Part shown: positions 1-64,000 of the stretch, piece by piece | Numbering within the stretch: position 1 is the stretch's first letter | Layout of the letters: the number at the start of each line of letters is the position of its first letter | Source of the DNA: Paenibacillus hamazuiensis | GTDB taxonomy: Bacteria > Bacillota > Bacilli > Paenibacillales > NBRC-103111 | Direction: 5' to 3' | DNA: 64,000 bases | NCBI RefSeq assembly: GCF_023276405.1 | Contig: NZ_JALRMO010000001.1 | Span: forward strand, 682,001-746,000 | Position numbers and translations under genes: made by a program | The notes under the pieces: model-generated | What the model was told of the DNA's origin: nothing | What the model saw: only the letters and a program-made list of their open reading frames with translations | The model's database searches: none

Positions 1-42
1 AAGTCAAAACCCAATTTTACAAGCCATTGGAGGCGTTCGGTC

Positions 43-1065
43 ATGATGAAAATTTCCGTAACAAGCATCTCGTGCGATTTGACGGATACGGATTTGAAGC
101 AGATGAGCCAGCTCGGGGTCGACTGCATCGATTTCGGCATCGGCTCCTCTTTCCCCGGGGTCAAGGAGCAGGGGTACCCGGATTTGGACCGGGTTCTCAA
201 GCTGAAAAAGAAAGTGCGGTCATGGGGGCTCGATATTAACCGGGTTACACTGCCCGACTTGACGGATACGTTCATCAGAGATTTGCCGGGCGCCGAGAAG
301 GAGCTGGAAAATGCGCGCAACGCCGTCAAAGTATTCGGCGAAGCGGGCATCCCTATCGTCCGGCAGCGGTTCGCCGGCGACGTCGATCCCGTCCTGACGA
401 CAGGATACCCGGCTTACCATCGCGGAGGTGCGATCGCCCGTGGGGAAAGCCTCGGTTTAACCTCGAACAAACCGGCTTATCCGACGTTCGAGGAAAAAGA
501 GCGCTGGTGGGCCCGCTTTAACGAGGCGTTTAAGGCGCTTCTTCCGATCGCCGAGGATTACAACGTGAAGCTCACCATCCATCCGTCCGATACGCCCAAC
601 CATGAAACGGCTTTTAACGGTCTCGGCATGCACCGGGTGATCGATACGTTCCCGAGCAAAAATGTCGGATTTGTCTACTGCATCGGAACCCGGGCGGAAG
701 AAGGCGGCAGCTCGCTCGTCCTTGACGAAATCAACCATTACGGCCGCAAGGGCCGCATTTTCCTCGTCCATTTCCGCAATGTCCGCGGCAGCCTGGCGAC
801 GGCCGGAGCGTTCGAGGAGGCGATGCTCGACGACGGCGATCTGAATATGTTCAAGCTGCTGCTCGAACTGCACAAAGTCGGCTATGACGGCTGCCTCAAT
901 CCCGACCACTACCTGCAAATGGAAGGGGATACCGTACAGCTGGACGACAAATGGAAGCATTCCGCGATAGGCTGGGCTTCTTCAGGCATTTGCTGCGCTT
1001 ATTCGATCGGCTACATTCGCGCCATGCTGACGGCGCTTGCGGAGTTTACGGGAAGACGCTGGTGA
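43..1065 (+). CDS. Mannonate dehydratase-like TIM-barrel protein
   Basis: The 340-residue product reads as a TIM-barrel sugar-acid enzyme related to mannonate dehydratase (UxuA), which converts D-mannonate to 2-keto-3-deoxygluconate in hexuronate breakdown. The signs are the strand-end segment FLVHFRNVRG near residues 240-250 and the NPDH motif near residue 286, which resemble the metal-binding C-terminal half of UxuA. A GGAGG sits 9 nt before the first of two adjacent ATGs, so the first is taken. A hairpin with a T-run follows the stop. No partner gene is visible to the left because the window begins here. A related sugar-phosphate isomerase fold is possible; the exact substrate is not proven. 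Confidence 0.75.
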   Translation: MMKISVTSISCDLTDTDLKQMSQLGVDCIDFGIGSSFPGVKEQGYPDLDRVLKLKKKVRSWGLDINRVTLPDLTDTFIRDLPGAEKELENARNAVKVFGEAGIPIVRQRFAGDVDPVLTTGYPAYHRGGAIARGESLGLTSNKPAYPTFEEKERWWARFNEAFKALLPIAEDYNVKLTIHPSDTPNHETAFNGLGMHRVIDTFPSKNVGFVYCIGTRAEEGGSSLVLDEINHYGRKGRIFLVHFRNVRGSLATAGAFEEAMLDDGDLNMFKLLLELHKVGYDGCLNPDHYLQMEGDTVQLDDKWKHSAIGWASSGICCAYSIGYIRAMLTALAEFTGRRW

Positions 1066-1091
1066 GACGGATGGCGCCATAATGGAATACA

Positions 1092-1140
1092 AAAACGGAG
1101 TGTCGGCGGAACCATGTGTTCCGTTAACGCTCCGTTTTTT
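1092..1140 (+). terminator. Rho-independent terminator
   Basis: AAAACGGAG pairs with CTCCGTTTT, with further internal pairing (GGAAC/GTTCC), and a run of six T follows. It lies just after the mannonate-dehydratase-like gene. Confidence 0.7.
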
Positions 1141-1228
1141 GCATGCTCGCATGATTATGTGGAACAAGCAGATCCGCCACATCCGCTGGTTTGGCTGAAA
1201 GGGAGGATCAGGACCCCTTAGTTCTTAT

Positions 1229-2632
1229 TCAATCGGACGAGGGCAGGCGCGCGGCCCATATCATCCATTTTCTTTGCTCGGGCTCGCCGTCAAACGATTC
1301 GTATACCCCTGCGATAAAACGATCCGCGGTATCGATCAGAACAGGGCTCGGAAGTGGAACAATCTCGTTAAAATTGGGGCAGCCGCCGGCAAATGCGGCG
1401 CAATGCGGCGCCCACGTCATCTTAAGGTTTTCGTTGTCGAAGCGATAAGGGAGCTGCCGTACCGTCTCCAAGGAGAGCGGATCGTAAAAAGACAGCTGGT
1501 ACGCTTTCGGCTTGCCGGTCAAGAGGACGAAATTGTTTGCAGCACGGTCATACAGCTGGGAAAAACCGATTTGAAGCGGGACTTCGCGTTCTGTTCCGGT
1601 TTTTTTATCGATTGCGTAATATTTGTATGCAGAGGTCGACTGGGCCCAAGGCTTATAGATAAGCGTCGGGCCGATAAAGGAATAACTCGGGACCCGTTCG
1701 GAATCCTTCTCCCAGATAAAAGCCCCGGTTTCGTCATAATAGATGTCGTGGTAACCTTTTTCCCCGTCGCTTCGTTTCGATTGCCGCACGATCATTTGGT
1801 GGTCTGCGCTCACAGTACTTATGTAGGATAGGTTGTCGGCATTTAAGGTGTAGAGGAGGTTTCCGTCGCTATCATAAAGAGTGATGCTGCCGTCTTGCCT
1901 ATGCACGATATTGTCCGTTTCGATCGTTTCGGAAGGGCGGAGAGCAGGAATGTTCCCGTAAGGTCCTACGCTTAGATCGATCCAGCCGGTCAGCTCAAGC
2001 TTCTTCTCTTCGGTTCCGTCGGAGCCGACAAACGTAAGTAAATTTTTCGTTGCGAGAAGCTGCCCGGGTTTTATTTGAGAGCACAGCTTTATAACGCCGG
2101 CGCGGCTGCGTCCAACAAAACGGCAACTCGGCTCCCGTTCCTCGAGCTTCCAGGCGATATCGCCCGTCTGTGTATCGATTGCATACAGATTAGCGAACGC
2201 TTCGCCGCGCTCCTCGCCGTAATCGTTGCTATAAAAGTACGCGTGGCCGTCCTGATTGACGGTTAAACCGTAGCCCGTCGCTCTCTTGGAACCGGAGCTC
2301 CCCTGCGTATAGGTCGGCGTGTAAATATCATTCTGCCAATTTAAGGCGCCATCCCGGGAAAGGGAGCGTACGGACACGTATTCGTCGCTCACACGGGCGG
2401 CATAGACGATATTGCCGTGCAGATCCCACTGCAAGGCCGAAGCGTCTTTGACGATCTGCTCTTTCGTCCTCCCGTAATGGAACCGGGCATCCGTGTCGTA
2501 TACCCACAGAAGCTGCGTCGGATTCGGACCCGCCGTTTTTGGAGGCTGGCCGCCGGTGCTCTCCGCATAAATGGTTTGGGGAACGGCGGAACTGATGATC
2601 AGCATGAACAGGATCGATAATTTCTTGAACAA
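1229..2632 (-). CDS. Secreted beta-propeller-like protein of unknown function
   Basis: The product (about 467 residues from the start chosen) opens with a signal peptide: a Lys-rich start, a hydrophobic stretch and a likely cleavage after IYA. The rest has repeated strands of PQQ/WD-like propeller type, with phrases such as LYAIDTQTGDIAWKLEE and LYDSDGNLLYTLN that are typical of outer blades. I see no catalytic motif. A TTG at 2632 is preferred because AAAGGAGAG lies 9 nt upstream; the longer reading frame beginning at 2734 has no such site and would bury the signal peptide. It is convergent with the gene to its left. It may be a surface sensor or binding protein, but that is inference. Confidence 0.6.
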   Translation of the reverse strand: MFKKLSILFMLIISSAVPQTIYAESTGGQPPKTAGPNPTQLLWVYDTDARFHYGRTKEQIVKDASALQWDLHGNIVYAARVSDEYVSVRSLSRDGALNWQNDIYTPTYTQGSSGSKRATGYGLTVNQDGHAYFYSNDYGEERGEAFANLYAIDTQTGDIAWKLEEREPSCRFVGRSRAGVIKLCSQIKPGQLLATKNLLTFVGSDGTEEKKLELTGWIDLSVGPYGNIPALRPSETIETDNIVHRQDGSITLYDSDGNLLYTLNADNLSYISTVSADHQMIVRQSKRSDGEKGYHDIYYDETGAFIWEKDSERVPSYSFIGPTLIYKPWAQSTSAYKYYAIDKKTGTEREVPLQIGFSQLYDRAANNFVLLTGKPKAYQLSFYDPLSLETVRQLPYRFDNENLKMTWAPHCAAFAGGCPNFNEIVPLPSPVLIDTADRFIAGVYESFDGEPEQRKWMIWAARLPSSD

Positions 2633-2803
2633 TGTTGTTCTCTCCTTTGTATGTGGAAGGTATTGCTGCTTATTTGTATTATAGTGGCAAAAGTCGCCGG
2701 AGGGAAAAGGATTCGCAAATTCGCCGCTATTCATGAATTTCGGCCTGCCGACGAAGCCTCTTTTTTTGGGGCTTTTGCTCTTGGATCTCTCGAACGAAAA
2801 TGA

Positions 2804-2838
2804 AAACGGACTAGCGTAATTCGAACGCTAGTCCGTTT
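2804..2838 (-). terminator. Perfect 14-bp hairpin overlapping a stop codon
   Basis: A perfect 14-bp stem with a 7-nt loop contains the TAG stop of the HxlR regulator in its arm. On the minus strand a short T-run follows, so it should end that transcript. Confidence 0.75.
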
Positions 2839-3187
2839 CCGTTTGTTCATTTTTCGCCTTTTTAAGCCGCTTTCGCTCGGCATGGGCCACTCCCCATTGA
2901 TGCAAGGTTTCCAGAACCGGAGACAGGCTCATGCCGTATTCCGTGATGGAGTATTCCACTTTCGGCGGGATTTGCGGATAAATGACTCGTTTAACGAGCT
3001 CTTCCTCCTCCAATTCGCGCAGATGGAGCGTAAGCATCCTTTGCGTGATATCGGGCAGCAATCTTCTTAGCTCATTGAACCGCAAAGGTTTACCTTGAAG
3101 CAAATAATAAAGGATAATCGGCTTCCATTTGCCGACGATCGAATCCAGAGCCGCAACGAATTGACATTGGACAGGGTTCTTTTGCAT
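2828..3187 (-). CDS. HxlR-family transcriptional regulator
   Basis: This 119-residue protein has the compact winged-helix layout of the HxlR family (YodB, HypR, CatR type): an early Cys (residue 8), the conserved GKWKPIIL helix start near residues 19-26, the recognition region LPDITQRMLTLHLREL, and a wing ending VEYSITEYG. Family members sense quinones, diamide or aldehydes, often by oxidation of the N-terminal Cys, and repress detoxification genes. It is divergent from an azoreductase gene with 134 nt between them, the same pairing as YodB and AzoR1 in Bacillus. It therefore probably represses that azoreductase and itself. Confidence 0.9.
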   Translation of the reverse strand: MQKNPVQCQFVAALDSIVGKWKPIILYYLLQGKPLRFNELRRLLPDITQRMLTLHLRELEEEELVKRVIYPQIPPKVEYSITEYGMSLSPVLETLHQWGVAHAERKRLKKAKNEQTETD

Positions 3188-3204
3188 ACGTTGGCCTCCT
3201 AGAC

Positions 3205-3263
3205 AGTACCTTTTTTAATACTATACCACATTATTGTGCCTACTTCACATAAAAAAGTATATA
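3205..3263. promoter_or_regulatory. Candidate HxlR operator in divergent promoter region
   Basis: Between the divergent regulator and azoreductase genes lie AGTACCTTTTTTA and, about 45 nt on, TAAAAAAGTATAT, which form a loose inverted repeat. The region is very AT-rich and could hold both promoters. The operator role is inferred from position only. Confidence 0.3.
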
Positions 3264-3321
3264 TTATATGATCAACCTGGAAACTGTATTTAATTTAATT
3301 ACAGAAGGGAAGTTTTAAATC

Positions 3322-3954
3322 ATGGCAACCGTACTGTACATCACCGCACATCCTCTTGACCCTCAGGAATCTTTCAGCCTCGCGGTGGGCAAAGAATTTA
3401 TTGAAGCGTATCGTGCAGCAAATCCAACGGATGAAGTTGTTCATTTGGATCTGTACAAAGAGAATATTCCGCAATTCGACGCCGATGTTTTACGTGGTTG
3501 GGGAAAGCTTCGGTCGGGTTCGTCTTTCGATCAACTGACTGATGCTGAGAAATCAAAAGTGGCTCGTCTTGAGGCGATTGTTGATCAATACGTGGCTGCC
3601 GATAAGTACGTGTATGTTTCCCCCATGTGGAATTTCTCAATCCCGCCGGTTTTGAAAGCATACACGGATGCGACTTCAGTTCCGGGCAAAACTTTCAAAT
3701 ATACCGAAAATGGTCCTATAGGTCTGTTGCCCGGCAAGAAAGCCTTACACATTCAAGCGAGCGGTTCCGTTTATTCGGAAGGTCCTCTTGCTCCGGTTGA
3801 AATGGGCTACAGCTATCTGAAAAAGATTTTACAGTTCTACGGGATTCAATCTTTTGAGGCTATTTTTATTGAAGGAACGGCATCATTAAAGCAGGCTCCG
3901 GCTATTAAAGAAAAAGCAATTGCACATGCCAAGGAAGTAGCCAAACGTTTCTAA
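3322..3954 (+). CDS. azoR: FMN-dependent NADH-azoreductase
   Basis: The 210-residue flavodoxin-like protein matches the AzoR family in length and motifs: the N-terminal [18 protein letters not shown] loop that binds the FMN phosphate, [19 protein letters not shown] near residues 95-113, and a QASGS(V) segment near residue 150. AzoR enzymes reduce azo bonds and quinones with NADH in the cytosol and protect against thiol-reactive quinones. A GAAGGGAAG site lies upstream of the ATG. The divergent HxlR gene probably controls it. Its GC content is visibly lower than that of the flanking sugar genes. Confidence 0.92.
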
Positions 3955-3975
3955 TTAAAGTCCTGAATAACAAAA

Positions 3976-4023
3976 AAGGAGATGTCCTTCGGGTCAATGC
4001 GTGACCTTTTGGGACATCTCCTT
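3976..4023. terminator. Shared terminator between convergent genes
   Basis: AAGGAGATGTCC (3976-3987) pairs perfectly with GGACATCTCCTT (4012-4023), and a smaller GGTCA/TGACC hairpin lies in the loop. It is placed between the convergent azoR and guanylate-kinase fusion genes and could serve both strands. Confidence 0.65.
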
Positions 4024-4038
4024 CAAACTTTGCCGATC

Positions 4039-4908
4039 TTATACTTTCACCAAATTGCTAAGCAAATCTTCATAATCGTACTGCCACGACGATTTTATCG
4101 CTTCGTCCGGAGTCCAATCGGAGATTTTTACGACATAAGGCACCTTTGCGAGTCCGGCTTTATAAGCGGCGATCACTCTGTGGTGACCGTCTTCCACATA
4201 AGGAACGCCGTCCACCATAATCACCTTGATCGGGAAATGCTCGTCGAATCCTTTGGCGGACATGCTTTGCGCCAGTTTTCCCACTTTGTCCATATTGATA
4301 TTTCTTATGCTCTGGGTAAATTTCAATTTATCGATTTCAACGGAGCCGATCTTGAAAAGGTTGATGATGTTTAAAACTTGAACGACGGTATCGCGCAGCA
4401 CGTGGTTCACGATTTTAAAATCGAATTTTTCGCCTAAAGAGTTTTCGTACTCAATTCTTTTCAGACGGTTTTCGATGTCCTCTTGAGAAGTGTCGCCCCG
4501 ATTGGTCAATCTGTTGATGAGCTCCTCTTTGGAAGGAAAATCGAGGTAAATCAAAACCGCTCTGTTTCCGAACTGTTTCTTAAAATTGAGCGCACCTTCG
4601 ACATCGATATCTTTGATGATGAATTTGTTTTCGCCCAGCGCGTTTTCGTACGATTTTTTGCAGGTTCCGTAATATTTCCCCGAACCGTGAACTTCGTTAT
4701 ATTCAAGGAAGTCCCCTTCCTCAATTTTCCGCAAAAATTCTTCGTTGCTTATAAAATGATAAGGTTTGCCTTGCGATTCGCCTTCCCTCATCTCTCTTGT
4801 CGTAAAGGAGGGAATGTAGCAAATATTATCAAGCGATTTGAGAACTTCCTTGATAACGGTGTTTTTTCCTACCCCGGAAGCTCCTGAAATAACAAATATT
4901 CTGGACAT
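4039..4908 (-). CDS. Guanylate kinase-like protein fused to ParB/sulfiredoxin-like domain
   Basis: Residues 1-185 are a guanylate kinase fold: P-loop GASGVGKNT (9-17), the GMP-binding SFTTREMREGE (34-44), and IDVEGA (101-106). Residues 190-289 resemble a ParB/sulfiredoxin N-domain, with EDGHHRVIAAYKAG (239-252) as the nucleotide-binding turn. A normal Gmk is about 205 residues, so the 100-residue tail is a true addition. The start at 4908 has AAAAGGAAG 7 nt upstream; a longer start at 4947 has none. The gene is AT-rich beside GC-rich neighbours, which suggests transfer. A housekeeping GMP kinase role is doubtful; a conflict or signalling role is possible but unproven. Confidence 0.85.
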   Translation of the reverse strand: MSRIFVISGASGVGKNTVIKEVLKSLDNICYIPSFTTREMREGESQGKPYHFISNEEFLRKIEEGDFLEYNEVHGSGKYYGTCKKSYENALGENKFIIKDIDVEGALNFKKQFGNRAVLIYLDFPSKEELINRLTNRGDTSQEDIENRLKRIEYENSLGEKFDFKIVNHVLRDTVVQVLNIINLFKIGSVEIDKLKFTQSIRNINMDKVGKLAQSMSAKGFDEHFPIKVIMVDGVPYVEDGHHRVIAAYKAGLAKVPYVVKISDWTPDEAIKSSWQYDYEDLLSNLVKV

Positions 4909-5158
4909 CGTACAACTTCCTTTTCTGAAGATTATTGCGGAAATCAAGACGTTAGAAGCTTGACTAACATTATAGCATTTTTGCTGCGTAAAACCAATTG
5001 CCTGCGTCTCTCGATTCGAACGGAGAAACCGGCATGCCGCCGCTGGAAATTATTTTAAGCAGCTGGAAGGAAAATACTGGCCGCATGTAGAATAAATAGG
5101 CGAATATACATTCGCATATTGGTGAGAAGCGCTGCCGCTTGCCGAAGGAGGTGCCTGT

Positions 5159-5887
5159 TTGTTTCGCCCCGAGCCGCATCATTTGACACAATCCATCGAC
5201 TGGATGGAAAGCATCCGCCCCGAGCTGCGCGCGTATTGCTTGTCGCTGGCCCGCGATGTATGGGAGGCGGACGACCTCGTTCAGGACACGCTGCTGCGGC
5301 TGCTGCGCGTGGCGGACCGCGAGCCGGACAAGCGGCTATCGAAGTCTTATGCGTTCCGCATTGCCCGTAATTTATGGATCGATCATGTCCGCAAGCGGGG
5401 CAGAGATGCGTTCCCGCTTCCGGACGAATCTTTTCACGAGACGATGTCGGATCGGGACAACGCGTTCGATACGCGCGAAACGTTGGATGCGATTGCCCGC
5501 CTGCTTGCCCCGAGATCCGTCGTCGTTTTGCTGCTGATGGATATATTCGATTTTACGGCGAAAGAAACCGCTTCCATGATCGATTCCACCGATGGCGCCG
5601 TACAGGTTGCGCTTTCCCGCGCCCGCAGCAAGCTGCGCGCGGTGGCCGGGACCGTTAAGGCGGATGCGGACGGGCCGCCGAAGCGGAATTTCGGATCCGC
5701 CCCCGATCCGGTATGGTTTGAAGCGATATTGGACGGGTTTCGCAGACGCAACCCGCGGATCATTTACGAGGCGTATTTGCGCCTGAGCGGAGGCGGTATC
5801 CGCATCCGCCAGTTGCGCAGCGTAGGCGGACGGCTGTTTTTCACGTTTCAGGATCCCGACGGTAATTTGATCATGGTCAGCACATAA
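5159..5887 (+). CDS. ECF-type RNA polymerase sigma factor with C-terminal extension
   Basis: Region 2 spans about residues 18-90 (WEADDLVQDTLLRLLR, then FRIARNLWIDHVRKRGRD) and region 4 about residues 105-160 (LLMDIFDFTAKETASMI, then GAVQVALSRARSKLRA). It lacks the long region 3, as ECF sigmas do. After residue 165 comes a roughly 75-residue extension ending FTFQDPDGNLIMVST. That ending closely resembles the last strand of the VOC domain encoded by the next gene. AAGGAGGTG lies 6 nt before a TTG start. No anti-sigma gene is adjacent; the VOC genes follow on the same strand at short spacing and may be its regulon. Confidence 0.88.
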   Translation: MFRPEPHHLTQSIDWMESIRPELRAYCLSLARDVWEADDLVQDTLLRLLRVADREPDKRLSKSYAFRIARNLWIDHVRKRGRDAFPLPDESFHETMSDRDNAFDTRETLDAIARLLAPRSVVVLLLMDIFDFTAKETASMIDSTDGAVQVALSRARSKLRAVAGTVKADADGPPKRNFGSAPDPVWFEAILDGFRRRNPRIIYEAYLRLSGGGIRIRQLRSVGGRLFFTFQDPDGNLIMVST

Positions 5888-6012
5888 AAATTTGAGTGCG
5901 GGTGTGTATGGTTTTGATACCGCGGATCGTTGTTTAAGTATGGCGGAACCGGCCAAAGGAACGATGTGTTTCGCCGCAGGTGATAAGAAAGCGATGGAGG
6001 AGGAAGTTTATC

Positions 6013-6888
6013 ATGGAAATTATCGATCAGAAGGAAACGCCGCAAAAGCTGACGGTCAAAAATTCGAACGTGTCGGGAGCCGAGTTCAACAATTGCAGAG
6101 CGGAAAACGTCACGTTCAAGAACGTGTCGATGCCGAAGATGAGCTTTGAGTGTGCGGATCTCGGCAATGCGAGGTTCAGGGACGTCTGCTTGGCCGGCAC
6201 GCTCATTAACGACGCCAACCTGTCCGATTTGGAAATCGACGGGGCGCAGCTCGGCGGCGCGTACATTCACAACATCGGATTGCCGCCGCAGGGGCACCCG
6301 GGCTACCGTGAAGATCAGGGGCGGCAGAGGCCGCTGCGCTTTGAGATGTGCGATTTGGCCGGCAGTTCGATTACCTCGAGCGACCTGAGCGGAGTGAGAA
6401 TTGAGGGGTGCAGCATCGAAGGGCTTACGATCGACGGCATCGACATCGCCAAGCTGATCGCACGCTACCGCTCGGAGAACGGCCAGGGAGAGGAGCCGGA
6501 GCGGAAGACTCCGAAACTGACGCCTCTGCTGCGCCGGACGGGTGCCGCCTTTATTCCGGTTCGCGATATAGAGAAGGCGCGGGAGTGGTACTGCCGCATT
6601 CTGGGGCTTTCCGCCGATTCCGTGAACATTATGAACGGCCACTTGTGCCCGCTGCCGTTGGAAGGACCCGGCGTTATTTTGGATACGATGCCGATGTGGG
6701 GCGGAAAGGAAGCCGGCGGCGCTCCGACGTTCAAGACGCCTGCGTTTATGTTTTTGACCGACGATTTGCCTGCGGCTTACGCATTCATGAAAGAGCAGGG
6801 CGGCGAGCTGGTCACGGAGATCGAAAACGGCCACTGGTTTGCTTTTCGCGATCCGGACGGCAATTTGCTGATGGTTTGCCGCGCGTAA
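6013..6888 (+). CDS. Pentapeptide-repeat protein fused to a VOC domain
   Basis: Residues about 10-140 show pentapeptide-like A(D/N)LxX repeats: SGAEFNNCRAENVTFKNV, then ADLGNARFRDVCLAGTLINDANLSDL, with central L/F and A/S columns. These build a right-handed beta helix. Residues about 170-291 form one VOC (glyoxalase/bleomycin-resistance) domain, starting FIPVRDIEKAREWYCRILG and ending FRDPDGNLLMVCRA. Some pentapeptide proteins (Qnr, MfpA) mimic DNA and shield gyrase; VOC domains bind or modify small molecules. The start at 6013 has GGAGGAGGAAG 7 nt upstream; longer starts lack a site. It is the second gene of the sigma-VOC cluster. The fusion is unusual and its target unknown. Confidence 0.82.
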   Translation: MEIIDQKETPQKLTVKNSNVSGAEFNNCRAENVTFKNVSMPKMSFECADLGNARFRDVCLAGTLINDANLSDLEIDGAQLGGAYIHNIGLPPQGHPGYREDQGRQRPLRFEMCDLAGSSITSSDLSGVRIEGCSIEGLTIDGIDIAKLIARYRSENGQGEEPERKTPKLTPLLRRTGAAFIPVRDIEKAREWYCRILGLSADSVNIMNGHLCPLPLEGPGVILDTMPMWGGKEAGGAPTFKTPAFMFLTDDLPAAYAFMKEQGGELVTEIENGHWFAFRDPDGNLLMVCRA

Positions 6889-6921
6889 ACGGTACAGGCG
6901 AGCGGCGGACGGAAGGGGGCG

Positions 6922-7707
6922 ATGAACATGTTCGACCGAATCGACCGGGTGATGGTGCCGGTACGGGATGTGGACCGGGCTGCTCAATGGTATGAACAAA
7001 TGTTTGGCTTGCGGGTGATTTCGCGGAGCGGGAATGAGGCGCTGCTTGCCGTTGGCCGCGGGGAGACGCTGCTTTCCCTGGAGCGAAGCGAATCCGGGCA
7101 TACCTTGGGGCATTTGCATCGCGAGGGGCATGTGCCGGGGTTTAATTTTTATACGCATTGGGATCATTTGCACCGGGCGTGGCTCACTTTGCGGGGCGTG
7201 GAAACGACGGAGATCATGACGACGCCGCATATGAACGTGAATGAATTTTTCGACGGCGACGGGAACGTGGTTGGACTTTGCCACGAGAAGGCGGGCTCCC
7301 TCTACTACACTCCGCAGGAAGAAGCGGTGCCGCCGATCGTTCATCGGGTGCTCGCCGCATTTATTCCGGTACGCGATCTGGAGGCTTCGATTCGCTGGTA
7401 CACGGGGATGCTCGGCTTCGAGCTTTGCCATCATTGGGGGCAAGGAGCGGACCTTAAGGTAGGACGCGGCGAGACGATCGTGACCATGATCCTCATGGAC
7501 GAGCACGTTCACCGGAATGCAGTCCGGATGACGGAGAAGCTGCCGTATTTTTCGCTCCAAACGACCGATATTCACCGCGCTTACGACGCGCTTTCGGATA
7601 GATGTGCCGTCCCCGGCCGGTTTTCCGATGCGGAAGGCTGTTTCGATGTGGCGTCGCCGGAAGGGTTGGTCCTGAGAGTCCGCGGCGGCGAGCGCGTTCC
7701 GGTGTGA
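6922..7707 (+). CDS. Two-domain VOC (glyoxalase-fold) protein
   Basis: Two VOC domains lie in tandem in 261 residues. The first begins MVPVRDVDRAAQWYEQMFG and the second, near residue 145, AFIPVRDLEASIRWYTGMLG. Each has the beta-alpha-beta-beta-beta layout. Two VOC domains in one chain can close one cup-shaped site, as in extradiol dioxygenases and some resistance proteins, but the usual metal His/Glu set is not obvious in the second half. AAGGGGG lies upstream; the second ATG at 6928 fits its spacing slightly better than the first. It follows the pentapeptide-VOC gene by 33 nt and is probably co-transcribed. Substrate unknown. Confidence 0.8.
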   Translation: MNMFDRIDRVMVPVRDVDRAAQWYEQMFGLRVISRSGNEALLAVGRGETLLSLERSESGHTLGHLHREGHVPGFNFYTHWDHLHRAWLTLRGVETTEIMTTPHMNVNEFFDGDGNVVGLCHEKAGSLYYTPQEEAVPPIVHRVLAAFIPVRDLEASIRWYTGMLGFELCHHWGQGADLKVGRGETIVTMILMDEHVHRNAVRMTEKLPYFSLQTTDIHRAYDALSDRCAVPGRFSDAEGCFDVASPEGLVLRVRGGERVPV

Positions 7708-7746
7708 TCGGCGCATTCGAATTTTGCAGGAACGGGAGTCGGTGTC

Positions 7747-8574
7747 ATGAACGCATTCCTTGAAAGTAAAAAACCCGGAGTCGTGCATTACGTGAACGAT
7801 TTAAAGCAGGCGGCGCAGTGGTACAGGGACATCCTTGGTTTTGAAATAGGGCCGCATGAATACGGCTCGTTTGTCGAGTTGTTTATGCAGGGGCAGTACA
7901 TGTTTCATCTTGCCCGTGCCCAGGAAGGGACAATTCCCCATGCACAGCCGGTCATCACGTTGACTTCGCGGGATATCGAGGCGACGTACTCCGTGCTGAA
8001 ATCCGCAGGGGTGGAGGTAGGCCGGATGAGCTGGTACCCGGATTATTCGTCCTTCACGCTGCGCGATGTGGATGGCAATGCGATTGCGGTGACGCAAAGC
8101 TTCGAGATGCGGATCAGGGATTTGGAAGAGATGCAGTTGCTCGGCATCCGCGTCATTTGTTCGGACGGGGAGCAATACGCTGCGGCTATCCCCAAGGCCG
8201 CATTCCAGTTAAGACAGCGCTTGGGGGAAATCTCCGGGATCGTTAACGAGCGTCAAATGGTGGGCGTCTATAAACCGGGCGAAACGGTTGCCGAGGAAGA
8301 CGGCTACTGGGTTGGCGTTAGGGTCGAACGGATCGACAACATTCCCGAGGGGATGACAGCGCTCCATATACCGGCTCAAACCTATGCGGTTAAGTGGCAC
8401 TACGGTTTGCGAAGCGGCGTGAGCGGCACCTACAGCAAGCTGCACGGCCTTATGCGCGAGGCGGGGCTGCGGCCGGATCCGCAGGCGTGGCACATCGAAA
8501 TGCAAAGAAATTGGGGCCGGCGTGAGGAAGGCGAGATCGAGCTCGATCTGTACTGCGCCATCATTCAATCATAA
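7747..8574 (+). CDS. VOC domain fused to GyrI-like effector-binding domain
   Basis: Residues 8-118 are a VOC domain (VHYVNDLKQAAQWYRDILG to FTLRDVDGNAIAVTQ). Residues 125-275 read as a GyrI-like/AraC effector-binding domain, with PKAAFQLRQRLGEISG, YWVGVRVERIDNIPEGM and a terminal acidic ELDLYCAII strand. GyrI (SbmC) protects gyrase from microcin B17 and quinolones, and the same fold binds small ligands in BmrR-type regulators. GGGAG lies 8 nt before ATG. It is the third VOC gene in the cluster, 39 nt after its neighbour. The fusion suggests ligand capture or target protection; which is not decidable from sequence. Confidence 0.8.
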   Translation: MNAFLESKKPGVVHYVNDLKQAAQWYRDILGFEIGPHEYGSFVELFMQGQYMFHLARAQEGTIPHAQPVITLTSRDIEATYSVLKSAGVEVGRMSWYPDYSSFTLRDVDGNAIAVTQSFEMRIRDLEEMQLLGIRVICSDGEQYAAAIPKAAFQLRQRLGEISGIVNERQMVGVYKPGETVAEEDGYWVGVRVERIDNIPEGMTALHIPAQTYAVKWHYGLRSGVSGTYSKLHGLMREAGLRPDPQAWHIEMQRNWGRREEGEIELDLYCAIIQS

Positions 8575-8593
8575 TAGAAGGGAAGTGAACCCT

Positions 8594-9370
8594 ATGGCAG
8601 AAACATTCAGTTCGCTGACCGTCCTGATGGTGTCGGATTTGGCCGGATCGCAGTCATTTTACCGCGACGTTCTCGGGTTTGACGTGACGGATTGGTGGGC
8701 GGAGCGCGGCGGCCTGCATGGTGTGGCGCTGAAGTTGTATCAGGCGCCGGACGTTTCGGCAGTAAGGCCGAACCCGCCGGCTGCGGGTCATGCCTATGCC
8801 GTCGACGTTCAAGTATATACGGAAACGTGGGCGCAGCTCGATGCGCTTTACGAGGAGTTTCGCAGCAAAGGGGCCCGTATTTCCGTCGAGCCGACGATTT
8901 ATCCGGGAGGCGGGCCTTGGAAGGAATTCGTGGTCGAGGACCCGGATGGGTACCATCTGGCGTTCGGCGGAACGGATGGCCGAAATGCGATGAGCCCGAT
9001 TCATCCGAAGATCGATGCCGTCTTCCTTTGGGTGCGCGATTTGGACCGCGCCGTTGACCGTTACGGCAAGCTGCTCGGTCTCGAGGTCAAACCGGAGCAG
9101 CGTTACGGTAAGCTGCATATGTTCCGTCTTCATGACGGATCGGCCATTTTGCTCGATTCGAACGGCATGGACAACATTCCGGTACCGGAGCAGGGTCCGG
9201 TCATTTGCAAGTTTTCCACGATGAACATTGACGACGCTCACCGGCACGCGCTGGAGCTAGGGTTTGAGGTTGTCTACGGGATCGTTCGATACCCTCGGGT
9301 GTCTTTCTTTAATATCCGCGACGAGGAAGGCAATATTATTACGATATCGCAGGATCATAATGCGAAGTGA
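8594..9370 (+). CDS. Two-domain VOC (glyoxalase-fold) protein
   Basis: This 258-residue product has one VOC domain at residues 5-118 (MVSDLAGSQSFYRDVLG to VVEDPDGYHLAFGG) and a second at about 138-255 (VFLWVRDLDRAVDRYGKLLG to IRDEEGNIITIS). The start at 8594 follows AGAAGGGAAGTG. It comes 19 nt after the VOC-GyrI gene, so the four VOC-containing genes very probably form one transcript. It could be a dioxygenase-like, resistance or binding protein; no substrate can be named. It resembles the gene two places upstream in domain plan but not closely in sequence. Confidence 0.8.
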   Translation: MAETFSSLTVLMVSDLAGSQSFYRDVLGFDVTDWWAERGGLHGVALKLYQAPDVSAVRPNPPAAGHAYAVDVQVYTETWAQLDALYEEFRSKGARISVEPTIYPGGGPWKEFVVEDPDGYHLAFGGTDGRNAMSPIHPKIDAVFLWVRDLDRAVDRYGKLLGLEVKPEQRYGKLHMFRLHDGSAILLDSNGMDNIPVPEQGPVICKFSTMNIDDAHRHALELGFEVVYGIVRYPRVSFFNIRDEEGNIITISQDHNAK

Positions 9371-9455
9371 AGCGAAGGGAGTGTTCGTCGCGGCTCGCGG
9401 GACTTAATGTATGTATTGCGGCCTCATTGCCAAACATAACCGGTGAGGTGATCGC

Positions 9456-9620
9456 ATGGATGACAAGATGAATAAACATCATGAACAAAACGAACCTACC
9501 ATCGCCCCCGGTATGAACGGAAGCGATGATTTGGAAGAAAAGGCAACCGAAGCGGAAGTGGAGCAGGGTGACTTTACTTCCGTCACGCGGCTGTATGTCG
9601 ACCGAACTCCGGAGGACTAA
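9456..9620 (+). CDS. Small acidic conserved-looking protein
   Basis: A 54-residue protein begins at ATG 9456 after a CGGTGAGGTG site. It is strongly acidic, with no Cys and no membrane segment; the ordered part appears to be the C-terminal half (VEQGDFTSVTRLYVDR). It ends just before a strong GC hairpin at 9657. It lies 85 nt after the VOC cluster in the same direction and could be its last gene. I do not recognise the family with certainty; short acidic proteins of this kind are common in Bacillales. Confidence 0.55.
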   Translation: MDDKMNKHHEQNEPTIAPGMNGSDDLEEKATEAEVEQGDFTSVTRLYVDRTPED

Positions 9621-9656
9621 TGCTTGAAGCAAGCACACCGTGACGGAATGCACGGA

Positions 9657-9681
9657 GGAGGGCGGCTTCCGTCCGCCCTCC
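9657..9681 (+). terminator. GC-rich hairpin after VOC cluster
   Basis: GGAGGGCGG and CCGCCCTCC form a perfect 9-bp stem with a 7-nt loop, and GCAC/GTGC lie outside it. There is no clear T-run, so a terminator role is likely but not certain. Confidence 0.45.
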
Positions 9682-9813
9682 CGGCAGTGCACTTAAAGCC
9701 GTCAGACTGATTGTTTCACGCATGCGGCCTTCTTGGTCTTGCGGAGCCGCAGTGCGTGCCGGAAAAGGCGTGCATTGAGGTGCTGATTTGGAAGATGCGT
9801 TTTTCGCCGCAGG

Positions 9814-10554
9814 TTACAGCGTTTGTCCGCCGTCTACGGTCACGATTTGCCCCGTCATCGAATCCTGCTCCAAAACGGCGCAAATCATATGCGCAATATC
9901 TTCCGGAGTCGAGATGCGCTGCAGCAGCAGATTCGTGCTGAGACGGTTCATGGTGTCCTCGCGGCCTTCCCACCATCTGGTGGCGACGGCTCCGGGAACG
10001 ACGCTGCTCACCCGGATGTGCGGAGCCAGGGCGCGGGCCAGCGATTTGGTAAGGCCGTGCACCGCCGCTTTGGATACGGCATACGGAAGCGAGGAGCCGG
10101 AACCCGTTAATCCGGCTATGCTTCCTACGTTGACGACGGCTCCTTGTTTTTTTCGCTTCATCCCGGGAGCAACCGCTCTCGCGCAGAAAAACATTCCCTT
10201 CACGTTGACCGCGTACAGCTCGTCCCATAATTCCTCCGTTGCGGCTTCCAGGTCGTCGAGCGGAATATGCCGCGTGATGCTCGCGTTATTGACGAGCACA
10301 TCGATCTCTCCGAATTGCTTTGCAACGGCTCCAACCATTTCCCTTACTGCCCCGTCGTTCGACACGTCGGCTTGTATCGCAATCGCGCGTCCGCCGGCGC
10401 TTTCGATCAATCGCACCGTCTCCTCCGCCTCAACCTCGGAACGCGAGTAATTCACCGCAACAGCCGCACCCCGCTCCGCGAGCAAGAGACTTACCGCCCT
10501 GCCGATTCCCGTACCTCCTCCGGTAACCAATGCCACTTTGTTTTTTAGATCCAT
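9814..10554 (-). CDS. Short-chain dehydrogenase/reductase
   Basis: This 246-residue classical SDR has the NAD(P) motif TGGGTGIG (11-18), NNAS (89-92), catalytic Asn117, Ser145, Tyr158 and Lys162, and a C-terminal MTGQIVTVDGGQ typical of FabG-like enzymes. It will oxidise or reduce a carbonyl/alcohol with NAD(P)H in the cytosol. The ATG at 10554 has AGGAG 8 nt upstream; the GTG three codons earlier is too close to that site. It stands alone, convergent with the VOC cluster, so its substrate cannot be inferred from neighbours. Confidence 0.92.
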   Translation of the reverse strand: MDLKNKVALVTGGGTGIGRAVSLLLAERGAAVAVNYSRSEVEAEETVRLIESAGGRAIAIQADVSNDGAVREMVGAVAKQFGEIDVLVNNASITRHIPLDDLEAATEELWDELYAVNVKGMFFCARAVAPGMKRKKQGAVVNVGSIAGLTGSGSSLPYAVSKAAVHGLTKSLARALAPHIRVSSVVPGAVATRWWEGREDTMNRLSTNLLLQRISTPEDIAHMICAVLEQDSMTGQIVTVDGGQTL

Positions 10555-10583
10555 GGTAATCACTCCTTAGTCTAGTTTGGAAA

Positions 10584-10760
10584 CGGACAACAGGTACGTT
10601 ATTTGCAGAATATGAAACGATCGAACGTTTGTCCGGACACAGAATACGTTAGTTGCTCGAAAGCGCCGAGGTTGAGGTGTTTTTTCGGCGAATAACGGAC
10701 CCGGTGTCCGAAAAATTTGAAATAAGGCGCTTTTCTCCGAAATAACGAATCTGATGTCCG
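10584..10760. repeat. Four-unit inverted repeat element A
   Basis: Four 23-nt units lie at 10584-10606 and 10634-10656 (one orientation) and at 10688-10710 and 10738-10760 (the other). Each pair is exactly 50 nt apart. Read in one sense, all four share AATAACG or CTAACG near the start and TGTCCG at the end. As RNA, unit 1 would pair with unit 4 and unit 2 with unit 3, giving a long hairpin with paired blocks 50 nt apart. No reading frame crosses it convincingly. Confidence 0.8.
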
Positions 10761-10844
10761 CTTGAATGACACGCAGCGCTACAGAACAAGATGCAAGCCG
10801 AACGACATAGAACTGTTATCCCGCCCAAAAGCAGCTTGCCAAAC

Positions 10845-11030
10845 ATAGCGGAACTCACATTCGCTATTTTCGGATAAATGGGCATATCGGAAAAAATAGA
10901 GGAACTGAGATGCGCTAATTCGTTGGAAAATGGCATGAGTATCGGTCAAAGAGGCAGATAGAGCACCTGAGTTCCGCTAATTTCCAAAATGATCCGAATC
11001 CGGCCACTTAGTGAACTATAGTTCCGCTAT
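10845..11030. repeat. Four-unit inverted repeat element B
   Basis: Units centred on GGAACT begin at 10850 and 10901, and their complements AGTTCC end at 10975 and 11025, so the spacing is 51 and 50 nt. Each unit is also a weak palindrome (TAGCG or TAGAG before GGAACT, CGCTA after). It follows element A by about 85 nt. A close relative lies at 34020-34195. Confidence 0.82.
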
Positions 11031-11225
11031 GGTCCTGCTTAACCTGACCACATCACTCTCGAAGCGTCATAAGGAGCTAAGCCGGCTTCGGAAGGTGGGC
11101 TTCCCCGGTGGGGGACTCAGGGGTAGCTCTGCCACCTATTTTAAAACACGGCACAAATTCTGTATAATTGAATTATCCAATCGAATGGTTCAAAATTTTT
11201 GAATCAATGCAACCGGGGTGGCGCA

Positions 11226-12116
11226 ATGGATCTGAAAACATTAAAAACGTTCCAGGCGATAGTCGCTTACGAGAGCTTTAACCGGGCGGCGGAGGAAATG
11301 AATTACGCGCAGTCGACCGTCACGATGCAAATCCAGAAACTGGAGGCGGATCTGGGTGTCCGGCTCCTCGAGCGCGGGAAAAAATTCCGGCTCACCGAAG
11401 CGGGAAGGCTGTTTCACGAGCAAAGCGCGCAAATCGTCAAGGACATGGAGCAGCTGCAGGCGCGGCTTAAAGATTTGCAATCGGGCGAAGCGGGGCACAT
11501 CCGTCTCGGAGTCCATGAGCCGGCGGCGAGTTACCGTATGCCTGCGATTCTGGGCAGGTTCATATCGCAGTTTCCCGCAATCCGCGTGTCCGTGGATATT
11601 GCCAGCTCCTCCGTTTTGGGCGAACGGCTCGTTCGCGGGGAGCTGGATTTGGCGGTATGCTCGGCGCCGGAAATCGGCACCGAGCTTTATTTCGAGCCGT
11701 TGTTTACGGAGAAGTTCGTGCTGCTGCTGCCGGAAGGACACCCGCTCGCGGAAAAGGTGTCCGTCGTGCCGGACGACCTCCGCGGCCACCGTCTGCTGAT
11801 TACGCAGACCGGCTGCCCGTACCGCAAAAAACTCGAGATCGCCTTGCAGGAATCGGGCGGAACGCCGCTCGATACGATGGAAATCGGAAGCATGGCCGCC
11901 TTGAAATATTACGTCGCGAGCGGGCTCGGGATCGCTTTGGTGCCGCAGACGGTACTGAACCCGGTTCCCGCGGGTACCGCTGTGCGCCCCCTGCACGGCA
12001 ATGCGCTGGCGATGGTCTGCGGCCTCCTATGCAAAACCTCCGACTACCCTTTCAAGCAGGCCGGAGCAAAACTGTACCGTTTTCTAAAGACGGAGTTTTC
12101 CGACGAACCGTTATAA
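11226..12116 (+). CDS. LysR-family transcriptional regulator
   Basis: Residues 1-60 form the LysR winged helix-turn-helix (LKTFQAIVAYESFNRAAEEM, then YAQSTVTMQIQKLE), and residues 90-290 the periplasmic-binding-like effector domain (IRLGVHEPAASYRMPAILG, then LVRGELDLAVCS). Length, 296 residues, is normal. The start at 11226 follows GGGGTGG; nine residues upstream in frame lack the family pattern. The effector domain would bind an unknown small molecule. It precedes a nucleotidyltransferase-fold gene by 28 nt in the same direction. LysR proteins usually act on a divergent neighbour, but here only repeats lie upstream, so the target is open. Confidence 0.9.
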   Translation: MDLKTLKTFQAIVAYESFNRAAEEMNYAQSTVTMQIQKLEADLGVRLLERGKKFRLTEAGRLFHEQSAQIVKDMEQLQARLKDLQSGEAGHIRLGVHEPAASYRMPAILGRFISQFPAIRVSVDIASSSVLGERLVRGELDLAVCSAPEIGTELYFEPLFTEKFVLLLPEGHPLAEKVSVVPDDLRGHRLLITQTGCPYRKKLEIALQESGGTPLDTMEIGSMAALKYYVASGLGIALVPQTVLNPVPAGTAVRPLHGNALAMVCGLLCKTSDYPFKQAGAKLYRFLKTEFSDEPL

Positions 12117-12144
12117 AAAGTTATTTTCAGACTGGACGAAAAAG

Positions 12145-12765
12145 GTGAATGCATTGACGACGACCCGTTTGCCGTACCACGCATACAACCAAAATGTCGC
12201 CCGCCAGATGGCTTGCCTGACGGAGATCGTACAATTAAACCCCGTACTGAAGAAAGTGTTCGATCAAGCGCCTGATCTTGGCCTGGAATCCTATTACGTG
12301 GGAGCCGGCTGCATTGCTCAGAGCGTCTGGAACTACGTGTCCGGGTTTCCGGCAGACCGGGGAATCAGCGACATCGACTTTGTTTACTACGACCCCAACC
12401 TGTCGTATGACAAGGAAAACGAGGTCATCGTACGGGTTCAAGCGTTATACAGAGGCATTCCGATCCAAATGGACGTCAAAAACCAGGCGCGCGTCCATTT
12501 GTGGTATGAGCGGCATTTCGGCTATCCGATCGAGCCCTACGGCTCCGTGGAAGCGGCCATCAATACATGGCCCACCACCGCTACGGCTGTCGGCATACGC
12601 CGCCATGCGGACGGCGAATGGCACGTTTACGCCCCTTACGGGTTAAACGACCTGTTCGGCCTGATCGTCAGGCCTAACAAAACGCAAATCACCAAGGAAA
12701 TTTACGAACGGAAAACGGCCCGCTGGGCGCAGATTTGGCCTCAATTGACGATTATCCCCTGGTAA
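12145..12765 (+). CDS. Nucleotidyltransferase-fold family protein (DUF925-like)
   Basis: The 206-residue product resembles the family often annotated nucleotidyltransferase (DUF925): an N-terminal helix, YYVGAGCIAQSVWNYVSG near residues 51-68, and the ISDIDFVYYD acidic motif near residues 74-83 that would hold metal. Near the end are PYGLNDLFGLIVRPN and a KxxY...KxxRW signature. The biological substrate is unknown for the family. The frame opens with a GTG at 12145; a TTG at 12154 has AAAGGTG at good spacing and may be the real start. It lies 28 nt behind the LysR gene and may be co-transcribed with it. Confidence 0.8.
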   Translation: MNALTTTRLPYHAYNQNVARQMACLTEIVQLNPVLKKVFDQAPDLGLESYYVGAGCIAQSVWNYVSGFPADRGISDIDFVYYDPNLSYDKENEVIVRVQALYRGIPIQMDVKNQARVHLWYERHFGYPIEPYGSVEAAINTWPTTATAVGIRRHADGEWHVYAPYGLNDLFGLIVRPNKTQITKEIYERKTARWAQIWPQLTIIPW

Positions 12766-12897
12766 TCATGCCCTTTTCACAAACATGTGAATTTCAGATA
12801 AATCTTTCCGAATATTGTTCATTGCCCGGGCCGGCATAACCGTTTACGATCAAAAAGTACGGGTTCTTGAGACAAGAGCCGTTATATGACAAGTATA

Positions 12898-12930
12898 AAG
12901 ACCAACCTCCGCGCGGGGTTGGTCTTTAAA
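12898..12930 (+). terminator. Hairpin terminator before sugar-transport operon
   Basis: AAAGACCAACC and GGTTGGTCTTT form an 11-bp stem with an 8-nt GC-rich loop. It lies between the nucleotidyltransferase-like gene and the AraC sensor gene and ends the former's transcript, or could attenuate the latter. Confidence 0.6.
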
Positions 12931-12965
12931 GTACGTAAACCATTTCAGCCAGCGGGGAGAATCAC

Positions 12966-15275
12966 ATGGACATATTGAACAGATGGCTAAGCCGGCGCAC
13001 TTTGTACGCGAGTTTATTGTACTCGTATTTGCTGATGCTGCTCATCCCTTTATGCATCGAGCTGTTCAGCTACTGGCAGTATTCCGGAATGATCGCGAAA
13101 GAAACGGAAGAGTACAATTTGTCGCTGCTCAAGCAATCGGAGCGGGTGCTGGACGACCGGCTGCAAAGCATCGAGGAAATGACGATCAATCTGTCGCTGG
13201 ACAGCCAGGTTCAGCGGTTCATTAACGTGTCCGAAAATATGGATGCGGTTGATAAATACAATATGAGCAAGCTGATCGAAAATCTCGACCGGTACAAGAA
13301 GACGAACAGCTTTATTCGCGGCATTTATATTTATTTCCCCAAATCGGGTTCGGTCGTTACGGAGACGGCGAAAACGACGGTCGATGACTTTTATAAAAAC
13401 GTTTACCGGTATGCGGACTGGCCGTTTGAAGACTGGAAATACGCGCTGCATCAAATCCATAATCTCGAGTACAGAGCCGCGAAGCTGACGCTGAGCGACG
13501 CCTCCGCCCCGAGCGATGTCATCTGCTTGCTGCAATCGGTGTTTCAAGGTTCGATCAAGCAGCCGGTCGCGGCCATCGTCGTCACGATCGATGCCAAGAA
13601 GGTGGAGCAGCTTCTTTCGGACGAGGCGTCTTCGTTCCGCAATTTGCATGTGCTGGACCGCTTCGGCCGCAGCATCTTCGGCATCGGGGACAGATCGCTG
13701 CTGACAGCGGTGCCGATGGACAGGCTGGCTCACCGGCAAAGCTTCGAAATCGAGGTGAACGGGGAGGAGTACCTCGTTTCCGGCATCCGTTCGTCGTACC
13801 GCGACAGGCAGTATGTGTCGATCACGTCCACCCAGCTCGTCAAAAACGATTTAAGCCGGATTACGAGCCGGGTCATCCTTGTCACGTTATGCCTGTTTGC
13901 CGCGGGAATTGTTCTTGCCGTTGTTCTTGCCAAACTGAGGTACAGACCGATCAAAAAGCTGGCCGATCTGTTCCGGACGAAAGTGAAAAGCGCGCCGGAA
14001 GGCGCAGCGAACGAGCTGGAGCTGATCGAATGGATGGCCGATACGGCGTTCAAAGAGAAAGAGCAGTTTGCCCAGGCCATGCACAGGCAAATGCCGATCA
14101 TCAGATCCAACACGCTGCTCTCTCTGATGAGGGGGAGCACGCTTGACGATGACGAACGCGCGCTCGAAGATATCGGCATCGAAGCGGCATATCCGTTTTT
14201 CAGCGTTATTTTGGTGCATATCGATCAATACCGGGAGAGCAAGCTGAAGGAACGCAATTTGTCCAAATTCGTCATCGGCAACGTGCTTGAGCATCTGGGC
14301 CGCGAAATCGGTCCTTCGTTTGCGGCGGACATAGATATCGACCGGGTAGGGGTGCTGATCAACCTGCCGGAAAATAACGACGCAGAAAGGAAAAAACTTC
14401 ACGACGCGGCTGCGAAAGCGCTTGAGTTTATCGGCGCCAAGTTCGACAATACGATCACGGTCAGCATCGGGGGCATCCACGATAAGCTGGACGGCATACA
14501 CCGCGCATATCAGGAAGCATTCCGGGCGATGGAATATCAAATCGTCAGAGGGTACAGCAGCGTCATCCGCTTCGAAGAAATGGAAGCGCTTCAGCAGCCG
14601 CGTACGTACGTATATCCGATGCAGACGGAGGAGCTTCTCATCGGCAGCATCAAGCAGGGCGACTTTGCAAAAGTACGCGTTATCATGAACGAGGTGTATG
14701 AAATGAATTTTGCCCCGGGCAACCTGCCGCTCGAAATGGCCCGCTGTCTGTTTTTCGACATGATGGGGACGGCGATCAAGGTGCTCGGCTCTTCGGCGCT
14801 CGATTACGACTCCATGTTTGCCGGCGGACCGCGGCCGTACGAGCTGCTCACCTCAAGCAGGACGATTCAGGAAATGCGGGAGAAGCTGCTGTGGATTTAC
14901 GAGCGGATATGCGAGCATATCCGCGAAGATAAAAAAAGGCACAGCCACCAGCTGGAGGATCGGATAGCCGCTTATATCCGGGAAAACTTCGCCGATCCCG
15001 AGCTCAGCCTGACGAAAGTTGCCGCCGAGTTCAACATAAGTCCGACTTATTTGTCGGGGTTTTTCAAGGAACAGGCCGGGGAAAATTTTTTGAATTATGT
15101 TAGCAAGATAAGGGTGGAGGCGGCGAAAAAGCTGCTCGTCGAGCGGTCGATTTCGCTTCAGGAGATTGCGGAGAAGGTCGGTTATTCGGGCAACGTCGTC
15201 CTGATCCGCAATTTCAAAAAGCTGGAAGGAATGACGCCCGGAGAATACCGGGAAAAACATTCCGGCCAAGCTTAA
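12966..15275 (+). CDS. Membrane-anchored AraC-family sensor/regulator
   Basis: The 769-residue protein has a transmembrane segment near residues 15-33, an extracellular sensing region (about 35-295, Cache-like), a second membrane segment near residues 298-318 (VILVTLCLFAAGIVLAVVL), a cytoplasmic linker, and an AraC helix-turn-helix pair at about 665-765 (LTKVAAEFNISPTYLSGFF, then EIAEKVGYSGNVVLIRNFKK). Such one-protein regulators are frequent next to LplABC-type importers in Paenibacillus and probably sense an imported sugar or its binding protein. The ABC importer genes follow directly on the same strand, so they are the obvious target. Confidence 0.9.
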   Translation: MDILNRWLSRRTLYASLLYSYLLMLLIPLCIELFSYWQYSGMIAKETEEYNLSLLKQSERVLDDRLQSIEEMTINLSLDSQVQRFINVSENMDAVDKYNMSKLIENLDRYKKTNSFIRGIYIYFPKSGSVVTETAKTTVDDFYKNVYRYADWPFEDWKYALHQIHNLEYRAAKLTLSDASAPSDVICLLQSVFQGSIKQPVAAIVVTIDAKKVEQLLSDEASSFRNLHVLDRFGRSIFGIGDRSLLTAVPMDRLAHRQSFEIEVNGEEYLVSGIRSSYRDRQYVSITSTQLVKNDLSRITSRVILVTLCLFAAGIVLAVVLAKLRYRPIKKLADLFRTKVKSAPEGAANELELIEWMADTAFKEKEQFAQAMHRQMPIIRSNTLLSLMRGSTLDDDERALEDIGIEAAYPFFSVILVHIDQYRESKLKERNLSKFVIGNVLEHLGREIGPSFAADIDIDRVGVLINLPENNDAERKKLHDAAAKALEFIGAKFDNTITVSIGGIHDKLDGIHRAYQEAFRAMEYQIVRGYSSVIRFEEMEALQQPRTYVYPMQTEELLIGSIKQGDFAKVRVIMNEVYEMNFAPGNLPLEMARCLFFDMMGTAIKVLGSSALDYDSMFAGGPRPYELLTSSRTIQEMREKLLWIYERICEHIREDKKRHSHQLEDRIAAYIRENFADPELSLTKVAAEFNISPTYLSGFFKEQAGENFLNYVSKIRVEAAKKLLVERSISLQEIAEKVGYSGNVVLIRNFKKLEGMTPGEYREKHSGQA

Positions 15276-15423
15276 AAAATGATAATGAAAATTATATAAC
15301 CGGAATTCGCAAATAAAATCAACGTTTTGAAGTATCGGCGGTAGACCGGATGCCGCCGGTTTTCTTATGATAAGCCTCGAGACGGCGACGTCATGCGACA
15401 GTCATGAGGGAGGCAAAAAAACG

Positions 15424-16392
15424 ATGGAAATAACCCGAAAGGATGCGAGTGCGGAAGCGCCGGGCAGCCGAAGTTCCTTGGCCGCGGGGATCGATATCCT
15501 GCGCAAGGATTTGCTGAGGAACAAGTACATTTACCTGATGATGCTGCCCGGGTTTTTGTATTACATCGTGTTTCATTACATTCCGATGTACGGCGCGACC
15601 ATCGCATTCAAGCAGTTCACTCCGGCGGCCGGCATATGGGACAGCCCCTGGGTCGGGTTCAAGCACTTTCAGGATTTTTTCAAAAGCTATTATTTTTGGC
15701 GGATCATCAAAAACACGCTGCTGATCAATTTGTACTCGCTGCTGTTCGGTTTTCCCGCCCCGATCCTGCTCGCTCTGCTCCTCAATGAGGTGCGGAAGAT
15801 GTGGTTCAAAAAAACGGTGCAAACGTTGACTTACTTGCCGCACTTCGTATCGGTAATGATCATCTGCGGGCTCATCGTCGACTTTACGTCGAAAAACGGG
15901 TTGATCAACGACATCATCGTCTGGTTCGGCGGCACGAGGGACAACTTGCTGATGAAGGCGGAGCTGTTCCGCACGATTTTCGTCAGCTCTGGCATTTGGC
16001 AGGAGATCGGGTGGGGGTCGATCATTTATTTGGCGGCCTTGTCCGGCATCGACCAGGAGCTGTACGATGCCGCGAATATTGACGGCGCCGGCCGGTTCCG
16101 GCAAATATTGAGCGTCACGCTGCCGGGGATCATGCCGACCATCATTATTTTGCTGATCCTGCGAATCGGCCATATGATGGATGTCGGCTTCGAGAAAATC
16201 ATTTTGCTGTACAATCCGTCAACTTACGAAACCGCGGACGTCATCTCTTCCTTCGTGTACCGCAAAGGGATCGTCGATGCCAATTACAGCTACAGCTCCG
16301 CCATCGGGTTGTTCAACTCGCTGATCAATTTCGTGCTGCTCATCGGCGCGAACAAATTAAGCAAAAAATTTTCCGATTCGAGTCTTTGGTAG
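15424..16392 (+). CDS. ABC sugar transporter permease, LplB type
   Basis: The 322-residue inner-membrane permease has the segment YLMMLPGFLYYIVFHYIPMYG and the EAA loop for ATPase contact near residues 220-240 (DAANIDGAGRFRQILSVTLPG), as in CUT1 permeases of the LplB family. Start at 15424 with GGGAGG upstream; a longer in-frame start at 15367 lacks a site. It pairs with the LplC-type permease 12 nt downstream and the lipoprotein after that. No ATPase gene is in the cluster, so a shared MsmX-like ATPase elsewhere is expected. The substrate is probably an oligosaccharide. Confidence 0.93.
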   Translation: MEITRKDASAEAPGSRSSLAAGIDILRKDLLRNKYIYLMMLPGFLYYIVFHYIPMYGATIAFKQFTPAAGIWDSPWVGFKHFQDFFKSYYFWRIIKNTLLINLYSLLFGFPAPILLALLLNEVRKMWFKKTVQTLTYLPHFVSVMIICGLIVDFTSKNGLINDIIVWFGGTRDNLLMKAELFRTIFVSSGIWQEIGWGSIIYLAALSGIDQELYDAANIDGAGRFRQILSVTLPGIMPTIIILLILRIGHMMDVGFEKIILLYNPSTYETADVISSFVYRKGIVDANYSYSSAIGLFNSLINFVLLIGANKLSKKFSDSSLW

Positions 16393-16404
16393 GAGGGGCG
16401 AGAC

Positions 16405-17283
16405 ATGAAACGAAGTGTGGGCGAGATCGTTTTCGATACGGCGAACGCGATCATCCTCTGCGCGCTGACGGTCGCAACGCTGTACCCGTTCTTGTACGTC
16501 GCGTTCGCTTCCGTCAGCAGTCCGACGGAGCTGTCCGGTCACCATGGCCTGCTGCTGGCGCCGATCGGCATTCAATGGGAAGCGTACAAGCTGGTGCTGC
16601 AAAATCCGCTTATATTGTCAGGTTATAAAAACACGCTGATCTACGTCTCGGTCGGGACGACGCTTAACGTGATTGTAACCGCTTTAATGGCTTACGCCTT
16701 GTCGCGCAAAGGGGTGCTGCTGAGAAACCACATCATGATGTTCATCGTGTTTACGATGTTTTTCGGCGGGGGCCTGATTCCGACTTACCTGCTCGTCAAA
16801 GGAATGGGCATGCTCAATTCGATCGGGGCGATGGTGCTGCCGGGGCTGATCGGTACGATGAATTTGATCATCATGCGAACTTATTTCCAGGGGATACCGG
16901 AAGCGCTGGAGGAGTCGGCGAGGCTGGACGGCGCGGGCGACTGGGTCATTTTATTCCGCATCATACTGCCGCTGTCGATGCCGGTCATCTCCGTCATGAT
17001 TTTGTATTACGGCGTCGGGCATTGGAACGCCTGGTTCAACGCGTCGATTTACCTGAACAAATCGGAGCTGTTTCCGCTTCAGCTCGTGCTGCGCAACATT
17101 TTGATCGCGAACAGCACCGATGACATGATGGTGACGCTCGGCGTGAACCAGAAAGGTCAGGACATGAGCGAGGTCATCAAATATACGACCATCATGGTCG
17201 CCACCGTTCCGGTGCTTATCGTGTACCCTTTTTTGCAAAAATATTTTGCCAAAGGCGTCATGATCGGAGCTATCAAGGGCTAA
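16405..17283 (+). CDS. ABC sugar transporter permease, LplC type
   Basis: This 292-residue carbohydrate permease pairs with the LplB-type gene just upstream. Hydrophobic spans occur near residues 14-35, 75-97, 108-130, 143-165, 190-205 and 255-280. The EAA motif is EESARLDGAGDWVILFRIILPLS near residues 170-193, and the C-terminus ends KGVMIGAIKG, which is nearly universal in LplC proteins. It forms the second half of the membrane channel. The spacing of 12 nt to the previous gene and about 60 nt to the next indicates one operon. Confidence 0.93.
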   Translation: MKRSVGEIVFDTANAIILCALTVATLYPFLYVAFASVSSPTELSGHHGLLLAPIGIQWEAYKLVLQNPLILSGYKNTLIYVSVGTTLNVIVTALMAYALSRKGVLLRNHIMMFIVFTMFFGGGLIPTYLLVKGMGMLNSIGAMVLPGLIGTMNLIIMRTYFQGIPEALEESARLDGAGDWVILFRIILPLSMPVISVMILYYGVGHWNAWFNASIYLNKSELFPLQLVLRNILIANSTDDMMVTLGVNQKGQDMSEVIKYTTIMVATVPVLIVYPFLQKYFAKGVMIGAIKG

Positions 17284-17342
17284 GCCGCACCGTTCTTGAT
17301 GTCAGGCGATATACCATTACATGTTTAGGGGGAGTAAATCTC

Positions 17343-18992
17343 ATGCACATGAAAAAAATCGTTCATTCGCTGCTCAGCTGTCTGCTGCTTGGCGGCATCG
17401 TCGCCGGCTGCTCCGGCAAGGAAGCCGCGAACCCGCCGTCCGCCGCGGACTCGGGCGCGCCCGAATCGCTGTCGCTGCCCATTGTAAAATCGCCGATTAC
17501 GATCAAGTGGTACCAGCGGAATTACGTGGAAACCGAACTGAAGAGTATGGGGGAAATCGAAGCGTTCAAGGAGCTGGAGAAACGGACGGGCATCCATATC
17601 GAATTCGTCCATCCGCCCAATACGCCCGATGCGCTGAACGTCATGCTCGCCTCCGGCGACTACCCGGACGTCATTTTTTGGGACTGGAGCGGCGTACCGC
17701 GGGGATTGACCGGACTGATCAACGATGGAGTCGCCATCAAGCTGAACGATTATTTGGACAAATACGCTCCGAATTACAAGAAAACGCTGCACAAATATCC
17801 GGATTTGAAAAAGTTCGTGACGCTGGATGACGGAACGTACCCCGGATTTTTCCAGCTCGATCCAGATCCGCTGAGAACGAGCTACAACGGCCTTATTATC
17901 CGCAAGGATTGGCTCGATAAGCTGGGCCTCAAACCGCCCGCCACGGTCGACGAATGGCACACCGTTTTGAAAGCTTTTAAGGAAAAAGACCCGAACGGCA
18001 ACGGCAAAGCCGACGAAATTCCGTACAGCATCGCGAAAAGCCCAAGCGGCACCGCGCTCGGCGGGATCGGCGGCGGGATGAGCGAATTTACCGCGGCCTG
18101 GGGCATATTGGACGGATTTTACAAAGATCCGGCCACCGGCAAGCTATTGTACGGTCCGCTCCAGCCGCAGTATAAAGATTTCCTGACGACGATGGCCGGC
18201 TGGTACAAGGAAGGGCTGATCGATTCCGAATTCGCCTCGACGGACACGAAGGGCCTGACCACCAAGCTGCAAAACGAGATCGTCGGCACGACCTTCGGTT
18301 CGCTCGGGTCGATCATCGGCAATACGACGACGGCGGCGAGAACGAAAAATCCGAACTTCTCGTTAATCGGCGTCAAACCCCCGGTCGGGCCGGGCGGCAA
18401 ACCGTATAACTACGCTTCGCAGGCCGTTCAAAAGGTCGGCTTGTCGGCCATCATTACCAAAAGCTCGAAATATCCGAAGGAAATTGTCAGGCTGATCGAC
18501 TACATGTACTCGGAGGAAGGGCAGGCGCTGCTCAACTGGGGCATTGAAGGCAAGAGCTACACCGTGAAGGACGGCAAGAAAACTTTCACCGACGAGATTA
18601 TGAAAAGCCCGGACGGAAAAGCTCCGCAGCAGGCGATTTACCGCTACGCGACGCCGGTGTTCGGCCATACGAAGGTGATGGAATACGAGGCGTGGAGCCA
18701 GGTTTCGCTGCCGTTCCCGGAGCAAAAGGAGTCGATCAAAACGTTTGCGGGCGCCGATTTTTCGCTGAACACGCCGACGACGCTCAGCTTGACGTCGGAC
18801 GAAAGCTCCAAGCTCGGATCGATCATGAGCGACATCAACACGTACAAGCAGGAAACCGTGCTGCGCATCCTGATGGGAGCCGATCCCGTAAGCAAAATCG
18901 ACGAGTTCCAAAAACGGCTGAAAAGCATGGGCATCGACGAGGCGCAAAAAATTTACCAATCCGCCTACGACCGGTTCAACGCAAGAAAATAA
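17343..18992 (+). CDS. Solute-binding lipoprotein, LplA type
   Basis: The 549-residue extracellular binding protein has a lipoprotein signal (LLGGIVAGCSG, acylated Cys near residue 22) and the mixed domain plan of large Paenibacillus sugar-binding proteins, with DGTYPGFFQLDPDPLRTSYNGLIIRKDWLDKLG near residue 170 split over several strands. It should capture an oligosaccharide at the outer face of the membrane and deliver it to the two permeases upstream. GGGGGAG lies 8 nt before ATG. A strong terminator follows at 19043, so this is the last gene of the operon. Confidence 0.92.
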   Translation: MHMKKIVHSLLSCLLLGGIVAGCSGKEAANPPSAADSGAPESLSLPIVKSPITIKWYQRNYVETELKSMGEIEAFKELEKRTGIHIEFVHPPNTPDALNVMLASGDYPDVIFWDWSGVPRGLTGLINDGVAIKLNDYLDKYAPNYKKTLHKYPDLKKFVTLDDGTYPGFFQLDPDPLRTSYNGLIIRKDWLDKLGLKPPATVDEWHTVLKAFKEKDPNGNGKADEIPYSIAKSPSGTALGGIGGGMSEFTAAWGILDGFYKDPATGKLLYGPLQPQYKDFLTTMAGWYKEGLIDSEFASTDTKGLTTKLQNEIVGTTFGSLGSIIGNTTTAARTKNPNFSLIGVKPPVGPGGKPYNYASQAVQKVGLSAIITKSSKYPKEIVRLIDYMYSEEGQALLNWGIEGKSYTVKDGKKTFTDEIMKSPDGKAPQQAIYRYATPVFGHTKVMEYEAWSQVSLPFPEQKESIKTFAGADFSLNTPTTLSLTSDESSKLGSIMSDINTYKQETVLRILMGADPVSKIDEFQKRLKSMGIDEAQKIYQSAYDRFNARK

Positions 18993-19042
18993 GCGTGGAA
19001 TAAAGCCCATGGTCACTCACAAAAGTTAGCTGCAACAAAAAG

Positions 19043-19088
19043 AAGCGTCCGGCCCCTGACCCAACCTCCCGGGGACCGGACGCTTTTG
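19043..19088 (+). terminator. Rho-independent terminator
   Basis: AAGCGTCCGGCCCC and GGGG-A-CCGGACGCTT form a 14-bp stem with one bulge, and a TTTT run follows. It ends the importer operon. Confidence 0.8.
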
Positions 19089-19121
19089 CGTTTGTCAAGA
19101 GCTTTAAGCGTCTCAAAAAGG

Positions 19122-19275
19122 TGAAGTAAAGCGTGTCCAGCACTAAATTCGGCGTTAGCCGAAGAATGCCGGACAATCGCGGGTACGAGGCACACAGTTA
19201 CTAAATCGGTCTCGCGCCAAAAGTAAAGCGTGTCCGACATCGGATTTTTGCAAGAAGCAAAAATCCATGGAAAGA
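19122..19275. repeat. Two palindromic units led by AAGTAAAGCGTGTCC
   Basis: AAGTAAAGCGTGTCC occurs twice (about 19124 and 19220). After the first copy, TTCGGC/GCCGAA form a hairpin enclosed by a second pairing of GTCC with GGAC. After the second, GGATTTTTGC/GCAAAAATCC form another. The region 18993-19529 has no gene; it holds the terminator, these hairpins and the G-rich tandem array. Confidence 0.5.
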
Positions 19276-19360
19276 CATACGCGACCTAGAAGCGAGCAGC
19301 TTCTCTCTGCGGGCGGGTCCAGGGCGCCTGAGCGCCTGGGGTCCCCCTTTAGGGGGATTT

Positions 19361-19443
19361 AGGGGGTGGTCTGCTGATTAGGGGGTGATCTGCTAATTTA
19401 GGGGGTGGTCTGCTGATTAGGGGGTGATCTGCTGATTTAGGGG
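19361..19443. repeat. G-rich tandem repeat, 19/20-nt units
   Basis: Four near-identical units occupy 19361-19379, 19380-19399, 19400-19418 and 19419-19438. Each begins AGGGGGTG(G/A)TCTGCT and alternates 19 and 20 nt, giving a 39-nt double unit. A partial unit precedes and AGGGGGCGGCCCCCC follows. The evenly spaced five-G runs could fold as a G-quadruplex. It lies about 90 nt before the germination operon. Confidence 0.85.
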
Positions 19444-19529
19444 GCGGCCCCCCAGCATAATCCACAAAAATCCAGCGCATACTAAGCAATATTTGCTAAT
19501 CAGGCAAAGGTAAAGCGAGGTGTGCCTCT

Positions 19530-21239
19530 ATGACCAACTGGGACTGGCGGCGGCTTGTCAAACATAAGAAAACGAAACGGCCGCAAACGGAACAAGCGAA
19601 TATACCCGACCGATATATGCAGCAGCAATCCGACGATCGCGTCACCGGGTCATTGGAGGATACGGTCCGTTACATTACCGATTTGCTGGGGGAAAACGAA
19701 GATTTCACGATGCATCGTTTTCATGTATTCGGCGAATATCGCGCAGTCATGTTTTATTTCTCGAATATGTCCGATATTTCCATCATCAATACGGATATTT
19801 TAAAGCCGCTGATGTATTTGCCGCCGCATATGATCGGGAAGCTGCCGGAGCGGCAGCAGCTCAAAGACTTCATTTTGAACGATGTGATATACCACAGCAA
19901 AGCGACGCTCGAATACCGGCTGCCGCCCATTATCGAAGCGCTGCTGCGCGGCACGACCGTTGTCGTGGTGGACGGAATCGACGAAGCCATCATGGTCACA
20001 ACGACGCAGGTGGAGAAACGGTCGGTCACTCAACCGGAAACGGAGCAAGTCATTCGCGGGCCGCGCGAAGGATTCATCGAGCAGCTCGCGACGAACATTT
20101 CCCTTCTTCGCTACCGGCTTCCCAGCACGGACTTTCACGTGAAGACGATGAAAATCGGACGCTACACCAAATCCAAGGTAGCCATTTGTTATTTGAAAGG
20201 CATCGTGAACGAGGCATTGGTGAAAGAGGTGGAAAACCGGCTTTCCGCCATCGAAATCGACGGCATTATGGATGTCGGTTACCTGGAGCAATTTATCGAG
20301 GACAATAACTTTTCGCCTTTCCCGCAGGTGCAGAACACGGAGCGGACGGACAAGGCCGTCGCCAGCATGCTGGAAGGAAGAGTCATCATCATGGTCGACG
20401 GCTCGCCTTTCGCTCTGATCGTTCCGACGGTATTCAGCCAATTTTACCAGACGACGGAAGACTACTCCGAACGGTTTTTGATGGTCAGCTTCGTCCGCTT
20501 GGCCCGCTTGCTGGCTCTCGTCTTCTCGCTCATCACGCCGTCCTTGTATGTGGCGATCATTTCGTTTAATCCGGAGCTCATCCCGACCAAATTCGCCGTT
20601 GCGGTATCCGGCGGACGTGCGGGCGTACCGTTCCCTTCCGTCGTCGAGGTGCTTGTCATGGAGGCTTCGATGGAAGTGCTGCGCGAAGCGACGCTTCGCC
20701 TGCCGCAGCAGGTCGGCGGCGCGTTGTCGATCGTCGGCGTCCTGGTTATCGGCCAGGCGGCGGTTTCCGCCGGATTTGTGAGCCCGATCACGGTTGTCGT
20801 CATCGCCTTGACGACGATCGGGTCGTTCGCCACCCCGGCTTACAACGCCGCGTTGGCTTTGCGGCTGCTTCGCTTTCCGCTCGTCATTCTGGCCGGAATG
20901 TTCGGGCTTTACGGCGTGATGGTCGGGCTCATTCTTATTGCCAATCACCTGCTCTCCTTGAAATCGTTCGGAGTTCCTTACTTAAGTCCTGTGGTACCCG
21001 GCAATTTCCAAGGGATGAAGGATACGGTCTTCCGCTGGCCTTTGTGGTCGATGTTAAAAAGACCTGCGTCCTTGCATACGCCTAACATTTATCGTGTGGG
21101 TAACGATGTTGTCAATCAATTGAAGCAGCCGTCGACGAATACGCTCGATCCAATTGATGTCGGCAACGAAAAGGAGGACATACAAGATGGAATATCCCCG
21201 CCAAGTCACGGTAATCCAGGCAGCGGCGGTGCTCATTAG
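19530..21239 (+). CDS. Spore germination protein, GerA A-subunit family
   Basis: The 569-residue protein has a large hydrophilic N-terminal part (about residues 30-290) with the family signatures FKxxx-type VVVVDGIDEAIMV (near 145) and EGRVIIMVDGSPFALIVPTVF (about 290-310), followed by four or five membrane spans and a short hydrophilic tail. GerA-type A subunits sit in the inner spore membrane and form the nutrient-gated ion channel with the B and C subunits. GCGAGGTG lies 8 nt before ATG. It is first of the operon gerA-B-C and overlaps the next gene by about 50 nt. The particular germinant cannot be told. Confidence 0.95.
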   Translation: MTNWDWRRLVKHKKTKRPQTEQANIPDRYMQQQSDDRVTGSLEDTVRYITDLLGENEDFTMHRFHVFGEYRAVMFYFSNMSDISIINTDILKPLMYLPPHMIGKLPERQQLKDFILNDVIYHSKATLEYRLPPIIEALLRGTTVVVVDGIDEAIMVTTTQVEKRSVTQPETEQVIRGPREGFIEQLATNISLLRYRLPSTDFHVKTMKIGRYTKSKVAICYLKGIVNEALVKEVENRLSAIEIDGIMDVGYLEQFIEDNNFSPFPQVQNTERTDKAVASMLEGRVIIMVDGSPFALIVPTVFSQFYQTTEDYSERFLMVSFVRLARLLALVFSLITPSLYVAIISFNPELIPTKFAVAVSGGRAGVPFPSVVEVLVMEASMEVLREATLRLPQQVGGALSIVGVLVIGQAAVSAGFVSPITVVVIALTTIGSFATPAYNAALALRLLRFPLVILAGMFGLYGVMVGLILIANHLLSLKSFGVPYLSPVVPGNFQGMKDTVFRWPLWSMLKRPASLHTPNIYRVGNDVVNQLKQPSTNTLDPIDVGNEKEDIQDGISPPSHGNPGSGGAH

Positions 21240-22308
21240 CACCATCATTGGTGTCGGCGTGCTTCCATTGCCCCTTTTTGGCGTGCGTGCAGCAGATACC
21301 GGGGCGCCGCTCGTTACTTTTCTGGCCATATTGGTCGCCGCTTCGGGTTTATGGCTCATCACCAAGCTGGGCATGCGTTTTCCGAATCAATCGATCATCG
21401 AATACGGGGAAACGATCGTCGGCAAATGGCTGGCTTGGAGCGGAAACGTATTGATCATCGCTTTCTTCGCGGTATTAACTTCGCTCGCCGCGCGGGAGTT
21501 CGGCGAAGTGGTCATTACCGCAGTATTGAAAAAAACGCCGCTTGAAGTGACCGTCATCGTCATGCTGCTGCTGGCGACGGTCTCCTGCCGCAACGATGTC
21601 ACAACATTTGCTTACATCCATCACTTTTATTTGCCGGCAATCGTATTTCCCGCCGTGCTGATCGTCGCATTGTCCTTAAAAAACGCGCAGGCCATTTACT
21701 TGCTGCCGCTCTGGGGAAACGAACCGTCCGGAATGCTGTACGGCGTTTTAACCGTGGCGGCTTTATTTCAAGGCGGCTTCGTGTACACAATCGTCATTCC
21801 GTTTATGCGCCGGCCGGATCGGGCCATGAAAGGGGCATTTTGGGGGTTATTCATCGCCGGGGGATTGTATTTGTCCGCCGTAACGGCGGCCGTCGGCGTA
21901 TTCGGTCCCGAGGAGACGAAAAAATTGCTGTGGCCGACCCTCGAGCTGGCCAAAACGACATCGCTTCCCGGCAACATTTTGGAGCGGCTCGACGGAGCTT
22001 TCCTGGCCGTTTGGGTAACCGCCGTATTCACCACGTTATTTTCCAGCTACTATTTTACGATTCACGCTTCGAGCAAATTGTTTCGGCTGCGCGACCATAA
22101 GATGCTGTCGTCATTCATATTGCCGTTTCTGTTCGGCATGGCGATGCTTCCGCAAAACGTTCTGCACATGTACAAAATCATTACGATCGTAGGGCAGCTT
22201 GGGCTCATCATCACGATCGGTTATCCGCTGATCTTGTTTACGGTTGCTGCAATCCGCAAGAAAAGGGGGAATTCCGGTGGGGACAACCAAGTGGGGCAGT
22301 CCGGTTAA
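21187..22308 (+). CDS. Spore germination protein, GerB-type permease
   Basis: This 373-residue protein belongs to the GerAB/amino-acid-permease family, with ten or so hydrophobic segments beginning VIQAAAVLISTIIGVGVLPLPLF. The B subunit binds the germinant. The ATG at 21187 follows AAAAGGAGG at 8 nt; it lies inside the last 53 nt of the A-subunit gene, so the two are probably translationally coupled. The C-subunit start in turn lies inside the end of this gene. Expression is expected in the forespore from a sigma-G-type promoter, which I cannot identify in the upstream repeat region. Confidence 0.94.
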   Translation: MEYPRQVTVIQAAAVLISTIIGVGVLPLPLFGVRAADTGAPLVTFLAILVAASGLWLITKLGMRFPNQSIIEYGETIVGKWLAWSGNVLIIAFFAVLTSLAAREFGEVVITAVLKKTPLEVTVIVMLLLATVSCRNDVTTFAYIHHFYLPAIVFPAVLIVALSLKNAQAIYLLPLWGNEPSGMLYGVLTVAALFQGGFVYTIVIPFMRRPDRAMKGAFWGLFIAGGLYLSAVTAAVGVFGPEETKKLLWPTLELAKTTSLPGNILERLDGAFLAVWVTAVFTTLFSSYYFTIHASSKLFRLRDHKMLSSFILPFLFGMAMLPQNVLHMYKIITIVGQLGLIITIGYPLILFTVAAIRKKRGNSGGDNQVGQSG

Positions 22309-23521
22309 GCTGCTTGTCGCCTTTACCCTAACCGTCCCCCTGCTTACCGGATGCTGGGACCGGCAGGAAATCGAGCAGCGCGCCGTCGTGCTCGGCATCG
22401 GCGTCGATGAATCCGGAGAAAACGTCGAAGAGAGGGAAGGGGAAATTTCCCATTTGAAAGGCTCCATTCCGGCCCCGGCAAGAGGTTCGGTACGCGTGAC
22501 ACTGCAGATCGCCGTCCCGGGGAGAATCCCGCTCGGTCCCGGAGGAGGTGGCGGCGGGGGCCAAATGGGTGGCGGCGGCGGGCAAAATACGGTGTGGGTC
22601 GTCGACGGAATCGGAAAAACGATCGACGACGCGCTGAACAACCTGCAGCAGCGGATCGCTCCTCCGCTGTTTTACGGCCATTTGCGGGTCATTGTCATTT
22701 CGGAGGCCGTCAGTAAAAAAGGCATCCAAAGCTTGAACGATACGTTCCGCCGAAATCCGGAAATTCGCCGGATGGCCTGGATGGTCGTTTGCCGGGGGCA
22801 AGCGGCGGACATCATGAAAGTATCGCCCCAACTCGAGCGGGTGCCGACCTTTTATTTGATGGACGCGATGGATATGTCCGTCAAGATGGGACGTTTTCCC
22901 GACGACTTTCTCGGCATTTTCTGGAGCTCATCTTCGGCGAAGGGCAGGGAAGGTTTTCTGCCTTACGTTTTGCTGAAGGAGAAAGGAATGGTACAGGTGA
23001 GCGGGATGGCGTTTTTCAAAAACGATAAGATGGTCGGCACCACCAAGCCGCTGGAAGTGGCCATGTACATGGGAATCATCGGGGAAAATCCCGCCGGAGG
23101 AGAAGGGTTCGTCGAAGTGCCGGGAACGAAGGAAAACATGCTGTTTGGTGCGAGAAACCGGAAGTCGACCATCAAGGCGACAATCAAGGAAGGAAAACCG
23201 CACATTGAGGTTAACATCATTATAGAAGGCAACATTTTGGAGAAAACGAGCGAACAGGTTACGCTTTCGAACGATGTGATCATGGAAATTGAGAAGGAGC
23301 TTGAAGCAAGGACGAAAACCGCTTACCAAAATTTAATCAAGAAGACGCAGGAAAAAGGATCCGACATTTTCGGTTTCGGTGAACAGATCCGGGCGAAGCA
23401 GCCTCGATTTTGGAACCGGGAAATCAAAACGAAGGAAAATTGGCAAAATATGTACAAGGAGCTGTCCGTCGATCTGTCCGTGCAGATGAATATCCGGCGC
23501 ATCGGCATGAAAGCAACGTAG
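22277..23521 (+). CDS. Spore germination lipoprotein, GerC family
   Basis: This 414-residue lipoprotein has the lipobox LLTGC (Cys26), followed by WDRQEIEQRAVVLGIGVDE, the family hallmark. The C subunit lies on the outer face of the inner spore membrane. GTG at 22277 follows AAAAGGGGGA at 8 nt and overlaps the permease gene by 32 nt. A glycine-rich stretch (residues 87-103, two GGGGG-like runs around a QM) interrupts the first domain just after a beta strand; I have not placed it in the core fold. The rest continues as usual to a conserved C-terminal domain. Confidence 0.93.
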   Translation: MGTTKWGSPVKLLVAFTLTVPLLTGCWDRQEIEQRAVVLGIGVDESGENVEEREGEISHLKGSIPAPARGSVRVTLQIAVPGRIPLGPGGGGGGGQMGGGGGQNTVWVVDGIGKTIDDALNNLQQRIAPPLFYGHLRVIVISEAVSKKGIQSLNDTFRRNPEIRRMAWMVVCRGQAADIMKVSPQLERVPTFYLMDAMDMSVKMGRFPDDFLGIFWSSSSAKGREGFLPYVLLKEKGMVQVSGMAFFKNDKMVGTTKPLEVAMYMGIIGENPAGGEGFVEVPGTKENMLFGARNRKSTIKATIKEGKPHIEVNIIIEGNILEKTSEQVTLSNDVIMEIEKELEARTKTAYQNLIKKTQEKGSDIFGFGEQIRAKQPRFWNREIKTKENWQNMYKELSVDLSVQMNIRRIGMKAT

Positions 23522-23546
23522 AAGCGGCGCTAAGGAGGCGACCCGA

Positions 23547-23756
23547 ATGCAGACTGGATTTACGATCGGTTATATGAACTTCACGGTCATCTTGTTCCTG
23601 CTTACGGGCGGGGCCCTTTTATGGTTCGATGTGCAGGGGTACCGCCATAAGGGGATGAACAAAGAAGAGAAGGCGGCCCGTTTTTTGGGATGGATCAATA
23701 TAGCCATGGGGGGTATAGGTTACGTCGGGTACTGGATATACGGCATGCTGCTGTGA
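23547..23756 (+). CDS. Small two-span membrane protein after ger operon
   Basis: The 69-residue product has two hydrophobic segments (about residues 9-28 and 46-67) joined by a basic, charged loop (RHKGMNKEEKAARF). It resembles small proteins annotated as CLC_0170 family that are often found near germination genes. AAGGAGGCGACCCGA lies before the ATG, 25 nt after gerC, and a terminator follows, so it is the last gene of the operon. A role as an accessory of the germinant receptor is plausible; it is inferred only from position. Confidence 0.7.
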   Translation: MQTGFTIGYMNFTVILFLLTGGALLWFDVQGYRHKGMNKEEKAARFLGWINIAMGGIGYVGYWIYGMLL

Positions 23757-23811
23757 GGAATAATGTTTGTAAATTGAGCCGCAATTCGGACAAACGGAGC
23801 GATATTTCGCG

Positions 23812-23848
23812 AAGTCATCTCATTTTCTAATGTGAGATGACTTTTTTG
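23812..23848 (+). terminator. Terminator after germination operon
   Basis: AAGTCATCTCA pairs with TGAGATGACTT over an 11-bp stem, followed by six T. It separates the germination operon from the receiver gene just downstream. Confidence 0.85.
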
Positions 23849-23875
23849 CTGCTTAGGCACGGGGAGGAAAACGCG

Positions 23876-24238
23876 ATGGCCAATAAAATCATGATTGCCG
23901 ATGATTCCGCTTTTATGAGAATCATTCTCAGGGACATCATCGTGCAGATGGGACACCACGTCGTTGAAGCCGAAAACGGTTCCGCGGCCGTGGAAAAATA
24001 CAAGGAACAGCGTCCCGATCTGACCGTCATGAATATCGTCATGCCGGAGATGTACGGGATCGAAGCGCTGCGCCACATCAGAGAAATCGATCCGAATGCC
24101 AAGGTGATCATGTGTTCGTCGATGGGGAACCAGCATAACGTCGTTTCAGCCATTCAGGCGGGAGCTCTGGATTTTGTCGTCAAGCCGTTTGATCCCGGCC
24201 GGCTCGTCGATGCGATCAAACGCGCCATCGCCAAATAA
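23876..24238 (+). CDS. CheY-like receiver protein lacking the phospho-acceptor Asp
   Basis: The 120-residue single receiver domain is closest in pattern to Bacillus CheY: acidic pair Asp9-Asp10, IMCSSMG switch segment, and VVKPF with the conserved Lys. The site that should be Asp reads Asn (residue 53, codon AAT at 24032-24034) in VMNIVMPEMYG, and the usual Asp-Gly after MPEM is Tyr-Gly. It should therefore not be phosphorylated in the normal way. GGGGAGGAAAA precedes ATG at 23876. It stands alone after a terminator. It may be a constitutive or ligand-like pseudo-receiver, or simply decaying; the frame is intact. Confidence 0.88.
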   Translation: MANKIMIADDSAFMRIILRDIIVQMGHHVVEAENGSAAVEKYKEQRPDLTVMNIVMPEMYGIEALRHIREIDPNAKVIMCSSMGNQHNVVSAIQAGALDFVVKPFDPGRLVDAIKRAIAK

Positions 24239-24257
24239 CCGGCGGAAGCCGAGGCGG

Positions 24258-24842
24258 TCAGTACATATATTTCAGCAAATGGGACACCAGCTGTTTATCT
24301 TTCACAAAATAATCGCCTATCGGTACGACGGCGAAATAGGAATCTCCTTCCGCGTCTCCGAGCGGAAATTCGTCATAGACGAGGCTGATGCTGAATTCCT
24401 TGCGAAGTTCGATTCCCGCTTGAATGGCGGCGCCGGATAATTCCCTGTACAGCACGCGGTTTTGGTCCGAGACGGACCGCTCCAGCGCAAACCGTCCTGC
24501 AAAGCTGTCCCACCAAACTTTAAACGATTGATAAATTTCGTTATACGTATGCAATTGCTCCGCATTGCTTGCGAAAAGCTTTTCGTAAAACAGGAGCTTC
24601 CGCTCGTAAAACAGCTTCAAATCGTGCGCAGGGTGCTCGCACAGGTTGTGCAAAATTTCGTTCCACAGCCGGCGGAAAGCATCCTCGAACGATTCCGCAA
24701 AATCGGTCTCTTTGGATAAAATATAAGGAAACCTGCATTCCTGTTTATTCGGGCGATGCCGGTTAAGAAATATATTCTGGATATATACCAAAAAATTGAG
24801 CGAATACGATGCTTCGCTTCTGATGACCAACGATTTGCCCAC
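24258..24842 (-). CDS. Uncharacterised cytosolic protein
   Basis: This 194-residue protein has no membrane segment, no signal and no motif I recognise. It is rich in aromatic residues and charged helices (for example YERKLLFYEKLFAS near residue 80), and ends with a mixed strand region (SLVYDEFPLGDAEGDSYFAVVP). GTG at 24842 has GGGAGG 9 nt upstream. It lies 27 nt downstream of the AraC regulator on the same strand and is likely co-transcribed. A helper of that regulator is possible, but nothing in the sequence shows it. Confidence 0.65.
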   Translation of the reverse strand: MGKSLVIRSEASYSLNFLVYIQNIFLNRHRPNKQECRFPYILSKETDFAESFEDAFRRLWNEILHNLCEHPAHDLKLFYERKLLFYEKLFASNAEQLHTYNEIYQSFKVWWDSFAGRFALERSVSDQNRVLYRELSGAAIQAGIELRKEFSISLVYDEFPLGDAEGDSYFAVVPIGDYFVKDKQLVSHLLKYMY

Positions 24843-24869
24843 GAATGGTTCCTCCCTTCATCCGTCCGT

Positions 24870-25766
24870 TTAAGGATTCGGGACGGCCCGAAGCAGCTCG
24901 GCCTCCCCGTTTTTCCGGTATTCCTGCGGCGTCATCCCGGTTCGTTCCCGAAACAGGGAATGAAAAAATTTCATGTCCTGGTATCCGACCGCACCGGCGA
25001 TTTGCTGTACGGTCATCGTGGAGGATTTAAGCAACTCGCAGCACTTCTGGACGCGCAAATGCTGAACGTACGAGGTGAAGGAGACGCCGGTCGTTTGCTT
25101 GAGCAGTCTTTGCAGATGGCTGACGCTCAGATAAGCATGCTCGGCGACCTGCTTCAGCGTAATGTCCTCGTGAAAATGGCGCTTGATGAAATGAATCGCG
25201 TCGAGAATTTTGTCGTTGCCGCGTTCGGCGGCGGAAGGCGTCAAGGTGCTCCGGTGCAGCGCGGCGATGATCTGCATAAACAGCCCCTGCACGACAACCT
25301 CGTAGCAAGCCTGCCTTTGCCGGTATTCCGTCAAAATCGAATGGAACAGCTCGGTGAACAGGCTGTCTTTGTCGTAATGATGAAAATACGGCAGCTGCAT
25401 TTGATGCGGGGAAAAAATCGCGTCGTGCAGCACCGAGCCCGGCGGCGGGAAGTCAGGTGTATTTGCGAGCGCTTCCAGTCGGAATACGCAGTTGATGACG
25501 CCCAAGGTGCGGGTTTTTTCCGGAGAGGGGGGCCTGTACACGTGAGAGGTGCCGATCGGCAGCAGGAAGATGTCGCCCCGCCTTACCGATACGACGGAGT
25601 CGTTGATAAACTGGAAGCCGGTGCCTTCCGTTACGTAGCTGATTTCGATCGCGTCGTGCGTATGCTGCGGGATGTCGAACGCTTCATAGGCGCGGTTGAC
25701 GAAGATGTTCATACCGCTGCGGAATCGCTCGTCCGACTTGAACACTTCGAGTAGGCCTGCTGGCAT
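24870..25766 (-). CDS. AraC-family regulator with N-terminal cupin domain
   Basis: Residues 10-150 form a cupin-type ligand pocket (IPQHTHDAIEISYVTEG, then VRRGDIFLLPIGTSHVYR), and residues 195-290 the two helix-turn-helix motifs (LKQVAEHAYLSVSHLQRLLK, then QQIAGAVGYQDMKFFHSLFRE). GGAGGTGGGGG precedes the ATG. It is divergent from the large glycosidase gene at 26037, with 270 nt between; that arrangement suggests it activates that gene and the operon behind it. Cupin-AraC proteins usually respond to a sugar or sugar acid. Length, 298 residues, is normal for the type. Confidence 0.92.
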   Translation of the reverse strand: MPAGLLEVFKSDERFRSGMNIFVNRAYEAFDIPQHTHDAIEISYVTEGTGFQFINDSVVSVRRGDIFLLPIGTSHVYRPPSPEKTRTLGVINCVFRLEALANTPDFPPPGSVLHDAIFSPHQMQLPYFHHYDKDSLFTELFHSILTEYRQRQACYEVVVQGLFMQIIAALHRSTLTPSAAERGNDKILDAIHFIKRHFHEDITLKQVAEHAYLSVSHLQRLLKQTTGVSFTSYVQHLRVQKCCELLKSSTMTVQQIAGAVGYQDMKFFHSLFRERTGMTPQEYRKNGEAELLRAVPNP

Positions 25767-25932
25767 AAACCCCCACCTCCGACAAAGTTAGCCGATCGTA
25801 CTGTTCATTATAAACGCAGTTGTACAAGGCAGGCAATCCGTCTGCATTCCTGTTAAATGGCGAATCGTGCAGAAAATGATGTGGCTCCCCTATAAACTTC
25901 CTATATAAGCCCCATACGTCAAATCGGGAGGC

Positions 25933-25941
25933 TGGTATAAT
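25933..25941 (+). promoter_or_regulatory. Candidate extended -10 promoter
   Basis: TGGTATAAT is a perfect extended -10 element 96 nt before the glycosidase start. The -35 region is poor, as is usual for extended -10 or activator-dependent promoters; the divergent AraC regulator could supply activation. Confidence 0.4.
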
Positions 25942-25962
25942 GGAATTGATTGGTTTTTTATT

Positions 25963-26024
25963 TGCTTAGGAAAATTATGCATGGCTAATTTTTGTGAATA
26001 ACTGGGGGATTTGTTCCTAGGATA
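25963..26024. repeat. Dispersed intergenic repeat, copy 1
   Basis: A roughly 60-nt stretch with TTGCTTAGGAAA, ATGCATGGCTAATTTTTG and GGGGGATTTGTTC recurs at 50263-50362. It lies right before the ribosome site of the glycosidase gene. The second copy carries about 45 extra nucleotides within the G-run. Confidence 0.75.
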
Positions 26025-26036
26025 GGAGGGGCCCAT

Positions 26037-28100
26037 TTGTCGATCGATCGCAAAGCTTTGGTCACGAGACACAATCCGATCATGAAAGAAATCGCACCGC
26101 TCGCTCCGCTGTCTGTCGGCAACGGAGAATTTGCTTTTACCGCGGATATTACCGGACTGCAAACGTTTCCCGAAGAGTACGAGGTTCCGCTCGGCACGCA
26201 AACGCAGTGGGCTTGGCACAGCTCCGGCGGCAGGAACGTTTGGAGCCTAAGCGATGTAAGGATGCAGTACCGCAGCGAGGAGAGCGGGAAGGGAGGTTAT
26301 CCGGTACATGCGGAAGATCGCGAAGAAGCGTACCACTGGCTTCGGCAAAACCCGCACCGGCTGCAGCTCGGACAAATCGGCTTTCGTTTTATTTCCCCGT
26401 CCGGCGAAGAGGAGACGACCCGCGCGCTTACGGATGCGGAGCAAACGCTCGATTTGTGGAGCGGCATATTGACCAGCCGTTTCCGGATCGGCGGGGTTCC
26501 CGTACATGTGCGGACGGCGTGCCATCCGGAGATGGAGCAGCTCGGAGTCACGGTGGAAAGCCCGCTGCTGGCCGAAGGGCGGCTTCAGATCGCGATCCGC
26601 TTCCCGGCGCCGGGCATGACGAGCCGCAGCTGGGACAAGTCGATCCGGCTGAACTGGGCGGACCCCGATTCGCACAAGACGCGGTTTATTCCGAAAGCGC
26701 CTACGGAAGCATTGATCGAACGGTCGATGGACGAGGACTCGTATTTCGTTGCGCTGAAATGGTCGCAAGGCGAGCTGGCTCGGGAAGGGGCCCACGCCTT
26801 TATGCTGCGCGGCAATGGGACGTCGGATCGCCTCGAATTGGCCGTCGGATTTTCGCAGGCAGCCAAGTCGCAATCGCCTTCAGATATTAAGGAAATAACG
26901 GAGCTTAGCCGGTCCCATTGGGAACGGTTTTGGAGCGAAGGGGGGGCGGTCGAGCTGGCGGACAGCCGTGACCCGCGCGCAAATGAGCTGGAGCGGCGCA
27001 TTGTGCTTTCGCAGTTTTTGACGGCGATCCACAGCGCCGGCTCGCTGCCGCCGCAGGAGACGGGGCTGCTGTACAACAGCTGGTTCGGCAAGCCCCACCT
27101 CGAAATGCACTGGTGGCATGCGGTGCATTTTCCGCTGTGGGGCCGGGGCTCGCTGCTTGCCCGCAGCATGGACTGGTACCGCGGCATATTGCCGTATGCC
27201 CGCGAGCTGGCACGGTCGCAGGGCTACGCCGGCGCGCGCTGGCCGAAGATGATCGGGCCGGACGGGGAGCAGAGCCCCTCGCCGATCGCGCCGCTGCTCA
27301 TCTGGCAGCAGCCGCATCCGATCGTGCTGGCCGAGCTGCTCTATTTGGCGGAGCCGACGGAAGAGACGCTGCGGCGGTACGGCGACATCGTGCTGGAGTC
27401 GGCGGAATTCATGGCCTCCTTCGCGGAATGGGACGAACCCGGGGGCCGGTACGTGCTCGGTCCTCCGCTGATTCCGGCGCAGGAGCTGCATAAACCCGAG
27501 GATACATGGAACCCGACGTACGAGCTCGAATATTGGCGTCACGGGCTGGAGCTTGCGGCGCTGTGGGCGGAAAGGATGGGCCAAGCCGCGAATCCGCTGT
27601 GGAAGCAGGTCGCCGGGCGGCTGTCGCCGCTTCCGCAGGCGGATGGCGTCTATCTTGCGCACGAAAACTGTCCGAACACATATACCGAAGCGAATACGGA
27701 TCATCCGTCGATGCTCGGCGCGCTCGGCATGCTGCCGGGCCAAATGGTCGACCGCGAAACGATGCGGCGCACGCTGCTGAAGGTCAAGGAAAGCTGGCGT
27801 TGGGAGACGACCTGGGGCTGGGACTATCCGATGGCGGCGATGACGGCCGCAAGGCTCGGGGAAGGTGCTCTCGCCGTCGATTTTTTGATGATGGACGTGA
27901 CCAAAAATACCTATCTGCCGAACGGGCACAACTATCAGCGTCCGGGGCTGCTCGCTTATTTGCCCGGCAACGGCGGGCTGCTCGCCGCAATCGCGATGAT
28001 GGCGGGCGGCTGGCAGGGCGGGCCGGACAAACACGCGCCCGGCTTTCCGGACGACGGCAGCTGGACGGTTCGCTGCGAAGGGATCAAGCCTTGGCTGTAA
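26037..28100 (+). CDS. Glycoside hydrolase of the (alpha/alpha)6-barrel type
   Basis: The 687-residue cytosolic enzyme (no signal peptide) has an N-terminal beta-sandwich-like part beginning SVGNGEFAFTADITGLQT, as in GH65/GH15-type enzymes, and a C-terminal helical barrel with GKPHLEMHWWHAVHFPLWGR near residues 345-365 and WNPTYELEYWRHGLELA near 490. An acid/base Glu in the HLEMHWW segment is likely. Substrate cannot be fixed; a disaccharide or unsaturated oligosaccharide is plausible. The start is TTG at 26037 with GATAGGAGG upstream. It heads the run of catabolic genes that continues through 33809, divergent from the cupin-AraC regulator. Confidence 0.75.
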   Translation: MSIDRKALVTRHNPIMKEIAPLAPLSVGNGEFAFTADITGLQTFPEEYEVPLGTQTQWAWHSSGGRNVWSLSDVRMQYRSEESGKGGYPVHAEDREEAYHWLRQNPHRLQLGQIGFRFISPSGEEETTRALTDAEQTLDLWSGILTSRFRIGGVPVHVRTACHPEMEQLGVTVESPLLAEGRLQIAIRFPAPGMTSRSWDKSIRLNWADPDSHKTRFIPKAPTEALIERSMDEDSYFVALKWSQGELAREGAHAFMLRGNGTSDRLELAVGFSQAAKSQSPSDIKEITELSRSHWERFWSEGGAVELADSRDPRANELERRIVLSQFLTAIHSAGSLPPQETGLLYNSWFGKPHLEMHWWHAVHFPLWGRGSLLARSMDWYRGILPYARELARSQGYAGARWPKMIGPDGEQSPSPIAPLLIWQQPHPIVLAELLYLAEPTEETLRRYGDIVLESAEFMASFAEWDEPGGRYVLGPPLIPAQELHKPEDTWNPTYELEYWRHGLELAALWAERMGQAANPLWKQVAGRLSPLPQADGVYLAHENCPNTYTEANTDHPSMLGALGMLPGQMVDRETMRRTLLKVKESWRWETTWGWDYPMAAMTAARLGEGALAVDFLMMDVTKNTYLPNGHNYQRPGLLAYLPGNGGLLAAIAMMAGGWQGGPDKHAPGFPDDGSWTVRCEGIKPWL

Positions 28101-28162
28101 AGCTGCGGAATGAATGAAGGAAGCGGATGATTCGATGACCATAAACCGAGGGGGAGACAAGG

Positions 28163-29242
28163 ATGACAAGGGAAATCGGGTATGCGGTATCCGGCCTCGG
28201 CGTCGGCAGAAGCCACGTCGCAAGCGCCGTTAAAGCGAAAGGCTGCAAGTTTGTAGCGATTTGCGACAGAAACGAGGAGCTGCTGCACAAGCTCGGCGAC
28301 GAATTCGGCATCGCACCGGAGAACCGGTACACGAGCTACGAAGAGCTTTTGCGGCGGCCGGATATCGAAGCCGTCAGCGTCTGCACGCCGAGCGGCATGC
28401 ACCGCGACCATACGGTGATGGCGCTGCGCGCAGGCAAGCATGTGCTGACCGAGAAGCCGCTTGAAATCCGGCTGGACCGCATCGACGAAATGCTGCGGGT
28501 CGCCGAAGAGGAGAAAAAGTTTCTTGGCTGCGTGTTCCAAAACCGGCTTGCTCCCGCCAACCGCAAAATGAAGGAGACGATCGACTGCGGAAGGCTCGGC
28601 AAGCTCATTACCGGCAACTTTCATCTCAAATGGTACCGCGACGAAGCGTATTACGGCAAAAACGGCGGCTGGCGGGCCACCTGGGCGATGAACGGCGGCG
28701 GCGTCGTGATGAACCAGACGATCCATACCGTCGACTTGATGCAGTGGCTGATGGGGCCGGTCAAAAGCGTGTTCGCCAAAACCGGCACTTACACCCATCC
28801 GATCGAGGTGGAGGATACGGCGGTCGCCGTCATCACGTTCGAAAACGGAGCTATCGGGACGTTGATCGGCACGACGTGCGCTTATCCGGGCCTCGAGGTT
28901 TCGATTCAAATTCACGGCGCCAAAGGTTCGATGTACGGCAAAAACAACAAGCTCGAGCTGTTCAAAATGGCGGACGACGAAGGTTTTGCCGAAGAGGCGA
29001 GCGTGCTGGAGCAGTTCGGAGCGGGCGGATCCGCTCCCGCGGCGGCCGATCCGTCCGCCTTGCCGAAGGTCGGGCATGCCGGCCAGGTGCAGGATATGAT
29101 CGAAGCCGTGATCGAGAACCGACCGCCGATGATCCAGGGCATCGAAGGCAGGGCTTCCGTGGAAATCGTACAGGCGATTTACGAATCGGCGCGAACGGGC
29201 AAGGAAGTGTTTCTGCCCTTCGTTCCGCCGGCAGAGGGGTGA
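28163..29242 (+). CDS. Gfo/Idh/MocA-family oxidoreductase
   Basis: This 359-residue NAD(P)-dependent dehydrogenase has an N-terminal Rossmann fold (VSGLGVGRSHVASAVKAKG; usual GxGxxG slightly altered), the signature EKPLE near residue 95 with its catalytic Lys, and a C-terminal alpha/beta domain. Family members oxidise sugar hydroxyls at C1, C2, C3 or C5, for example in inositol, glucuronate or rhamnose paths. GGGGGAGACAAGG lies upstream. It follows the glycosidase by 62 nt and precedes an isomerase by 5 nt, so it acts on a released sugar. Confidence 0.92.
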   Translation: MTREIGYAVSGLGVGRSHVASAVKAKGCKFVAICDRNEELLHKLGDEFGIAPENRYTSYEELLRRPDIEAVSVCTPSGMHRDHTVMALRAGKHVLTEKPLEIRLDRIDEMLRVAEEEKKFLGCVFQNRLAPANRKMKETIDCGRLGKLITGNFHLKWYRDEAYYGKNGGWRATWAMNGGGVVMNQTIHTVDLMQWLMGPVKSVFAKTGTYTHPIEVEDTAVAVITFENGAIGTLIGTTCAYPGLEVSIQIHGAKGSMYGKNNKLELFKMADDEGFAEEASVLEQFGAGGSAPAAADPSALPKVGHAGQVQDMIEAVIENRPPMIQGIEGRASVEIVQAIYESARTGKEVFLPFVPPAEG

Positions 29243-29247
29243 GCGGC

Positions 29248-30132
29248 ATGAGTCGTCCCAAACCTCTCATCGGCTGCTGCCTAACGGCGGGCTCGTTTAT
29301 GCCGCAAAGCGGAGACCGCAGCGCCGCGCAGCAGGACCCGGTCTCTTCGCTGCTCGAAGGCGTAAGCGGGCTGCTGGATGCGGGCTACGACTTTGCGGAG
29401 CTGACCGTCGGCGCGGTCGTGCAGCTGTCCGAAGCGGACTTCGAGCGATTCGTCCGTCTGCTGCGGCAGCGCGGCATCGTCATTCCGGTGTTCAACAGCT
29501 TCATTCCCGCATCGCTGAAGCTGACCGGGCCGGAGGCGGCGGAGCCGTCCGCAGTGAGGGCTTACGTGGAGCTGGCGATGCAGCGGGTTCGCGCCGCCGG
29601 CGGCGAAGTGATCGTGTTCGGCAGCGGAGCAGCTCGGACGGTGCCGGCGCCGTACACGACGGAGCAGGGCATGGAGCAAATCCGTCAGTTCCTCGTCATG
29701 TGCGGGGAATTGGCCGAAACCTACGGCATCACGATTGCGATCGAGCCGCTGAACCGGAGCGAAAGCAACGCGATCAACAAGGTGGCCGAGGCGCTGGAGC
29801 TTGCCGAAACGCTCCGGCTGCCCCGCATCCGCGTGCTGGCTGACGCTTACCATATGCATCTCGAGGAGGAAGGACAGGACATTATCGGGGCGGCCGTGTC
29901 GAAAGACATGCTCGCGCATGTGCATTATGCGGAGTTTGACCGGAGCTTCCCGAAAGGCGAAGCGGCGGGAGGCGTCGATATTGCCGCCCTGCTTGGCAGA
30001 CTGCGGGACAGCGGGTATGATGGAAGGGTATCGGCCGAATGCACGTCCGCCGATTTGCCGGCGGACAGCGCGGAATCGTTGGTCCACATCAAGCGGCTGA
30101 TGAACCGAATCTACGAAAGCGGGGAGCAATGA
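29248..30132 (+). CDS. Sugar phosphate isomerase/epimerase (TIM barrel)
   Basis: The 294-residue protein is an AP-endonuclease-2-type TIM barrel: GSFMPQSGDRSA at the start, EPLNRSESNAINKVAEALELAE near residues 170-190 (metal Glu), ADAYHMHLEE near 205, and a C-terminal HYAEFDR with SAECT (Glu) near residue 260. These hold a divalent metal for aldose-ketose isomerisation or epimerisation. ATG at 29248 lies 5 nt after the Gfo/Idh stop, and the frame's upstream extension is an accident of the other gene. Pairing with a Gfo/Idh enzyme is common in inositol and uronate catabolism. Confidence 0.9.
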   Translation: MSRPKPLIGCCLTAGSFMPQSGDRSAAQQDPVSSLLEGVSGLLDAGYDFAELTVGAVVQLSEADFERFVRLLRQRGIVIPVFNSFIPASLKLTGPEAAEPSAVRAYVELAMQRVRAAGGEVIVFGSGAARTVPAPYTTEQGMEQIRQFLVMCGELAETYGITIAIEPLNRSESNAINKVAEALELAETLRLPRIRVLADAYHMHLEEEGQDIIGAAVSKDMLAHVHYAEFDRSFPKGEAAGGVDIAALLGRLRDSGYDGRVSAECTSADLPADSAESLVHIKRLMNRIYESGEQ

Positions 30133-30134
30133 GC

Positions 30135-31271
30135 ATGTCCTTCTTGTTCAGTTTAGTCGTCCATGCAGGCAATCACCTTCGCGAATTTTGCCCGGTGTCG
30201 TTTACGATCCCGACGGGCAATCCCGTGCTGCGGGGAAACCCGGCCGGCCTTTTTTATTTGCAGGGACCCGGCGGCGAAACGGTCCCTCTCCAATGCGAGG
30301 AAACCCATGACGATCTGGTGTTTCATTGGATCGTCGAGCGTCTGCTTCCCGGCGAATCGCGCCGTTATGACGTCTACTCCGGGGAGAACCCGGCTTCCGA
30401 GGCGGCGGCGGGCGTCCGTCTGGACGAAAAGGAACGGCAAATCGACGTCTTGATCGGAGGTACATACTTTACATCCTGCGTATTCGACCCGGACCTCGCC
30501 AAGCCGTACATCGGTCCGGTCATGGGGCCGTACGGGGACAGCTTTACCCGGCTCGATTTCGAAACGAAAGAGCATCCCCATCACCGCTCGCTTTGGCTTG
30601 CGATCGGCGATGTGAACGGCATCGACATGTGGAACGAGCCGAAGGACAAGCACGGCAAGCAAAGGCTGGCCGGCTTTGCGGAAAAGACGTCCGGACCTGT
30701 ATTCGGAAGGCTGAAGATGTCGCTGGACTGGTGCACGTATTCGGAAAAACCGCAGCTTGCGGAAAAGCGCACGGTAACGTTTTACAATACGCCGGCCGGA
30801 GGGCGCATCATCGACCTCGATTTCGAGTTCGTCTTTAACCGGGACCGGGTCGAGTTCGGCGCGACGAAGGAAGCGGGTCCGCTCGGCATTCGCGTCGCGG
30901 AATCGATGAAAGCCGAAAACGGCGGCACGATCACAAACTCCCACGGCTCGATCGGGGAAGCGGAGTGCTGGGGCCAGCGCGCCGTATGGTGCGATTATTC
31001 CGGCAATGTCGGCGGACATACGCTCGGCATCGCCGCGTTCGACCATCCGGACAACGACGGTTTCCCGACTTACTGGCACGTTCGCGATTACGGGCTGCTC
31101 GCCGCGAACAATTTTTATTTTGCCGGCGGGAAGCTGTACAAGAAAGGACAATCGGTCCGGTACAAGCACCGGGTTTATTTTCATGAAGGCGATGCCGCCG
31201 CGGGCAAGGTGGCGCACAAATACCAGGACTACATCCATCCGCCGGTTGTGACGCGGGTGGAAGAGGAGTAG
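30135..31271 (+). CDS. PmoA-family (DUF6807) protein
   Basis: The product (about 378 residues) matches the PF14100-type family named PmoA/DUF6807: TRLDFETKEHPHHRSLWLAIGDVNGIDMWNE split across strands near residues 140-170, and PTYWHVRDYGLLAANNFYF near residue 315. The family name comes from one methane-oxygenase annotation, but members in Bacteroidetes and Paenibacillus lie in glycan loci and have no proven function. GGGGAG lies 8 nt before the ATG at 30135; an ATG at 30129 overlaps the previous stop. It is translationally close to the isomerase gene and probably part of the same catabolic operon. Confidence 0.82.
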   Translation: MSFLFSLVVHAGNHLREFCPVSFTIPTGNPVLRGNPAGLFYLQGPGGETVPLQCEETHDDLVFHWIVERLLPGESRRYDVYSGENPASEAAAGVRLDEKERQIDVLIGGTYFTSCVFDPDLAKPYIGPVMGPYGDSFTRLDFETKEHPHHRSLWLAIGDVNGIDMWNEPKDKHGKQRLAGFAEKTSGPVFGRLKMSLDWCTYSEKPQLAEKRTVTFYNTPAGGRIIDLDFEFVFNRDRVEFGATKEAGPLGIRVAESMKAENGGTITNSHGSIGEAECWGQRAVWCDYSGNVGGHTLGIAAFDHPDNDGFPTYWHVRDYGLLAANNFYFAGGKLYKKGQSVRYKHRVYFHEGDAAAGKVAHKYQDYIHPPVVTRVEEE

Positions 31272-31343
31272 CGGGAAACCCGCTCCTGCATCGGCTCGAA
31301 CGACTGTACGGTACATGATTGAATCGGAGGAGTGACGGACGAT

Positions 31344-33809
31344 ATGAATCATTCGCTGCAGCAGCAGTTTCTTGAGCCTTCGGACGAAAATACGCCGATC
31401 CCGTTCTGGTTTTGGAACGATACCCTCACGCCGGAGGAAATTTTACGGCAGATTGCCGATTTTGCGGAAAAAGGCGTGATGGGGTTCGTCGTCCATCCGC
31501 GGATCGGAATTCCCGAGTCGATTCCGTACTTGTCGGATATTTACATGGATCTGGTGGAAACGGCCGTCAAGGAAGCGGCTCGTCGCGGGATGACCGTAAT
31601 TTTGTACGACGAGGCGATGTATCCGTCCGGCTCGGCCAAAGGGTTCGTCGTGCGGGAAAACCCCGCGTACGCAAGCCGCGGCCTGAAAATGGCCGAGCTG
31701 CCCTGCGGAGAGCCGGTGCAGCTGGCGGCCGTCCTCGGCGGCGGCGACGTGCTCGTTTCCGCGCAGGCGGTGAAGAAGCTGGGCGCGCAGCGAATCGACG
31801 GCACGGCGACGGTCGTGCTGGAGCCGAAAGGCGGTGCCGTCCGTTTCGAGCCGCCTGCCGGGGATGGCGAATGGTCGATCGCGCTGTTTATCGAAACGTT
31901 TTCCAAAGGCACGATCCGCGGCATCCATTTCGGGGAGGACGATCGCGAGCCGAACGCGCCGCCGTCCGCGGATTTGCTTAATCCGGAGGCGACCGCAACG
32001 TTCATCAGGTTAACGCACGACCGTTACTACGAAAGGCTCAAGCCGTATTTCGGCAGCACCGTCATCGCCATGTTCACCGATGAGCCGGACATACTCGGCA
32101 GACGGCATGCGAAGGGGCTTCACCCCTGGACGAACGGTTTTCTCGGAGCGTTTATGCGGGAAGGCGGCAAGGAGAGCGATTTGCCCGCGCTTTGGCTGGA
32201 GGCGGAACAGGCGGAAACGGTCCGTGCCTTATACCGCAAGGCGGTTCATAACCGGCTGATCGCCGCCTACTATAAGCCGCTCAGCGACTGGTGCGCGCAG
32301 CACGGCATAGCGCTGACCGGGCATCCGGCGGGCAGCGACGAGATCGGGCTGCTGGAGCATTTTCAGATCCCGGGACAGGACGTCGTGTGGCGCTGGGTTG
32401 CTCCGGAGGATGGATTGGCTTTGGAGGGTGTGCACAGCACAGCCGGCAAATGCTCCGCGGATGCGGCAAGGCACCGGGGAAGACGCCGCAACCTGAACGA
32501 GGTGCTGGGCGTTTGCTCGCCCGGGGGCGGCTGGGCGCTCAGCGGCGGCGACATGAAGTGGTACTTCGACTGGCTGTTCGTGCGCGGCGTCAATTTGATA
32601 TGTCCGCATGCATTTTATTATTCGATCGACGGTCCGCGCCGGGTGAACGAACGCCCGCCGGACGTCGGGCCGAACAACATCTGGTGGCCGCATTACCGTC
32701 TTTTTGCCGACTACATCAAAAGAATGAGCTGGCTCATGACGGACAGCGCCAATGTGACGCCGATCGCCGTACTCAGCCGCGAAGACGGCTTATCCTGGCA
32801 GGCGGCGAAGCCGCTGTTTCAAAACCAGCGGGAATTCAATTATTTGGAAGAGAAGCTGCTTGTTTCCAAAGCGATCATTGAGGGCGGCACGATCCGTATC
32901 GCCGCCCAAGCCTACACCGTCTTGATCGTGGAAGACGGCGGTTATTGGCCGGAGGAAACGCATCAAGCTCTCCGGCGGTTTATCGCAGGCGGCGGGATCG
33001 TCATTGCGCTCGGCGGAAGCTTCGGGACAGCCGGATTGCCGGCAACGGAGCGCGCAGCCGATGCGGAGCGGCTTGTTCCGCTGCTGGATAAGCTTGTGCC
33101 CCGCGACCTCGTGCTGGAGCCGCCGTGCCGGGACATTCGGATGAGCCACGTCGTTAAGGATGGCAGCCATTTCTACGTGCTGGTGAACGAAGGCGAGCAG
33201 ACGTACGAAGGAAGCGCGGTCTGGAGTGCTGAAGGGCACATAGAGCTTTGGGACCCGTGGGTAGGGGCGATTCGCCAAGCGGGTGCGAAGCGGGCGGAAA
33301 ACGGCGTGAATGTGGCGGTGAAGCTGGAACGCAGGCAAAGCCTCGTATACCGGGTCGATCCGTCGGAGCCGCTTGCGGAGCTGCCGGATGCGGCGGCAGG
33401 TTCCACCATTAAAGGTACGATTGATCTGCCGGACGGATGGACCGGGACAGCGATTTCATTGCCCGGGAAATCGTTCGCCCTCGGATCGTGGACGGAACGG
33501 GAAGGGCTGGAGCATTTTTCCGGGACCGTCGAGTATACGAACACGTTCGTTTTGGATGCCCCCGAAGCAGCGGACCGCATCGTACTCGACTTGGGCGAAG
33601 TTCACGAAATGGTTGAACTGTCGGTCAACGGCCGGCATGTCGGGGTGAAGATGTGGCATCCGTATACGTTTGATATCCGCCCGTTCGTAAAGCCTGGCCG
33701 CAACGAGCTGCGCGCCGCCGTGACGAACAGCCTGGCATGCCGGATCGACCGCGTGAAGCTGCCGTCCGGACTTGTTGGACCGGTCTTCGTTACGGTTTAC
33801 GAGCCGTAA
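31344..33809 (+). CDS. GH106-like glycoside hydrolase (probable alpha-L-rhamnosidase family)
   Basis: The 821-residue protein starts PFWFWNDTLTPEEILRQI, the opening of the GH106-type barrel, with MTVILYDEAMYPSGSAKG near residue 90, FTDEPDILG near 250 (acidic), and a C-terminal beta-sandwich ending AVTNSLACRIDRVKLPSGLVGPV. There is no signal peptide, so it acts inside the cell on imported oligosaccharide. GGAGGAGTG precedes ATG at 31344. A second, longer relative is encoded at 45053. Known GH106 members hydrolyse rhamnose linkages in rhamnogalacturonan; substrate here is inferred. Confidence 0.8.
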   Translation: MNHSLQQQFLEPSDENTPIPFWFWNDTLTPEEILRQIADFAEKGVMGFVVHPRIGIPESIPYLSDIYMDLVETAVKEAARRGMTVILYDEAMYPSGSAKGFVVRENPAYASRGLKMAELPCGEPVQLAAVLGGGDVLVSAQAVKKLGAQRIDGTATVVLEPKGGAVRFEPPAGDGEWSIALFIETFSKGTIRGIHFGEDDREPNAPPSADLLNPEATATFIRLTHDRYYERLKPYFGSTVIAMFTDEPDILGRRHAKGLHPWTNGFLGAFMREGGKESDLPALWLEAEQAETVRALYRKAVHNRLIAAYYKPLSDWCAQHGIALTGHPAGSDEIGLLEHFQIPGQDVVWRWVAPEDGLALEGVHSTAGKCSADAARHRGRRRNLNEVLGVCSPGGGWALSGGDMKWYFDWLFVRGVNLICPHAFYYSIDGPRRVNERPPDVGPNNIWWPHYRLFADYIKRMSWLMTDSANVTPIAVLSREDGLSWQAAKPLFQNQREFNYLEEKLLVSKAIIEGGTIRIAAQAYTVLIVEDGGYWPEETHQALRRFIAGGGIVIALGGSFGTAGLPATERAADAERLVPLLDKLVPRDLVLEPPCRDIRMSHVVKDGSHFYVLVNEGEQTYEGSAVWSAEGHIELWDPWVGAIRQAGAKRAENGVNVAVKLERRQSLVYRVDPSEPLAELPDAAAGSTIKGTIDLPDGWTGTAISLPGKSFALGSWTEREGLEHFSGTVEYTNTFVLDAPEAADRIVLDLGEVHEMVELSVNGRHVGVKMWHPYTFDIRPFVKPGRNELRAAVTNSLACRIDRVKLPSGLVGPVFVTVYEP

Positions 33810-33908
33810 AACCACGGGAGCGGCGCTGGCCATAAGCACCCGGCGGGCTAATCCGCATCCGGCTGCGCAAGCGCCGGTCCTGAACAATGAGCCGCCGCCG
33901 ATACCTGG

Positions 33909-33945
33909 GAGTCCGGCCGACGAAGCGTTCCGTCGGACGGACTCT
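33909..33945 (+). terminator. Hairpin after catabolic operon
   Basis: GAGTCCG pairs with CGGACTC, and CCGACG with CGTCGG inside, giving a long stem. There is no T-run; it may end or stabilise the transcript. The region 33810-34395 contains this hairpin and repeat element C, and otherwise no gene. Confidence 0.4.
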
Positions 33946-34014
33946 TGGGTGCTGCTATGCGCAATGTTGCCAGGTTAACGCGTTCGTATGGCTCGTGGGC
34001 CGAAATTTATTATA

Positions 34015-34200
34015 ATAGCGGATCCCGCGTGCGTTATCTTCGGATAAATGGATACATCAAAAAAATAAAGGAACTGAGATGCGCCAAATTGCCGGAAAAT
34101 GGCGCGAGTACCGAGCGAACAGACAAATAGATCATCTCAGTTCCGCTAATTTTCGAAAATATCCGAAATTGCCCCGTTTAGCGAACCATAGTTCCTCTAT
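34015..34200. repeat. Four-unit inverted repeat element C
   Basis: Units begin at 34020 (GGATCC variant) and 34070 (GGAACTGAGATGCGC); their complements AGTTCC end at 34144 and 34195. The periods are 50 and 51 nt. It is a clear relative of element B at 10845-11030, with GGATAAATGG and GAGTACCGAG-type spacers also partly shared, so this is one dispersed family. Confidence 0.82.
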
Positions 34201-34395
34201 GGTCCCGCTTAACCTGAAAGCATTGGGCCAAGTCGTTGCGCTTATGGATGTGGAAAAACGCTTGAAAACCGCAACAAAACAAGTTTGTGCGTCTGCCGCG
34301 AAGTCGTCAACAGTAAATGCAAATAAAAACCAAATAGCGAATAAATTACCTCCTGGGAAACCAAATTAATGGTTATGAATGGAGGTAATTGCATT

Positions 34396-34704
34396 TTGGA
34401 GAAGACGATTTACGAATTAAATTACAACGACTGGTTTTCCATGCGCATGATGTCGGAACGGGAGCCGATGGAAGAGCTTGAATTCGATCTGGCGGCATTG
34501 GAGGCGGTGCTTGCGGACATGGTGCTTAGAGCGAAGAACCGGGAAAGGGAAGAAGACGGAAGCGAAACGAGAGCTTTATGGACGAAGGTTTTTACCCAGA
34601 TCGGCATGGCTCTGCAAAATACGGAGCTAGGTCCCCTTACGGAGGAACAACCGCTCGATACCGTCATGCGGGTCGTTTCGCAGCTGAAGGGGGAGACGCC
34701 GTGA
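34396..34704 (+). CDS. Small uncharacterised protein
   Basis: The product is about 102 residues from a TTG at 34396, with AATGGAGGTAATT upstream. It is acidic and helical (MEELEFDLAALEAVLADMVL, then TKVFTQIGMALQNTE) with no membrane segment or motif I know. It overlaps the next small gene (GTG at 34701) by 4 nt, so the two are translationally coupled. Function unknown. Confidence 0.55.
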   Translation: MEKTIYELNYNDWFSMRMMSEREPMEELEFDLAALEAVLADMVLRAKNREREEDGSETRALWTKVFTQIGMALQNTELGPLTEEQPLDTVMRVVSQLKGETP

Positions 34705-34934
34705 ACGGTGCGGAAAAAGACGCCCCCATCTCACCGGCTTTTTTGCTCGAACACCTGCTTTCTTATATCCGGGAGGAAGATCAGATTGAATCGCTTGCAT
34801 ACGTGGCCCGGCTGAAAGACGGGACGATCAGTTCCGGGTGGACCGACATGCGATACACGGAAGTAATCGGGCTGTATGAGGTCGGGAAGCTGCAGACGGT
34901 AAAAGAAATGTGGAACGAGTGGACGCCCAGGTAA
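34701..34934 (+). CDS. Small uncharacterised protein
   Basis: A 77-residue product begins at GTG 34701, overlapping the previous stop; GGGGGAG lies just upstream. The sequence (ESLAYVARLKDGTISSGWTDM, then GLYEVGKLQTVKEMWN) looks like a short alpha/beta fold with no Cys or signal. Together with the previous gene it may form a pair, but no function is visible. Confidence 0.55.
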   Translation: MNGAEKDAPISPAFLLEHLLSYIREEDQIESLAYVARLKDGTISSGWTDMRYTEVIGLYEVGKLQTVKEMWNEWTPR

Positions 34935-35105
34935 TCCGGGGTGTATGCGCTATCGTCCCGGCTGCGGCCTCCGAAACGGGCTGTTTCCCCAGCATTATGG
35001 AGGGAAGCGGCTTTTTGCTTTTTTGCGGGAATTTCGTGCACGATGCGACGCGGCGGCTGTTTCGATCCAGTGCGAATTTTCAGTAGAGTTCCCGCTTCTT
35101 AATGG

Positions 35106-35133
35106 TATACTATGATATATGAAAGCGTTTTTC
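35106..35133 (+). promoter_or_regulatory. Candidate promoter and cre-like site
   Basis: TATACT (35106) is a good -10 box and is followed 9 nt later by TGAAAGCGTTTTTC (35120-35133), which matches most positions of the CcpA cre consensus with two mismatches at its end. The -35 box is weak. It lies just before the solute-binding lipoprotein gene. Catabolite repression is inferred. Confidence 0.3.
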
Positions 35134-35159
35134 CGGAGAAGGCAGGGGAGCGGTGCATC

Positions 35160-36755
35160 GTGAGCAAAAGGGGATTTGTTGCATTGGCCTTGGCCGCGGC
35201 GTTCACATCCGGCTGTTTCGCAGCGGATTCCGGCGGTGCGGGACGGAAGGCGGAGGACGAAGCCGATGGTTCCGGACGCGAGCGGCAGGTGAAAGTGATG
35301 TTCGCCGAATCGGCCAATCAAAAAGTCAATAACGAAACGCCGATTCAAAGGGAAATTGCCGGCAGGACGCGGATGAACCTGGTCTATGAAGCGGTTCCGG
35401 CCAGCAACTTTAACGAAAAGAAAAGAACGGTTCTCGCCACGCAAAATTTGCCGGATATACTGCAAATCGACAAGCAGGATGCGAACGATTTTGCCTCGGC
35501 GGGCGTTTTCCTGCCCTTGATGGACTACATGCGGCAGGGGAAGCTGCCCCACTTTCAGACGCTGTGGGAGGCGACTCCCGGGCTGGACAGGCTGACGGTC
35601 GACGGCGAGCTGTACGGCTTTCCGGCGCTGGCGCGAGGGGAAGCCAAAAACGGCTTCGGTCCGGTGATCCGGAAGGATCTGCTGCTAAAGCATAACTTGC
35701 CGGAGCCTCGAACATTTGACGAGCTTCTGGATGTGCTTGCCCGGCTGAAAGAAATTTATCCGGGCTCCGTCCCCTGGTCGATCCGCAAGGGGACGGCGCA
35801 GCTGCTGGAAACTACGGCGTATATGCTTGGAAGCGGATTCAGGGCGGGCGGCGGCATTTATTTCGATCACGATGCGGCCGGCGGTGCTTACGTGTACGGG
35901 CCGGCGACTCCGGCCTTCAAGAAGGTGCTGGGTTACCTGAACAAAGCATACCGGATGGGCGTGCTTGATCCGGATTATGCGGTGTCTACGCAGCAGATGT
36001 GGACGGAGAAGCTGACGGGCGGGAAATCGTTTTTTTTCCTCGACAACAGCGGGTTCGGCTTGAATTTTACGCGGGATTTGCGAAGGCTGGAACCGGAAGG
36101 TACGTTTCAGGTCATTCCCGTTCCCGAATATGAGGACGGCAAAGCCCGGGCGCTGTATTATCCGTCAGCGGTTTCAGGCAAGATGTTCGCCGTCAGCGCC
36201 AAAGCGAAGGAGCCGGAGGAGCTCGTCAAGCTGATCGATTGGATGTATTCCGAGGAGGCTTTCAGGCTGATGAATTTTGGGGTCGAGGGCGTGCATTATA
36301 CGCTGGATGACAAAGGGCGGCCGGAGTACCGGAAGGAATTCGTCAGCCGGTTTGCCGGCGCCGGACCGACTCCGTATTATGCGGTGTTTTCCGAGCTCGG
36401 GTGCTGCCAGCTCAGCTTTACGCCGTATTACTCGAACACGATGTCGCAGTTTCAAATCGAGAAGCTGACCGGCAGCTGGGACGGGCTGAACGATGAGTAT
36501 TGGCGTATCGTGGGCAGCGATAAAGCGTACCGCGAGCCGGTCATCGACCCGCCTCTGACGAAGGCCGAGGCCGCCCGCGTGAAGGAGCTGAACATCCGCC
36601 TGAACACGATGCTGAACCGGGAGTTCGACAAATTCATCATGGGGCTGAAGCCTTTGGACGAATACGACAAGGTGATGCAAAAAGCCCGCGAGCTGGGGGG
36701 CGGCGAGCTTGAAGACATATACAACCAAGCGCTGAACCGCCTGCATAAGAAATAA
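35160..36755 (+). CDS. Solute-binding lipoprotein (second importer family)
   Basis: The 531-residue protein has a lipobox AFTSGC (Cys19) and is a close paralogue of the binding protein at 43335: the two align over their whole mature length, with runs such as AKNGFGPVIR and YVYGPATPAFK shared. GTG at 35160 is preferred, with GGGGAG upstream; the longer start has no signal peptide. No permease follows; instead the AraC sensor gene does, and the permease pair begins only after the group II intron. It may use those permeases or present ligand to the sensor. Confidence 0.9.
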   Translation: MSKRGFVALALAAAFTSGCFAADSGGAGRKAEDEADGSGRERQVKVMFAESANQKVNNETPIQREIAGRTRMNLVYEAVPASNFNEKKRTVLATQNLPDILQIDKQDANDFASAGVFLPLMDYMRQGKLPHFQTLWEATPGLDRLTVDGELYGFPALARGEAKNGFGPVIRKDLLLKHNLPEPRTFDELLDVLARLKEIYPGSVPWSIRKGTAQLLETTAYMLGSGFRAGGGIYFDHDAAGGAYVYGPATPAFKKVLGYLNKAYRMGVLDPDYAVSTQQMWTEKLTGGKSFFFLDNSGFGLNFTRDLRRLEPEGTFQVIPVPEYEDGKARALYYPSAVSGKMFAVSAKAKEPEELVKLIDWMYSEEAFRLMNFGVEGVHYTLDDKGRPEYRKEFVSRFAGAGPTPYYAVFSELGCCQLSFTPYYSNTMSQFQIEKLTGSWDGLNDEYWRIVGSDKAYREPVIDPPLTKAEAARVKELNIRLNTMLNREFDKFIMGLKPLDEYDKVMQKARELGGGELEDIYNQALNRLHKK

Positions 36756-36790
36756 GGGTTTGAGTTTTTCGGAAAGTAGGGATCGCACCG

Positions 36791-39148
36791 ATGAGCATGC
36801 GGAATAACCCGCTGGCCGCCGGCAAGGAGAACCGGCTGTTCGTTAAAATATTGTTTTATTTTCTTTCCTTGCTGATTCCGATTATCATCACCGGAGTGTC
36901 TACGTATATGTACTCCGTGCAAATTATGAAAAAAGATTTTAACGAGCGGATCAAAACGAATCTGCAAAACGCGGCCGGCACGATGGACGCCAACCTGGAG
37001 TCGATTCAGGAAACGAGCCTCGATTTTTTCAACGACGATATGGTGCATATGCTGCTCATGCCGAAGGAGCAGATGAGCCTCGAGGTAAGAACGGAGATCT
37101 GGCGTCTGCCCCGCATCATTCAGCGCAACGAAAATATTATAAGCGATTTCACCGACCGCATGTTTGTATTCATCGACGACAAGGACGTGTATGTCAGCGG
37201 CGGGGTCAACCAGTTTCAATCGTTTTTCGGCAAAATGTACAAATACGATAAGTACGACGCGGCCTATTGGGCGGAGAAGCTGAAATCGGACAAATATATC
37301 GAGCTGCTCCCGGCTGCGGCAGTCAAACGGGAAGGCATTCATGACAAGCAGGTAGTCCCCATCGTCATCATGGACCGCATTCAGGACCATACCGCGGTCA
37401 TGGTTTTGAACGTGGCGGTGGAAGCCATCGAGAACGTGCTGAAGGGCAGCGCGGTATTCGGTTCGACGCAATACGTCGTCGTGGACGGAAACGGGCAGCC
37501 GATTTACGATCCGCAGGGCTACACGAACGACCCTCTATTTTCCGGGATGCTTCGCGAACGGAAGCTTCCCGCCGCGGAAATGGAGCTGATGGGGAATAAA
37601 TACGAGGTTGCCCGGGCGGAATCGGGACTTTACGGCTGGGAATACTACTCGCTCACACCGGCGGAAGAGTTTGCCCGCCATACGCGCGGCATTTTGCAGA
37701 TGACGCTGATTCTTTGTCTGGTGCTGGTCGTGATGGGGGCGGCATTTGCCTTTATTTTCAGTTACCGCATATATAACCCGATCCGCAACATCCGCAACAT
37801 TTTACTGGACCAAAGCGAGCTGTGGAACGACAGCGGAAAAGGCTATTCCGGCGCTCCTTCCAACGAATTTGAGCAGATCCAGCTGGGCATCCGCGGGCTG
37901 GCCGACCGTCATTTGAATTATAAAATGAAATACGACCGCAATACGAGCGACTATGTCGAGTCGTCCTTTCTTTTTCTGCTGAAGGGTCATACGCTTAATC
38001 AGGAGGAGATTTTGCGGGAAACGCTCCGCGCCGATTTCGGCTTCGACCGCAAGGGCTTCGTTTGCTGCGCCGTACATTTCGATCTGAAGGAGGCTTTTTA
38101 CGAGAGCATTCCCGATACCGACCGGATCAACGTGATGAATGGAGTCAAGAAAATCGTCTGGACGCTGCTCGGGCGGCAGGCCCCGGCTTATGTGCTGGAA
38201 TACCGGCAAAATCTGTTCGTCGGCATCGTCAATGCGGACGCGCCTGCGGATACGAAGCTGCTGCACCGGGCGTTCCGGGATTTGCTGGACATATTCCGCT
38301 ACGACATCCACATGTATTACGATTTGACGGTCGGCATCGGAACGTTTTACGAGGGCATCAACGAGATCGGCGTTTCCTACAACGAAGCGATGACGGCGAT
38401 CGGGAAAAGGAGCGCCGGGGAGCGATTCCAAATCGTCGACTCGGAACAGCTCCGGATTGAGCACCGTTTTTTGTATTCCTTTTTCGACGAACAAAAAATA
38501 TTGAACCATCTCAAGCTGGGAAATGCCGAAAGCCTGCCTGCGATCATCGAAGATATCGTGGCTTCGAACATGAGGGAGGGCATTTCGTACGAGTATCTTC
38601 AGCTTCTGTTCAAGGAGCTGCAAACAACCGGCATTCGCTATTTGGCCGAACGGGGTGTGGACATCCGGAAGCTGCCGCTCGGCAGCCTGCCGGGGTTTTC
38701 CGCGGCGTCGGACCGTACGGAGCCGTTCGCGGCGGCGAAAGAGCTTCAGGGGGAAATTTTATCGTTTTACCGCCAAATCATCGAGGCGACGAAGCAGGAA
38801 AACAGCCCGAAATCGGGCAGCCTCGTGACGCTGATCGAGAAATATATCGAGGAAAACTATACGAAGGATTTGGGGTTGGAGCAGATCGCCGGGGAGATGG
38901 GGGTTTCCGTCAAATATGTGTCCCGGGTGTTCAAGGAGAAAACCGGCGTCAATTTGACAGATTTCATCAACCAGGTGCGCATGGAAAAAGCGAAAGGACT
39001 GCTGGCCGAAACGGATATGCGGGTGAACGACATCGCGGAGGCGATCGGCATTCCGAGCCGGACGACCTTTTTGCGCGTGTTCAAAAAAATGGAAGGCGTT
39101 TCCCCCAACGAATACCGCACGATTCATCGAAACCATATGACGTCTTAA
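36791..39148 (+). CDS. Membrane-anchored AraC-family sensor/regulator
   Basis: The 785-residue protein has a membrane segment near residues 17-40 (ILFYFLSLLIPIIITGVSTY), an extracellular sensing region (about 40-300), a second segment near residue 305 (LILCLVLVVMGAAFAFIFS), a linker, and the AraC DNA-binding domain (about 680-780; LEQIAGEMGVSVKYVSRVFKE, then DIAEAIGIPSRTTFLRVFKK). It is the same type as the 12966 gene. It lies between two paralogous binding-protein genes and before the permease pair, so it probably controls that importer. Confidence 0.9.
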   Translation: MSMRNNPLAAGKENRLFVKILFYFLSLLIPIIITGVSTYMYSVQIMKKDFNERIKTNLQNAAGTMDANLESIQETSLDFFNDDMVHMLLMPKEQMSLEVRTEIWRLPRIIQRNENIISDFTDRMFVFIDDKDVYVSGGVNQFQSFFGKMYKYDKYDAAYWAEKLKSDKYIELLPAAAVKREGIHDKQVVPIVIMDRIQDHTAVMVLNVAVEAIENVLKGSAVFGSTQYVVVDGNGQPIYDPQGYTNDPLFSGMLRERKLPAAEMELMGNKYEVARAESGLYGWEYYSLTPAEEFARHTRGILQMTLILCLVLVVMGAAFAFIFSYRIYNPIRNIRNILLDQSELWNDSGKGYSGAPSNEFEQIQLGIRGLADRHLNYKMKYDRNTSDYVESSFLFLLKGHTLNQEEILRETLRADFGFDRKGFVCCAVHFDLKEAFYESIPDTDRINVMNGVKKIVWTLLGRQAPAYVLEYRQNLFVGIVNADAPADTKLLHRAFRDLLDIFRYDIHMYYDLTVGIGTFYEGINEIGVSYNEAMTAIGKRSAGERFQIVDSEQLRIEHRFLYSFFDEQKILNHLKLGNAESLPAIIEDIVASNMREGISYEYLQLLFKELQTTGIRYLAERGVDIRKLPLGSLPGFSAASDRTEPFAAAKELQGEILSFYRQIIEATKQENSPKSGSLVTLIEKYIEENYTKDLGLEQIAGEMGVSVKYVSRVFKEKTGVNLTDFINQVRMEKAKGLLAETDMRVNDIAEAIGIPSRTTFLRVFKKMEGVSPNEYRTIHRNHMTS

Positions 39149-39154
39149 TCGGTA

Positions 39155-39183
39155 AGCCGCGGACTGCGAAGTCCGCGGCTTTT
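39155..39183 (+). terminator. Terminator hairpin abutting group II intron
   Basis: AGCCGCGGAC (39155-39164) pairs perfectly with GTCCGCGGCT (39171-39180), followed by TTT, after which the intron begins at once with GTGCG. This is the position favoured by group IIC introns. Confidence 0.8.
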
Positions 39184-41238
39184 GTGCGCTTGGCAGCGCA
39201 TCGTACTAACGGGTGAAAGTCCCGAGCGCACCGCGGGGTGGCGGAAGCGCATAGCCGACTGGTAGTGCTCTGGCCGTAAGGGAGGGTGCGGAGGATCAGA
39301 AGGCAAAACCCGGAACAGGCGGCATGAACCATGTTGGCTGGCGAAGCCGGATAACCCTGCAAGAGAAGGGGACGTCCTATACCACCATAGGCTTCGAAAG
39401 TTAGGAGGACTGGATTCGGGGGAAAGACGATGACGTGACCCAAGGAGGGCTTATCGTCTTCCGCATAGCGGTAAACTCTTTTCAAGGCTTATAGGGCTAA
39501 GACAGAATGATGGATGGTGAGCAGTCATACGAAGGGATAGTAGTGAGAAAGCTTGCCGGAAAAGCCGCAATGGCAAGTGAACCGACACCAACGTTGTCGG
39601 TGCAAGCTTAGACCCAAAAGGCAAAGACTTGGTGCGAAGCCCGGAACCGTGGAAGAAAAGCATAACCACCTAGGAAGCCGTCATGTGCCAGACAGAAGCC
39701 GGGGAGCCAAGAAGAGCGAAGAGCCGGGGCTGAACAAAAGGGTAGGCCGTCTGGGGCGGAGTACCGAAGGGGAACCGGAAAGGCTGAAAGATTAGCTATA
39801 CGTCCGGAAACTGAAAGGGAAGGAACACGAGACATGAAGGAAGGAAAAGGAGAGGTAGGCTTTCGTGAGGGAGTAGAAGTCCCGAGAAAACGCAGATGGC
39901 ACAGCCTCATCGACAAGATATGGGCGATGCCGAACCTTGAGGAGGCATTCCGGGAGGTCAAGCGCAACCGGGGAGCAGCGGGAGTAGACGGAGTGACCAT
40001 AAAGGTATTCGAGAGTGAACTGGAGCGTAACTTAAGAACGCTTCAGCAGGAGCTGCGGGCGAAGGCATACAAGCCGATGCCGGTCAGGCGCATGTACATT
40101 TCCAAGGAAAATGGGGGTCAAAGGCCGCTCGGGATACCCGCAATTCGCGATCGCGTAGTACAGGCGGCGACCCGCCGAATCCTCGAACCGATTTACGAGG
40201 CGACATTTATGGAGTGTAGTTTTGGGTTTCGCCCGGGACGCAGTGCACACATGGCGCTGGAGAACATTCGGAAAGATCTCATGGATGGATACGTTTATGT
40301 GATCGACGCCGACCTGAAATCGTATTTCGATCTCATTCCACATGACAAGTTGCTTAAGGCCGTCAAGGAAGAAGTGGTGGATGGTAGTGTCCTAAAGCTC
40401 ATAGAAAGCTTCTTAAAGTCCGGAGTCATGGAGAACGGAAGTTTTCACCTGAACGAGCAAGGAAGTCCACAGGGTGGGGTTATTAGTCCGCTTTTGGCGA
40501 ATATCTACCTAAACCCGCTGGATAAGCTCATGACTGAACGGAAGCACCGTATAACACGGTACGCCGATGATTTTGTGATCTGCTGCAAATCCCAAAAGGG
40601 GGCAGAGAGGGTACTCCAAGGTGTTATTCGTCTACTGGAACAAGAGCTTGGGCTCAAAGTACACCCGGAGAAAACCAAGATCGTGAACAACTTGGAACAG
40701 TCCTTTATGTTCCTAGGTCATGAGTTTAAACCGGGATTTTGGGTTACTCCATCCTCGAAAGCCAAACAGAAATTTAAAGAACGCGTGAAAGCAATTACGC
40801 GGCGGAACCAAACGGTGAATGTGGAACAGCTGATCCGAAAGAAGTTGAATCCATATTTACGTGGATGGGGTAGCTATTTTGGCTGGGGCAACGTAGGAAG
40901 TCTGATGAGAGAGTACGATGCATGGATAAGGAGAAGGCTCCGGATGGTACAGTTGCGGAGCTGGAAAAAAGCCGAAGAACTTCTACAGGGCACTAAGAAA
41001 GAATAAGTGGAGGGGAGAGCTTCCCAAGATGCGTATGTTCGCATGGAGAAGCTCGCTATCCAAGCCAGCCAGTGTTGCAATGCCAAACGATTGGTTCAGA
41101 GAAAGAGGTCTCGTTTTTCTCGTAGACATCTATAATGAACATCATCCCCAGCGGGGATAAGCGCGGAGGAGCCGGATGCGATGACCCGCACGTCCGGTTC
41201 TGTGAGAGGCCCATGAATTCATTCATGGGCCTACTCGA
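39184..41238 (+). mobile_element. Group II intron (group IIC-like)
   Basis: The 5' end is GTGCG at 39184, directly after the T-run of a terminator hairpin. Domain V is the GC-rich hairpin at 41169-41200 (GAGCCGGATGCG ... CGTCCGGTTC), and domain VI the stem at about 41207-41231 (GGCCCATGAAT/ATTCATGGGCC). A maturase is encoded inside. The total is about 2.05 kb; the 3' end is uncertain by a few nucleotides near 41232-41240. It lies between the AraC sensor gene and the permease pair. It would splice as RNA and retrohome using the RT. Confidence 0.88.
39834..41006 (+). CDS. ltrA: Group II intron reverse transcriptase/maturase
   Basis: The 390-residue intron-encoded protein has RT motifs: GGQRPLGIPAIRDRVVQAA (blocks 1-2), YVIDADLKSYFD (Asp160), QGSPQGGVISPLLANIYL (209-227), and the active-site YADD (243-246). 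A maturase/thumb domain (about 290-380) follows. There is no H-N-H endonuclease tail, so it is shorter than LtrA, as in class C proteins. It helps the intron splice and copies it into new sites. Start at 39834 with AAGGGAAGGAA upstream. The frame is intact, so the intron could be active. Confidence 0.94.
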   Translation: MKEGKGEVGFREGVEVPRKRRWHSLIDKIWAMPNLEEAFREVKRNRGAAGVDGVTIKVFESELERNLRTLQQELRAKAYKPMPVRRMYISKENGGQRPLGIPAIRDRVVQAATRRILEPIYEATFMECSFGFRPGRSAHMALENIRKDLMDGYVYVIDADLKSYFDLIPHDKLLKAVKEEVVDGSVLKLIESFLKSGVMENGSFHLNEQGSPQGGVISPLLANIYLNPLDKLMTERKHRITRYADDFVICCKSQKGAERVLQGVIRLLEQELGLKVHPEKTKIVNNLEQSFMFLGHEFKPGFWVTPSSKAKQKFKERVKAITRRNQTVNVEQLIRKKLNPYLRGWGSYFGWGNVGSLMREYDAWIRRRLRMVQLRSWKKAEELLQGTKKE

Positions 41239-41542
41239 TTGCGCGGCATGTGGGAAATTCGGACAGCGGGAGAAATCTGAATCAAACCGCGGCGAGTGAG
41301 AAAATTGCATCACCCACGCCCTACATCGGTGCTTTTCACGCCGGACGGCCGCTCCCTATAATAAGGCTCAGCGGGCGGATGCGATTCCGCCCGGCGGCCG
41401 GACGACGGGGCATGCACCGAATATCCGGCCGCAGGGAACAGGGGGGATTGTTATTCGAGAGCAGGGAGTCAGGCCGCTCACGGCCGTCGGCCGGACCGGA
41501 GCGAGCCATCCGGTCATCCGCGGGATAACGAGAAGCAAATAT
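41239..41542 (+). other. Leader before permease with promoter and hairpin
   Basis: About 300 nt without a clear gene. TATAAT (41357-41362) is a perfect -10 with a weak TTTTCA -35 element 18 nt upstream. The transcript would begin with a hairpin (GGGCGGA/TCCGCCC, about 41374-41391). The permease frame is open from 41300 but has no ATG, GTG or TTG before the TTG at 41543; a GGGGGG run lies before in-frame ATT codons at 41447 and 41453. The true start is unresolved. Confidence 0.45.
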
Positions 41543-42406
41543 TTGTACATGATTTTTTTTGTTCCGTTTTGCTACTACGTTATTTTTCATTACTGGCCGA
41601 TGTACGGGATCAGCATCGCTTTCAAGGATTACAACATCGTCAAAGGCATTTCGGGCAGCCCCTGGGTCGGCCTGCAGCATTTCGAGAAGTTTTTGAAAGA
41701 TCCGTATTTCTGGAAGCTGGTTCGCAATACGCTGCTCATCAACGTCTACGAGCTGATCTGGGCGTTTCCGGCTCCGATCGTGCTGGCGCTGATGCTGAAT
41801 GAGGTGAAAAATCAGCTGTTCCGGCGCGTCGTTCAAAGCATCAGCTATTTGCCGCATTTTATTTCGACGGTGGTCGTTTGCGGCATGATCGTCAACTTTT
41901 TGTCCACGGACGGGCTCATCAATCAAGTGGTGCAGTGGTTCGGCCATGAGCCGGTCAAATTTTTGATGATGCCGGAATGGTTCCGGACGATCTTTGTCGC
42001 TTCGGGCATTTGGCAAAACGTCGGCTGGGGTTCGATCATTTATTTGGCAGCGCTTACGGCGGTGGACGTGGAATTGTACGACGCGGCGAAAATCGACGGC
42101 GCCAACCGCTGGCAGCAGCTGCTCAGCATCACGCTGCCCGGCATCGCGCCGACGATCTCGATCATGCTCATTCTGAACCTGGGCAGGCTGATGTCGATCG
42201 GCTTCGAGAAAATCATCCTGCTGTACAACGGCTCCACCTACGAAACGGCGGATGTCATCTCCACCTTCGTGTACCGCAGAGGGCTGCTGGGCAGCGATTT
42301 CAGCTACGCGACGGCGGTCGAGCTGTTCCAGGCGGCGGTCGGGCTCGTGCTGCTGTACGGTGCGAACCGGGCTTCGAAAAAAATCAGCCAAACCGGGCTT
42401 TGGTAA
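41543..42406 (+). CDS. ABC sugar transporter permease, LplB type (5' end uncertain)
   Basis: This is a CUT1 permease aligned with the 15424 gene from RSKYLYMIFFVPFCYY (RSKY lies before the first usable start) through DAAKIDGANRWQQLLSITLPG and the end ASKKISQTGLW. From TTG at 41543 it has 287 residues and lacks about 25 N-terminal residues normally present. The missing part could be supplied by a rare ATT start near 41450, or could be lost to a frameshift or to intron insertion nearby. It pairs with the LplC permease 13 nt downstream. Function as an importer half is likely if the N-terminus is not vital. Confidence 0.85.
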   Translation: MYMIFFVPFCYYVIFHYWPMYGISIAFKDYNIVKGISGSPWVGLQHFEKFLKDPYFWKLVRNTLLINVYELIWAFPAPIVLALMLNEVKNQLFRRVVQSISYLPHFISTVVVCGMIVNFLSTDGLINQVVQWFGHEPVKFLMMPEWFRTIFVASGIWQNVGWGSIIYLAALTAVDVELYDAAKIDGANRWQQLLSITLPGIAPTISIMLILNLGRLMSIGFEKIILLYNGSTYETADVISTFVYRRGLLGSDFSYATAVELFQAAVGLVLLYGANRASKKISQTGLW

Positions 42407-42419
42407 AGGGTGACCGCTT

Positions 42420-43307
42420 ATGAGCAAACGACGCGTTTCCTTCGGCTCCAGATTATTCGACGGCGTCATTATCGCAGCGCTGATCGCGCTCGTTTTCGTT
42501 ACGCTGTATCCGATGTATTACATTTTCATCGTGTCGATCAGCGACGGCAGCGCGGTCAACCGCGGGCTGGTCAAATTCATCCCGCACGATGTGACGCTGG
42601 AAGCGTACAAAATCATTTTTAAAAACAAGGACATTTGGAACGCCTACCGCAATACGCTGCTCTACACGACGGTCGGCACGGCCATCAACGTCGTGCTGTC
42701 GGCGATGTGCGCCTTTTCGCTATCGCGCAAGGACATGTACGGGCGGAGTTTCTTTATCTTCATCATCGCCTTCACGATGTTTCTGAGCGGAGGGCTCATT
42801 CCGACGTATCTGGTCGTGCAGAAGCTGGGGCTGATCGATACGATGTGGGCGATCGTGCTGCCTCCGGCAATCAACACGTTCAACATGATCATCATGAAAA
42901 CGTTCTTCGAAGGCATCCCGGTTTCGCTGCAGGAATCGGCGTTTTTGGACGGGGCGAACGATATCCAGATTTTGGCCCGGATCATCATGCCACTGTCGAT
43001 GCCGATCATCGCCACAATGGTGCTGTTTTACGCGGTCCATCACTGGAACAGCTTTTTCCCGTCGCTGCTTTATTTGAACAGCAAGGACATGTATCCGGTG
43101 CAGGTGCTGCTGCGGAATATCGTCATCGCCGGCGAATTCGCCGACCAGCAGGGGGAGATCGGCAGCGTCGGCTCGGGCTTCCGGGTCGTCGCGGCCAACT
43201 ACAAATACGCGGTGATCATCATCTCCGTCGTGCCGATATTGGCGGTATACCCTTATTTGCAAAAGTATTTTGCCAAAGGGGTTATGATCGGCGCTCTGAA
43301 GGGCTGA
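42420..43307 (+). CDS. ABC sugar transporter permease, LplC type
   Basis: The 295-residue permease contains the EAA motif QESAFLDGANDIQILARIIMPLS near residues 170-192 and the terminal KGVMIGALKG. It forms a channel with the LplB-type permease just upstream and serves the lipoprotein 27 nt downstream. An ATPase gene is absent. It resembles the gene at 16405 in length and plan but is clearly distinct, so the two importers should take different sugars. Confidence 0.93.
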   Translation: MSKRRVSFGSRLFDGVIIAALIALVFVTLYPMYYIFIVSISDGSAVNRGLVKFIPHDVTLEAYKIIFKNKDIWNAYRNTLLYTTVGTAINVVLSAMCAFSLSRKDMYGRSFFIFIIAFTMFLSGGLIPTYLVVQKLGLIDTMWAIVLPPAINTFNMIIMKTFFEGIPVSLQESAFLDGANDIQILARIIMPLSMPIIATMVLFYAVHHWNSFFPSLLYLNSKDMYPVQVLLRNIVIAGEFADQQGEIGSVGSGFRVVAANYKYAVIIISVVPILAVYPYLQKYFAKGVMIGALKG

Positions 43308-43334
43308 AAATTTCAATATGGAGGAGGAACTGGC

Positions 43335-44978
43335 ATGGCGAAAAAATGGAAAAAAGCGGCGGGCTTATCGGCAGCAAGCGTGATTTTGGCCGCGGGCCTT
43401 GCCGCCTGCGGAGGCGGAAACGGCTCGTCCCCGGCGCCTGGGAGCAAAACGGAAGGAACCGGCGGACAAGCGGCCGCCCCTGCGGGAGGAAAGCTGTCCG
43501 ACAAAGAGCGTACGGTGAAGGTGGTGTTTTCCGAAGCGGCGAACCAGCCGGTGAAAAACAACTCGCCGATTCAGCAGGAAATTTTGAAGCGCACGGGCAT
43601 CAAGCTCGAATTCGAGACGGTGCCGGGGAGCAATTACAACGATAAGAAGAAAACGCTGATCGCGACCAATAACCTGCCGGACATTATCCAGGTGGAGAAA
43701 CAGGATCTGAACGATTTCGGCTCGACCGGGGTATTCCTGCCGCTTACGGATTACATGAAGAAAGGGCTGATGCCCAATTTCAAAAAGATTTGGGACGCGA
43801 ACCCCGATATGGTCAAAATGACCGTGGACGGCGAGCTGTACGCCTTTCCCGCCGTCGCCCGAAACGAAGCGAAAAACGGCTTCGGGCCGGTTATCCGCGA
43901 GGACCTGCTGAAGAAACACCAGCTCGCCGCCCCGAAAACGTTCGATGAGCTTCTTACCGTGCTCGGCAAGCTGAAGGAGCTGTACCCGGAATCGCGGCCA
44001 TGGTCGACGCGCAACGGTACCCAGCAGCTGCTGGCGACGGGCAGCTACATGCTCGGCAGCGGCTACAGCAAAGGAAACGGGATGTATTTCGACAAGGACG
44101 CGGACGGCGGCAAATATGTGTACGGCCCGGCGACGCCGGCTTTCAAAAACGTGCTCGCCTATTTTAACAAAGCGTACAAAATGGGCGTGCTCGACCCGGA
44201 CTATGCGGTGGCTACCCAGCAGCAGTGGGTGGAGAAGCTGACCAGCGGCAAGTCGTTTTTCATGCTCGACAACAGCGGCTTCGGGCTCAACTACACGCGG
44301 GATTTGCGGAAAACGCAGCCGGACGCCAAGTTCCAGGTGCTGCCGATTCCCGAATATGCGCCGGGCAAGGCGCGTGCCAATTTCTACGCCACTGTGTTCA
44401 CAGGCAAGGCGTTTGCGATCAGCGCGAAGGCGAAGGACCCCGAGCTGCTCGTCAAGCTGATCGACTGGATGTACTCGGAGGAGGCGTCGAACCTGATGAA
44501 CTTCGGGATCGAAGGCGTCCATTATACGAAGGATGAGAAAGGGCAGCCGAAGTTCAAGGAGGATTACGTGGCGAAATTCAAAAACGCGACGCCGACGCCG
44601 TACTATGCGATCTATTCCGATCTCGGATGCTGCCAGCTCAGCTTTACGCCGCATTACACCAATACAATGACGCAATTTCAGATTGAAAAGCTGTCCGGAA
44701 ACTGGGATGCTTTAAACGAGGAGTACTGGAACATTATCGCGGGCGACAAGGCTTACGTCGAACCGGTCATGGATCCGCCGCTCACCAAGCAGGAAGCGTC
44801 CCGCGTCAAAGAGCTGAACGTTACTCTCAATACGATGCTCGATCAGGAATACGACAAGTTTATTATGGGCGTCAAAAAAATCGACGAATATGACGCGGTC
44901 ATCAAAAAAGCGAGAGATATGGGCGCGGGCGAGCTGGAGAAAATTTACAACGATGCGTTGGCGCGGCTGAAAAAGTAG
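43335..44978 (+). CDS. Solute-binding lipoprotein (second importer)
   Basis: The 547-residue protein has lipobox LAAC (Cys near residue 26, AAGLAACGGG) and runs in step with the protein at 35160, to which it is roughly 60% identical by eye. GGAGGAGG precedes ATG. It is expected to bind an oligosaccharide outside the cell and feed the permeases directly upstream. The end of the gene is followed within 75 nt by the large GH106-like gene, so uptake and cleavage are probably co-expressed. Confidence 0.93.
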   Translation: MAKKWKKAAGLSAASVILAAGLAACGGGNGSSPAPGSKTEGTGGQAAAPAGGKLSDKERTVKVVFSEAANQPVKNNSPIQQEILKRTGIKLEFETVPGSNYNDKKKTLIATNNLPDIIQVEKQDLNDFGSTGVFLPLTDYMKKGLMPNFKKIWDANPDMVKMTVDGELYAFPAVARNEAKNGFGPVIREDLLKKHQLAAPKTFDELLTVLGKLKELYPESRPWSTRNGTQQLLATGSYMLGSGYSKGNGMYFDKDADGGKYVYGPATPAFKNVLAYFNKAYKMGVLDPDYAVATQQQWVEKLTSGKSFFMLDNSGFGLNYTRDLRKTQPDAKFQVLPIPEYAPGKARANFYATVFTGKAFAISAKAKDPELLVKLIDWMYSEEASNLMNFGIEGVHYTKDEKGQPKFKEDYVAKFKNATPTPYYAIYSDLGCCQLSFTPHYTNTMTQFQIEKLSGNWDALNEEYWNIIAGDKAYVEPVMDPPLTKQEASRVKELNVTLNTMLDQEYDKFIMGVKKIDEYDAVIKKARDMGAGELEKIYNDALARLKK

Positions 44979-45052
44979 CAGGTCGAAAATAACGGGCAGC
45001 GTATGCGTGAATAAAAGGGGCGCATTGCATGCCGATCTCCGGAGGTGGAGGA

Positions 45053-48000
45053 ATGAGAGAATCCGGCGCATGGCAGCGGTTGAAGACGAGCTTTGAAAAT
45101 CCGCCTGTGGAGGCCCGGTCCGCGCCGTTTTGGGCGTGGAACGATAATTTGCAAAAGGACGAATTGGTGAGGCAAATCGAGGATATGAAGGAGATGGGCA
45201 TCGGCGGCTTTTTCATGCACGCCCGCGACGGCCTGGAAACGGAGTACATGGGCGAAGAGTGGATGGAGGCGGTGGACATCTCCGCACAGACGGCGGAGAG
45301 GCTCGGCATGAAGGCGTGGATGTACGACGAGGACCGCTGGCCTTCGGGTTCCGTAGGTGGCGTCGTTCCTTCGCTTGGCGACGAATACCGCTCGAAGGGG
45401 CTTACGATCGAGGTCACGCGGGAGGCGGCCGCGCCGGACGGGCAGACGGTCGCCCTGTTCAAAGCCCGCATCGATGGAATGGACATATCCGGCTGCGAGC
45501 GGCTTCCGCTGAACGCGGAGCCGCAGCTGCAGGAGGACGAGGCGCTGCTTGTTTTCCGCGTCGAGGTATCCGCTCCGAGCGAGTGGTTCAACGGCCAGGC
45601 GCCGCCGGACAGCTTGAACGAAAATACGGTCCGCGAGTTTATCCGGCGGACGCATGAGGTGTACAAACGGCGCGTCGGCCATCATTTCGGTCGGGCTATC
45701 GAAGGCATTTTCACCGACGAGCCGAGCGTGAACGACCGCCACTGCAAATTTACGGACGGCAGAGGCTGGATTCCATGGACGTACACGTTCCCGGAATTTT
45801 TCGAAGCGCGCCGGGGATATGCGGTTTGGGATGTGCTGCCGTATATCTTTTTCAACGGCGAGCTGTCGTCGATGGCGCGGCACGATTATTGGCGGACCGT
45901 TTCCGAGAAATTTACGGAGGCGTTCACGAAGCAGCTGTACGACTGGTGCGGGCAAAACGGGCTCGCATTCACGGGCCATTATTTGCAAGAGGATAAGCTG
46001 GGGCTCGGCACCCGCGTGTGCGGGGCGATCATGCCCCATTACCGGTATCAGCATGTGCCCGGCATCGACATCTTATGTGAGCGGACCGACGAGCATATGA
46101 CGGTCAAACAGTGCACGAGCGTCGCCAATCAATACGGCCGAAAGCGCGTGATCAGCGAAACGTACGGCTGCGCGGGCTGGGAGTTCACGTTCGAGGGCCA
46201 AAAATGGATCGGCGACTGGCAGTACGTGCTTGGCGTCAACTTCCGCTCCCAGCATTTGGCTTTGTATTCGATCAAAGGCTGCAGGAAGCGGGACTACCCG
46301 CCGGTATTCAATTACAACACGTCGTGGTGGAAATACAGCCGCGTGGTGGAGGATTACTTCGCCCGGCTCGGCGCGGTCCTGTCCGAAGGAGAAGCGGTGC
46401 GGGACGTGCTTGTGCTGCATCCGGCTTCAACCGCCTGGTCGATGCTCGGAGCGAACCCTTACGGCATCCCGAATCGCGGCCGCGACCGCGATATTCCCGG
46501 GATTAACCGGTACGGCGACGAGTTCAACCGGTTTCTGCGCATGCTGCTCGGAGCGCATCACGATTTCGATCTCGGCGACGAGACGATTTTGGCCGAGGTC
46601 GGGGCCGTGCGCGAAGACAGGCTGCATGTGAACCTGGCCGCATACAAGGTCGTCGTGCTGCCGCCGGTGAAGACGATGCTGCGCAGCACGTTCGAGCTGC
46701 TCCTGCAGTTTGCGGATGCCGGCGGGCGGATCATCGCCGTGTCCCCGCTTCCGGCGCTGATCGAAGGGCGCGGCGCTGCGGAGGAGCTGAGCCGGCTGCT
46801 GCAGCATCCCGGCACCGCAATCGTCCGCGAGGAGGAGGAGGCCGTCCGCGAGCTGGACCGGCTCGCTCCGCGGCGCGTATCGATCCGCGGAAAGCACGGC
46901 GCGGAGCAGCCGGAACTGTTGTACTTGCTGCGGCGCGCGGACGACTGCCATACGTTGTTTGTCGTGAACAACGACAGGGAACAAAGCCGCGATGTGCTCA
47001 TTGAGACCGCTGCCGTCGGGCAGGTGGAGGAATGGGACGCGCTGACGGGAGAGGTAAAGCCGGTCCGGGCCTGGCTCGCCCAGGGCAAGCTGCGCTTCCG
47101 CGCGGCGTTCGGCCCCGCCGGCTCCAAGCTGTACGTGATCCGGCCGGGCACGCTGCCTGAGGCTCCGCCTGCGGAGCCGATCCTATTCCATGACCGCGAT
47201 ATATACGCCGCATTCGGCCCATCCTTTCGTTTCAGGCGGACGATGCCCAATGTGCTGACGCTCGATGTATGCTCCTATCGGATCGGAGACGAAGCGTGGT
47301 CCGCGGGGATGGAGGTTTGGCAGGCACAGCGCGAAATCCGGCAGCGGCTCGGGATGAATCAGGTTTACTACAACGGCGGCGTGCAGCGCTACAAATGGAT
47401 CGGCCATGCCCATCCGAAGGACGGCACATACGTGGAGCTGCAGTTCGATTTCCATGTCAGCGAGGTTCCGGCCGGGGTTACGGCGCTCGTTGTGGAAAAC
47501 GCGGAGCGCTTCCGCATCCGGCTTAACGGGGAAGAGGTGGATGCGGCGGCCGACGGCTGGTACATCGACCGGGCGTTTGACCGGATTCCGTTACCGGGGC
47601 TTCGTCAAGGGCCGAACTCGATCGTTTTATCCGGCGCTTATACCCAGGACATCGAGCTGGAGGACATATACCTGATCGGCGATTTCGGAGTGAGCGCGGA
47701 GCGGGTGGTAACCGCCGAGCCGCAGCGGATGCATTCGGGCGATTGGTGCCTGCAAGGATATTTTCATTACTGCGGCAGCATGATTTATGAAGCGGATTAC
47801 GAGCATGAGCCGGAGGAAGGGTACCGGGCCGTGCTGACGCTGGGGAGCTTCTCGGCAGTGACGGCCCTGGTCCGGGTGAACGGGCGGACGGCCGGACACA
47901 TTCCGTGGAAGGCGGCCGACGGACTTGACGTGACCGGATACCTTGAGAAAGGGCACAACGTTTTCGAGCTTGAGGTCATGGGCAGCCCGCGCAACGTGTT

Positions 48001-48151
48001 CGGACCTTTTCACCAGGCGCGGGGCAGGACCCCCGTCACCGAATGGCATTCTTTCCGGAGGGAAGGGACGGAGCATACTCGCGGATACATCGTTCACCCT
48101 TACGGGTTGATGGATCAGGTGCGACTGCTTCGTCTTCCGAAAACCGATTAA
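45053..48151 (+). CDS. Large GH106-like glycoside hydrolase
   Basis: The product (about 1032 residues) is a relative of the 31344 protein, with the opening ARSAPFWAWNDNLQKDELVRQI, MKAWMYDEDRWPSGSVGG near residue 92, EGIFTDEPSVNDRH near residue 220, and C-terminal beta-sandwich domains with carbohydrate-binding features. No signal peptide is visible, so it is intracellular. ATG at 45053 with GGAGGTGGAGG is preferred to 45029. GH106 members cleave alpha-L-rhamnosides, but size and divergence leave the linkage open. It is flanked by the importer and the aldolase. Confidence 0.78.
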   Translation: MRESGAWQRLKTSFENPPVEARSAPFWAWNDNLQKDELVRQIEDMKEMGIGGFFMHARDGLETEYMGEEWMEAVDISAQTAERLGMKAWMYDEDRWPSGSVGGVVPSLGDEYRSKGLTIEVTREAAAPDGQTVALFKARIDGMDISGCERLPLNAEPQLQEDEALLVFRVEVSAPSEWFNGQAPPDSLNENTVREFIRRTHEVYKRRVGHHFGRAIEGIFTDEPSVNDRHCKFTDGRGWIPWTYTFPEFFEARRGYAVWDVLPYIFFNGELSSMARHDYWRTVSEKFTEAFTKQLYDWCGQNGLAFTGHYLQEDKLGLGTRVCGAIMPHYRYQHVPGIDILCERTDEHMTVKQCTSVANQYGRKRVISETYGCAGWEFTFEGQKWIGDWQYVLGVNFRSQHLALYSIKGCRKRDYPPVFNYNTSWWKYSRVVEDYFARLGAVLSEGEAVRDVLVLHPASTAWSMLGANPYGIPNRGRDRDIPGINRYGDEFNRFLRMLLGAHHDFDLGDETILAEVGAVREDRLHVNLAAYKVVVLPPVKTMLRSTFELLLQFADAGGRIIAVSPLPALIEGRGAAEELSRLLQHPGTAIVREEEEAVRELDRLAPRRVSIRGKHGAEQPELLYLLRRADDCHTLFVVNNDREQSRDVLIETAAVGQVEEWDALTGEVKPVRAWLAQGKLRFRAAFGPAGSKLYVIRPGTLPEAPPAEPILFHDRDIYAAFGPSFRFRRTMPNVLTLDVCSYRIGDEAWSAGMEVWQAQREIRQRLGMNQVYYNGGVQRYKWIGHAHPKDGTYVELQFDFHVSEVPAGVTALVVENAERFRIRLNGEEVDAAADGWYIDRAFDRIPLPGLRQGPNSIVLSGAYTQDIELEDIYLIGDFGVSAERVVTAEPQRMHSGDWCLQGYFHYCGSMIYEADYEHEPEEGYRAVLTLGSFSAVTALVRVNGRTAGHIPWKAADGLDVTGYLEKGHNVFELEVMGSPRNVFGPFHQARGRTPVTEWHSFRREGTEHTRGYIVHPYGLMDQVRLLRLPKTD

Positions 48152-48171
48152 CCGCACAGGAGGTTGTTCGC

Positions 48172-49095
48172 ATGACTACGGGTACGATCGCCCAAGGGGT
48201 TTGGCCGACGATGGTCACTCCGTTTACCGGCAACAATGAAATCGACTACGCCGCATTGGAGCAAATGATCGAGTGGTACATCGGGCACGGCGTGGCGGGT
48301 TTGTTTGCCGTCTGCCAATCCAGCGAGATGTTTACCCTCTCCCTGCGGGAGAGGGTGGACCTCGCCCGGTTCGTGCAGCGGCAATCGGCCGGGCGCGTGC
48401 AGGTCATAGCTTCGGGGCATATTTCCGAAACGATCGAGGAACAGATCGCCGAGCTTAACGAGATGGCCGGGACAGGAGTCCGGGCCGTCGTGCTCGTCAG
48501 CAACCGGCTGGCCGCGCAGGACGAACCGGACGATGTCTGGAAGCGAAACGCCGAGCGGCTGCTAAGCTCCGTTCCGGATACCGCGTTTGGCATATACGAA
48601 TGTCCGTATCCGTACAAAAGGCTTATGAGCCCGGAGCTTCTCAGATGGTGCGCGGACACAGGCCGCTTTTTATTTCTGAAGGATACGTGCTGCGATACCG
48701 AACAAATCGGCCGCAAGCTGGAAGCGGCGGGCCGCAGCCGGCTGAACCTGTACAACGCCAACTCGGCCACGCTGCTGGAAAGCGTTCGCCTCGGCGCGCA
48801 CGGGTACAGCGGGGTGATGGCGAATTTTCATCCCGACCTATACGTATGGCTGCTTCGCCATTGGCGGGACCAGCCGGAAAAGGCGGAAAAGCTGCAGGCG
48901 TTCCTCGGTCTGTCGTCCGTCATCGAATGCCGGCATTATCCGGTGAGCGCCAAATACGCCTTGGCCCTTGAGGGCATTCCGATCAAGCTGCATACCCGCA
49001 GCATAGGGGCGGACCGGCTGACCTACGCAAGCCGGCGCGAAGTGGAGCAGCTGTATGCGATGACCGGGTTGTACCGGGAACAATTTATACTTTGA
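48172..49095 (+). CDS. Class I aldolase of the DapA/NAL family
   Basis: The 307-residue protein is a (beta/alpha)8 aldolase: VTPF near residue 15, Tyr142 in GIYECPYPY and Schiff-base Lys170 in FLFLKDTCC. The family includes dihydrodipicolinate synthase, N-acetylneuraminate lyase and keto-deoxy-sugar-acid aldolases. Given the neighbouring sialidase-like and glycosidase genes, a keto-sugar acid is a likelier substrate than a lysine-path one. AGGAGG lies 8 nt before ATG at 48172. It sits between the GH106-like and sialidase-like genes in one run. Confidence 0.9.
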   Translation: MTTGTIAQGVWPTMVTPFTGNNEIDYAALEQMIEWYIGHGVAGLFAVCQSSEMFTLSLRERVDLARFVQRQSAGRVQVIASGHISETIEEQIAELNEMAGTGVRAVVLVSNRLAAQDEPDDVWKRNAERLLSSVPDTAFGIYECPYPYKRLMSPELLRWCADTGRFLFLKDTCCDTEQIGRKLEAAGRSRLNLYNANSATLLESVRLGAHGYSGVMANFHPDLYVWLLRHWRDQPEKAEKLQAFLGLSSVIECRHYPVSAKYALALEGIPIKLHTRSIGADRLTYASRREVEQLYAMTGLYREQFIL

Positions 49096-49156
49096 GGTGT
49101 GTTCAAAAAGCGACGTACCTTTTTGAAAACGACTTTACCTGGAGGAGCCGCCAAAT

Positions 49157-50173
49157 ATGAAGCTGATCCAAGCTGCCAAACAATTTCTGTTCGAAGACGA
49201 CCGGCCGTTTCGAAACTGCCACGCTTCCACCATTGTGGCGTTTCCGAACGGCGACCTGCTCGTCGCTTATTTTGCCGGATCGAAGGAAGGAGCTCCGGAT
49301 GTGGCGATATGGTGTTCGCGAAGAACGAACGGCATATGGTCGAAGCCTTATGTCGCCGCGGACGAGGAAGGGCTCGTTCATTGGAATCCGGTGCTGTTTC
49401 GCAAAGACGACGGGCAAATCGTGCTGCATTACAAGGTCGGGCACCCGATCCCGAAATGGCGCACGCGCGTCGTCGTCTCGGATGACGGAGGTCTTACGTG
49501 GAGCGAGCCGTCCGAGCTCGTGCCGGGCGATGTCGGAGGACGGGGGCCGGTGAAAAACAAGCTCATCCGGCTTCATGACGGAACGTGGCTCGCCCCCGCT
49601 TCCCTCGAGGGCGACGTATGGGACGCGTTCGTCGATATTTCTCACGACGAGGGGAAGACGTGGACGGCCAGCGCGCCGGTGCCGGTCGATCGCGAAAGCC
49701 GCTTGCCGGGACCGCATACGGTGCGGGGCAAAGGGCTCATTCAGCCGACCTTGTGGGAGTCGGAGCCGGGGCACGTGCATATGCTGACGCGAAGCACGGC
49801 CGGGTTCATCTACCGCAGCGACTCGACCGACGCGGGGCGCACCTGGTGTCCGGCCTACAGAACGTATTTGCCCAACAACAACAGCGGCATCGATCTGGCC
49901 CGGATGGACGACGGCACGCTCGTGCTGGCCTACAATCCCGTCGGCATGTACCGGGGCCCGCGGATGCCGCTTCTGCTCAGCGCGTCGCGCGACAACGGGG
50001 AGACGTGGGAGGAGCTGAAGGTGCTCGAAGGAGAATACGTTTCGTATACGCTGCCTTACGAATATGGTGAGTATTCGTATCCGGCCGTCATCAGCGACGG
50101 CAATCGGATATACGTGACATATACATGGAGACGGGAACGAATCGTATGCTGGTCTCTCGAGCTGGAGCTGTAA
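49157..50173 (+). CDS. Asp-box (BNR) sialidase-like beta-propeller protein
   Basis: The 338-residue propeller has four Asp-box motifs: SDDGGLTW near residue 108, SHDEGKTW near 163, STDAGRTW near 225 and SRDNGETW near 275. The N-terminus has FRNCHASTIVAFPNGDLLVAYFAG, common in sialidase-like families. There is no signal peptide. True GH33 sialidases carry three Arg residues, which I cannot fix by eye; rhamnosidase or glucuronate-lyase propellers of similar shape are alternatives. It follows the aldolase by about 60 nt and a perfect terminator follows it. Confidence 0.82.
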   Translation: MKLIQAAKQFLFEDDRPFRNCHASTIVAFPNGDLLVAYFAGSKEGAPDVAIWCSRRTNGIWSKPYVAADEEGLVHWNPVLFRKDDGQIVLHYKVGHPIPKWRTRVVVSDDGGLTWSEPSELVPGDVGGRGPVKNKLIRLHDGTWLAPASLEGDVWDAFVDISHDEGKTWTASAPVPVDRESRLPGPHTVRGKGLIQPTLWESEPGHVHMLTRSTAGFIYRSDSTDAGRTWCPAYRTYLPNNNSGIDLARMDDGTLVLAYNPVGMYRGPRMPLLLSASRDNGETWEELKVLEGEYVSYTLPYEYGEYSYPAVISDGNRIYVTYTWRRERIVCWSLELEL

Positions 50174-50206
50174 GCGCGGGAGGCGGCGCTGCGGCTTCCG
50201 AATAAC

Positions 50207-50253
50207 AAACGGCAGGGATTCCTTGGTGGATAAGGAATCCCTGCCGTTTTTAT
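50207..50253 (+). terminator. Perfect 18-bp terminator
   Basis: AAACGGCAGGGATTCCTT and its exact complement (50232-50249) form an 18-bp stem with a 7-nt loop and a T-run. It ends the catabolic run that contains the sialidase-like gene. Confidence 0.9.
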
Positions 50254-50262
50254 TATTGCTTA

Positions 50263-50362
50263 GGAAATGATGCATGGCTAATTTTTGCAGATCACCGGGG
50301 GCTCCCCCAAAAGTACTCGGAATAGGCTGCAATGGTTCACTTCATTTTTGGGGGATTTGTTC
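50263..50362. repeat. Dispersed intergenic repeat, copy 2
   Basis: TTGCTTAGGAAA, ATGCATGGCTAATTTTTG and GGGGGATTTGTTC recur as at 25963-26024, here split by about 45 additional nucleotides between CCGGGGG and TGGGGGATTTG. It lies directly after the terminator and before the convergent histidine kinase gene. Confidence 0.75.
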
Positions 50363-50373
50363 TGGCCGCCATC

Positions 50374-52173
50374 TTAAGAAACGCCCGCCAGCTTGCCGCC
50401 GTCCGTTTCCCGCTGAAGCGGGACGGAGAATGAAACGGAGGTTCCCCAATTCCGTTTGCTGCGGACGACCAGCCCCCCGTCCTGGCCGTACGCCAGCTTC
50501 AGCCTGCGATTCGTATTGACAAGGCCGATATGCTCGCTCGGCTCGATATCGGCCTGCAGCAAGCCGCGCACCTGGATGAGCCGCTCCCGCTTCATGCCCA
50601 GGCCGTTGTCGACCACGGTGATGCGAAGGCCGGTATCGGACGTTATGATTTTGATCTTGATCCAGCTTTTCCCTCCCCTCTCCTTAATTCCGTGATAAAT
50701 GCTGTTTTCCACCAAAGGCTGGAGAGTCAGCTTCAGCATTTTATAATGCTGAATGTCGCGGGGATCGTATTCCCAGACGATATCGAACAAATCGCGATAG
50801 CGGATTTTTTGAATTTCCAGGTAGCTTTTCGTGTAGCTGATTTCCTGCTCCAAAGTAACGATTTTGCCGGTGGCGCCGAGCGAATATTTCAGCAGATTGG
50901 ACAAATGCTCCAGCATGTGATTCGCTTTGTTCGGTTTGCCTGTAAGCCCCAAAACGACCCAATAGATCGTTTCCAGCGTATTGAACAGGAAGTGGGGGTT
51001 CATCTGGGACTGCAGGGCGGACAGCTCCAATGCCTGCAGCCGGTATTTTTTTTCCGACAACTGTATTTGCAAATAGCTTTGCTCAATGAAGTTTTTGATC
51101 AGCTTCTGGGTGATAAAATCGTATTCGTTCGTTCCCTTGCTTTCTTTCAGCTCCGGCAAAGGAAGCCCGTTCTCCGCAGACTGGATGATGGACACCATGT
51201 TGCGGACATGCCTCAGATTTTGTTTGGTCAGCCAGTATGTGAGGGCAAGCCCGAGCAGAAAGGAGAGCAGCACGCAAATCAAGGTGAAGGTACCGAGCCT
51301 GAACGGAATTTGATTGAGCGAACGCTGCGCGGCGACCGAGTAATACGTCCATCCGTACTGGTTGGAATAGTCCGCCGGTGTCGAGACATAGTAGGATTCC
51401 CCGCCCTTTTGCAGCGTAAACGATTCCTTGGCTTGCACGACCTCGTTCCAATCGATATCGCGAAAGCTGTCCAAAGGCCGGCTTTTCAAAATAATCCGCT
51501 TTCGCTCGTCCGCGATCAATATGGCTTGTCCCGGATACGTTTCGATTGCATGAAGCAGCTTCTCGATGTAATCCGAATATACGTTAAGCACGATCACGCC
51601 GACCGGCTTCGCTTCCAGCACCGAGTATAAATTTTTATAAAACGTCGTCACCGCGACCGGCTTCTGGAACGAATATTGGCGGATTTGCCTCTGCTCGGTC
51701 CAAACGCCGCGGTTGTCCTGATTTTGCACGAAGTTGTCCATCCATTCGACGTCATGAAAACGGTCGAACTTGGCAAGTCCTTCGCCGCTGGCCAGAAATT
51801 GACCGGTATCGTTGCGCACATACACATAAACCGATTCGATGTAAGGCTTGGAGTTCACCGCGACGTTGATGTCGTTTTGCACGGTTTCCAGCAGGCGCAA
51901 ATTGTCCAGCGTCAGCCTTTGGGCGCGCAGCAGCTGCTCCAGCCGGTACATGATTTCCGGGCTGCCGAATTTCAGCTTCAGCCCGTTCATATCGTTGAAT
52001 ATCATCTCCACATTCCGGTCGATTTGGCCGAACAGCTGGGCATTGCTCCGATTTAATTCTCCCTGGATGTACTGCTTCGTGATCAGGCTGCACAGCGTGC
52101 CCAAAATGATGATGGGGATGAGAAGCGGCACCAGAAACTGCAGCAGGTTCTGAACAAATAATTTGCTTTTCAT
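50374..52173 (-). CDS. Sensor histidine kinase, YesM family
   Basis: The 599-residue protein has two membrane segments (about 13-34 and 300-322) around a Cache-like extracellular sensor, a HAMP-like linker, the family H-box LQSQMNPHFLFNTLE near residue 390 and an ATP-binding domain (LVENSIYHGIKERG near 480, DNGLGM near 530). It overlaps the response-regulator gene by 4 nt and so is translationally coupled. In this family the pair usually controls sugar importers, and the next genes downstream of the divergent promoter encode one. Confidence 0.93.
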   Translation of the reverse strand: MKSKLFVQNLLQFLVPLLIPIIILGTLCSLITKQYIQGELNRSNAQLFGQIDRNVEMIFNDMNGLKLKFGSPEIMYRLEQLLRAQRLTLDNLRLLETVQNDINVAVNSKPYIESVYVYVRNDTGQFLASGEGLAKFDRFHDVEWMDNFVQNQDNRGVWTEQRQIRQYSFQKPVAVTTFYKNLYSVLEAKPVGVIVLNVYSDYIEKLLHAIETYPGQAILIADERKRIILKSRPLDSFRDIDWNEVVQAKESFTLQKGGESYYVSTPADYSNQYGWTYYSVAAQRSLNQIPFRLGTFTLICVLLSFLLGLALTYWLTKQNLRHVRNMVSIIQSAENGLPLPELKESKGTNEYDFITQKLIKNFIEQSYLQIQLSEKKYRLQALELSALQSQMNPHFLFNTLETIYWVVLGLTGKPNKANHMLEHLSNLLKYSLGATGKIVTLEQEISYTKSYLEIQKIRYRDLFDIVWEYDPRDIQHYKMLKLTLQPLVENSIYHGIKERGGKSWIKIKIITSDTGLRITVVDNGLGMKRERLIQVRGLLQADIEPSEHIGLVNTNRRLKLAYGQDGGLVVRSKRNWGTSVSFSVPLQRETDGGKLAGVS

Positions 52174-52931
52174 ACCGGCTCCTGCCCCGGCAGCCGGTTG
52201 TTGCGAAATTCGCGCGGACTGACTCCGTAAAACCGTTTGAACGTGCGGGTAAAATTTTTCGCCTGGCTGTAACCGATCAGTTCGCTGACCTCATAGGTTT
52301 TGTACCGGATGTCCATCAGCAGCTCGGCCGCTTTCTTCATCTTGATTTCGACGAGAAAGTCGGAGAAATACTGCCCCGTTTTATCCTTAAAATATTTGCT
52401 GACGTAAAACGGGTTCATATGGACGAGCGCGGCGGCTTCCTCCAGCGTAGCCGTCGCGTAATGCTCCTCGACATAAGCTTTGATGGCGGCGACGACTTTT
52501 CCGTCGAAGGTGGCTGCGGGTTCGGTCTTCTCCTCGTTTGCGGGCATCGGCTTCGATTTGTCGAGCTCCAGCTTCAGGGAGGAAAACGTGCTCAGCAGCT
52601 CGTTGTAGTTGGTAGGCTTCACGATATAGCCCTTTACGTCGTAGGCCAAGGCTTGCTTGGCAAACTCAAAATCCTTATGCCCACTCAAAAAGATAATTTT
52701 CGTCGGCAGCGACGCCTGGCGCAGCTCGCGGGCAAGCTCCAGCCCCGACATGACCGGCATTATGATATCGCAGAGCAGCACATCCGCCGGGTTCGCCAGC
52801 AAGTAATCGAGCGCTTTACGGCCGTTATCGAACTCCGCGACGAGTTCGAAGCCGATCTCATGCCAGGGGAAGTATTGGGATAGTCCGCTGCGAATCTCAA
52901 TTTCATCGTCTACCAGTACGAGTTTGTACAC
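52170..52931 (-). CDS. AraC-type response regulator, YesN family
   Basis: The 253-residue protein has an N-terminal receiver with Asp8-Asp9, phospho-acceptor Asp55 (LLCDIIMPVMSG) and Lys near 105, followed by an AraC DNA-binding domain (about 150-250; EEAAALVHMNPFYVSKYFKD, then VSELIGYSQAKNFTRTFKRFYG). GTG at 52931 is chosen because GGGAGG lies 9 nt upstream. It is the partner of the YesM-like kinase that follows. It is divergent from the importer operon at 53178, and the 246-nt gap between them is the expected operator region. Confidence 0.92.
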   Translation of the reverse strand: MYKLVLVDDEIEIRSGLSQYFPWHEIGFELVAEFDNGRKALDYLLANPADVLLCDIIMPVMSGLELARELRQASLPTKIIFLSGHKDFEFAKQALAYDVKGYIVKPTNYNELLSTFSSLKLELDKSKPMPANEEKTEPAATFDGKVVAAIKAYVEEHYATATLEEAAALVHMNPFYVSKYFKDKTGQYFSDFLVEIKMKKAAELLMDIRYKTYEVSELIGYSQAKNFTRTFKRFYGVSPREFRNNRLPGQEPV

Positions 52932-53177
52932 CCACTGAAACCTCCCATCCATCTTCTGTAAAATAGCATATAAGATATGGACCGCTTCTCACAATATTTC
53001 CAATCTTTTTCTAATAAATAGAGTAGAAAACGCAAAAAAAGATACCTTTTGGTCGAATTTCGTCAAAAACGGATACTAAAACTGATGCGAGAAGACTTTT
53101 TTAAGGAAGGATTTCCTTATATAGTAAGACTGTATCCAATTTACACCAGAAATTCAATTGAATATAGGGGGATTTTT

Positions 53178-54488
53178 ATGAGAAGACGCAACAAATGGAT
53201 TTCGCTTTTATGCATTGCGTCATTGGTCGGTGTCGCCACCGTCGGCTGCGCTACTGCAACAGGTCCGGCTCAGGGAGCGGACGGAGGCAAGGGGAAAAAA
53301 GATGAGGTGACGCTGCGCTTCTCGTGGTGGGGATCGGAGGGGCGGCATAAGGCACTGCTTCAGGCGATCGATCTGTATATGAGCAAAAATCCCCATGTGA
53401 AAATCGAAGCCGAGTACAGCGGTTTCGACGGATATTACCAGAAACTGGTGACCCAATTTGCAGGCCGGACCGCTCCGGACCTTACGCCGCTTTCCGCCGA
53501 CTGGATTGACGATATTGCGGTGAAGGGCGATCTGGTGCTCGACTTGAACAAGCAAAAGGACAATATCAATTTCCAGGCTTTCGACCAGCAGTTCATATCG
53601 AAATATGTCAATATCGGAGGCAAAATCGTCGGCCTGCCGATGGGCGTCAACGGTCTCGTCTTCTCCTACAACAAGGATTTCTTTAAAAAGTTCAACATTC
53701 CGGAGGACACGAAATGGAACTGGAACAACATTAACGAGATCGGCAAACGCGTGCATCAGCAGGATGCGAACGCCTACCTGCTCGGCCCGCTCGAGTTCCG
53801 CACGTTCCTGCAGCCTTATATCGCGCAGAAGACCGGCAAACAGTGGATCGGCGACGACCGGACGCTCGGCTTCGACGCCGCTGTGCTTACGGAGGCTTTT
53901 GCCTTTTACAAAAAGCTGCTCGACGACGGCGTCGTCCAGCCTGTCGCGGAAAGCAGCCTGTACACGGACTTTGCGAAAAACGTCGCCTTCCAGAAAGGAA
54001 ATATCGGCGGGACGTTTGCGCTGGCTTCCAGCATTCCCAGCCTGAAAGCTTTTGTTCCGAGCCTCGACGCGGCGATGTTTCCGATTCCGGATGACGCGAA
54101 AGCGTCTGGCGTGCTCGTTATTCCAAGCAATCCGCTGGCGATCAACAAGGAAACGAAGCATCCCGAGGAAGCGGCCAAATTCGCCAGTTGGCTGCTGACG
54201 GACGTCGAATCGGCGATGGTTCTGAAGGATAATTACAGCGTGCCGCCGAGCGCAGCCAATGCCCAAGCTTTGGCGGACAAGCAGCTCATCGATCCGACCG
54301 TAGCCAAGGCGGTGAAGATCGCGCTCGAGAAGCCCGGAGATCCGGTCAACGGCATCAGCAACAACCAGGAAATCGCCAAGCTGACGAACGATTACATGCA
54401 GCAGGTTGCTTTCGGTCAGCTCACGCCGGATAAGGGTGCCAAAGAGCTGGTGGATCGGGTAACGGATAAGCTGAAAACGATCAAGTAA
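53178..54488 (+). CDS. Extracellular solute-binding protein, family 1
   Basis: The 436-residue sugar-binding lipoprotein has a signal peptide with lipobox VATVGC (Cys near residue 24) and the family 1 pattern: LRFSWWGSEGRHKALLQAIDLY near residue 50, LPMGVNGLVFSYNKDFFKKFNIP near 155-178, and KETKHPEEAAKFASWLL near 325. AGGGGGA lies 5 nt before ATG at 53178; the longer frame has no signal. It is first in the third importer operon, divergent from the YesM/YesN pair that probably regulates it. Confidence 0.94.
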   Translation: MRRRNKWISLLCIASLVGVATVGCATATGPAQGADGGKGKKDEVTLRFSWWGSEGRHKALLQAIDLYMSKNPHVKIEAEYSGFDGYYQKLVTQFAGRTAPDLTPLSADWIDDIAVKGDLVLDLNKQKDNINFQAFDQQFISKYVNIGGKIVGLPMGVNGLVFSYNKDFFKKFNIPEDTKWNWNNINEIGKRVHQQDANAYLLGPLEFRTFLQPYIAQKTGKQWIGDDRTLGFDAAVLTEAFAFYKKLLDDGVVQPVAESSLYTDFAKNVAFQKGNIGGTFALASSIPSLKAFVPSLDAAMFPIPDDAKASGVLVIPSNPLAINKETKHPEEAAKFASWLLTDVESAMVLKDNYSVPPSAANAQALADKQLIDPTVAKAVKIALEKPGDPVNGISNNQEIAKLTNDYMQQVAFGQLTPDKGAKELVDRVTDKLKTIK

Positions 54489-54533
54489 ATAGCAGCGGCA
54501 GTCTGAGCCCACAGAAAGGTAAGGGGATCATTA

Positions 54534-55475
54534 ATGAGCAGACAAACGGCGGCAATTACCCCTGCGGCAGGCGAGAGAGTGCTGGTCAAACGGTCGGCCA
54601 AGCGGTACGTGGGTTTGTTATACATCAGCCCTTGGTTGATCGGCTTCGTTGTGCTGACGCTGTATCCGTTTATCGCCTCGCTTTATTATTCCTTCACGGA
54701 TTACAGCATGGTGAAGCAGCCGAACTTTATCGGTCTGGCCAACTATGTGACGATTTTTACGAAAGATCCGGACTTTTACCATTCGTTGAAGGTGACTTTT
54801 CTGTATGTGCTTATGGCGGTGCCCGGCAAATTGATATTTGCGCTGATCGTCGCCTTGATTTTGAGTGTCCCCCTGAAAGGCATTGGTTTCTTTCGAACAG
54901 TCTATTATCTGCCCTCGATTCTCGGGGGCAGCATCGCCGTCTCCGTGTTATGGCGGTTCCTGTTTATGCGGGATGGGCTTGTGAACAAGCTGCTTTCCTA
55001 CATCTCGGTCGGACCTTTCGACTGGCTGGGCAGCCCGAATTTGGCGCTGTTTACGATCACGCTGCTGCCGGTTTGGGAGTTCGGCTCGTCCATGGTGCTG
55101 TTCCTTGCGGGTCTGAAGCAGATTCCCAAGGAGCTGTATGAAGCGTCCAAGGTGGACGGGGCATCTCGGATCCGCACCTTCTTCAGCGTAACACTGCCGA
55201 TGCTGACGCCGGTCATCCTGTTCAACCTGATCATGCAGATGATCAACGCGTTTCAGCAGTTTACCGCGGCCTTCGTCATTACGAACGGAGGACCGGTCAA
55301 GTCGACCAATCTGTACGGGCTCATGCTGTACGAAAATGCGTTCCGCTTTTTCAAAATGGGATACGCGTCCGCGTTATCCTGGGTGCTGTTTCTGATCATC
55401 CTTGTATTTACGTTTGTGCTGTTCACCACCTCCAACCGCTGGACCCACTATGAAGACGGAGGTGACGGCAAATGA
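54534..55475 (+). CDS. ABC sugar transporter permease, MalF/UgpA type
   Basis: The 313-residue inner-membrane permease has six segments, beginning ISPWLIGFVVLTLYPFIASLYYSF, and an EAA loop (YEASKVDGASRIRTFFSVTLP near residue 205). It overlaps the next permease by 4 nt. Together with the binding protein upstream it makes the third importer of the window; the ATPase is again elsewhere. Substrates of MalF/UgpA-type systems are disaccharides or sugar phosphates, so the actual one cannot be told. Confidence 0.93.
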   Translation: MSRQTAAITPAAGERVLVKRSAKRYVGLLYISPWLIGFVVLTLYPFIASLYYSFTDYSMVKQPNFIGLANYVTIFTKDPDFYHSLKVTFLYVLMAVPGKLIFALIVALILSVPLKGIGFFRTVYYLPSILGGSIAVSVLWRFLFMRDGLVNKLLSYISVGPFDWLGSPNLALFTITLLPVWEFGSSMVLFLAGLKQIPKELYEASKVDGASRIRTFFSVTLPMLTPVILFNLIMQMINAFQQFTAAFVITNGGPVKSTNLYGLMLYENAFRFFKMGYASALSWVLFLIILVFTFVLFTTSNRWTHYEDGGDGK

Positions 55476-56305
55476 GCACCGGACGCAGCATGATCACCAT
55501 CGTTTTGTTATCCCTGTTCGGCGTGCTGTTCATTTACCCGCTGTTATGGCTCATCTCGGCTTCGCTCAAGCCCAACGCGGAAATCTTTACGACCATCGGC
55601 CTTATCCCGTCAAAAATCGTGTGGGAATCTTACGTGAAGGGCTGGGTCGGGATCGGAAGAAACAATTTCAGCGTGTTTTTCGCCAACACGTTCAAGCTTG
55701 TCATTCCTGTCGTTGTGCTGACCGCACTCTCCGGGATCGTCGTGGCGTACGGCTTCGCCCGCTTTCGGTTTCCTTTCAAGCGGGTTTTGTTTATCCTGAT
55801 GATCTCGACGCTGATGCTTCCGGATGCGGTCATTATGATCCCGAGGTATATTTTGTTCAAAAACTTCGGGTGGCTCAACACGTACTGGCCGTTTTATGTA
55901 CCCGCGTTGCTCGCGGTCAATGCGTTTTTCGTCTATTTGCTGATCCAGTTTTTCCGGGGAATTCCGAGGGATTTGGACGAGGCGGCGGAAATGGACGGCT
56001 GCGGCAGCTTCGGCACGCTGGTGCGCGTGCTGCTGCCTTTATCGATGCCGGCGGTCATTTCGGTTTGCATTTTCCAGTTTATATGGACCTGGAACGAATT
56101 TTTCAACGCGCTCATTTACATCAACAGCGTATCGAAGTTTCCGGTGGCGCTCGGCCTGCGCATGGTGCTTGACAACGAAGGAGCGGTCAACTGGAACCAG
56201 GTGATGGCCATGTCGGTCGTCACGATTCTTCCTTGCGTCGCGGTCTTTTTCATGGCGCAAAAATATTTTGTGGAAGGCATTTCGACAACGGGCCTTAAAG
56301 GCTGA
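55472..56305 (+). CDS. ABC sugar transporter permease, MalG/UgpE type
   Basis: The 277-residue permease has six spans and the EAA motif DEAAEMDGCGSFGTLVRVLLP near residues 170-190, ending EGISTTGLKG. It overlaps the previous permease by 4 nt (ATGA). It completes the third importer. The sulfatase starts 17 nt later, so all are probably one operon, tying uptake of this sugar to desulfation. Confidence 0.93.
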   Translation: MSTGRSMITIVLLSLFGVLFIYPLLWLISASLKPNAEIFTTIGLIPSKIVWESYVKGWVGIGRNNFSVFFANTFKLVIPVVVLTALSGIVVAYGFARFRFPFKRVLFILMISTLMLPDAVIMIPRYILFKNFGWLNTYWPFYVPALLAVNAFFVYLLIQFFRGIPRDLDEAAEMDGCGSFGTLVRVLLPLSMPAVISVCIFQFIWTWNEFFNALIYINSVSKFPVALGLRMVLDNEGAVNWNQVMAMSVVTILPCVAVFFMAQKYFVEGISTTGLKG

Positions 56306-56322
56306 CGGAAAGGATTGTTGGC

Positions 56323-57666
56323 ATGAAACCGAACGTCATTGTGTTTTTTACCGATCAGCAGCGCTGGGATACGACAGGTGTTCACGGGAATCCGCTGGGG
56401 CTGACTCCCCATTTCGACCTGATGGCGAAATACGGTACCCACCTCGAATACACATTTACTTGCCAGCCTGTGTGCGGTCCCGCCAGATCGTGCCTTCAGA
56501 CGGGGATGTATGCAACGACGACCGGTTGTTACACAAACGGAATACCGCTTAGAGAAAAACTCCCTACGCTCGCGCATTATTTTAACGAACACGGCTATGA
56601 AACCGGTTATATCGGAAAATGGCATTTGGCGGCGACCCGAACCGAGCCGGTGCCGAAGCATTTGCGCGGAGGCTACGGCTACTGGCTGGCCGCCGATTCG
56701 CTGGAGCATACGTCGGACGCTTACAACACCGTGATGTACGACAACGAGAACCGCACCGTCAAGCTGCCGGGCTACCGGGTCGACGCCATGACGGATGCGG
56801 CGATCCGCTTTATCGACGAGCGCAAGGACAAGCCGTTTTTCCTGTTCTTGTCCTACCTGGAGCCGCATCATCAAAACCACCGCGACGATTATCCGGCTCC
56901 GCTCGTATACCGCGATACCTATACGGGCCGCTACATCCCGCCGGATTTGGCGGCGCTCGGCGGAAACGCGCATCAGCAGCTCGGGGGCTACTACGGCATG
57001 GTGAAGCGGCTCGATGAAGCGCTCGGGCGCATCATGGACGCGCTCCACAGCCTGGACCTTACGGAAGACACGATCATCCTGTTCACGTCCGATCACGGCT
57101 CGCACTTCAAGACGCGCAACAGCGAATACAAGCGTTCGTGCCACGAGAGCTCGATCCGCATTCCGGCCGCCCTGTACGGCGGCTGCTTTACCGGCGGCGG
57201 CACGGTGAGGGAGCTGGTCAGCCTGGTCGACATGCCGCCGACCCTGCTCGAAGCGGCGGATATCGCCGTTCCGTCGCATATGCAGGGCCGCTCGGTCGTG
57301 CCGCTGCTGAGAGGCGACAAAGCGGACTGGCCGCAGGAGGTATTCGTCCAGATCAGCGAATCCGAGGTCGGAAGGGCGATCCGCACCCGCCGCTGGAAAT
57401 ACGGGGTGACCGCGCCGGATCGCGACCCGATCAAGGATCCGGGCTCGGAGCGGTACGTCGAGCAGTATTTGTACGACCTGCACGCCGACCCTTACGAGCT
57501 GACGAATTTGATCGGGATGGAATCCCATGCCGCCGTAGCCGAAAAGCTGCGTGAGCGGCTCATCCGGCGGATGACCGAAAGCGGCGAAGTGGCGCCCGTC
57601 ATCGAGCCGGCGCCGGCGAAAGCAAGCGGGCAGCGCAAGGTGTACGAGCACGAATACCTCATGTAA
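56323..57666 (+). CDS. Sulfatase (formylglycine type)
   Basis: The 447-residue enzyme has the metal motif FFTDQQRWD at residues 8-16 and the formylglycine motif CGPAR at residues 51-55 within QPVCGPARSCLQTG, followed by IGKWHL near 100 and HHQNH near 185. The Cys51 must be converted to formylglycine by a partner (anSME or FGE) not seen here. It has no signal peptide and should act on a sulfated sugar inside the cell, after import by the genes immediately before it. Length is typical of carbohydrate sulfatases. Confidence 0.93.
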   Translation: MKPNVIVFFTDQQRWDTTGVHGNPLGLTPHFDLMAKYGTHLEYTFTCQPVCGPARSCLQTGMYATTTGCYTNGIPLREKLPTLAHYFNEHGYETGYIGKWHLAATRTEPVPKHLRGGYGYWLAADSLEHTSDAYNTVMYDNENRTVKLPGYRVDAMTDAAIRFIDERKDKPFFLFLSYLEPHHQNHRDDYPAPLVYRDTYTGRYIPPDLAALGGNAHQQLGGYYGMVKRLDEALGRIMDALHSLDLTEDTIILFTSDHGSHFKTRNSEYKRSCHESSIRIPAALYGGCFTGGGTVRELVSLVDMPPTLLEAADIAVPSHMQGRSVVPLLRGDKADWPQEVFVQISESEVGRAIRTRRWKYGVTAPDRDPIKDPGSERYVEQYLYDLHADPYELTNLIGMESHAAVAEKLRERLIRRMTESGEVAPVIEPAPAKASGQRKVYEHEYLM

Positions 57667-57698
57667 TAGCAAGCGGCCGCATCATTTGTCTTGTCTTG

Positions 57699-57724
57699 AG
57701 AACCCCGTTATGGGGTTCTTTTTA
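57699..57724 (+). terminator. Rho-independent terminator
   Basis: AGAACCCC and GGGGTTCT form an 8-bp stem around a short loop, and TTTTT follows. It ends the sulfatase operon. Confidence 0.85.
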
Positions 57725-57834
57725 ATTCCGAGTCCTGGTCATAGGCTTTGTCCGAAGGTGAAAATCAAGTTTCCCCGGCTGTTCTCGGAGACTCGGGTTA
57801 AGTCCCGGCCCTGAACGTAGCTTGTCATCATCTG

Positions 57835-58025
57835 TGACGGTTGTGGTAGAGCTTATTTGGCTCAAAATGCTCGTTTTCAAATTCTGACGGTTGCCAGCGA
57901 GCTTATTTGAAGGATTAACCGAACAGAGATTGCCATATTGCCCAAATAACCTCAACCAGAACCATTACAATTTTTAAAATCCGCAATTTTCCTGCAATAA
58001 CCTCTGTGGCAACCGTTATAATTTT
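57835..58025. repeat. Four-unit inverted repeat element D
   Basis: Units starting TGACGGTTG at 57835 and 57885 are 50 nt apart; complements ending at 57967 and 58018 are 51 nt apart. All carry GGTT near the start and (G)TTATTTG or TTATTG near the end. It has the same two-plus-two architecture as elements A-C but a different sequence. The rest of 57725-58113 contains no gene I can support. Confidence 0.75.
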
Positions 58026-58129
58026 CGCATCCCATTCACTTTACAGCCAATAGTCGACGTTCAAGAAAATTAAAGTTTGTTAAAAATTTAAAGTGGAATA
58101 AGAACTTTACAAATTGTGGTATGATTGTA

Positions 58130-58329
58130 TTGGAGTTTGGGGTTGCATAAACCAAGGAGTCTGGATGTGGAATCCTCCGGAACACGACGGCCGGATTCGT
58201 CCGGATCACATATCCGTACCCGTACCCGTTACTTGGAGACCGGGTGTAAATACTATTCGAGCAGAGGTTACAAGTAAGGAGACCGTATTCGGATGGGGAT
58301 TTTTCCTTAAAAAAGGAATTCCTTGCTGA
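58130..58329 (+). pseudogene. Possible remnant of a glycosidase C-terminus
   Basis: The open frame contains GVWMWNPPEHDGRIRPDHIS and WRPGVNTIRAEV, then FGWGFFLKKG, which reads like the last beta-sandwich of a glycoside hydrolase but has no upstream domain or proper start. It is probably a truncated leftover in the AT-rich, decayed part of the window. Low certainty. Confidence 0.3.
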
Positions 58330-58342
58330 AGGAGGAAGAACT

Positions 58343-58528
58343 GTGATTATTTTTGCTTTCGGCGCTATATATCTGGTTCCGCTCTTTAGCTTTTTATTTG
58401 TATATACTTTGCTGAAAGCAATAGAGAAAATCGTTAATAAGCAGGGATATAACACTGAGTTGTTTTGGAGCTGTACATTTTTTGCTTTAACCATGTGGAC
58501 TATTAGCGTAACGACAACATTAAATTGA
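58343..58528 (+). CDS. Small membrane protein
   Basis: A 61-residue product begins at GTG 58343 with AAGGAGGAAG 6 nt upstream, an excellent site. The first hydrophobic segment spans about residues 2-25 and a second one the C-terminus (SCTFFALTMWTISVT). Between them lies a charged loop. No family recognised. Confidence 0.5.
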   Translation: MIIFAFGAIYLVPLFSFLFVYTLLKAIEKIVNKQGYNTELFWSCTFFALTMWTISVTTTLN

Positions 58529-58585
58529 ACGGATACGGTTGCTCAGGATTCATATTTATACCAATTAACAATGAGGTTAGGTAAT

Positions 58586-59047
58586 ATGCAGAAAAAAATA
58601 CGTTACTCATTATTGATTTTACTAATAATTACATTTATTGCTTTTACTTTTTGGACTAGAAGTAACGATAATAAGTATGTCGTTCCGGTAATAAATAGTT
58701 TCTACAGCGTTTTTATTAGTAAAGACTATTTAAATATGCCTAAATACACCAATTTTAGTAAATATGCGCAAAATTCAAATTTAACAGATGAAGGTAAGGC
58801 AAACTTGGCACACGGATTATTAAATAATGATCGGCATTGGTATGGAGAAATAAAGAGACAGACTATAAAAAGCATTGTTTGGAGAGGGATAAATAAAAGG
58901 AGTGCGACAGTTGCTGTAATAGCACTGGATGGATACGGAAAAGAACAAACTTATTATGATGAGGTTATTATTGAAAAGAAAGAGAACGGTTGGCTTATTA
59001 CAGAGTATAAATCCGGTTCGCCATGGAGAACTATGAAGATGCCTTAA
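58586..59047 (+). CDS. Uncharacterised protein with N-terminal membrane anchor
   Basis: The product (153 residues) has a Lys-Lys start, then a membrane segment (SLLILLIITFIAFTFW, about 8-23), and an outer domain with mixed strands ending IIEKKENGWLITEYKSGSPW. The plan resembles small extracytoplasmic SnoaL- or DUF4829-like proteins, but I cannot assign it. ATG at 58586 follows TGAGGTTAGGT. AT-rich, like the rest of this island. Confidence 0.55.
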   Translation: MQKKIRYSLLILLIITFIAFTFWTRSNDNKYVVPVINSFYSVFISKDYLNMPKYTNFSKYAQNSNLTDEGKANLAHGLLNNDRHWYGEIKRQTIKSIVWRGINKRSATVAVIALDGYGKEQTYYDEVIIEKKENGWLITEYKSGSPWRTMKMP

Positions 59048-59189
59048 GACGAATCGGAAGACCCATAAGTTTGACATGGCTGTTGCCGACGGAAATTGAA
59101 ACAATATTTCCCAAAGTTCGTCTTTATACATAGCAGGTGGAAAGGGTGGATGTTAAAACCCATTTATTACTGTCCATGAGGTGACCGAT

Positions 59190-59703
59190 TTGAAGAGGAT
59201 AGCAGGTACGCTTTTTTTGTATTTGGCGCTATTTGGATTGGTCGTTGGTTGTGAAGCTGCAAAGGTAAGTAACACTGAAGTCGCCACGAATACTAAAGCA
59301 AGCAGTTCTATAAATCTCACTGACGATGAAGTAAAGGATATTCTCAACGGGCTTATTCCGAAGGCAGTAAATATTTACGGAATATTTAACGGAAACGGAG
59401 CTTTCACAAGCGATGCGGCAAAAACGATTCCAGGTGAAGAAGAGTATTGTCTTATAACAGGACAGAACGGGTCTTCCTCTATATAAAGATTATGAAGGGC
59501 AGCTTTATGTAAACACACAAAATGGAGGACATGGATGGGCAGAAAAATTTCTCATTGATACCGCCAAGCTCAAAGGACAAAAAGGCAATGTTGCGGAAAT
59601 TGAGTTAGACAAAACAACACTTGACCTGCCGCCTGAAAAATTGACCATAAGCATTGGATATGTAAATGATAAGTGGCTGATGGCATCGCCGCTTGTTAAA
59701 TAA
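59190..59703 (+). pseudogene. IseA-like protein gene, frameshifted
   Basis: The first frame encodes a signal segment with a lipobox-like VVGC, then LTDDEVKDILNGLIPKA and a frame stop at 59486 after EEYCLITGQNG. From about 59471 a second frame continues LPLYKDYEGQLYVN, NGGHGWAEKFLID and WLMASPLVK to 59703. Both parts fit IseA-type inhibitors of DL-endopeptidases (cell separation control), and about 40 residues usually between them appear to be missing. A deletion with a frameshift therefore broke the gene, unless sequence error explains it. Confidence 0.55.
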
Positions 59704-59770
59704 GAGAAAGCAGTGGAATTGCTATCGAATACTAAACGTAACAAACATAAGTCTGGGAGGGGGGATTTGG

Positions 59771-59943
59771 ATGAAAGTTATAATCGGTGCAGGAAGAACA
59801 AGCTATGATGGTTGGCTCAGTACTCAAGAGGATCAATTGAATTTACTATCGTTGGAAAGCTGGAACATTTCAACCGGAGAGTATTGATGCGCTGTTGGCT
59901 GATGTGGACGCCAAAAAGCCGTTGATAATAAAAAATAAGCCCT
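59771..59943 (+). pseudogene. Methyltransferase N-terminal fragment
   Basis: ATG 59771 after GGGAGGGGGG starts MKVIIGAGRTSYDGWLSTQE, the typical beginning of a SAM-dependent methyltransferase of the kind that reads GAG.xYDGW. The frame stops after 38 residues; a shifted frame then carries FQPESIDALLADVDAKKP and stops at 59943. It looks like a truncated, frameshifted remnant. Confidence 0.45.
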
Positions 59944-59977
59944 GAGTGCAGGGGATGGAGGGCTGCCGTAAGCTTCA

Positions 59978-60475
59978 TTATGAACGATCGGGAGCATTCG
60001 GTTTATTGTCAAGCGCCGGTTTGGAGAAAAACCAAACGCAAAATAAACGCGCTAAAAATAAAGAAACACATATTGTAATCCAAGTAATATACCATTCCCA
60101 GTATACATACTTGATTAGATCGGTGTATTTTTCGATAATAACTTCAACGCCGGACAAAACGGAGCTGAATCCGACATAATAACCAAGCTGAATCAGAGCG
60201 CCGCGTTTATTGGGATACCAAACATTAAAGGCGGCGCAAATGACCGGATACGCATAATGCTCATACGTGAAGCTCGTCCGGTTAACGGAAGCAAATAACC
60301 GAACAGGATATTCAAGCAGCCCCGTCTCTACAACCGCTAGTCCCGTAAGAAAAGTAATCACCTGAGTGAACAAAAAAGCGACGACCGCCAGTCGAATTTT
60401 ATTTTTCGGAATGAAAAAAAGGATTCCTGTAGCCACCACGTACACGGATAATAAGATCCACCATTCCATTCTCAT
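59978..60475 (-). CDS. CBO0543-type membrane protein
   Basis: The 165-residue protein has four or five hydrophobic segments and the pattern typical of CBO0543-annotated proteins, with YAYPVICAAFNVWYPNKRG in the middle and EVIIEKYTDLIKYVYWEWYITWI near the C-terminus. No catalytic residues are evident. Its ATG overlaps the stop of the related gene upstream on the minus strand (ATGA), so the pair is translationally coupled. Function unknown. Confidence 0.7.
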   Translation of the reverse strand: MRMEWWILLSVYVVATGILFFIPKNKIRLAVVAFLFTQVITFLTGLAVVETGLLEYPVRLFASVNRTSFTYEHYAYPVICAAFNVWYPNKRGALIQLGYYVGFSSVLSGVEVIIEKYTDLIKYVYWEWYITWITICVSLFLARLFCVWFFSKPALDNKPNAPDRS

Positions 60476-60963
60476 CGGATTTTCTCACGCTCCGCTTGAA
60501 ATAAGGCGTTGTTCTTGAAAAACCAGTTACAGCAGACTTGGCTGGCGTAGAAAAGAAACCCGATGTAAATCCACATCCTATACCATGTTAAGAGCCCATA
60601 TTCCAGTAAATCCGTATATTTCTCGAGGGTAACATCCAACGACGTGATCGCAGTGATCCAAATTAAAAAATACGTTAATCTGGACCACCATTTTCCCTTC
60701 ACTCTCCTGTGAAAATAAAATATGGAAAACAAGACCGGATAAAAAAAATAATTGATCGTTATCGCGAGATCTGACGCTTTAGGGAACTCCCGGACGGGGG
60801 CGCTTAACAAATTGTATGTAAAGGCCGGTATATCACAGTTCCATATGATGGTTTGAAATATCATTAACGCGAGTAATCCCTCTCGCCGATTTTGGCGCGG
60901 AATAAATAAAATAAAACCAACAAAGCCGAGCAGCCACATACCGGCCAGGATCAATCGCTCCAT
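60472..60963 (-). CDS. CBO0543-type membrane protein
   Basis: The 163-residue protein is a paralogue of the one downstream: DVTLEKYTDLLEYGLLTWYRMWI corresponds to its EKYTDLIKYVYWEWYITWI. The start at 60963 has AGGAGGGGG 9 nt upstream; the longer start at 60987 has none. There are four to five membrane segments. Two tandem copies suggest a hetero-oligomer or recent duplication; the function is not known. Confidence 0.7.
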   Translation of the reverse strand: MERLILAGMWLLGFVGFILFIPRQNRREGLLALMIFQTIIWNCDIPAFTYNLLSAPVREFPKASDLAITINYFFYPVLFSIFYFHRRVKGKWWSRLTYFLIWITAITSLDVTLEKYTDLLEYGLLTWYRMWIYIGFLFYASQVCCNWFFKNNALFQAEREKIR

Positions 60964-61089
60964 GCGGTCAGTCCCCCTCCTAATCATGCTCCATACAGTA
61001 GCATGTTTAGTTCGTTCAATTTATATCCATAGCATCAAGATTTTGCATAATGGTTTTCAGTTTGAATTTGTAAGGAGTTGGAAAGAAGC

Positions 61090-61608
61090 ATGCTCGGATT
61101 ACCTAAAGGGAAAGTATTTCTTGTGCCTTGGACGTCGCAATGGGAAACGGAATTTTGGACGGAGAAACAAAGGATACAATCTGAAATTGGCGAGCGCGTT
61201 TCGGAGATTCATCATATTGGAAGCACCGCTATTCGAGGGTTGAGCGCCAAGCCGATTATTGATATCGCGATTGAGATTGAGCGGTTCGAGGAAGGAATCG
61301 AATGCGTTCCCGGCTTGGAGAAGCTGGGATACTCCTACAAGGGAACGAATGTACTACCGGAGCGGCATTATTTCAATAAAGGCGAACCTAGAACCCACCA
61401 AATACATATGTTCCAAAAAGGAAACGAACATTTGAAAAAACAGCTGGCTTTCAGAGATTATTTGAATCAAAATGAGACCGTTCGTTCCGAGTACCAGGAA
61501 CTTAAAGAAAAGTTGTCCAAAGCTTACAGCGCCGACAAATTGGCTTACGCAGATGCCAAAACCGATTTTGTAAGCTCTGTTTTGAGACGACTTGATTTTG
61601 AAAATTAA
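61090..61608 (+). CDS. GrpB-family protein
   Basis: The 172-residue protein is of the GrpB/UPF0157 nucleotidyltransferase-like family: IHHIGSTAIRGLSAKPIIDIAIEI near residues 38-62 is the hallmark, with the DI(A) acidic pair. Near the end AYSADKLAYADAKTDF is also typical. The reaction is unproven. ATG 61090 lies 12 nt after GGAG. It is divergent from the CBO0543 pair and AT-rich, in the accessory island. Confidence 0.88.
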   Translation: MLGLPKGKVFLVPWTSQWETEFWTEKQRIQSEIGERVSEIHHIGSTAIRGLSAKPIIDIAIEIERFEEGIECVPGLEKLGYSYKGTNVLPERHYFNKGEPRTHQIHMFQKGNEHLKKQLAFRDYLNQNETVRSEYQELKEKLSKAYSADKLAYADAKTDFVSSVLRRLDFEN

Positions 61609-61711
61609 AACCCCGATATGGGATTGGTGGCTGCGGCAGGTTTGGCCGGAGCGCAGTCTGCTGTGGCGCTCCTGACCGGTCGCCGTTCGGCCGTTTTCGG
61701 CTTATGAAAGG

Positions 61712-61757
61712 AAAACGGGCTTCTCATGGTTCGGTTCCATGGGAAGCCCGTTTTTGC
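61712..61757. terminator. Shared terminator hairpin
   Basis: AAAACGGGCTTCTCATGG pairs with CCATGGGAAGCCCGTTTT over nearly its whole length, and T-runs or A-runs flank both sides. It can end the M20 peptidase gene from one side and the GrpB gene from the other. Confidence 0.75.
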
Positions 61758-61784
61758 TGCCGCGGCCGCTAGCCGGCAAGCCGG

Positions 61785-62927
61785 TCAGCAGCTTTCGATC
61801 AGCCGCGCCAGCAGCACGGTGCGCGCCGGAATTTCCGCGATGCGCACATATTCCAGCGGCGAATGCGCATGGTCGCCGCGCGCGCCGAGACCGTCCAGCG
61901 TCGGGGTGCCGACGGCCGCCGTGAAATTGCCGTCGCTGACGCCGCCCGTGGCGGTCTCCTCCAGCGTCAGCGCCAGCTCGGCTGCCGCGATGCCGCGGGC
62001 CAGCTCATACAGCGAAGCGATCGCTTCGCTGCGCTCCATCGGAGGCCGCGTCATGCCGCCGCTCACGCTGATTTCGGCGCCGGGCAGAAGCGGCGTCAGC
62101 CCGGCAATGGCGGCTTCGATCCGCATCGCTTCCTCCATGGTGGCGACGCGTACGTCGATGTCCGCTTCCGCGTGGTCGGCCACCACGTTGCTGCCGATCC
62201 CTCCGCGGATCACGCCGACATTTACGGTCGTTCCCCGCTCGTAATCGGTCATGGCGTGCAGCCGCTGAATTTGGCAGGCGAGCTCCTGAATCGCCGATAC
62301 GCCGTTCTGCGGGTTCACTCCGGCATGCGCGGATATGCCCTTGACGGTCAGCTTGAAGCGGCCGCTGCCTTTGCGGGACGTCTTCAGCGCGCCGCTCGGC
62401 TCCATCGGCGGCTCCAGCACGAAAGCGGCGGCGGACTGCCGCGCCGCTTCTTCAATCAGGCCGCGCGATGTCGGGCTGCCGATTTCTTCGTCGCTGTTGA
62501 TCAGCAGCAGGACTTTTTTGTCTGCGGGAAACCGGCCGGTATCCCGCAGCGCCTTCAGCGCAAACATCGCCTGCAGCAGACCGGCCTTCATATCGTAGAC
62601 GCCGGGGCCGTAGGCGTTGCCGTTCTCGATGCGGAACGGGCGGCGGCCGGCTTCCCCGGGCGGCCATACGGTATCGTAATGGCCGACGAGCAAAATTTGC
62701 CTCGCGCCTTCGCCGACTTCGCACAGCAGCCGGTCCCCGGCGGCAGGATGAGGGATGCGGGTGACGCGCCCGCCGGTAAGGCGGGGGAAGAGCGCCGCGT
62801 ACCAGTCCGCCATCGCGTCGCCCGCTTCCTTGCTTTTGGAAGGCGAATCCATATTGACGCTTATTTCAAGGAGCCTAAGCAGCTCGGGAAGGCCGGATTC
62901 GATATGTTCGGTTAGTGTTAATGACAT
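61785..62927 (-). CDS. M20-family metallopeptidase (CPG2/ArgE-like)
   Basis: The 380-residue enzyme has the di-zinc ligands of family M20: His83 and Asp85 in VGHYDTVWP, Asp112 in YDMKAG, the acid Glu147-Glu148 in SDEEIG, Glu172, and a C-terminal His in GDHAHS. The dimerisation domain lies at about 190-290. The family includes carboxypeptidase G2, acetylornithine deacetylase and similar hydrolases. It lies next to two polyamine/oligopeptide-type permeases on the same strand and could act on the imported compound. Confidence 0.92.
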   Translation of the reverse strand: MSLTLTEHIESGLPELLRLLEISVNMDSPSKSKEAGDAMADWYAALFPRLTGGRVTRIPHPAAGDRLLCEVGEGARQILLVGHYDTVWPPGEAGRRPFRIENGNAYGPGVYDMKAGLLQAMFALKALRDTGRFPADKKVLLLINSDEEIGSPTSRGLIEEAARQSAAAFVLEPPMEPSGALKTSRKGSGRFKLTVKGISAHAGVNPQNGVSAIQELACQIQRLHAMTDYERGTTVNVGVIRGGIGSNVVADHAEADIDVRVATMEEAMRIEAAIAGLTPLLPGAEISVSGGMTRPPMERSEAIASLYELARGIAAAELALTLEETATGGVSDGNFTAAVGTPTLDGLGARGDHAHSPLEYVRIAEIPARTVLLARLIESC

Positions 62928-62945
62928 AGCTGTAATGCATCTCCG

Positions 62946-63749
62946 TTAGTGGGATTGCGAATTGGAGCCGAACAATCGGTCCAAACCGTACACGCGCTCC
63001 AAGATGATGATAAAGATAAGGCTCAGCAAAATAACTACCGACGAAATCGAAGCGACCAGCGGATCGAGAGATTCCTGCATGTGGCTGAAAATCGCCAGCG
63101 GCAGCGTCGTCGTCGACGGGGATATCAGGAACAGCGAAACTGTCACGTTATCGAACGAGGTCAGAAACGCAAAGATCATTCCCGACATAATCGCCGGTTT
63201 AAGCAGCGGCAGCGTAATGTCCCGGAATACGTGAAACGGCTTCGCTCCCATAATATAAGCCGCACGTTCGAGCGTGTAATCGAAAGAGCTGAGTCCCGTC
63301 AGAACGAGGCGGACGACGTAAGGAATGGAAATCAGCACGTGCGCAAGCAGCAGGCCGATAAACGTTCCGGCAATTCCGATCCGCGTAAAAAACAGCAGCG
63401 CCGCGATCCCGATGATCAGCGCAGGTACCGTCAGAGGCGAAAGCATCAAACCGTTCAAAAATCCGCTGCCGCGAAACTTGTATTTATGCAGCGCCAGTCC
63501 CGCCAGCGTGCCGATGATCGTAGCGAAAACGGCGGTCAATGCCGCGAGCTCGAGACTGAACAGAAACGATTCCGTAAACTCGGGCCGGTCGAAAATTTTG
63601 ACGTACCACATGCCGGAGAACCCGACGGGCGGAAACGACAAATATTTGACCGACGTGAACGAAGTCGGGATGACGACCAGCAGCGGAGAGACGACAAACA
63701 GCAAGACGATGAACGTAACGATGCCGAGCGGCCAGTTTCTTTTCGTCAT
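62946..63749 (-). CDS. ABC transporter permease, PotC type
   Basis: The 267-residue permease has six membrane segments, starting WPLGIVTFIVLLFVVSPLLVVIP, and the EAA-type loop LERAAYIMGAKPFHVFRDITLPL near residues 160-182. This type serves spermidine/putrescine, iron or thiamine-like compounds. Its ATG overlaps the end of the next permease gene on the minus strand by 4 nt. The M20 peptidase is its downstream neighbour. Confidence 0.92.
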   Translation of the reverse strand: MTKRNWPLGIVTFIVLLFVVSPLLVVIPTSFTSVKYLSFPPVGFSGMWYVKIFDRPEFTESFLFSLELAALTAVFATIIGTLAGLALHKYKFRGSGFLNGLMLSPLTVPALIIGIAALLFFTRIGIAGTFIGLLLAHVLISIPYVVRLVLTGLSSFDYTLERAAYIMGAKPFHVFRDITLPLLKPAIMSGMIFAFLTSFDNVTVSLFLISPSTTTLPLAIFSHMQESLDPLVASISSVVILLSLIFIIILERVYGLDRLFGSNSQSH

Positions 63750-64000
63750 GAGGAGAACACCTCCTTATAACGCTTCGTTTCCACGAGCCGGGTAAACAGG
63801 CTGACCAGAACGACCGTCGACGCCAGCAGCAGGAAGGAAAGCGCGGCGCCCATTTGCCAATTCAATTGGGTCATGATTTTCTCGTAAGCGATGACCGGAA
63901 GCACCTTCACCGATGTGCCGCCCATCAAGGCCGGTGTGACAAACGAGCTCATGGACAGGCTGAAGACGAGCGTCGAGCCGGCCAGCATGCCCGGCAGCGT
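63746..64000 (-). CDS. ABC transporter permease, PotB type (partial at right edge)
   Basis: The C-terminal part only is present: the open frame continues beyond the right edge (TLPGMLAGSTLVFSLSMSSF near the edge). ALMGG and VLPVIAYEKIMTQLNWQMG are typical of PotB-family C-termini. It pairs with the PotC-type permease. The start and ATPase lie outside the window. Confidence 0.85.
   Translation of the reverse strand, partial: TLPGMLAGSTLVFSLSMSSFVTPALMGGTSVKVLPVIAYEKIMTQLNWQMGAALSFLLLASTVVLVSLFTRLVETKRYKEVFSS

Follow-up and report, generated by a model that had tools for sequence, protein, structure and literature searches.

What does a guanylate kinase gain from a ParB-like domain on its C-terminus? 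The question is posed by a 289-residue reading frame of Paenibacillus hamazuiensis, located in a 64,000-nucleotide stretch of DNA, the whole of which is called the window here. A preliminary description had proposed that this frame encodes a guanylate kinase (Gmk) fused to a ParB/sulfiredoxin (Srx)-like domain, and that the fusion has a signalling or conflict role. The first proposal is borne out by matches to PF00625 and TIGR03263 in the N-terminal part, by PHROG 1033 in the tail, and by fold matches with Z of about 10; the second is taken up below. The gene and its parts are listed in Table 1.

Table 1. Features of the fusion gene and its flanks, in window positions.
Feature	Position	Strand	Basis or remark
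CDS, guanylate kinase + ParB/Srx-fold fusion, 289 aa	4039..4908	(-)	start ATG 4908, stop 4039-4041
Guanylate kinase domain, residues 1-183	4360..4908	(-)	PF00625 2-182; TIGR03263 above cut-off; residue check
P-loop GASGVGKN, residues 9-16	4861..4884	(-)	alignment of Gmks
ParB/sulfiredoxin-fold domain (predicted), residues 185-289	4042..4356	(-)	PHROG 1033, Treponema relatives, fold search
DGHHR, GxxR phosphate-binding (P, Box II) motif, residues 240-244	4177..4191	(-)	G and R unchanged across 26 aligned relatives
Extended -10 promoter-like TGCTATAAT	4969..4977	(-)	by eye; consensus scan did not list it
Weak -35 TTGGTT	4992-4997	(-)	by eye
Shine-Dalgarno-like AAGGAAG	4916..4922	(-)	7 nt before ATG
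Hairpin of intrinsic-terminator type with T run, downstream of the gene	3972..4021	(-)	-29.7 kcal/mol, z -4.95

With a promoter-like site, a ribosome-binding site and a terminator-like hairpin of its own, the fusion gene is, judged by these signals, monocistronic. The two domains follow each other almost without a linker, the ParB fold starting about 2 residues after the end of the Gmk domain. Codons ATG, GTG and TTG were looked for across the junction (V170 to L195) and none was found. The tail thus lacks a start of its own at this point, which argues for a single protein, and two genes merged through a missed stop codon can be ruled out on the same ground.

The N-terminal half is matched by Guanylate_kin (PF00625) over residues 2-182 (E 7.7e-34) and passes the TIGR03263 equivalog cut-off of 160.45 bits with 176.1 bits. 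The preliminary description had also stated that the P-loop and the GMP contacts are kept, and this is confirmed by alignment with 24 other Gmk-type domains, a set from which the paralogue L003 was left out: 20 of the 22 columns invariant across these reference proteins are retained, among them S8, G12, G14, K15, S34, T36, R38, R41, E44, Y50, E69, Y80, R133 and R137, and the two lost ones are V87 and F121, both replaced by tyrosine. The retained positions are presumably the P-loop, GMP-contact and lid residues, the roles of which are known from the yeast and E. coli enzymes. In a tree, 12 resident-type Gmks of the order form a clade (support 97/96) that does not include the kinase domain, whose own branch is long (3.61 changes per column); the domain therefore did not arise by recent copying of the resident gmk. 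The fusion thus resembles an ordinary Gmk (TIGR03263, PF00625) in its curated cut-off and active-site residues, but differs from it in this tree position, in an added 105-residue ParB-fold tail, and in lacking YicC- or rpoZ-type neighbours.

The genome holds three Guanylate_kin matches, namely the fusion gene, a canonical gmk at G000:C1:3190403, which adjoins a YicC-type gene (YicC named by eye), and L003. Since a separate canonical gmk is present, the fusion gene is accessory, and the view that it is not the housekeeping Gmk holds. The third gene, L003 (G000:C1:7298009-7298539), is guanylate-kinase-like, but the lysine of its P-loop is replaced (GPNGAGRR), so that its kinase is probably altered or inactive.

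The tail matches the ParB-like PHROG 1033 (E 3.1e-8), and among the candidates eight ParB-like proteins of Treponema share 40-41% identity with it (E 5e-15 to 1e-10). Both matches are evidence independent of a profile built from the tail itself, whose E-values lean towards ParB because it holds ParB rows. The Pfam cut-offs are missed, with 17.3 versus 26.3 bits for ParB_N (PF02195) and 22.1 versus 23.6 bits for ParBc_2 (PF08857). The nucleotide-binding turn of the ParB/Srx fold that had been noted in the tail can be located in EDGHHRVIAAYKAG (residues 239-252 of the fusion protein), in which the GxxR motif is kept, and G241 and R244 of this motif are invariant in 26 aligned rows. GxxR is defined as the Box II phosphate motif in section 9 of PMC12704722, and DGHHR fits that definition. 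An AlphaFold2 model of the tail, made from 23 aligned rows that include ParB proteins, has a pLDDT of 74.5 and a pTM of 0.66 (a single-sequence model of the full-length protein reached a pLDDT of 35). The best fold match of the tail model is Arabidopsis Srx (Z 10.3), with ParB:CDP (10.1), Noc (9.9) and PadC (9.7) close by and the serine kinases SbnI (up to 8.6) and SerK (up to 8.3) further down; the matches include structures of ParB and Srx with CDP, CTP or ATP bound. On these profile and model grounds, the tail is a ParB/Srx-fold domain with an intact GxxR motif.

Which member of this fold class it resembles in function is a separate matter. A ParB partition protein can be set aside, because the helix-turn-helix (HTH) and dimerisation domain required for one is absent; none was found after the ParB fold, and the protein ends 45 residues past DGHHR. 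The alignments disagree on whether Gln199 corresponds to the Gln of the QPR motif in ParB, and this assignment was dropped. Sulfiredoxin, despite its leading fold match, has an active-site cysteine in its GCHR motif where the tail has His242, and with this cysteine missing a sulfiredoxin is less likely. SerK and SbnI have both the fold and a DGHHR-type motif in common with the tail, and DGHHR and the adjoining residues align with SerK; however, the tail is fused to a Gmk domain, and in a gap-free stretch the position of SerK Glu30 is occupied by Gln199. Glu30 is catalytic in SerK. One of the fold-search entries, 5x0j, is itself named as an E30Q mutant chain of SerK. A serine kinase is thus also less likely, and the NCBIfam SerK model, with its cut-off at 380 bits, scores 13.

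A comparable layout is found in a plasmid protein of Parabacteroides distasonis (WP_195207923.1), annotated as a (d)CMP kinase, in which a Cytidylate_kin2 domain is followed by a ParB-like domain with DGHKR. Its tail is 33% identical to that of the Gmk fusion over 60 residues, and on its own matches PHROG 1033 with an E of 1.2e-4. The two proteins share the order of a nucleoside monophosphate (NMP) kinase and then a ParB-like domain, but differ in the kinase type and in their surroundings. On plasmid NZ_CP143950.1 (locus L027, 5490-11037), genes for a cupin, an AAA_28 kinase, a membrane-like protein, the CMP kinase-ParB fusion, a radical SAM/SPASM protein, a dehydrogenase and a phosphoribosyltransferase occur together, possibly as a biosynthetic cluster. 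Relatives of the Parabacteroides kinase on a Rhodococcus plasmid and in Bacillota (L063) were considered as further ParB fusions and rejected, as their tails match no ParB family. With a different NMP kinase in the same layout, the Parabacteroides protein points to more than one origin for the combination of NMP kinase and ParB fold.

The company of the Parabacteroides gene, together with the SerK-like residues around DGHHR and the place of SerK and SbnI among the fold matches, raises the prospect of a bifunctional metabolic enzyme, in which the tail would act on small molecules as a kinase of SerK/SbnI type and serve one biosynthetic route together with the NMP kinase. However, the catalytic glutamate of SerK is replaced, the SerK model falls far short of its cut-off, and no biosynthetic neighbours were found in the window, so that this explanation is improbable.

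Similar domains also occur in toxins. Polymorphic toxins of the same order end in DGHHR domains (L059, with a PT-HINT domain, and L060, which is alike by eye), and a Streptomyces DGHHR domain comes, by eye, after a pretoxin-like stretch with VLVHN. The fusion protein has the DGHHR domain type in common with the Tox-ParB-like domains of L059, L060 and L089, but it has no secretion, RHS or HINT part. N-terminal to the tail there is only Gmk, and the gene is flanked by those for a reductase and a sigma factor; no immunity or antitoxin gene was seen beside the gene. Two PADLOC models match the fusion protein itself, VakA (E 1.6e-6, residues 1-154) and PDC-M51B (E 0.0023, residues 1-27), both within the kinase domain only. 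VakA is a viperin-associated kinase and is expected with a linked viperin gene. The ten neighbouring proteins were scanned and gave no PADLOC match, and with the VakA match confined to the kinase domain, this assignment was rejected.

These toxin comparisons, which were made partly by eye, are the kind expected of a conflict effector or antiphage protein, in which the ParB fold would be a nuclease or an NTP-consuming toxin-like domain and the kinase would sense or drain guanine nucleotides. Passages of PMC3482391 and PMC5512222 discuss Tox-ParB and ParB NTPase/DNase roles in conflict systems, and PMC10853773 includes a proposal that P-loop kinases are phage-nucleotide sensors. However, a neighbourhood free of PADLOC matches and of an adjoining immunity gene, and a protein with neither a secretion nor a pretoxin part, make such a role rather unlikely; the signalling or conflict function first proposed for the gene is hypothetical.

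The gene had also been described as a lone AT-rich insertion. Its GC content is indeed low (0.424, versus 0.546 for the window), but it is not alone in this, as the adjoining genes for a flavodoxin-like reductase (0.453) and an HxlR protein (0.483) are low in GC too, and the AT-rich block, about 2.75-5.0 kb, spans all three. The HxlR and reductase pair (window 2804-3955) is 82-91% identical in three relatives, where it has other surroundings and no fusion gene beside it. The neighbourhood is therefore variable, and there is a hint in these sequences that the pair is a mobile two-gene cassette. For the fusion gene itself, the low GC content, the lack of the gene in relatives and its position in the tree indicate that it was most likely acquired horizontally. 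No donor lineage was found, the kinase tree being poorly resolved outside the resident clade.

Several other features of the window may be recorded here. On the other side of the gene lie an ECF-type sigma factor (5159-5887) with a weak, below cut-off glyoxalase-like C-terminal end, then a pentapeptide-repeat and glyoxalase fusion (5980-6888), followed by ORFs that are glyoxalase-like by eye. A second AT-rich block (58036-61608) has ORFs with a GC content of 0.32-0.44, against 0.55 for the window, which by eye encode small membrane-like proteins and a GrpB-like protein. A repeat about 213 nt long (10841-11055, (+) strand) is dispersed over the genome in at least 40 copies, at 79-86% identity, and has none in 8 relatives, one of them of the same genus; its RNA would fold into a nested hairpin of some length (-69 kcal/mol, z -4.4), and it has no Rfam match.

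A search for the same two-domain order in other genomes had been suggested as a check and was run; no second Gmk-ParB fusion was found in the collections searched. With the full-length protein, 58 other genomes gave 0 such fusions, the longest stop-free match ending at residue 187, and no Gmk in these genomes carries such a tail. Two findings had been named beforehand as refuting the reading, the lack of a typical gmk elsewhere in the genome and a tail known as a Gmk extension, and neither was obtained. Searches with the tail matched 7 other genomes in the phylum set (299), 2 in the family set (104), 4 in the order set (392) and 4 in the class set (398), these sets overlapping and each counting the genome itself, and again yielded no fusion. 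The 14 distinct tail loci in other genomes belong, by eye, to ParB/Noc-like, methyltransferase, SbnI-like, polymorphic-toxin, stand-alone ParB-like or chance proteins, and their open frames, also inspected by eye, contain no Gmk domain. In plasmids and phages, tblastn gave 114 and 92 matching records, none covering 80% of the protein, and further searches of genome contigs and viral contigs gave no kinase fusion. In the literature naming both guanylate kinase and ParB, no title concerns a fusion (titles and the main text of the PMC12704722 survey).

A fusion confined to one genome, with a long kinase branch, is what might be seen if a mobile gmk had gained a ParB-like tail that does little, leaving a redundant GMP kinase by a chance or near-neutral event. 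However, both motifs are intact, the gene has a promoter-like site, a ribosome-binding site and a terminator, and the same layout occurs with another NMP kinase; an accident of this kind is rather unlikely.

The explanation tentatively preferred here, with a probability of roughly 0.38, is a GMP kinase gated by an NTP-binding ParB module, encoded by a horizontally acquired, stand-alone accessory gene. The N-terminal domain would use ATP to phosphorylate GMP or a nucleotide like it, while an NTP (CTP, GTP or ATP) would be bound by the ParB fold at the C-terminus, which would gate or position the kinase. The fusion would then act as a GMP kinase that senses the nucleotide state, and not in partition, in serine phosphorylation or as a sulfiredoxin. 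The intact Gmk-type domain, the ParB/Srx fold with its GxxR motif, the monocistronic gene and the separate canonical gmk are in favour of such an enzyme; its restriction to one genome and the tail scores below the Pfam cut-offs weigh against it.

ParB-fold fusions are already known, and it is the Gmk partner that appears to be new within the collections searched. A PNAS 2025 survey (PMC12704722) includes measurements of CTP, ATP or GTP binding for ParB folds in fusions with many domains of other kinds, and makes a case for coupling to the partner. Like the gene described here, those fusions combine a GxxR ParB fold with an unrelated domain, lie away from ParA and were probably acquired horizontally. 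However, the main text of the survey names no "guanylate" or "nucleotide kinase" partner, and the partner here is an NMP kinase. A Gmk fusion could have been missed there, because the fusion figure of the survey uses PF02195, which the tail does not reach.

It may even be that NMP kinase-ParB proteins form a convergent class, in which an NTP-binding ParB switch (CTP or GTP) governs the activity of an NMP kinase. One nucleotide pool would thereby steer another, or a nucleotide altered by phage would be sensed; guanylate kinases would be represented for the first time by this gene, and cytidylate kinases by the one on the Parabacteroides plasmid. This is a speculative extension, and quite unlikely. 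For the gated GMP kinase itself there is at present one orphan gene, both halves of which have standard in vitro assays. ParB folds are portable NTP-binding modules, and if the gated kinase is real, a CTP- or GTP-type switch would act directly on guanine-nucleotide metabolism.

Follow-up and report, generated by a model that had tools for sequence, protein, structure and literature searches.

The intergenic region between two divergent genes in the analyzed window (the whole stretch of 64,000 nucleotides from Paenibacillus hamazuiensis) carries two sets of four repeated units, elements A and B. The initial annotation ascribed one plan to both elements, two direct and two inverted unit copies with a 50/51-nt step, and suggested that shape rather than sequence is kept, be it a structured RNA, a DNA-folding site, or a mobile element.

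Elements A and B and the SDR-LysR locus

The sites of both elements were located by a repeat search and are given in a common 21-base frame. In element A, the direct sites 1 (AAACGGACAACAGGTACGTTA; 10581..10601, forward strand) and 2 (10631..10651, forward strand, 50 bp past site 1) are followed by the inverted sites 3 (10693..10713, reverse strand, 62 bp past site 2) and 4 (10743..10763, reverse strand, 50 bp past site 3). Element B contains the direct sites 1 (TAGCGGAACTCACATTCGCTA; 10846..10866, forward strand) and 2 (10897..10917, forward strand, 51 bp past site 1) and the inverted sites 3 (10959..10979, reverse strand, 62 bp past site 2) and 4 (11009..11029, reverse strand, 50 bp past site 3). 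The spacing is therefore 50-62-50 for element A and 51-62-50 for element B. The unit pattern TAGNGGAACTNNNNTNCGCTA has 13 matches in the window at no more than 3 mismatches, compared with 1.2 expected and no more than 6 in any of 100 shuffles. Thus, the four-unit plan was recovered at the positions described initially, and the unit pattern exceeds chance. The B family has an outer inverted-repeat motif (GTTGTCAGGTTAA), whose right copy is located at 11038..11051 on the reverse strand and whose left copy is unrecognisable at this element. A further repeat module at 11060-11145 (CCGGCTTCGGAAG..CCCCGGTGGGGGACTCAGGGG) adjoins element B. Modules resembling it are also found beside several further B copies, which makes such intergenic regions patchworks of different types of repeat.

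The left neighbor is a gene for an SDR-type oxidoreductase (9814..10554, reverse strand, ATG at 10554), and the right neighbor encodes a LysR-type regulator (11226..12116, forward strand, ATG at 11226); both assignments are based on the ORF list and synteny. Elements A and B with the flanking repeat module lie within 10556..11160, between the SDR gene start and the LysR gene promoter. The SDR-LysR pair is syntenic in four relatives (G094, G006, G203, and G011). In these, the two genes are separated by about 60-130 bp, compared with 606 bp in the window. About 545 bp of the 10556..11160 region are missing in all four relatives, and two of them have 60-65 bp between the match edges. Because the spacers of the relatives are far shorter, A, B, and the repeat module are extra DNA of this lineage. 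The site is element-free in the four relatives, at 66-74% identity, too low to read the exact insertion ends.

Dispersal and common geometry of the elements

Two further elements were identified in the window. A second B-type element at 34016..34199 (forward strand), which the unit pattern also brought to light, has sites at 34016 and 34066 (direct) and at 34128 and 34179 (inverted), with a spacing of 50-62-51 and the left outer motif at 33966-33979. A type C element at 57835..58018 (forward strand) shows the same 50-62-51 spacing, with sites at 57835 and 57885 (direct) and at 57947 and 57998 (inverted); its unit, TRACGGTTG...GAGCTTA, is an unrelated one. The window also contains a group II intron at 39270-41239 (forward strand), recognized by the Rfam families group-II-D1D4-3 (39270-39434) and Intron_gpII (41167-41239).

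Element B is widely dispersed in the 8.8-Mb genome of the organism. At least 40 full-length matches with 79-87% identity were found among 122-126 candidates, and the single-unit pattern has 129 matches compared with 0-1 for a reversed control pattern. Deduplication left at least 80 B copies (85 clusters), nearly all of them with two direct and two inverted units at 50/51-62-50/51. Type C is represented by about 15 close full-length copies and about 25 partial matches. Element A did not prove to be a large family, as DNA similarity revealed just one other close copy (75% identical) in the genome; a further A-type element is located at L230:13847. The unit types of this genome run from A to F, and, judging from about 20 elements in 864 kb sampled, the total may be on the order of 200. 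Carriage by plasmids or phages was considered and rejected, since element B had no match in either the plasmid or the phage collection.

Two kinds of element in the same genome depart from the common layout. A B-type array of at least 10 units at L218:1841-2420 (C1:245.5-246.1 kb) has spacings that alternate between 51 and 72 and ends in a normal 51-62-51 element. Type F is an AT-rich element pair with TATATGAAAAATCATATA units (L237:15084-15262 and L344:11255) that is well conserved across both loci; its direct spacing of 50-52 and its centre near 57-59 perhaps represent a different phase class.

We also used a scan that ignores the unit sequence and requires a pair of similar 23-base stretches at a distance of 50-52, with an inverted pair after it. 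In the window, it retrieved exactly four elements (A, B, and those at 34014 and 57835), and the decoy spacings of 43, 47, 56, and 60 retrieved none. Direct spacings between 36 and 88 were compared in samples of five genomes, with 864 kb from the own genome, 400 kb from each of G203 and G062, and 200 kb from each of G011 and G001. Spacings of 48-53 were the most frequent in the own genome (11/15), G062 (6/11), G011 (14/20), and G001 (7/13); in G203, one element fell in this class and one had another spacing. The same scan of 200 kb of Escherichia coli found none at 48-53 spacing and one at 43, and 165 kb of non-Bacilli loci contained no such elements.

The units that occupy this geometry are of several kinds. 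Those of G011 and G001 (TATCGGAC.. and TAATTGCAC..GTGCAACTA in G011, TAAGGAAC.. in G001, and TTAGGGAA..TTCCCTAA) share hardly any sequence with B, and TAACGGAC.. units are found in G203 and in Calidifontibacillus (Bacillaceae), the latter with a spacing of 50-62-50. The geometry is thus associated with unrelated units in the own types A, B, C, D, and E and in G011, G001, G203, and Calidifontibacillus. The central distance is 62 (plus or minus 1) in nearly all four-site elements in the 21-base frame. With the TA frame and the dyad centres optimised within the scan, it is not exactly 62 for the D copy at L360, type F, the TTAGGG type of G011, and the G001 array, although an estimate from the dyads does place the strongly palindromic G011 families other than arrays at 62. 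Of the two tests named beforehand for whether the architecture is chance, covariation fails but the 50-nt period holds in copies elsewhere, so the architecture is not chance. The proposal that one plan is kept under changing sequence is borne out by the own genome and four further genomes. The families may share ancestry, in which case the agreement in spacing does not represent fully independent events.

In foreign loci, neighboring units are separated by 50-53, 60-63, or 71-73 bp, with almost nothing between these classes. Among 46 foreign four-site elements, the central distance is 61-63 in 36, 71-73 in 9, and 68 in one. The spacing classes (51/52, 61-63, and 71-73) thus differ by whole helical turns, and steps of about 10.3 bp point to sites along one face of B-DNA, for which such steps are expected. 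Tandem arrays at 50-52 bp were also observed, with 15 units each in Alicyclobacillus ferrooxydans (L112) and Cohnella rhizosphaerae (L091) and 10 units in another Cohnella locus (L108); the Cohnella and Alicyclobacillus arrays range from 7 to 15 units at 51/52 bp. Their units are the same or related, and their spacers are unrelated between the genera. In the Cohnella arrays at L072:4115-6220, the unit halves have changed together, with TAGCGGCATnnnATGCCGCTA replacing TAGCGGAACTnAGTTCCGCTA at 51/52 bp spacing. A separate array that repeats about every 43 nt (CAGCATTGCAGGTACTGCCGCCA..) lies beside a B element at L145:1860-2160, L150:3030-3290, and L171:4340-4510, and its extent differs among the three related species.

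Conservation in place and gene context

Five independent orthologous pairs were compared for conservation in place. Units with an exact pattern match were excluded, because such units had brought the loci into the set, and the flanks were taken from local alignments. Divergence is 29/315 (9.2%) in the units, 85/514 (16.5%) in the spacers, and 147/1017 (14.5%) in the flanks, and the difference between units and spacers is significant (Fisher P = 0.0035). Only 2 indel events were counted per 514 spacer bases, compared with 22 per 1017 flank bases (Fisher P = 0.0077). The spacer sequence therefore drifts like that of the flanks, whereas the spacer length is held. The B copies of the own genome show a conservation of 0.90 in units, 0.73 in spacers, and 0.54 in flanks. 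At L099:6640-6961 and L100:932-1186, one species has an insertion (about 320 and 250 bp, respectively) that a close relative lacks. Precise gain or loss of the elements between close relatives was considered and rejected, as the insertions in orthologous pairs are other sequences and not four-site elements.

Gene context was analyzed in the own genome with gene calls from a home-made codon-usage caller. None of the 91 element matches, a few of which are overlapping registers of one cluster, overlaps a predicted gene. The 80 elements with both neighbors called lie between convergent (36), tandem (40), or divergent (4) genes, compared with 58, 204, and 55, respectively, for all junctions. The elements are thus enriched between convergent genes (P = 2.8e-6) and depleted between divergent genes (P = 0.004), and the divergent context of A and B is a rare one.

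Possible nature of the elements

Structured RNA, the hairpin of about 180 nt with paired blocks that the initial annotation pictured, is a very improbable explanation. It is suggested by the imperfect palindromes of the units and by the folding of the region, which is better than that of dinucleotide shuffles (z = -3.7), but the compensating base changes that such a hairpin predicts failed to appear at every level considered. In an RNAalifold alignment of 27 copies, the covariation term is only -0.38 kcal/mol; in 261 units, Watson-Crick counts at partner positions are close to those expected from column frequencies, so that the positions vary independently; and in the 46 foreign elements, the similarity of arms 1:4 and 2:3 does not exceed that of the direct pairs (1:2 and 3:4). 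Element orientation confounds the corresponding own-genome values, which were left out. The sole covariation-like sign is one within-unit compensating change at L158 relative to its orthologues, which also fits a symmetric binding site. An Rfam search yielded no match to the elements even at E<=5, and the spacing steps of about one DNA turn also speak against RNA. Because the spacing is fixed across different site sequences, a protein-DNA array on one DNA face is favored over an RNA hairpin. Intrinsic terminators were rejected as well: the signature of a hairpin with a T run occurs inside 0-2 of 107 elements and between the gene end and the element in 24-32 of 107, an arrangement that also counts against a structured RNA. 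Thus, of the initial interpretation, the kept plan, the dissimilarity to terminators and simple MITEs, and the options of a DNA-folding site or a mobile element stand, whereas the structured RNA does not.

The main rival is a MITE whose paired end sites bind the transposase of one superfamily with a fixed end architecture, the different families being derived from different autonomous elements; we regard it as possible, though unlikely. High dispersed copy number, the absence of A and B at the same locus in four relatives, several families with one geometry per genome, and the fairly sharp ends of the type D pair are all consistent with mobility. The outer repeats point both ways. Usually located 9 nt beyond site 4, the GTTGTCAGGTTAA motif is present within 3 mismatches on the right of 49 of 83 B copies (reversed-motif control, 1/83), but only 27 copies have it on both sides, with 29 having it on one side and 27 on neither, and neither a target-site duplication nor a terminus common to the copies was identified. 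No autonomous parent was seen among the own B clusters, and a two-unit locus (L204) considered as an autonomous transposon is just a truncated element. Tandem arrays of 7-15 units are unlike transposon ends, and the retention of units and spacer length at orthologous places after insertion is unexpected for dead copies. The same retention, with near-absent spacer indels, makes it improbable that the elements are selfish or neutral debris, i.e., old functionless repeats with a geometry inherited from one ancestral element; the uneven copy number (161 exact units here versus 0 in G203 of the same genus) and the high divergence of the copies from each other would agree with such debris, but the geometry outlives recognizable sequence similarity between families. 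Mobilization as REPIN or REP-type sequences by a RAYT (Y1 HUH transposase) is disfavored and highly improbable. As short, palindromic, extragenic, and dispersed high-copy repeats with convergent-gene enrichment and several families per genome, the elements share REP features, and populations of REPINs likewise keep set spacings (PMC3116915). However, REPINs are inverted doublets whose spacing differs by family, e.g., 71 and 110 bp in SBW25 (PMC3116915), and here four units share one spacing across unrelated families. Moreover, Y1_Tnp (RAYT, PF01797) is absent from the unit-bearing genomes G062 (97 units on one contig), G355, G037, G206, G395, and G397 and from the array-carrying genomes of A. 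ferrooxydans and C. rhizosphaerae; as several unit-rich genomes thus do without this family, the elements do not require mobilization as REPINs.

We give about an even chance to the reading that A and B belong to a large class of Bacillales elements, which are dispersed, retained intergenic arrays of phased sites for a putative dimeric DNA-binding protein. Each element consists of four imperfect, roughly mirror-symmetric dyads of about 21 bp (TA-N17-TA in most types) whose centres are separated by 50/51, 62, and 50/51 bp. As these distances correspond to about 5, 6, and 5 turns of B-DNA, all four sites lie on one face of the helix. The protein would occupy the four sites cooperatively, and the bound protein could build one compact nucleoprotein complex, bridged or wrapped, between genes and mainly at gene ends. 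The dispersal, the geometry across unrelated units, the conservation in place, and the lack of covariation are results, whereas the binding, the identity of the protein, its cooperativity, the function, and the mode of spread are inferred. Family-specific site sequences would fit co-evolving or paralogous binders, and the unit types A to F in one genome would imply either more than one binder or a single binder of broad tolerance. Besides this number of unit types, the possibly shared ancestry of the families, and the types that depart from 62 at the centre, it counts against the phased-array reading that A and B themselves lie in the rare divergent context and that the in-place test is carried by only five orthologous pairs.

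The openly licensed papers searched by organism, repeat terms, and unit sequence contain no earlier description of these elements. Resolvase res sites and the Fis enhancer are single-locus sets of phased sites with known proteins. They are generally known to consist of dimer-binding dyads about 50 bp apart for which helical phasing matters; here, by contrast, there are hundreds of dispersed copies with changing site sequence and a putative binder. BOX elements form a boxA-boxB-boxC sequence family. Those of Streptococcus pneumoniae (PMC3049150) resemble the elements as modular Gram-positive intergenic repeats with a variable number of the inner module, whereas here the geometry is common to families without sequence similarity. 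The MITEs bcr1, RUP, and others of Gram-positive bacteria (cited in PMC3733652) are non-coding, dispersed, intergenic, 100-350 bp long, and in some cases bear outer inverted repeats. Unlike in bcr1-type MITEs, conservation here resides in four internal sites and their spacing and not in the termini, and tandem-array variants occur. REPINs and REP-BIMEs (PMC3116915, PMC3686654, PMC3733652) are also short extragenic palindromes with inverted pairing, many dispersed copies, enrichment near gene ends, and several sequence families per genome; the differences are the four units instead of two, the 51-62-51 layout common to unrelated families, the whole-turn spacing steps, and the unit-rich genomes lacking Y1_Tnp.

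Sequence is the usual criterion by which intergenic repeats of bacteria are defined, whereas here a geometry is kept without a common sequence; a search rule based on spacing instead of sequence reveals what sequence-based repeat finders miss. More tentatively, and with a probability that we place below even, these elements may represent a class that has not been described before and extends across the order Bacillales, its conserved and selected feature being the nucleoprotein geometry (four 21-bp dyads at 5-6-5 turns) and not the sequence. Lineages and families would re-implement this geometry with other sites, presumably with matching binders, as a chromosome-organising or gene-boundary system. 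If all of them are assembled by a protein into the same complex, a large set of soil and industrial bacteria would have a so far unrecognised level at which chromosomes are organised or gene boundaries controlled.
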